This document shows positions 1-11,923 of a stretch of DNA of 11,923 nt, one piece after another. A program made the translations under genes and the position numbers. This stretch comes from Methanomicrobium sp. (lineage in GTDB: Archaea > Halobacteriota > Methanomicrobia > Methanomicrobiales > Methanomicrobiaceae): positions 1 to 11,923 of the forward strand of contig JAFZMT010000117.1 in NCBI GenBank assembly GCA_017553245.1, given 5' to 3'. How positions within the stretch are numbered: the first letter of the stretch is position 1; the number at the start of each line of letters is the position of its first letter. Below the pieces are notes generated by a model. The model worked only from the letters and a program-made list of their open reading frames with translations. It had not been told where the DNA came from and ran no database searches.

Positions 1-2235
1 AATCCCGCACTTGCCGAGAACCTCAAGAATCGCGGAATCCTCGTAACGCCTTACAGGGAATCCGCATTCGACTACGATACCGCAAGCGAATATCTGAAGA
101 AGCATTTCGGCGTCTCATCGCTGGAAGGATACGGATGTATCGACATGGAATCGTCAATCCGAGCCGCGGGCGCATGCCTTGCCTATGCCTGCGAGACGCA
201 GATGAGCGACCTGAGCCATGTCCGCGGTCTCTCGACGAGACTGCCGTCGGGGAGCATGATCCTTGACGCAATCACGCTTCGAAATCTCGAAGTCCTTGAG
301 AATATACGTTCAAAGGGCACGGATACCTCGCTTTTCGGCACCCTGAACACGACAAAGACGGCGATGGGCATGCGCATCTTAAGGAAGTACGTGACGGCGC
401 CGCTGATAAACCTGACCGAGATCGAGAAACGTCTCGATGCCGTTGAGTATTTCGTCAAAAACCCGATGATACGCTCGTCACTGCGCGAGTGCCTTGACAG
501 GTTCTCGGACATAGAGAGGATTGCGGGCAGAATCTCATACGGAAATGCCGGACCGCGTGATCTTGTTACCCTAAAGAACTCTCTCGATAAGATTCCGCTC
601 ATAAAACTCTCATTCGACAGCGGTCACGGTGCATTCGGAATCAATTCCGGCGGCATCGGCGGTATGGGCGGTATCGGGGCTGCAGGCGGCGCCGGAACAT
701 CACAGGCGACTGCGGTCTGCGACGGCGATGCGGGCGACATTAACAGCGGCAATGGCGGCATCCATAATTCCGTTCCCGAACTTGTCGCAAAAGCCCTTAT
801 GGGCACAAGCGAGATGCAGGCGGTCAGAAAACTCATAGATTCGGCGATAACCGACGACCCTCCCGTGCTTGCGAAGGGCGGCGGCGTCATCCGCGAAGGC
901 TATGACAAATCACTCGACGAACTCCGCTACATCTCGGTCTCGGGAAAGGACTGGATCGCCGACTTCCAGCAGACCGAGCGTGAGAGAACCGGCATCAAGT
1001 CGCTTAAGGTCGGTTACAACAAAGTTTTCGGCTATTTCATCGAGGTCACCAAGTCGAACATGTCGATGGTGCCCAAGGAATACATCCGAAAGCAGACCAC
1101 GGCAAACGGCGAACGCTACACCCTGCCGGAACTTCAGGAGAAGGAATCTCTGATAGCGAATGCCGAGGAGAAACTCATCGCTCTTGAATATGAACTCTAT
1201 CAGGACCTGATTTTGAAACTGAAGTCCGAGACCGAAACTCTTCAGAAAACGGCGCAGTGCATAGGTCTCCTTGACGTTTATTCGACGCTCGGCGCCGTCT
1301 CGCATTCGAGAAACTATGTCCGTCCCGTCATCGAGGACTCAAAGCGCCTTCTCATCAGCGGCGGTCGCCATCCTGTCGTCGAAAGGAACCTGAACGCCGG
1401 ATTTGTCCCCAACGACGCTCAGATTGACGCATCCGACAATCAGATTCTGATAATCACGGGCGCCAACATGGCGGGTAAATCGACCTACATGCGCGAGGTT
1501 GCGCTGATAACCGTAATGGCACAGGCGGGCTGCTTTGTGCCGGCGGAGAGCGCGGTCATAGGAATTGTCGATCGCATATTCACGCGTGTCGGCGCCTTCG
1601 ACGACCTCTCAAGCGGGCAGAGCACGTTCATGGTCGAGATGCTTGAGCTCGCAAACATCCTCAACAATGTCACTGACCGCAGTCTTGTCATTTTAGACGA
1701 GATCGGGCGCGGAACAAGCACTCTCGACGGTTATTCCATAGCAAAGGCGGTTCTTGAGTTCCTGCACGGCAGGGGCGGCGAAGGTCCGCGAACGCTCTTT
1801 GCCACGCATTTCCATGAGATGGTCGATATCGAAGCCGACTTAAAACGCGTGAGAAACTACCATTTCGCCGTCAAAGAGACCGGAAACGATATCGCCTTCC
1901 TGAGAAAGCTGATTCCGGGTGCGACCGACAAGAGTTACGGTATCCATGTCGCCAGGCTTGCCGGCATCCCTGACAAAGTTATTGGACGTTCCGAACAGAT
2001 ACTTAAAGAGGAGATGGACAGGCAGTTCGACCCGTCGTCGGAGAAGAAAAGATCGCCGCGGTTCACGCAGATGCTTCTGATTGACACGCCCGCGCCCGTG
2101 TCGGCGCCGAGACGCGAGAACCCCGTGGTAAAAAAACTGCTCAACTCCGATCCCGATTCCATGACCCCGAGGGATGCGCTTGCATTCCTCTATGAACTGG
2201 TAAACGATGCACGAAACGATGAAAATAAGCCGTAA
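1..2235 (+). CDS. mutS: DNA mismatch repair ATPase MutS (5' end outside window)
   Basis: The frame is open from base 1, so the ATG at 145 is internal; 744 codons are visible. MutS clamps mismatched DNA and uses ATP to recruit MutL. The visible part starts in the connector domain, so the N-terminal mismatch-reading domain with the Phe-x-Glu motif lies outside. The core/lever and clamp domains follow (about residues 90-420). The ATPase domain has a Walker A (GANMAGKST, 1459-1485), a Walker B (LVILDEIGRG, 1684-1710), the TLFATHFHEM segment and a C-terminal SMTPRDALAFLYEL tail typical of the family. An odd Gly/Ala-rich insert (about nt 616-771) splits the lever region just before the conserved segment that ends in TDDPP. 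mutL follows 39 bp downstream. The 3' end is complete. Identity is very secure. Confidence 0.97.
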   Translation, partial: NPALAENLKNRGILVTPYRESAFDYDTASEYLKKHFGVSSLEGYGCIDMESSIRAAGACLAYACETQMSDLSHVRGLSTRLPSGSMILDAITLRNLEVLENIRSKGTDTSLFGTLNTTKTAMGMRILRKYVTAPLINLTEIEKRLDAVEYFVKNPMIRSSLRECLDRFSDIERIAGRISYGNAGPRDLVTLKNSLDKIPLIKLSFDSGHGAFGINSGGIGGMGGIGAAGGAGTSQATAVCDGDAGDINSGNGGIHNSVPELVAKALMGTSEMQAVRKLIDSAITDDPPVLAKGGGVIREGYDKSLDELRYISVSGKDWIADFQQTERERTGIKSLKVGYNKVFGYFIEVTKSNMSMVPKEYIRKQTTANGERYTLPELQEKESLIANAEEKLIALEYELYQDLILKLKSETETLQKTAQCIGLLDVYSTLGAVSHSRNYVRPVIEDSKRLLISGGRHPVVERNLNAGFVPNDAQIDASDNQILIITGANMAGKSTYMREVALITVMAQAGCFVPAESAVIGIVDRIFTRVGAFDDLSSGQSTFMVEMLELANILNNVTDRSLVILDEIGRGTSTLDGYSIAKAVLEFLHGRGGEGPRTLFATHFHEMVDIEADLKRVRNYHFAVKETGNDIAFLRKLIPGATDKSYGIHVARLAGIPDKVIGRSEQILKEEMDRQFDPSSEKKRSPRFTQMLLIDTPAPVSAPRRENPVVKKLLNSDPDSMTPRDALAFLYELVNDARNDENKP
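616..771 (+). other. Gly-rich low-complexity insert inside MutS
   Basis: About 50 residues with GGIGG-type repeats (GGIGGMGGIGAAGG), followed by a D/G/N-rich stretch, lie between two conserved MutS core segments (one ending LIKLSFDS, the next beginning VPELVAKAL). Related MutS proteins normally connect these segments directly or with a short loop. The DNA shows repeated GGCGGTAT/GGCGGCAT-like units, consistent with slippage growth. It probably forms a flexible loop. Confidence 0.7.
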
Positions 2236-2274
2236 TTTATTGTCAATAATTGCTTTTGCGATTGCAGGTGAAAC

Positions 2275-4386
2275 ATGAGCTTTGAAGGAGAGCCTTTCTC
2301 AAAGATGACGACGCAGACGCCGTTTGGCAGGAAGAAGCGCGAGATACGTCTTCTCGATGAGGCGACGATAAATAAGATCGCCGCCGGAGAAGTCATCGAG
2401 AGACCCGCATCCGTGGTAAAAGAACTCGTGGAGAACTCCCTTGATTCCGGCGCCTCCTCTATAAGCGTGGATATCGGCTCGGACTCAACGGGCATTTTCA
2501 GAATCCGCGTCATCGACGACGGCTGCGGTATGGACCGCGATTCCGCAAAGATGGCGATACTGCGGCATGCCACCAGCAAGATAACAAATGCATCCGACCT
2601 GTTTTCGATTCACACCCTCGGATTCCGCGGAGAAGCGCTGGCAAGCATAGCGGGCGTATCGAAGTTTACGCTGATTACAAAGGAAAAGGATACAAAGGAA
2701 AAGGGGCAGTCGGGACACGGGAATTCGGGTGATTCCGGTAATTCGGGAGATCCTGCCGCGGGAACGAAGATTGTCGTTCAGGGCGGCGATATTCTGGATG
2801 TCGCCGATATCGGAGCGCCGGACGGCACCACGGTTCTTGTGGAGAATCTCTTCTTCAATACGCCGGCAAGAAAGAAATTCCTGAAGTCGCGGCAGACCGA
2901 GTTCAGCCATATCTATTCGGTTATCGAGAATGCCGCCCTTGCAAACCCCGATATCTCTTTCAGCCTCACTCATAACGGCAAAGAGAAACTCTCGACAATA
3001 CGGACGGATTCGCTCCTTGAGACCGCATCGTATATCTACGGCAGGGGAATCGCGGATGACATGTGTAAGGTAAGGTCGGCAGGCGTCTTCATGAAGATCG
3101 ACGGGCTTTGCTCGATTCAGAGGGTGAACTACCCGATATCCAAGCAGATAATCATCTCAATCAACAAGCGCCCGGTAACGTCGCAGGCGATTGTCCGTGC
3201 GGTCAAACGCGGTTACGGCACGCTTCTGCCCAAGGACAGGTATCCGGCGGCATTTCTGAATATTACGATAGACAGCGGCATTGTGGACGTCAATGTTCAT
3301 CCGGCAAAGCGCGAGGTAAGACTTTCGCGGGAGAAGGAGATAAGCGAGGAGATTGTCTCGGCAATCCGCGAAGCCCTTGAGAGCGGAAATATACATGCGG
3401 AAACCGCCCCCGCGGGTTCGGTGGCGGCGCAGACGTCCTTAATCCCTTCGGAGAGCGGATTATCGGCTGCAACGGCTGCGGGTTCAGATTCTGCCGCAAA
3501 TTCGAATGCATACCCGAATGCAAATTCAAGTGCAGGCACAGCCCGCAGTCCGAACGCGTACGGCGATGCTTTCTCCGGTTCAACGGGATTATTCTGCAAT
3601 GACAGCGGCACTGAATCCGCGAAATCCACAGAGAACAGAGATTCGGCATCGGATCTTGAATCCTCCGTAATGGCGCTATTCAGATCCGCGGGACTGAGCA
3701 ATGACGAGAGCGGCGCGGGGTATCATCCGCGGTTTACGACGACGGACAGCCAACTCAGACTGACCGAGAATTTCGATTACAGCGATTCCGATAAAGTAAT
3801 GCTTCCTCCCATGGAGGTTGTCGGTCAGTATGACGATGCGTATATCATCGCCAGAATGAAGAATCAGGACGGCGATGAGCTTGTTATCGTCGACCAGCAC
3901 GCCGCACACGAGAGAATCCTTTACGACAAGGTCTCAAAGATAAGGAACTCTAAGAAGAACTCGCAGGAACTTCTGGTGCCGTCGATAATCACCTTCAAAC
4001 CGAAGGAAGCCGCGGTTCTTACGGCGAACAGGGAATTCCTTGAGGAGGAAGGTTTCGTCATCGAAGAGTTCGGAAAGAACACGTTTGCGGTGAGAAGCGT
4101 TCCGCTCGTGCTCGGAAAGAAGATAGGTACCGAGATTTTAAGCGATATTCTGACCGATCTCATGGATGATTCAAGAAAGACCATCGAAGAGAAAAAGGAG
4201 AAGATTACGAGCACGATTGCCTGCCGCGCCGCAATCAAGGCGGGAGCGGTTCTCACGCACGAACAGATGGAGAGACTCTTGAATCAGCTTGCAAGGACCG
4301 ACCTTCCCTATACATGTCCGCACGGAAGACCGACCATGATCCTGTTTTCGAGATCGAAGCTGGATTCGCTCTTCCTTCGGAGCTGA
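2275..4386 (+). CDS. mutL: DNA mismatch repair protein MutL, endonuclease type
   Basis: This 703-aa protein couples mismatch recognition by MutS to strand incision. The N-terminal GHKL ATPase (about 23-345) shows KELVEN with catalytic Glu50 and Mg-binding Asn54, the DDGCGM motif, RHATSKI and TLGFRGEALASIA. A disordered Ala/Ser/Asn-rich linker (about 365-480) leads to the C-terminal dimerisation/nuclease domain. That domain has the metal-binding motif DQHAAHERILYD (540-551), an ACR motif near 649 and CPHGRP (681-686), so it is the nicking MutL type found in organisms without MutH. The last acidic position of the first motif is Asp where Glu is usual. ATG 2275 is preferred because AGGTGA (2266-2271) lies just before it; ATG 2305 also fits the family start but has no well-spaced ribosome site. 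It lies 39 bp after mutS and is probably co-transcribed. Confidence 0.96.
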   Translation: MSFEGEPFSKMTTQTPFGRKKREIRLLDEATINKIAAGEVIERPASVVKELVENSLDSGASSISVDIGSDSTGIFRIRVIDDGCGMDRDSAKMAILRHATSKITNASDLFSIHTLGFRGEALASIAGVSKFTLITKEKDTKEKGQSGHGNSGDSGNSGDPAAGTKIVVQGGDILDVADIGAPDGTTVLVENLFFNTPARKKFLKSRQTEFSHIYSVIENAALANPDISFSLTHNGKEKLSTIRTDSLLETASYIYGRGIADDMCKVRSAGVFMKIDGLCSIQRVNYPISKQIIISINKRPVTSQAIVRAVKRGYGTLLPKDRYPAAFLNITIDSGIVDVNVHPAKREVRLSREKEISEEIVSAIREALESGNIHAETAPAGSVAAQTSLIPSESGLSAATAAGSDSAANSNAYPNANSSAGTARSPNAYGDAFSGSTGLFCNDSGTESAKSTENRDSASDLESSVMALFRSAGLSNDESGAGYHPRFTTTDSQLRLTENFDYSDSDKVMLPPMEVVGQYDDAYIIARMKNQDGDELVIVDQHAAHERILYDKVSKIRNSKKNSQELLVPSIITFKPKEAAVLTANREFLEEEGFVIEEFGKNTFAVRSVPLVLGKKIGTEILSDILTDLMDDSRKTIEEKKEKITSTIACRAAIKAGAVLTHEQMERLLNQLARTDLPYTCPHGRPTMILFSRSKLDSLFLRS
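2676..2755 (+). repeat. short in-frame repeats in the MutL ATPase domain
   Basis: A 14-base string (TACAAAGGAAAAGG) occurs at 2676-2689 and again at 2691-2704 with a 15-bp period, giving TKEKD/TKEKG. It is followed by GAATTCGGG/GATTCCGG-like units that encode a GNSGDSGNSGD stretch. The insert sits in a surface loop between conserved strands (ending KFTLITKEK and starting GTKIVVQGG), so it probably does not disturb the fold. Confidence 0.7.
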
Positions 4387-4443
4387 AAGGAAAGGAAAAC
4401 CGCGGGCACCCATCAGTCAGAATTAATCGGAACAGAATCAAAA

Positions 4444-5871
4444 TTGATCAAAACAGATATTATGTCGTTTGCCGGTGTGATTGACAGGATCTTTGAGGGT
4501 GTCGGAAACCGCGATGCCGATCTGAACCGCGGCAGGGTCAATCACGGAACCAATTTTTATCTCGTCAGGTCGCATGACGGAAGTTCGCTTCTGTTTTCGT
4601 TTCCCGCGGTAATCAACCGTAATCCGCTGGAGGATTTTCCGCATTGCGATGCCGGAAGTGACGGGTGCATTGCGGGAATTATCGAGCGGATTAAGAGCAA
4701 AGTCCGCGATACTCCCGAACTGAGACTTCTCGGCGGTCTTGACACCGCGATTCCGAAGAACTACGGCGCAAATATCGAGCCGGTGACTTTCTGCCATGTC
4801 TCTTACGGAACGGGAAACGATCTCTGGAAGGCGGACGGCAGCAACTGCCTTGCGGGCGGCAAAGTCCTGCTTAACCTCTCGGGGGCACTTCCGTATCCGG
4901 CAGTTTCGGGTAATACGCCGGATTCATCCGAGATTCGCCGTCTGAACGGGATATTTTCCGCACTTCTCGATGCCGTCGCAAAGGAGGTCTTCGCATACGA
5001 CGGAAAGTCCGCCGAAAAAAACGCGCTCTGCTCCATGGATCAAAAGCTGATTCGCGCCGCTCTTGAATCAAAGGGGCTTGTCTCGTTCATCGCCGACGGC
5101 ACCATGCCGGTCAGAAGCTATACGAAATACCGAACGTATTTCAGGGTTGCGGGACCTGCCCTTTATACAGTCCGCAGAGGCGGTGCGGTTACATATGAGC
5201 ACAGCAGCGTGCCCTACGAGTGCCCCGCGGAACTGACGCCGGTTGAGATGGAGTTGCCCGCATCGGGGGGCGTCATAACGGGGCTTGGGATCCGAAAGAA
5301 AGAGGTATTTGCGGTTGTCGGGTCAAATGCCGAAGGAAAATCCACCTTTCTTCAGACCATACGCTCGGGCTGTGACGATCATCTCCCGGGCGACGGCAGG
5401 GAATACACGATAACGTCGGGGAACGTGATGTCAGCCGAATCCTCCGAGGCGGATATCACGGGCGCGGATATACGTCTCTTCTTCGGGAGTCTGCCGAAAG
5501 GGACTACGGGAACGCCGGAAAACGTCATCGGTAAGGGCAGCGGTTCAATGGGGATGGCGGCGCAGTTCACGGCGGCTCTCCGAAAGCGTGCGTCCCTTAT
5601 AATCATAGATGAGGATAAGTCGGCAACAAATCTGCTCGTCCCGAACTGCATTCAGAGTTCGGAGGTGACTCCGCTCTCGGTTATATGCAAAAAAGAGCGG
5701 CAGAAACTCGGTGATTCATCAATCCTTTTTGCCGCCGCAACCATGGATATACTGACGGCGGAGGCGGACAGAATTCTTAAATTGAGCGATCACAGGATGT
5801 ATGCGATAAGACGCGACGAGTTTAGGATAAAACTTAAGGAATATCTGCGAAATGCGGCTGATGAACTGTAA
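4444..5871 (+). CDS. predicted ATPase of the ABC class (COG3044 family)
   Basis: Up to 475 aa. Members of this poorly characterised family have an ABC-like nucleotide-binding domain without a transporter partner; no substrate is known. Visible marks are the LVSFIADGTMPVR segment, Walker A GSNAEGKST (293-301), HLPGDGREY, a Ser/Gly-rich signature-like stretch (GKGSGSMGMAAQF) and Walker B SLIIIDEDKSATN with Asp389 and Glu390. All appear in the family's usual order. No membrane segments are seen. The start is uncertain: TTG 4444 gives the longest frame and ATG 4462 (469 aa) is at least as likely; neither has a clear Shine-Dalgarno, and a stop at 4384 blocks anything longer. It follows mutL by 57 bp on the same strand, so co-transcription with mutSL is plausible but no functional link is shown. 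Family call fairly sure, function unknown. Confidence 0.85.
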   Translation: MIKTDIMSFAGVIDRIFEGVGNRDADLNRGRVNHGTNFYLVRSHDGSSLLFSFPAVINRNPLEDFPHCDAGSDGCIAGIIERIKSKVRDTPELRLLGGLDTAIPKNYGANIEPVTFCHVSYGTGNDLWKADGSNCLAGGKVLLNLSGALPYPAVSGNTPDSSEIRRLNGIFSALLDAVAKEVFAYDGKSAEKNALCSMDQKLIRAALESKGLVSFIADGTMPVRSYTKYRTYFRVAGPALYTVRRGGAVTYEHSSVPYECPAELTPVEMELPASGGVITGLGIRKKEVFAVVGSNAEGKSTFLQTIRSGCDDHLPGDGREYTITSGNVMSAESSEADITGADIRLFFGSLPKGTTGTPENVIGKGSGSMGMAAQFTAALRKRASLIIIDEDKSATNLLVPNCIQSSEVTPLSVICKKERQKLGDSSILFAAATMDILTAEADRILKLSDHRMYAIRRDEFRIKLKEYLRNAADEL

Positions 5872-5914
5872 ATACAGTAATATGGGCGGTAAATAGCAGA
5901 AAAATCGCAAAAAG

Positions 5915-5987
5915 TGCTGATATCGGGATTTGAACCCGAGTCGCCGGCGTGAAAGGCCGGCATGATTGGCCTCTACACTATATCAGC
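5915..5987 (-). tRNA. tRNA-Glu (anticodon UUC)
   Basis: It folds as a 73-nt cloverleaf with acceptor GCTGATA/TATCAGC and discriminator A. The anticodon stem CCGGC/GCCGG encloses loop CTTTCAC with anticodon TTC, and the T-arm is TCGGG-TTCAAAT-CCCGA. The GGCCAATCAT D-arm/anticodon junction is typical of archaeal tRNA-Glu. No CCA is encoded. Two extra bases on each side could extend the acceptor helix (GT...AC), but the 73-nt form gives the canonical D-arm distance and an A discriminator. A run of T on the transcribed strand just after it (TTTTTGCGATTTTTC) can serve as terminator. It converges on the COG3044 gene. Confidence 0.95.
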
Positions 5988-6013
5988 ACGGAATCACTAT
6001 CAGAATGATTGCC

Positions 6014-6024
6014 TTAATATATAC
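6014..6024 (-). promoter_or_regulatory. TATA box of the tRNA-Glu gene
   Basis: On the minus strand GTATATATTAA lies centred about 32 bases upstream of the mature tRNA 5' end. That fits an archaeal TATA box with a leader of about 5-7 nt. A second TATA-like string (CATATATAGG, around 6034-6043) lies further upstream and is less well placed. Confidence 0.6.
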
Positions 6025-6051
6025 TCAGAAATTGCATATATAGGTTGTGAT

Positions 6052-6077
6052 TTTAAAATAAAAACGCCCGCGGGGAC
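6052..6077 (-). terminator. probable terminator of the cfb operon
   Basis: About 90 nt after the cfbB stop, the minus strand reads a GC palindrome (CCCGCGGG, 6067-6074) followed by CGTTTTTATTTT. A U-rich run after a GC block is a plausible archaeal termination site. Another T-run (CCTTTTTACGG, near 6092-6102) lies slightly upstream and could act as well. Confidence 0.45.
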
Positions 6078-6162
6078 AATTTATCTGACCGTAAAAAGGT
6101 AATTTTTGATTATTCCAATTAATTCAATCAATTGTATCCCATACATCAATATTATCGCTGTT

Positions 6163-7536
6163 TCACTGCGAGCGCATCTTTTCCGTGAAATTCTTAAACA
6201 TCTCATAGGAGGCAACGGGGTGCAGATGGGTGTAGGAAGCAAGCGTATTGTGTGAAACGGCGCCGTCAAGCCCGTCTTTTATGCCTTTGCCGCGTGAAAG
6301 CCTGTAGGAATAATGAGTATCATCGGCGAGAATGACGTCGGAATGATGGAATTCGTGTCCGCTGAAAGAGCCTGCGCCCATAGGCGAACGTGAGTCGGAA
6401 ACGCCGTTGACATACCCGATTACCCGTTTTGTCGGCATCCGCGTCTTTCCTTTGAAGACGCCCGCAAGACCGAAGGTTTCGTCGGCAGTACGACCTTCCC
6501 AGCCTTCCTTCAGAACGATTTCGTCGGTAAGATAAATAAGACCGCCGCATTCGGCATAAATCGGCGTTCCGTTCCGCGATACCTCCCTTACAGCCTCACG
6601 CATTTTGTCGTTTGCCTCAAGTTCTCCGGCAAACATCTCGGGGTAGCCGCCGCCGAAGATGTATCCGTCGGCATCGGGGAGCCTGTCGTGAATCGGGCTG
6701 AATCTGACGACCTCCGCTCCCAAAGACGGCAGTATGTCAAAGATATCATTGTAGTAGAAGTTGAAAGCCTCGTCAACCGCGACTCCCACCTTAATGTCGC
6801 AGTCGGATTTTGCCCTGAAGATATCGGGCTTCTTCGAAGGCGAAGGGATATCTCCGGCGATTGAGAGAAGTGCATCCATATCGACGTTATTGCCGACGAT
6901 CTCGGCAACCTTGTCCACGCGCTTTATGAACTCGGCATCGCCCTTACCCTCAAGGTAGGGGATGAGACCGAGATGCCGCATTGTAAGCCCCATCTTCTCA
7001 TATCTGGGGATTGCGCCGATGACGGGGATGCCGGTGGTCTTCTCTATCGCAATCGTTGCCTTTTCCCTGTGATTTTCGCTGATTATCTGATTTAAGATGA
7101 TGCCTTTGATCTTTATCGCCGGATCGAAGTCGCAGAATCCCTTTACGATTGCGGCGGCGCTCCTTGTGATGCTCCTTGCGTTTAAGACCATAATCACGTT
7201 CTGGTCAAGCATCTTGGCAACCTCCGCCGTCGAACCCGTGTCCGCGAGTGCATCCGAGCCTTCGTAGAGACCGCGGACGCCTTCTATGACGGCAATATCC
7301 GCATCGGCGCGAGCGTTGTCATAGGATGCCCGCAGCTGCTCCTCGGACATGACGTAGCTGTCGAGGTTGCGGCACATTCTGCCGGTGACGCCCGTTAGAT
7401 ATGACGGGTCTATGTAGTCCATTGCGACCTTGAAGGGCTGGACTTTGTATTCCCGTGCAAGCACGGCGGAAATGCCCAGAGTTATGCTTGTCTTTCCGCT
7501 GCCCGAGCGGTCACCGGTTATCAGAAAACTCTTCAT
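6163..7536 (-). CDS. cfbB: Ni-sirohydrochlorin a,c-diamide synthase CfbB
   Basis: This 457-aa member of the CobB/CbiA glutamine-dependent amidase family amidates the a and c acetate side chains of Ni-sirohydrochlorin in F430 synthesis, using ATP and glutamine. The N-terminal dethiobiotin-synthase-like ATPase domain begins with P-loop GDRSGSGKTS (8-17). The C-terminal class I glutamine amidotransferase-like domain has FGGGYPEMF, the nucleophile Cys330 in YAECGG, and HEFHHSD near the end. The CbiA homologue of cobamide synthesis is similar in sequence, but the cfbA/E/D neighbours point to F430. ATG 7536 starts exactly at the P-loop strand; only a weak AGGCGAT ribosome site precedes it. It is the last gene of the operon, 52 bp after cfbD. 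Confidence 0.93.
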   Translation of the reverse strand: MKSFLITGDRSGSGKTSITLGISAVLAREYKVQPFKVAMDYIDPSYLTGVTGRMCRNLDSYVMSEEQLRASYDNARADADIAVIEGVRGLYEGSDALADTGSTAEVAKMLDQNVIMVLNARSITRSAAAIVKGFCDFDPAIKIKGIILNQIISENHREKATIAIEKTTGIPVIGAIPRYEKMGLTMRHLGLIPYLEGKGDAEFIKRVDKVAEIVGNNVDMDALLSIAGDIPSPSKKPDIFRAKSDCDIKVGVAVDEAFNFYYNDIFDILPSLGAEVVRFSPIHDRLPDADGYIFGGGYPEMFAGELEANDKMREAVREVSRNGTPIYAECGGLIYLTDEIVLKEGWEGRTADETFGLAGVFKGKTRMPTKRVIGYVNGVSDSRSPMGAGSFSGHEFHHSDVILADDTHYSYRLSRGKGIKDGLDGAVSHNTLASYTHLHPVASYEMFKNFTEKMRSQ

Positions 7537-7554
7537 TTATATCGCCTTTCTTCC

Positions 7555-7585
7555 CCTTTCCGCTTTATTCAGTCCTTTCCGCTTT
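7555..7585. repeat. 12-bp direct repeat between cfbD and cfbB
   Basis: CCTTTCCGCTTT occurs at 7555-7566 and 7574-7585, with starts 19 bp apart. On the transcribed strand the copies read AAAGCGGAAAGG, so the 52-nt gap is strongly purine-rich. It may be a chance slippage product or a leader element affecting cfbB translation. Confidence 0.6.
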
Positions 7586-7588
7586 GCC

Positions 7589-8674
7589 TCAGGATTCGTT
7601 TTTGAGCGAACGGATGACATCGCCGAACTCGCTGGGGACAATCTCAATGACGCCGAGAGTCTTGGGATGAAGGTCAACCTCGACAACCACATGGTCATGT
7701 CCGAACTCTTTCAGCGGCTCATACTGTCTGGGACCGTTCGTAACCGAGAAGACCTCGATTCCTTCGAGGAATTCGGGCGCGATTGCATGGGGAACTCCCG
7801 AAATTACGGCGAATGCGGGATTTATCTCTTTCAGAGCCGTGCCTATGTTATTGCCGTTGGCGCCGTATTCGTCGAGAGCGCCGATGAGCCTGAGGTTTCC
7901 GCCCTCGACAATTCCCGCGTTTTCAAGTCCGTGAAGGATGTTTTCGGCGTCGTATCTGACTTTGGGAAGACCGCGTCCTTCAAGATTTGCGATGTATTCT
8001 ACGTTCGCATCGGGGCAGGTCTCGCGGATTGCGGTCAGAACATCGGCAAACATGTATGCCGTCTCTTTTTTGGCGTTAAGTATGACAACGCCTTTTTTGC
8101 CTTTCGCTATAAGCTCAAGGAGTCTTTTTGCGACGACATGCTTGAGGTCGCCGCGATTCGGCCGGACATAGGACTTATATGCCGCGCCTCTGGCTCTTTC
8201 CACCTGATTTGCGGCACGGAGGAGGACTTTCTGGCGTTCCAGTTCAGCCTTGTCTATCCATCCCGCTTCCGCGGCAGGCTCAAGAGCCGCGATGACGCCG
8301 TCAATGTTCTCCCTGAATCCGGCGTGGATGTTGACCGCGATTGCGGGTGTGGTTATGCCCGAATCGTCTATTGCCGCCTGAATATCCTCCCCTATGATCA
8401 TGGACACGCAGGTTCCGACGACGGCAATGCGTCTGGGTTTGAACTCTTTTTCGGCGTATCTCAACACTTTTACGAGGATGTCGTGACCGCCGAAGATGAA
8501 CTCGTTATCGGCAAGGGATGTTGTGAGCACTCTCAGACCGTCGTCTTCGAGGAGACGTGCGTGTTTGAACGAGCATCCCGACGGTCCGTGCAGGATTGCC
8601 AGATCGACACCCAGATCTCTTACCGTGTAGAGTCCCGCAACTATCGAACTCGGTCGCGGCTGTATGTATTCCAT
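7589..8674 (-). CDS. cfbD: Ni-sirohydrochlorin a,c-diamide reductive cyclase catalytic subunit CfbD
   Basis: This 361-aa NifD/BchN-type protein, together with the NifH-like CfbC, reduces Ni-sirohydrochlorin a,c-diamide by six electrons and forms the gamma-lactam ring of 15,17(3)-seco-F430-17(3)-acid. The N-terminus QPRPSSIVAGLYTVRDLG, the Cys34 segment HGPSGCSFKHARLLEDD, GGHD (62-65) and the Cys89 segment VVGTCVSMIIGED match the family. Cys34 and Cys89 are candidate [4Fe-4S] ligands, a role inferred from the nitrogenase fold. Length is usual for CfbD. A strong ribosome site (GGAGGT, 8681-8686) lies 6 nt before ATG 8674. cfbE ends 4 bp upstream, so the two are translationally linked. A long open frame on the opposite strand is a shadow. 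Confidence 0.95.
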   Translation of the reverse strand: MEYIQPRPSSIVAGLYTVRDLGVDLAILHGPSGCSFKHARLLEDDGLRVLTTSLADNEFIFGGHDILVKVLRYAEKEFKPRRIAVVGTCVSMIIGEDIQAAIDDSGITTPAIAVNIHAGFRENIDGVIAALEPAAEAGWIDKAELERQKVLLRAANQVERARGAAYKSYVRPNRGDLKHVVAKRLLELIAKGKKGVVILNAKKETAYMFADVLTAIRETCPDANVEYIANLEGRGLPKVRYDAENILHGLENAGIVEGGNLRLIGALDEYGANGNNIGTALKEINPAFAVISGVPHAIAPEFLEGIEVFSVTNGPRQYEPLKEFGHDHVVVEVDLHPKTLGVIEIVPSEFGDVIRSLKNES

Positions 8675-8678
8675 ATTT

Positions 8679-10127
8679 TTACCTCCATGTTTTTACACTG
8701 AGAATTACGGCTTTGATGCCGTTATCTTCCCCATTTTGTTCGCAGTCCGATCCTGCCGCAATCTCAAGCGCTTTCTTTCTGCCCGATTCAAGATTATCGG
8801 CATGATAAATTATAGTGTTGTCGAAATCATCCGGGACTATCGATTTCAGTGATTCGCCGACAACGACCGCAAAGTCGGGTTTGATGTCCGCGATTGCCGA
8901 GGATACGTCCTCTTTTGAGAAGCCTTCGCAGACGGTCTCGGACTCGATTCCGATTACAAGGATAATGCCGCTTTGAGTATCGGCTGTTTTCCTTGCGTAT
9001 TCGGCGGCGATAACCGCCGTGTTCCTGTTGGTGCCGCTGTTGGAGTTGTCTATGACCGTGAAGCCGTTATCGCGGGTAAGCGAGAGGCGTCCGGGCACGG
9101 ATGAGAACTCACTGAGACATTCGGGGTTATATCCGAGAATGCAGGCGGCTGCTGCGGCGGTTGCGATTGCCTGCCTGTAGCCTTCAAGATACAGGAGCGG
9201 ATTTGAGAATTCCGAAAATCCGGCGGTGCCTTTGCCGCTGACACTGCCGTTACCTATGCCGCCGCACCTGCATACCCCGTCTTCGACCGTGACAATTTCG
9301 GTTGCGAAGAAAAACCTCTCCGCGGGGATTTTCTTCAACTCGGGAAGGCTCTCGACCGTCTCAAGGACCTTTCTTTTGTCGGCGCCGTATCCTATGAGAA
9401 TTCTTTGGCACTTTGCCATCGAAGCGAGTTTTACGGCAAGAGCACTGCGTTTTTTATCGGCGCAGAGGTAGTCCTCGGTTGAGGTCAGCACGGCGAGGTT
9501 TCCGAAACCGCAGACTCCGAGTGATTCTTCGGCAACAAGCCAGAGATTGTTCTTTAATGCGTATAATGCGGGCATTACGGAACTTGCCGGCGTTATGCTC
9601 ACCTTCTGCAGGATTCTGCCGCCGGGGACGGCAACCGTCTCGCGTGAGGTGTGAAGAATTCCCCGCTCATTAATCCCCCGCTCATTGATTCCCCGTTCGT
9701 TGCCGCGGGAGTTTTTCGGCGGTATTTCGGGCTTTGTCGGAACGGCGTGCGAGAGCATGTGCGAGAGTGCATATGCCGTCGTGGTCTTCCCGCGCGTACC
9801 CGTAATCTCGATAATCGGCTTTGCATTCTCCGAATTAACGTCGGCATCGCTCAATCCCGATACTATCAGAGATACGATCTCATGGTGTGAGAGAACGGGG
9901 ATGCCTTCGGCGGCGGCGCTTTTTAAGATACAATACTCCGGGCTTAAATGAATCGGTGCACAGACAAAGTCATACCTATTAAGGGTCAGATTGCGGACGG
10001 CTTCCTCTTCGGAGATGCCGCTTTCGTGCCTGTAGACATCGACCGTATCGCAGAGACAGTCGGATGCGGTCAGGTACTCGGCAATCGTCCTGCCGCCGTG
10101 GATGGTGTCAAGCACCAGAATATTCAT
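8679..10127 (-). CDS. cfbE: coenzyme F430 synthetase CfbE (Mur-ligase-like)
   Basis: This 482-aa MurF/MurE-type ATP-dependent ligase makes the last step of F430 synthesis. It activates the 17(3)-carboxylate of 15,17(3)-seco-F430-17(3)-acid to close the carbocyclic ring. An N-terminal domain (1-105) precedes the central ATPase with P-loop ITGTRGKTTT (Lys114). A C-terminal ligase domain carries SVPGRLSL and DNSNSGTNRNTAVIA. A triplicated NERGI pentapeptide (143-157) sits right after the P-loop helix. ATG 10127 lies 18 bp after the cfbA stop with only a weak GCGGTT ribosome site. Its end overlaps the cfbD ribosome site. Confidence 0.92.
   Translation of the reverse strand: MNILVLDTIHGGRTIAEYLTASDCLCDTVDVYRHESGISEEEAVRNLTLNRYDFVCAPIHLSPEYCILKSAAAEGIPVLSHHEIVSLIVSGLSDADVNSENAKPIIEITGTRGKTTTAYALSHMLSHAVPTKPEIPPKNSRGNERGINERGINERGILHTSRETVAVPGGRILQKVSITPASSVMPALYALKNNLWLVAEESLGVCGFGNLAVLTSTEDYLCADKKRSALAVKLASMAKCQRILIGYGADKRKVLETVESLPELKKIPAERFFFATEIVTVEDGVCRCGGIGNGSVSGKGTAGFSEFSNPLLYLEGYRQAIATAAAAACILGYNPECLSEFSSVPGRLSLTRDNGFTVIDNSNSGTNRNTAVIAAEYARKTADTQSGIILVIGIESETVCEGFSKEDVSSAIADIKPDFAVVVGESLKSIVPDDFDNTIIYHADNLESGRKKALEIAAGSDCEQNGEDNGIKAVILSVKTWR
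8681..8686 (-). promoter_or_regulatory. Shine-Dalgarno of cfbD inside the end of cfbE
   Basis: The last codons of cfbE read ACA TGG AGG TAA, so the perfect GGAGGT also encodes the C-terminal Trp-Arg and touches the stop codon. Spacing to the cfbD ATG is 6 nt. It is the strongest ribosome site in the operon and suggests coupling of cfbE and cfbD translation. Confidence 0.85.
9658..9702. repeat. three 15-bp tandem units in cfbE
   Basis: Units at 9658-9672, 9673-9687 and 9688-9702 share the pattern ATTCCCCGCTCATTG with one to three changes each. Read on the coding strand they give NERGI three times. The unit length is a multiple of three, so gain or loss of a copy keeps the frame. It is a minisatellite in a surface loop. 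Confidence 0.85.
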
Positions 10128-10145
10128 TTTAACCGCGAAAAAAGA

Positions 10146-10550
10146 TTATAAATATTCTTTCAATGCATTCTTTGCACTTGAGATCATAAGGTCGGCAAGC
10201 ATCGGGTTATCGCCGATGGGGCTTGCGAATACAAGCGGAACCTCGCCTTTTGCCGTCTTGAAGGTGCCTTTGTGTCCGCATTCGGGAATACCGAGGATCT
10301 CGGGAATATCCACATCAATGTGCACGCCTCTTGCAAGGAAGAGAGGGACAACGAGCATTTTGTCGATATCTTCGCTTCTGAACGTGTCGATGATCTCGGG
10401 GATTGACGGGGTGCTGTTCTCCATGAATGCGCATTTGACAATGTAGTCCTTTTCTTTCTGCGCAATCAGTTTGGCAGTGTTCTCAATAAGCTGTTTATTG
10501 TAAGGTTTTGTACTGCCGTGTCCTACAAGTAAGAATCCTGTCTTTGACAT
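10146..10550 (-). CDS. cfbA: sirohydrochlorin nickelochelatase CfbA (CbiXS type)
   Basis: This 134-aa short CbiX-type chelatase works as a homodimer and inserts nickel (or cobalt in the cobamide branch) into sirohydrochlorin, the first committed F430 step. The start reads KTGFLLVGHGSTKPYNK with metal-binding His11; the second conserved His is His77 in FLARGVHIDVDIPE. The C-terminal half has GIPECGHKG. The length matches the archaeal single-domain form. ATG 10550 has no good Shine-Dalgarno, and TATA-like boxes lie close upstream, so the message may have a very short leader. It is the first gene of cfbA-E-D-B. Confidence 0.94.
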   Translation of the reverse strand: MSKTGFLLVGHGSTKPYNKQLIENTAKLIAQKEKDYIVKCAFMENSTPSIPEIIDTFRSEDIDKMLVVPLFLARGVHIDVDIPEILGIPECGHKGTFKTAKGEVPLVFASPIGDNPMLADLMISSAKNALKEYL

Positions 10551-10574
10551 ATCATATTAGTTATTACGATATTG

Positions 10575-10602
10575 AATAAAATAGTTACTGGTTTATACTT
10601 TG
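10575..10602 (-). promoter_or_regulatory. candidate promoter of the cfb operon
   Basis: The minus strand carries two TATA-like strings: AGTATAAAC (centre near 10595, within the last codons of the upstream gene) and CTATTTTATT (centre near 10579). They would place transcript starts about 17 nt or about 3 nt before the cfbA ATG. The lack of a ribosome site at cfbA fits the short-leader option. Which box is used cannot be told from sequence. Confidence 0.4.
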
Positions 10603-11007
10603 GGCTGACGTAATTTTCAATTTTCTTCCCTGCCCGCGTTTGGCTCTCGCTCTGATAGCTCCGATTACGTCGCGGCTGGTCTGAGTTAAGCCGTGCAGAA
10701 AGATGTCAACGAGGATTGCGTGTTTTGACGCATCGTATCTGGGATTGGTGAACTCTCCGATCTCTTCGTTGAGACCGCGGGAAAAAGAATGAACTGCCCA
10801 TCCGGTGTTGTCGGCGACCTTGAATTCCGCGAGGTTTTCGGGAGTGTAGATTGTGGGGTAGCTGGAGAGCGAGTCGTGCCATTCGCCTTCGGCGAGGAGG
10901 ACGACGTTCTTGAGCTCTACCGCATCCCCGCCGTCATCGTCTCCGGCGAAATCCAGACGGTGATTGACAAGGTGTTTGACCTGTGTGGTTGCATTGGATG
11001 TGTTCAT
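10585..11007 (-). CDS. short protein resembling the N-terminus of a viral capsid-maturation (prohead) protease; probable remnant
   Basis: 140 aa. The segment from LKNVVLLAEGEWHDS through PTIYTPENLAEF, WAVHSFSRG and EIGEFTNPRYD to ILVDIFLHGLTQTSRD has the pattern of prohead-protease-like proteins of head-tail viruses and archaeal proviruses. That pattern is a strand with 'EG.W', an opening helix, a conserved His (in AVHS), then 'IG...NPRY' and a 'HGLT' strand. The frame ends in a basic tail (KRGQGRKLKITSAQS) before the place where the catalytic Ser strand is expected, and no other frame continues it. It is therefore probably a truncated gene. ATG 11007 lies about 25 nt after a TATA-like box with no ribosome site. 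No other virus gene is visible. The family assignment is from memory of patterns and is moderate; it could be a small stand-alone protein of unknown role. Confidence 0.5.
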   Translation of the reverse strand: MNTSNATTQVKHLVNHRLDFAGDDDGGDAVELKNVVLLAEGEWHDSLSSYPTIYTPENLAEFKVADNTGWAVHSFSRGLNEEIGEFTNPRYDASKHAILVDIFLHGLTQTSRDVIGAIRARAKRGQGRKLKITSAQSINQ

Positions 11008-11028
11008 TGGGGATATCTGTGCGTTCCC

Positions 11029-11036
11029 TTATATTA
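11029..11036 (-). promoter_or_regulatory. TATA-like box before the protease-like gene
   Basis: The minus strand reads GATAATATAAGG, centred about 25 bases before ATG 11007. This is the distance expected if transcription starts at or next to the start codon, i.e. a leaderless message. The absence of a Shine-Dalgarno supports this. Confidence 0.45.
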
Positions 11037-11125
11037 TCGAGTATGGTAAAATCGAATCTAATGCACTGCTGCGGGGCAACCTGTCGGAACATCGGAACTG
11101 CCGACATGTCCGATACGTTCGCACA

Positions 11126-11139
11126 TCCATACGTATGGA
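11126..11139. repeat. perfect 14-bp palindrome
   Basis: TCCATACGTATGGA reads the same on both strands. It has no loop, so it is more likely a protein-binding dyad than an RNA hairpin, or chance. Confidence 0.5.
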
Positions 11140-11178
11140 AGGCGGAACTGTTCGGAGAAAAGAAGGAGTTTTCAGTTC

Positions 11179-11227
11179 GGGCAAATTTTGCACATACTGA
11201 GACTGAGTTATTGCAGATTATGCAACA
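11179..11227. repeat. two palindromes related to the hairpin array
   Basis: GGGCAAATTTTGCACA (11179-11194) and TTGCAGATTATGCAACA (11211-11227) share the G/T-GCA-N5/6-TGCA-A/C core with hairpins 2 and 3 of the array downstream. The second differs from the hairpin 3 core in one of 13 bases (TGCAGATTATGCA versus TGCAGATAATGCA). Confidence 0.6.
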
Positions 11228-11239
11228 CTGATTTTTATG

Positions 11240-11316
11240 AACTGCCGAGTATAATTCGGCAGTTGAACTGTTGCAAAAAATACAACAGTTGAACTTGTGC
11301 AGATAATGCACAGGTT
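11240..11316. repeat. array of three 25-nt hairpins on a 26-bp period
   Basis: Hairpins lie at 11240-11264 (9-bp stem, 7-nt loop GTATAAT), 11266-11290 (8-bp stem, 9-nt loop) and 11292-11316 (10-bp stem with one G-U, loop GATAA). Each is exactly 25 nt and single G bases (11265, 11291) separate them. A G also precedes the first. The outer arms AACT...AGTT (GGTT in the third) are kept, while inner arms differ with both sides changed together (GCCGA/TCGGC, GTTG/CAAC, TGTGCA/TGCACA). The period is not a multiple of three, so the array is not coding. Confidence 0.85.
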
Positions 11317-11341
11317 AACCGGTTGAGAAGAGCTGAGAAAA

Positions 11342-11359
11342 CCCCTCGAATTCGAGGGG
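11342..11359. terminator. perfect 18-bp palindrome, possible bidirectional terminator
   Basis: CCCCTCGAATTCGAGGGG folds as a 7-bp GC-rich stem with an AATT loop. It is preceded by AAAA and followed by GTTT, so on the minus strand the stem is followed by TTTT. It could stop transcripts from 11682 that pass the nearer hairpin, or protect the hairpin array region from read-through. Confidence 0.45.
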
Positions 11360-11363
11360 GTTT

Positions 11364-11396
11364 AACCTATCAATAACCTGTCAATACCTATCAAAA
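11364..11396. repeat. three 11-bp direct repeats (iteron-like)
   Basis: AACCTATCAAT (11364-11374), AACCTGTCAAT (11375-11385) and ACCTATCAAAA (11386-11396) lie head to tail. They are surrounded by GGTTAACC, GGTTTAACC and TAACCG/CGGTTA strings. The spacing of about one helical turn would place a bound protein on one face of the DNA, as with iterons or operators. No initiator gene is present. Confidence 0.65.
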
Positions 11397-11399
11397 CGC

Positions 11400-11425
11400 T
11401 AACCGTATGTAATTGCACACGGTTA
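11400..11425 (-). terminator. hairpin after the 81-aa gene, possible terminator
   Basis: TAACCGT (11400-11406) pairs with ACGGTTA (11419-11425), and TG/CA pairs further inside the loop. On the minus strand the hairpin begins 11 nt after the stop codon of the gene at 11437-11682 and is followed by GCGTTTTGA. The T-run is short, so strength is uncertain. Confidence 0.45.
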
Positions 11426-11436
11426 AACCAAAATAA

Positions 11437-11682
11437 TTACTCGTCCCGAACCGAGAGCGTGATATTTTTTTCGAATTGTTCAACCCAAAATGCGCTTAGG
11501 GCATCCCGCTCATCCCATGTCAGTCTGTTTTTCAGTATCGCCCAGTCGCGTTCCTGATCCAAGTCATCGACGAGATCGTGCAGCTCACCCCAGAGGTCGA
11601 TGCCGCTGTTGTTTTTTTCGCGGATGAACTCAAACTCGTCAACAATCAGTTTTTTTAACAGGTTTAATTCGCGTTTGCTCAT
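11437..11682 (-). CDS. 81-aa acidic protein of unknown function
   Basis: The protein begins MSKRELNLLKKLIVDEFEF and continues with a D/E-rich, mostly helical-looking stretch (LWGELHDLVDDLDQER...LTWDERDALSAFWVEQFEKN). There is no signal peptide, membrane segment or cysteine. I do not recognise a family. ATG 11682 is chosen because AGAGGTG (11688-11694) precedes it by 5 nt; a longer frame from 11754 would run through the tRNA gene and is rejected. The gene lies 24 nt after the 3' end of the CAU tRNA with no promoter between, so it may be transcribed together with that tRNA. A small acidic protein beside virus-like sequence could be an element-borne gene, but nothing proves it. Confidence 0.75.
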   Translation of the reverse strand: MSKRELNLLKKLIVDEFEFIREKNNSGIDLWGELHDLVDDLDQERDWAILKNRLTWDERDALSAFWVEQFEKNITLSVRDE

Positions 11683-11706
11683 TGTAACACCTCTGAAAAA
11701 TGATAA

Positions 11707-11790
11707 TAGCGTCGAGAGGATTCGAACCTCTGAAGCTTTCGCACTCCGGATCATGAGTCCGGCGGGATGACCAAGCTACCCCACGACGCT
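11707..11790 (-). tRNA. tRNA with CAU anticodon, Met (initiator-like), long variable region
   Basis: 84-nt cloverleaf: acceptor AGCGTCG/CGACGCT with discriminator A, D-arm GGGTAGCTTGGTCATCCC, anticodon stem CCGGA/TCCGG with loop CTCATGA (anticodon CAT), and T-arm AGAGG-TTCGAAT-CCTCT. The A1-U72 pair and the D-arm resemble archaeal initiator tRNA, but the anticodon stem lacks the full GGG/CCC run. The variable region has 14 nt (AGTGCGAAAGCTTC) instead of the usual 5 or so. It could be a genuine odd Met tRNA, an Ile2 tRNA read after C34 modification, or a decayed copy. No CCA is encoded and no clear TATA box lies at the expected distance. A T-run (ATTTTTC) follows the 3' end. Confidence 0.85.
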
Positions 11791-11804
11791 GAAAAAAGTG
11801 AACT

Positions 11805-11821
11805 GTCCGGAATTTCCGAAC
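11805..11821. repeat. 17-bp inverted repeat upstream of the CAU tRNA
   Basis: GTCCGGAATTTCCGAAC has 8-bp arms with one mismatch around a central T. It lies 15-31 bases before the tRNA 5' end, where a promoter would be expected, so it could be a binding site or the end of a transcript hairpin for the gene ending at 11837. Confidence 0.45.
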
Positions 11822-11836
11822 ATTTGGAAAAGTGGT

Positions 11837-11923
11837 TTAGTCTTTTGAGACTTTTATGTCTTCGTAGATTTCCGGAGGATATTTGCCTATTTTATCCGGG
11901 TGGTGCGCATCCCACATAAACCG
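11837..11923 (-). CDS. C-terminal end of an unidentified gene
   Basis: The last 28 codons of a gene that begins beyond the window: ...FMWDAHHPDKIGKYPP...EIYEDIKVSKD, then TAA. The composition (Pro/Tyr/His-rich motif, charged tail) looks like real coding sequence and the frame is open to the window edge. I cannot name a family from this fragment. The tRNA 5' end lies 46 bp downstream. Confidence 0.6.
   Translation of the reverse strand, partial: RFMWDAHHPDKIGKYPPEIYEDIKVSKD

Follow-up and report, generated by a model that had tools for sequence, protein, structure and literature searches.

A phased array of 25-nucleotide palindromes in Methanomicrobium sp. belongs to a dispersed hairpin family that may serve as recombination joints in phages and mobile elements

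The origin of the joints in mosaic phage genomes has long been argued, with random illegitimate events on one side and short shared boundary sequences on the other; the latter, also called linker sequences, are short stretches of shared DNA found at the borders of phage modules. Short hairpins that are often paired or clustered, and mostly intergenic, are familiar as the REP, BIME, and REPIN sequences, of which the REPs are host-chromosomal and lineage-bound, bear a GTAG-like foot, and have TnpA-REP as a partner. In the attC sites of integrons, which have the core GTTRRRY, the arms vary but pair. The Rickettsia palindromic elements (RPEs), as set out in part of the published account, are specific to Rickettsia, measure 105-146 bp, lie between genes and also fused in frame within protein genes, and are thought to be mobile (PMC2229807). 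Perfect inverted repeats of up to 284 bp have been described inside the protein genes of nematomorph mitochondria, according to an excerpt of that study (PMC6649704).

The locus considered here lies in the window, by which we mean the whole 11,923-nt stretch of Methanomicrobium sp. DNA that was analyzed (contig JAFZMT010000117.1), from an assembly of 1.39 Mb in 244 contigs that is 74% complete. Three 25-nt inverted repeats occupy positions 11240-11316 with a period of exactly 26 nt, a single G standing before each of them (11239, 11265, and 11291). This is the layout reported in an initial annotation of the sequence, except that the first hairpin starts at 11240 rather than at 11239. The conserved AACT/AGTT outer arms described there are present in units 1 and 2, whereas unit 3 has AACT/GGTT. 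The covariation of the inner arms, also pointed out there, is borne out: the inner pairs number 5/5, 4/5, and 5/5 in units that differ in sequence, and the total of 14/15, with one C-A mismatch in unit 2, has a P of ~1e-5 by base composition. The hairpins of this region are listed below; no strand is assigned to them.

11173..11199: degenerate hairpin CAGT...ACTG, a possible decayed unit, recognized by eye; a 28-nt, 93% copy is present in G002:C9
11206..11229: degenerate hairpin AGT(TA)TTGC...GCAA(C)ACT, a possible decayed unit, recognized by eye in the sequence alone
11240..11264: hairpin unit 1, AACTGCCGAGTATAATTCGGCAGTT, built as 9+7+9, with arm type GCCGA/TCGGC (type 1); the same 18 arm letters occur in 16 viral stretches
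11266..11290: hairpin unit 2, AACTGTTGCAAAAAATACAACAGTT, with arm type GTTG/CAAC (type 2) and the C-A mismatch beside the loop; the perfect type occurs in 73 viral stretches
11292..11316: hairpin unit 3, AACTTGTGCAGATAATGCACAGGTT, with arm type TGTGC/GCACA (type 3) and outer arms AACT/GGTT (one T-G), followed by A; the perfect type occurs in 12 viral stretches
11401..11424: hairpin AACCGTATG...CACACGGTT, terminator-like on the - strand, a weak look-alike in sequence whose relation to the family is uncertain
11801..11825: fourth unit, AACTGTCCGGAATTTCCGAACATTT, 10 nt from a tRNA gene, found by a match to covariance model R1 and by the strict scan (both below)

That these are unrelated inverted repeats which look alike by chance is a reading to which we give very little credence. 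Short palindromes are certainly common, and at a loose threshold the window's 11 units compare with a mean of 4.8 weak look-alikes (range 1-9) per window in 20 resamples. A strict scan, which demands at least 7/8 outer letters and at least 4/5 inner pairs, finds four units in the window (11240, 11266, 11292, and 11801) against a mean of 0.24 and a maximum of 3 in 400 order-1 resamples, none of which has two strict units on the 26-nt period. The linker and arm controls given below for viral copies argue against chance as well.

Like the REP, BIME, and REPIN sequences, the palindromes are short, clustered hairpins situated mostly between genes; unlike those of the REPs, their feet are AACT/AGTT rather than GTAG-like, and many of their carriers are phages or elements of diverse hosts. 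With attC they share AAC and GTT at the ends and variable arms that pair, and they differ from it in forming one continuous 9-11-bp stem of 25 nt that has no bulged bases. The unit junctions at 11265 and 11291 read GTTGAAC on the + strand and, when the junction sequence alone is compared, fit the attC core, a match with odds of 1/1024 per site at equal base frequencies that may be a coincidence. Unlike phage boundary sequences, they constitute a single palindromic family with near-constant outer arms, which is spread across hosts and domains and also found inside genes. As with the RPEs, family members lie both between and inside protein genes; set against the partial account cited above, however, they are 25 nt long, occur with one type in all three codon phases, are carried by phages and archaea, and stand in tandem on a 26-nt period, and are thus not classed as RPEs. 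The coding palindromes of Nematomorpha are likewise perfect repeats within genes; those in the excerpt cited reach 284 bp and belong to animal mitochondria. A CRISPR array was rejected because the 17 nt between the constant 9-mers, the would-be spacers, are self-complementary; the best CRISPR model scores 17 bits, where the gathering score is 35. Searches of the open-access literature returned no recognized description of these palindromes, in agreement with the earlier remark that no named element has this layout. The full cores of two arm types are absent from the same body of text, in which only a 12-nt fragment matched, in two papers.

The layout recurs in viral contigs. A scan with a pattern made up of the outer arms and the G linker only, the inner arms being left unspecified, gave 50 stretches, 34 of them distinct; at least 7/10 inner pairs are formed in 28/50 (20/34 of the distinct ones), a level that a random stretch reaches with a probability of 0.037. 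When the linker is A, none of the nine stretches found has 7/10 pairs or more and none exceeds 4/10; when it is 2 nt long (87 stretches, 80 examined, 66 distinct), at least 8/10 pairs are formed in 7/66, compared with 17/34 for the 1-nt linker, so that arrays with the longer linker do exist but are the minority. The perfect arm types of the window occur in 16 (type 1), 73 (type 2), and 12 (type 3) viral stretches; one pair-breaking control gives 3. Of the 73 stretches, 15 or more are close relatives of one gp32-like gene. One viral contig (L038) has the first two arm types of the window (ACCGAG.../GTTGC...) in the same order and at the same spacing, with an imperfect first unit. A covariance model (R1), built from 20 distinct viral arrays that had themselves been selected for pairing, scores the window at 43.5 bits (E 5.4e-10); this score is partly circular, in its outer-arm share, because the outer-arm search pattern came from the window. 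Judged by outer arms, G linker, and 26-nt period, units 1 and 2 agree exactly with the family and unit 3 with one T-G, a comparison that is again circular; judged by recurring self-complementary inner-arm types, the array belongs to it on the counts just given. The circular part aside, the membership of the window array in a recurrent hairpin family is firm. The outer arms of this family, AACT/AGTT, are nearly constant, its self-complementary inner types form a limited set, and it is carried by phages and mobile elements of bacteria and archaea. BLAST of one array retrieved 47 phage records at E <=1, including Vibrio, Escherichia P1, Mycobacterium, and Synechococcus phages, and the known hairpin carriers include phages of Vibrio, enterobacteria, Mycobacterium, and Synechococcus. 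At a permissive threshold (E <=10), two frequent arm types are found at 3086 places in 1602/5426 E. coli genomes. The exact three-unit pattern has one match in genome contigs, at 4595-4680 of L085 from Mycobacterium sp. GA-1199, where three tandem GAACTGCGAATCGAACTGGAGCAGTT-like, near-identical units share the 26-nt period; this array is not counted as the same family because its five inner positions mostly do not pair.

The initial annotation had named a lack of homologous arrays elsewhere as evidence that would weigh against it; both arrays and single copies do occur elsewhere. Within the genus, perfect single 25-nt palindromes of arm types 2 and 3 lie between ORFs in three genomes (G000, G002, and G004), type 2 at G000:C56, G002:C4, and G004:C107, and type 3 at G002:C5 and G002:C9. 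The gene before the single palindrome is presumably rubrerythrin in all three; on the far side, G000 and G004 have what we take to be elongation factor 2, and G002 has a transporter-like ORF. Further palindrome copies are present elsewhere in G002. For the unit at 11801-11825, both G002 and G004 contain 29-nt copies (97%) elsewhere. No empty site came to light for the archaeal copies. Across the order, the arm pattern AACTNNTGC-N7-GCANNAGTT matched 6/232 genomes, three of the same genus in which the match is palindromic and three in which it is not, and a reversed control of the pattern matched nine genomes, which places the rest of the order at control level; the covariance model has matches in 93/231 genomes of the order at E <=0.1. 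By eye, an apparent partial 3' end of rubrerythrin is seen across the hairpin from the gene at 1400-1490 of L007 (G002:C4). Five identical copies of AACTGACAATCTGATTTGACCAGTT, on either strand, were observed in G001:C1 (at 173379, 565338, 881328, 1105938, and 1130506) and are perhaps the ends of another mobile element.

Copies inside genes indicate that the conserved entity is DNA. The TCCGG type is translated as TIRTFRIV, NYPDIPDS, or ELSGNSG in different genes, which amounts to three codon phases, and the use of all three by one arm type therefore points to a DNA element. On the same ground, a peptide motif T-x6-V (in RhuM and linkers) was rejected as the general cause; the GTTGC type is mostly read as TVAxxATV in the longest viral ORFs, many of which are relatives of one another. 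We consider it quite improbable that the array is transcribed and that its hairpins act as RNA, be it as a terminator cluster, a decoy, or a small RNA. The 271 nt at 11160-11430 do fold better than 200/200 shuffles, in a test that also takes in a GC-rich, terminator-like hairpin (11338-11363) ~21 nt beyond the array, as might be expected of an RNA element. However, the two strands fold equally well (z -6.15 and -7.03), and the unpaired inner cells of the viral arrays comprise 5 G-T, 4 A-C, and 20 others, so that there is no sign of one strand folding as RNA. The use of all codon phases by coding copies runs against this explanation too, as does Rfam, in which no family reaches its gathering score for the array or for five viral loci, the tRNA alone passing within 10500-11923. 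Of the selection on a folded form proposed in the earlier annotation, the part concerning a folded or palindromic form is supported, and the part concerning RNA is not.

In RhuM genes the palindrome has a constant position, about codon 70 (L105-L133 and L135-L164). Among 29 loci fetched from model matches (L105-L133), 25/29 overlap a RhuM match by manual comparison of coordinates, and the RhuM family is present in 73/230 genomes. In the 30 best-scoring RhuM loci, taken regardless of hairpins, 9/9 pairs are formed in 25, 8 in 4, and 7 in 1; synonymous recoding predicts a mean of 5.98/9, two mis-registered loci included. This codon test is modest for each locus (P 0.001-0.17), being weakest for the TIRKFR types, whose amino acids themselves favor pairing, and the loci share ancestry. 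The amino acids change in matched pairs, as in IRKFRI, VKEYLT, VRQYLT, and IKDYLI. A fold conserved in RhuM genes, with codon choice as its built-in control, offers an independent way to approach the selection that maintains the fold. Alternatively, each hairpin could be the putative operator of a DNA-binding protein dimer; RhuM, for instance, might bind within its own gene as well as at dispersed sites. Such an explanation would accommodate the fixed place in RhuM genes, the perfect dyads with their mostly AT-rich centers, and the single sites between genes; we nevertheless regard it as unlikely, given that the five inner positions are free to vary while remaining paired, unlike those of one operator, that the phage hosts are unrelated, and that G000 (74% complete), G002, and G004 have hairpins and no detectable RhuM. 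Because the same three genomes of the genus carry hairpins without a RhuM match, decayed RhuM genes were rejected as the sole source. As a separate observation, the RhuM coding segment keeps its DNA palindrome across methanogens and E. coli despite the matched amino-acid changes, and the feet of the hairpin are inverted (AGTT...AACT) in SVVKEYLTT alleles. RhuM is entered in PADLOC as the candidate defense gene PDC-S05. Some of its models there (PDLC04861, PDLC04881, and PDLC04864) extend no further than about residue 88 or start only at residue 68, as if the gene were often split near the hairpin.

The main rival to a function in recombination is self-mobility, in which a 26-nt unit or a whole array would be copied to new sites by a transposase or recombinase, in the manner proposed for the RPEs, and tolerated between genes and in linkers. 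We think this somewhat unlikely, though it accounts for several findings. Arrays that are 98.7% identical, over 78 nt in L026 and L070 and over 79 nt in L025 and L034, sit in flanks that do not align; L077 has one extra 25-nt unit relative to L079 in DNA that is otherwise ~90% identical; and all three codon phases are used. Against it, no clean empty site with a target duplication was found with the one phage query employed, MalagasyRose, which matched only that phage itself; no enzyme gene traveling with the unit came to notice; and some copies change type at constant length. Related gp32-like tails of similar length differ in the hairpin segment with no obvious gap (every third of 120 tails), and insertion of the hairpin into such a tail was rejected. 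Because the hairpins of the gp32-like tail and of RhuM vary without obvious change in length, some copies are neither insertions nor joints.

Homology breaks at hairpins are seen in several comparisons of E. coli prophage and P1-like regions. The loci L087 and L088 are 95% identical over 226 nt rightwards from a point 2 nt left of a hairpin, and nothing aligns for 413 nt to the left of the hairpin, beyond which there is a 119-nt shared block. In L089, a match of 98.7% to phage P1 (L082) begins 4 nt left of the hairpin, with no continuation further left, and extends over 2 kb. The homology of L091 and L092 begins inside another hairpin. From L087 position 2188 rightwards, L087 and L089 have only 46 and 32 nt in common, at two hairpins. 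The break between P1 and L091/L092 falls 13 nt left of the hairpin and not at it. With L087:2200-2737 as the query, the left alignment end lies at most 7 nt from the left edge of the hairpin in 31/60 evenly sampled records; in the same records, left ends also cluster at 97-98 (11/60) and right ends at 351-356 (23/60), away from hairpins, and the set contains few independent joints because its rows share ancestry. Among the names annotated where these matches fall are DUF551, dATP/dGTP pyrophosphohydrolase, and ead/Ea22 proteins. L368 has an annotated pseudogene that ends at 703, followed by a hairpin from 705 and, 16 nt behind that, by a second one. Proteus and Salmonella phages have only 51-53 nt of array in common with a Morganella phage (701-nt query). 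In an all-against-all comparison of viral contigs (859 directional alignments), 267 alignments cover a hairpin with flanks of <40 nt on either side; flanks of 40 nt are reached on one side in 56 and on both in 386, with 147 missing the hairpin and 3 others; alignment ends near hairpins are partly forced in this set because it was chosen for hairpins, and it includes related contigs. When an empty site was sought for a Vibrio phage, most of the 40 listed relatives aligned only as far as the end of ssb, ~20 nt before the hairpin.

We therefore see an about even chance that the window array is a cluster drawn from a dispersed family of 25-nt DNA hairpins that act, most likely, as short recombination joints. 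This joint function is the best-supported account, and it can overlap with self-mobility. A palindrome common to otherwise unrelated modules would serve as the joint, at which phage or element recombination would link the modules through single-strand annealing on 25 nt of homology; cutting of an extruded hairpin or cruciform is an alternative for this step. We infer that the hairpin brings the joint about and does not simply tolerate it. If the module between two joints were lost, the hairpins would be left side by side, and arrays could be built in this manner. A more far-reaching form of the proposal, which we advance as a doubtful conjecture, is that one structure-recognized hairpin family provides, in bacteria and archaea alike, a common joint at which temperate phages and mobile elements exchange modules and domains, by way of a putative dedicated enzyme that would read the AACT/AGTT feet and the fold instead of the inner sequence, arrays like the present one being stacks of emptied joints. 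A recognizable 25-nt palindrome at the joints of phage mosaics would make the question of their origin countable and testable.

The surroundings of the array in the window comprise the following features, with no strand assigned to the segment as a whole.

10597..11923: segment with no counterpart found at this position in the sisters; homology to G002 and G004 runs only as far as 10596, and the contig ends at 11923
10585..11007, - strand: orphan ORF of 140 aa, with no match in Pfam, PHROG, viral contigs, or 38 protein candidates
11707..11790, - strand: tRNA-Met gene (CAT) inside the segment, also matched by RF00005

To the left of the array, the genes have the Pfam domains CbiX, Oxidored_nitro, and GATase_3 and are taken by us to form the coenzyme F430 cluster. 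DNA homology with the two closest sisters (G002 and G004), whose cfbA-like proteins are 99% and 97% identical to that of the window, stops at 10596, and with three more distant ones at 10556; G002 and G004 have a different ORF at this place. Because of these stops, the array sits in a segment absent from the sisters' locus, which holds the orphan ORF, the array, a small ORF, and the tRNA. The element-like origin suggested in the annotation gains support from this absence, whereas its neighboring virus-gene remnant (ORF 10585-11007) does not: as the ORF is without relatives in Pfam, PHROG, the viral contigs, or the 38 protein candidates, its viral origin is unproven. Comparison with the sister genomes shows no joint at the array of the window itself; synteny breaks off ~640 nt from it. 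By analogy with the viral and E. coli copies, the segment's absence in the sisters, the tRNA neighbor, and the stacking of arm types at the family spacing suggest a joint role for this array, and the archaeal copies may work in the same way as the others. On the best reading, dispersed hairpins that are recombination joints or mobile have built up here in a tRNA-linked segment peculiar to this lineage.

Two smaller features adjoin the array. The hairpin at 11338-11363 is near-perfect, GC-rich, and terminator-like on the - strand, and it is a possible transcript end for the small ORF at 11437-11754 or for the tRNA. At 11363-11394, a direct repeat of ~11 nt (TAACCTATCAA), present three times, separates the array from this small ORF.
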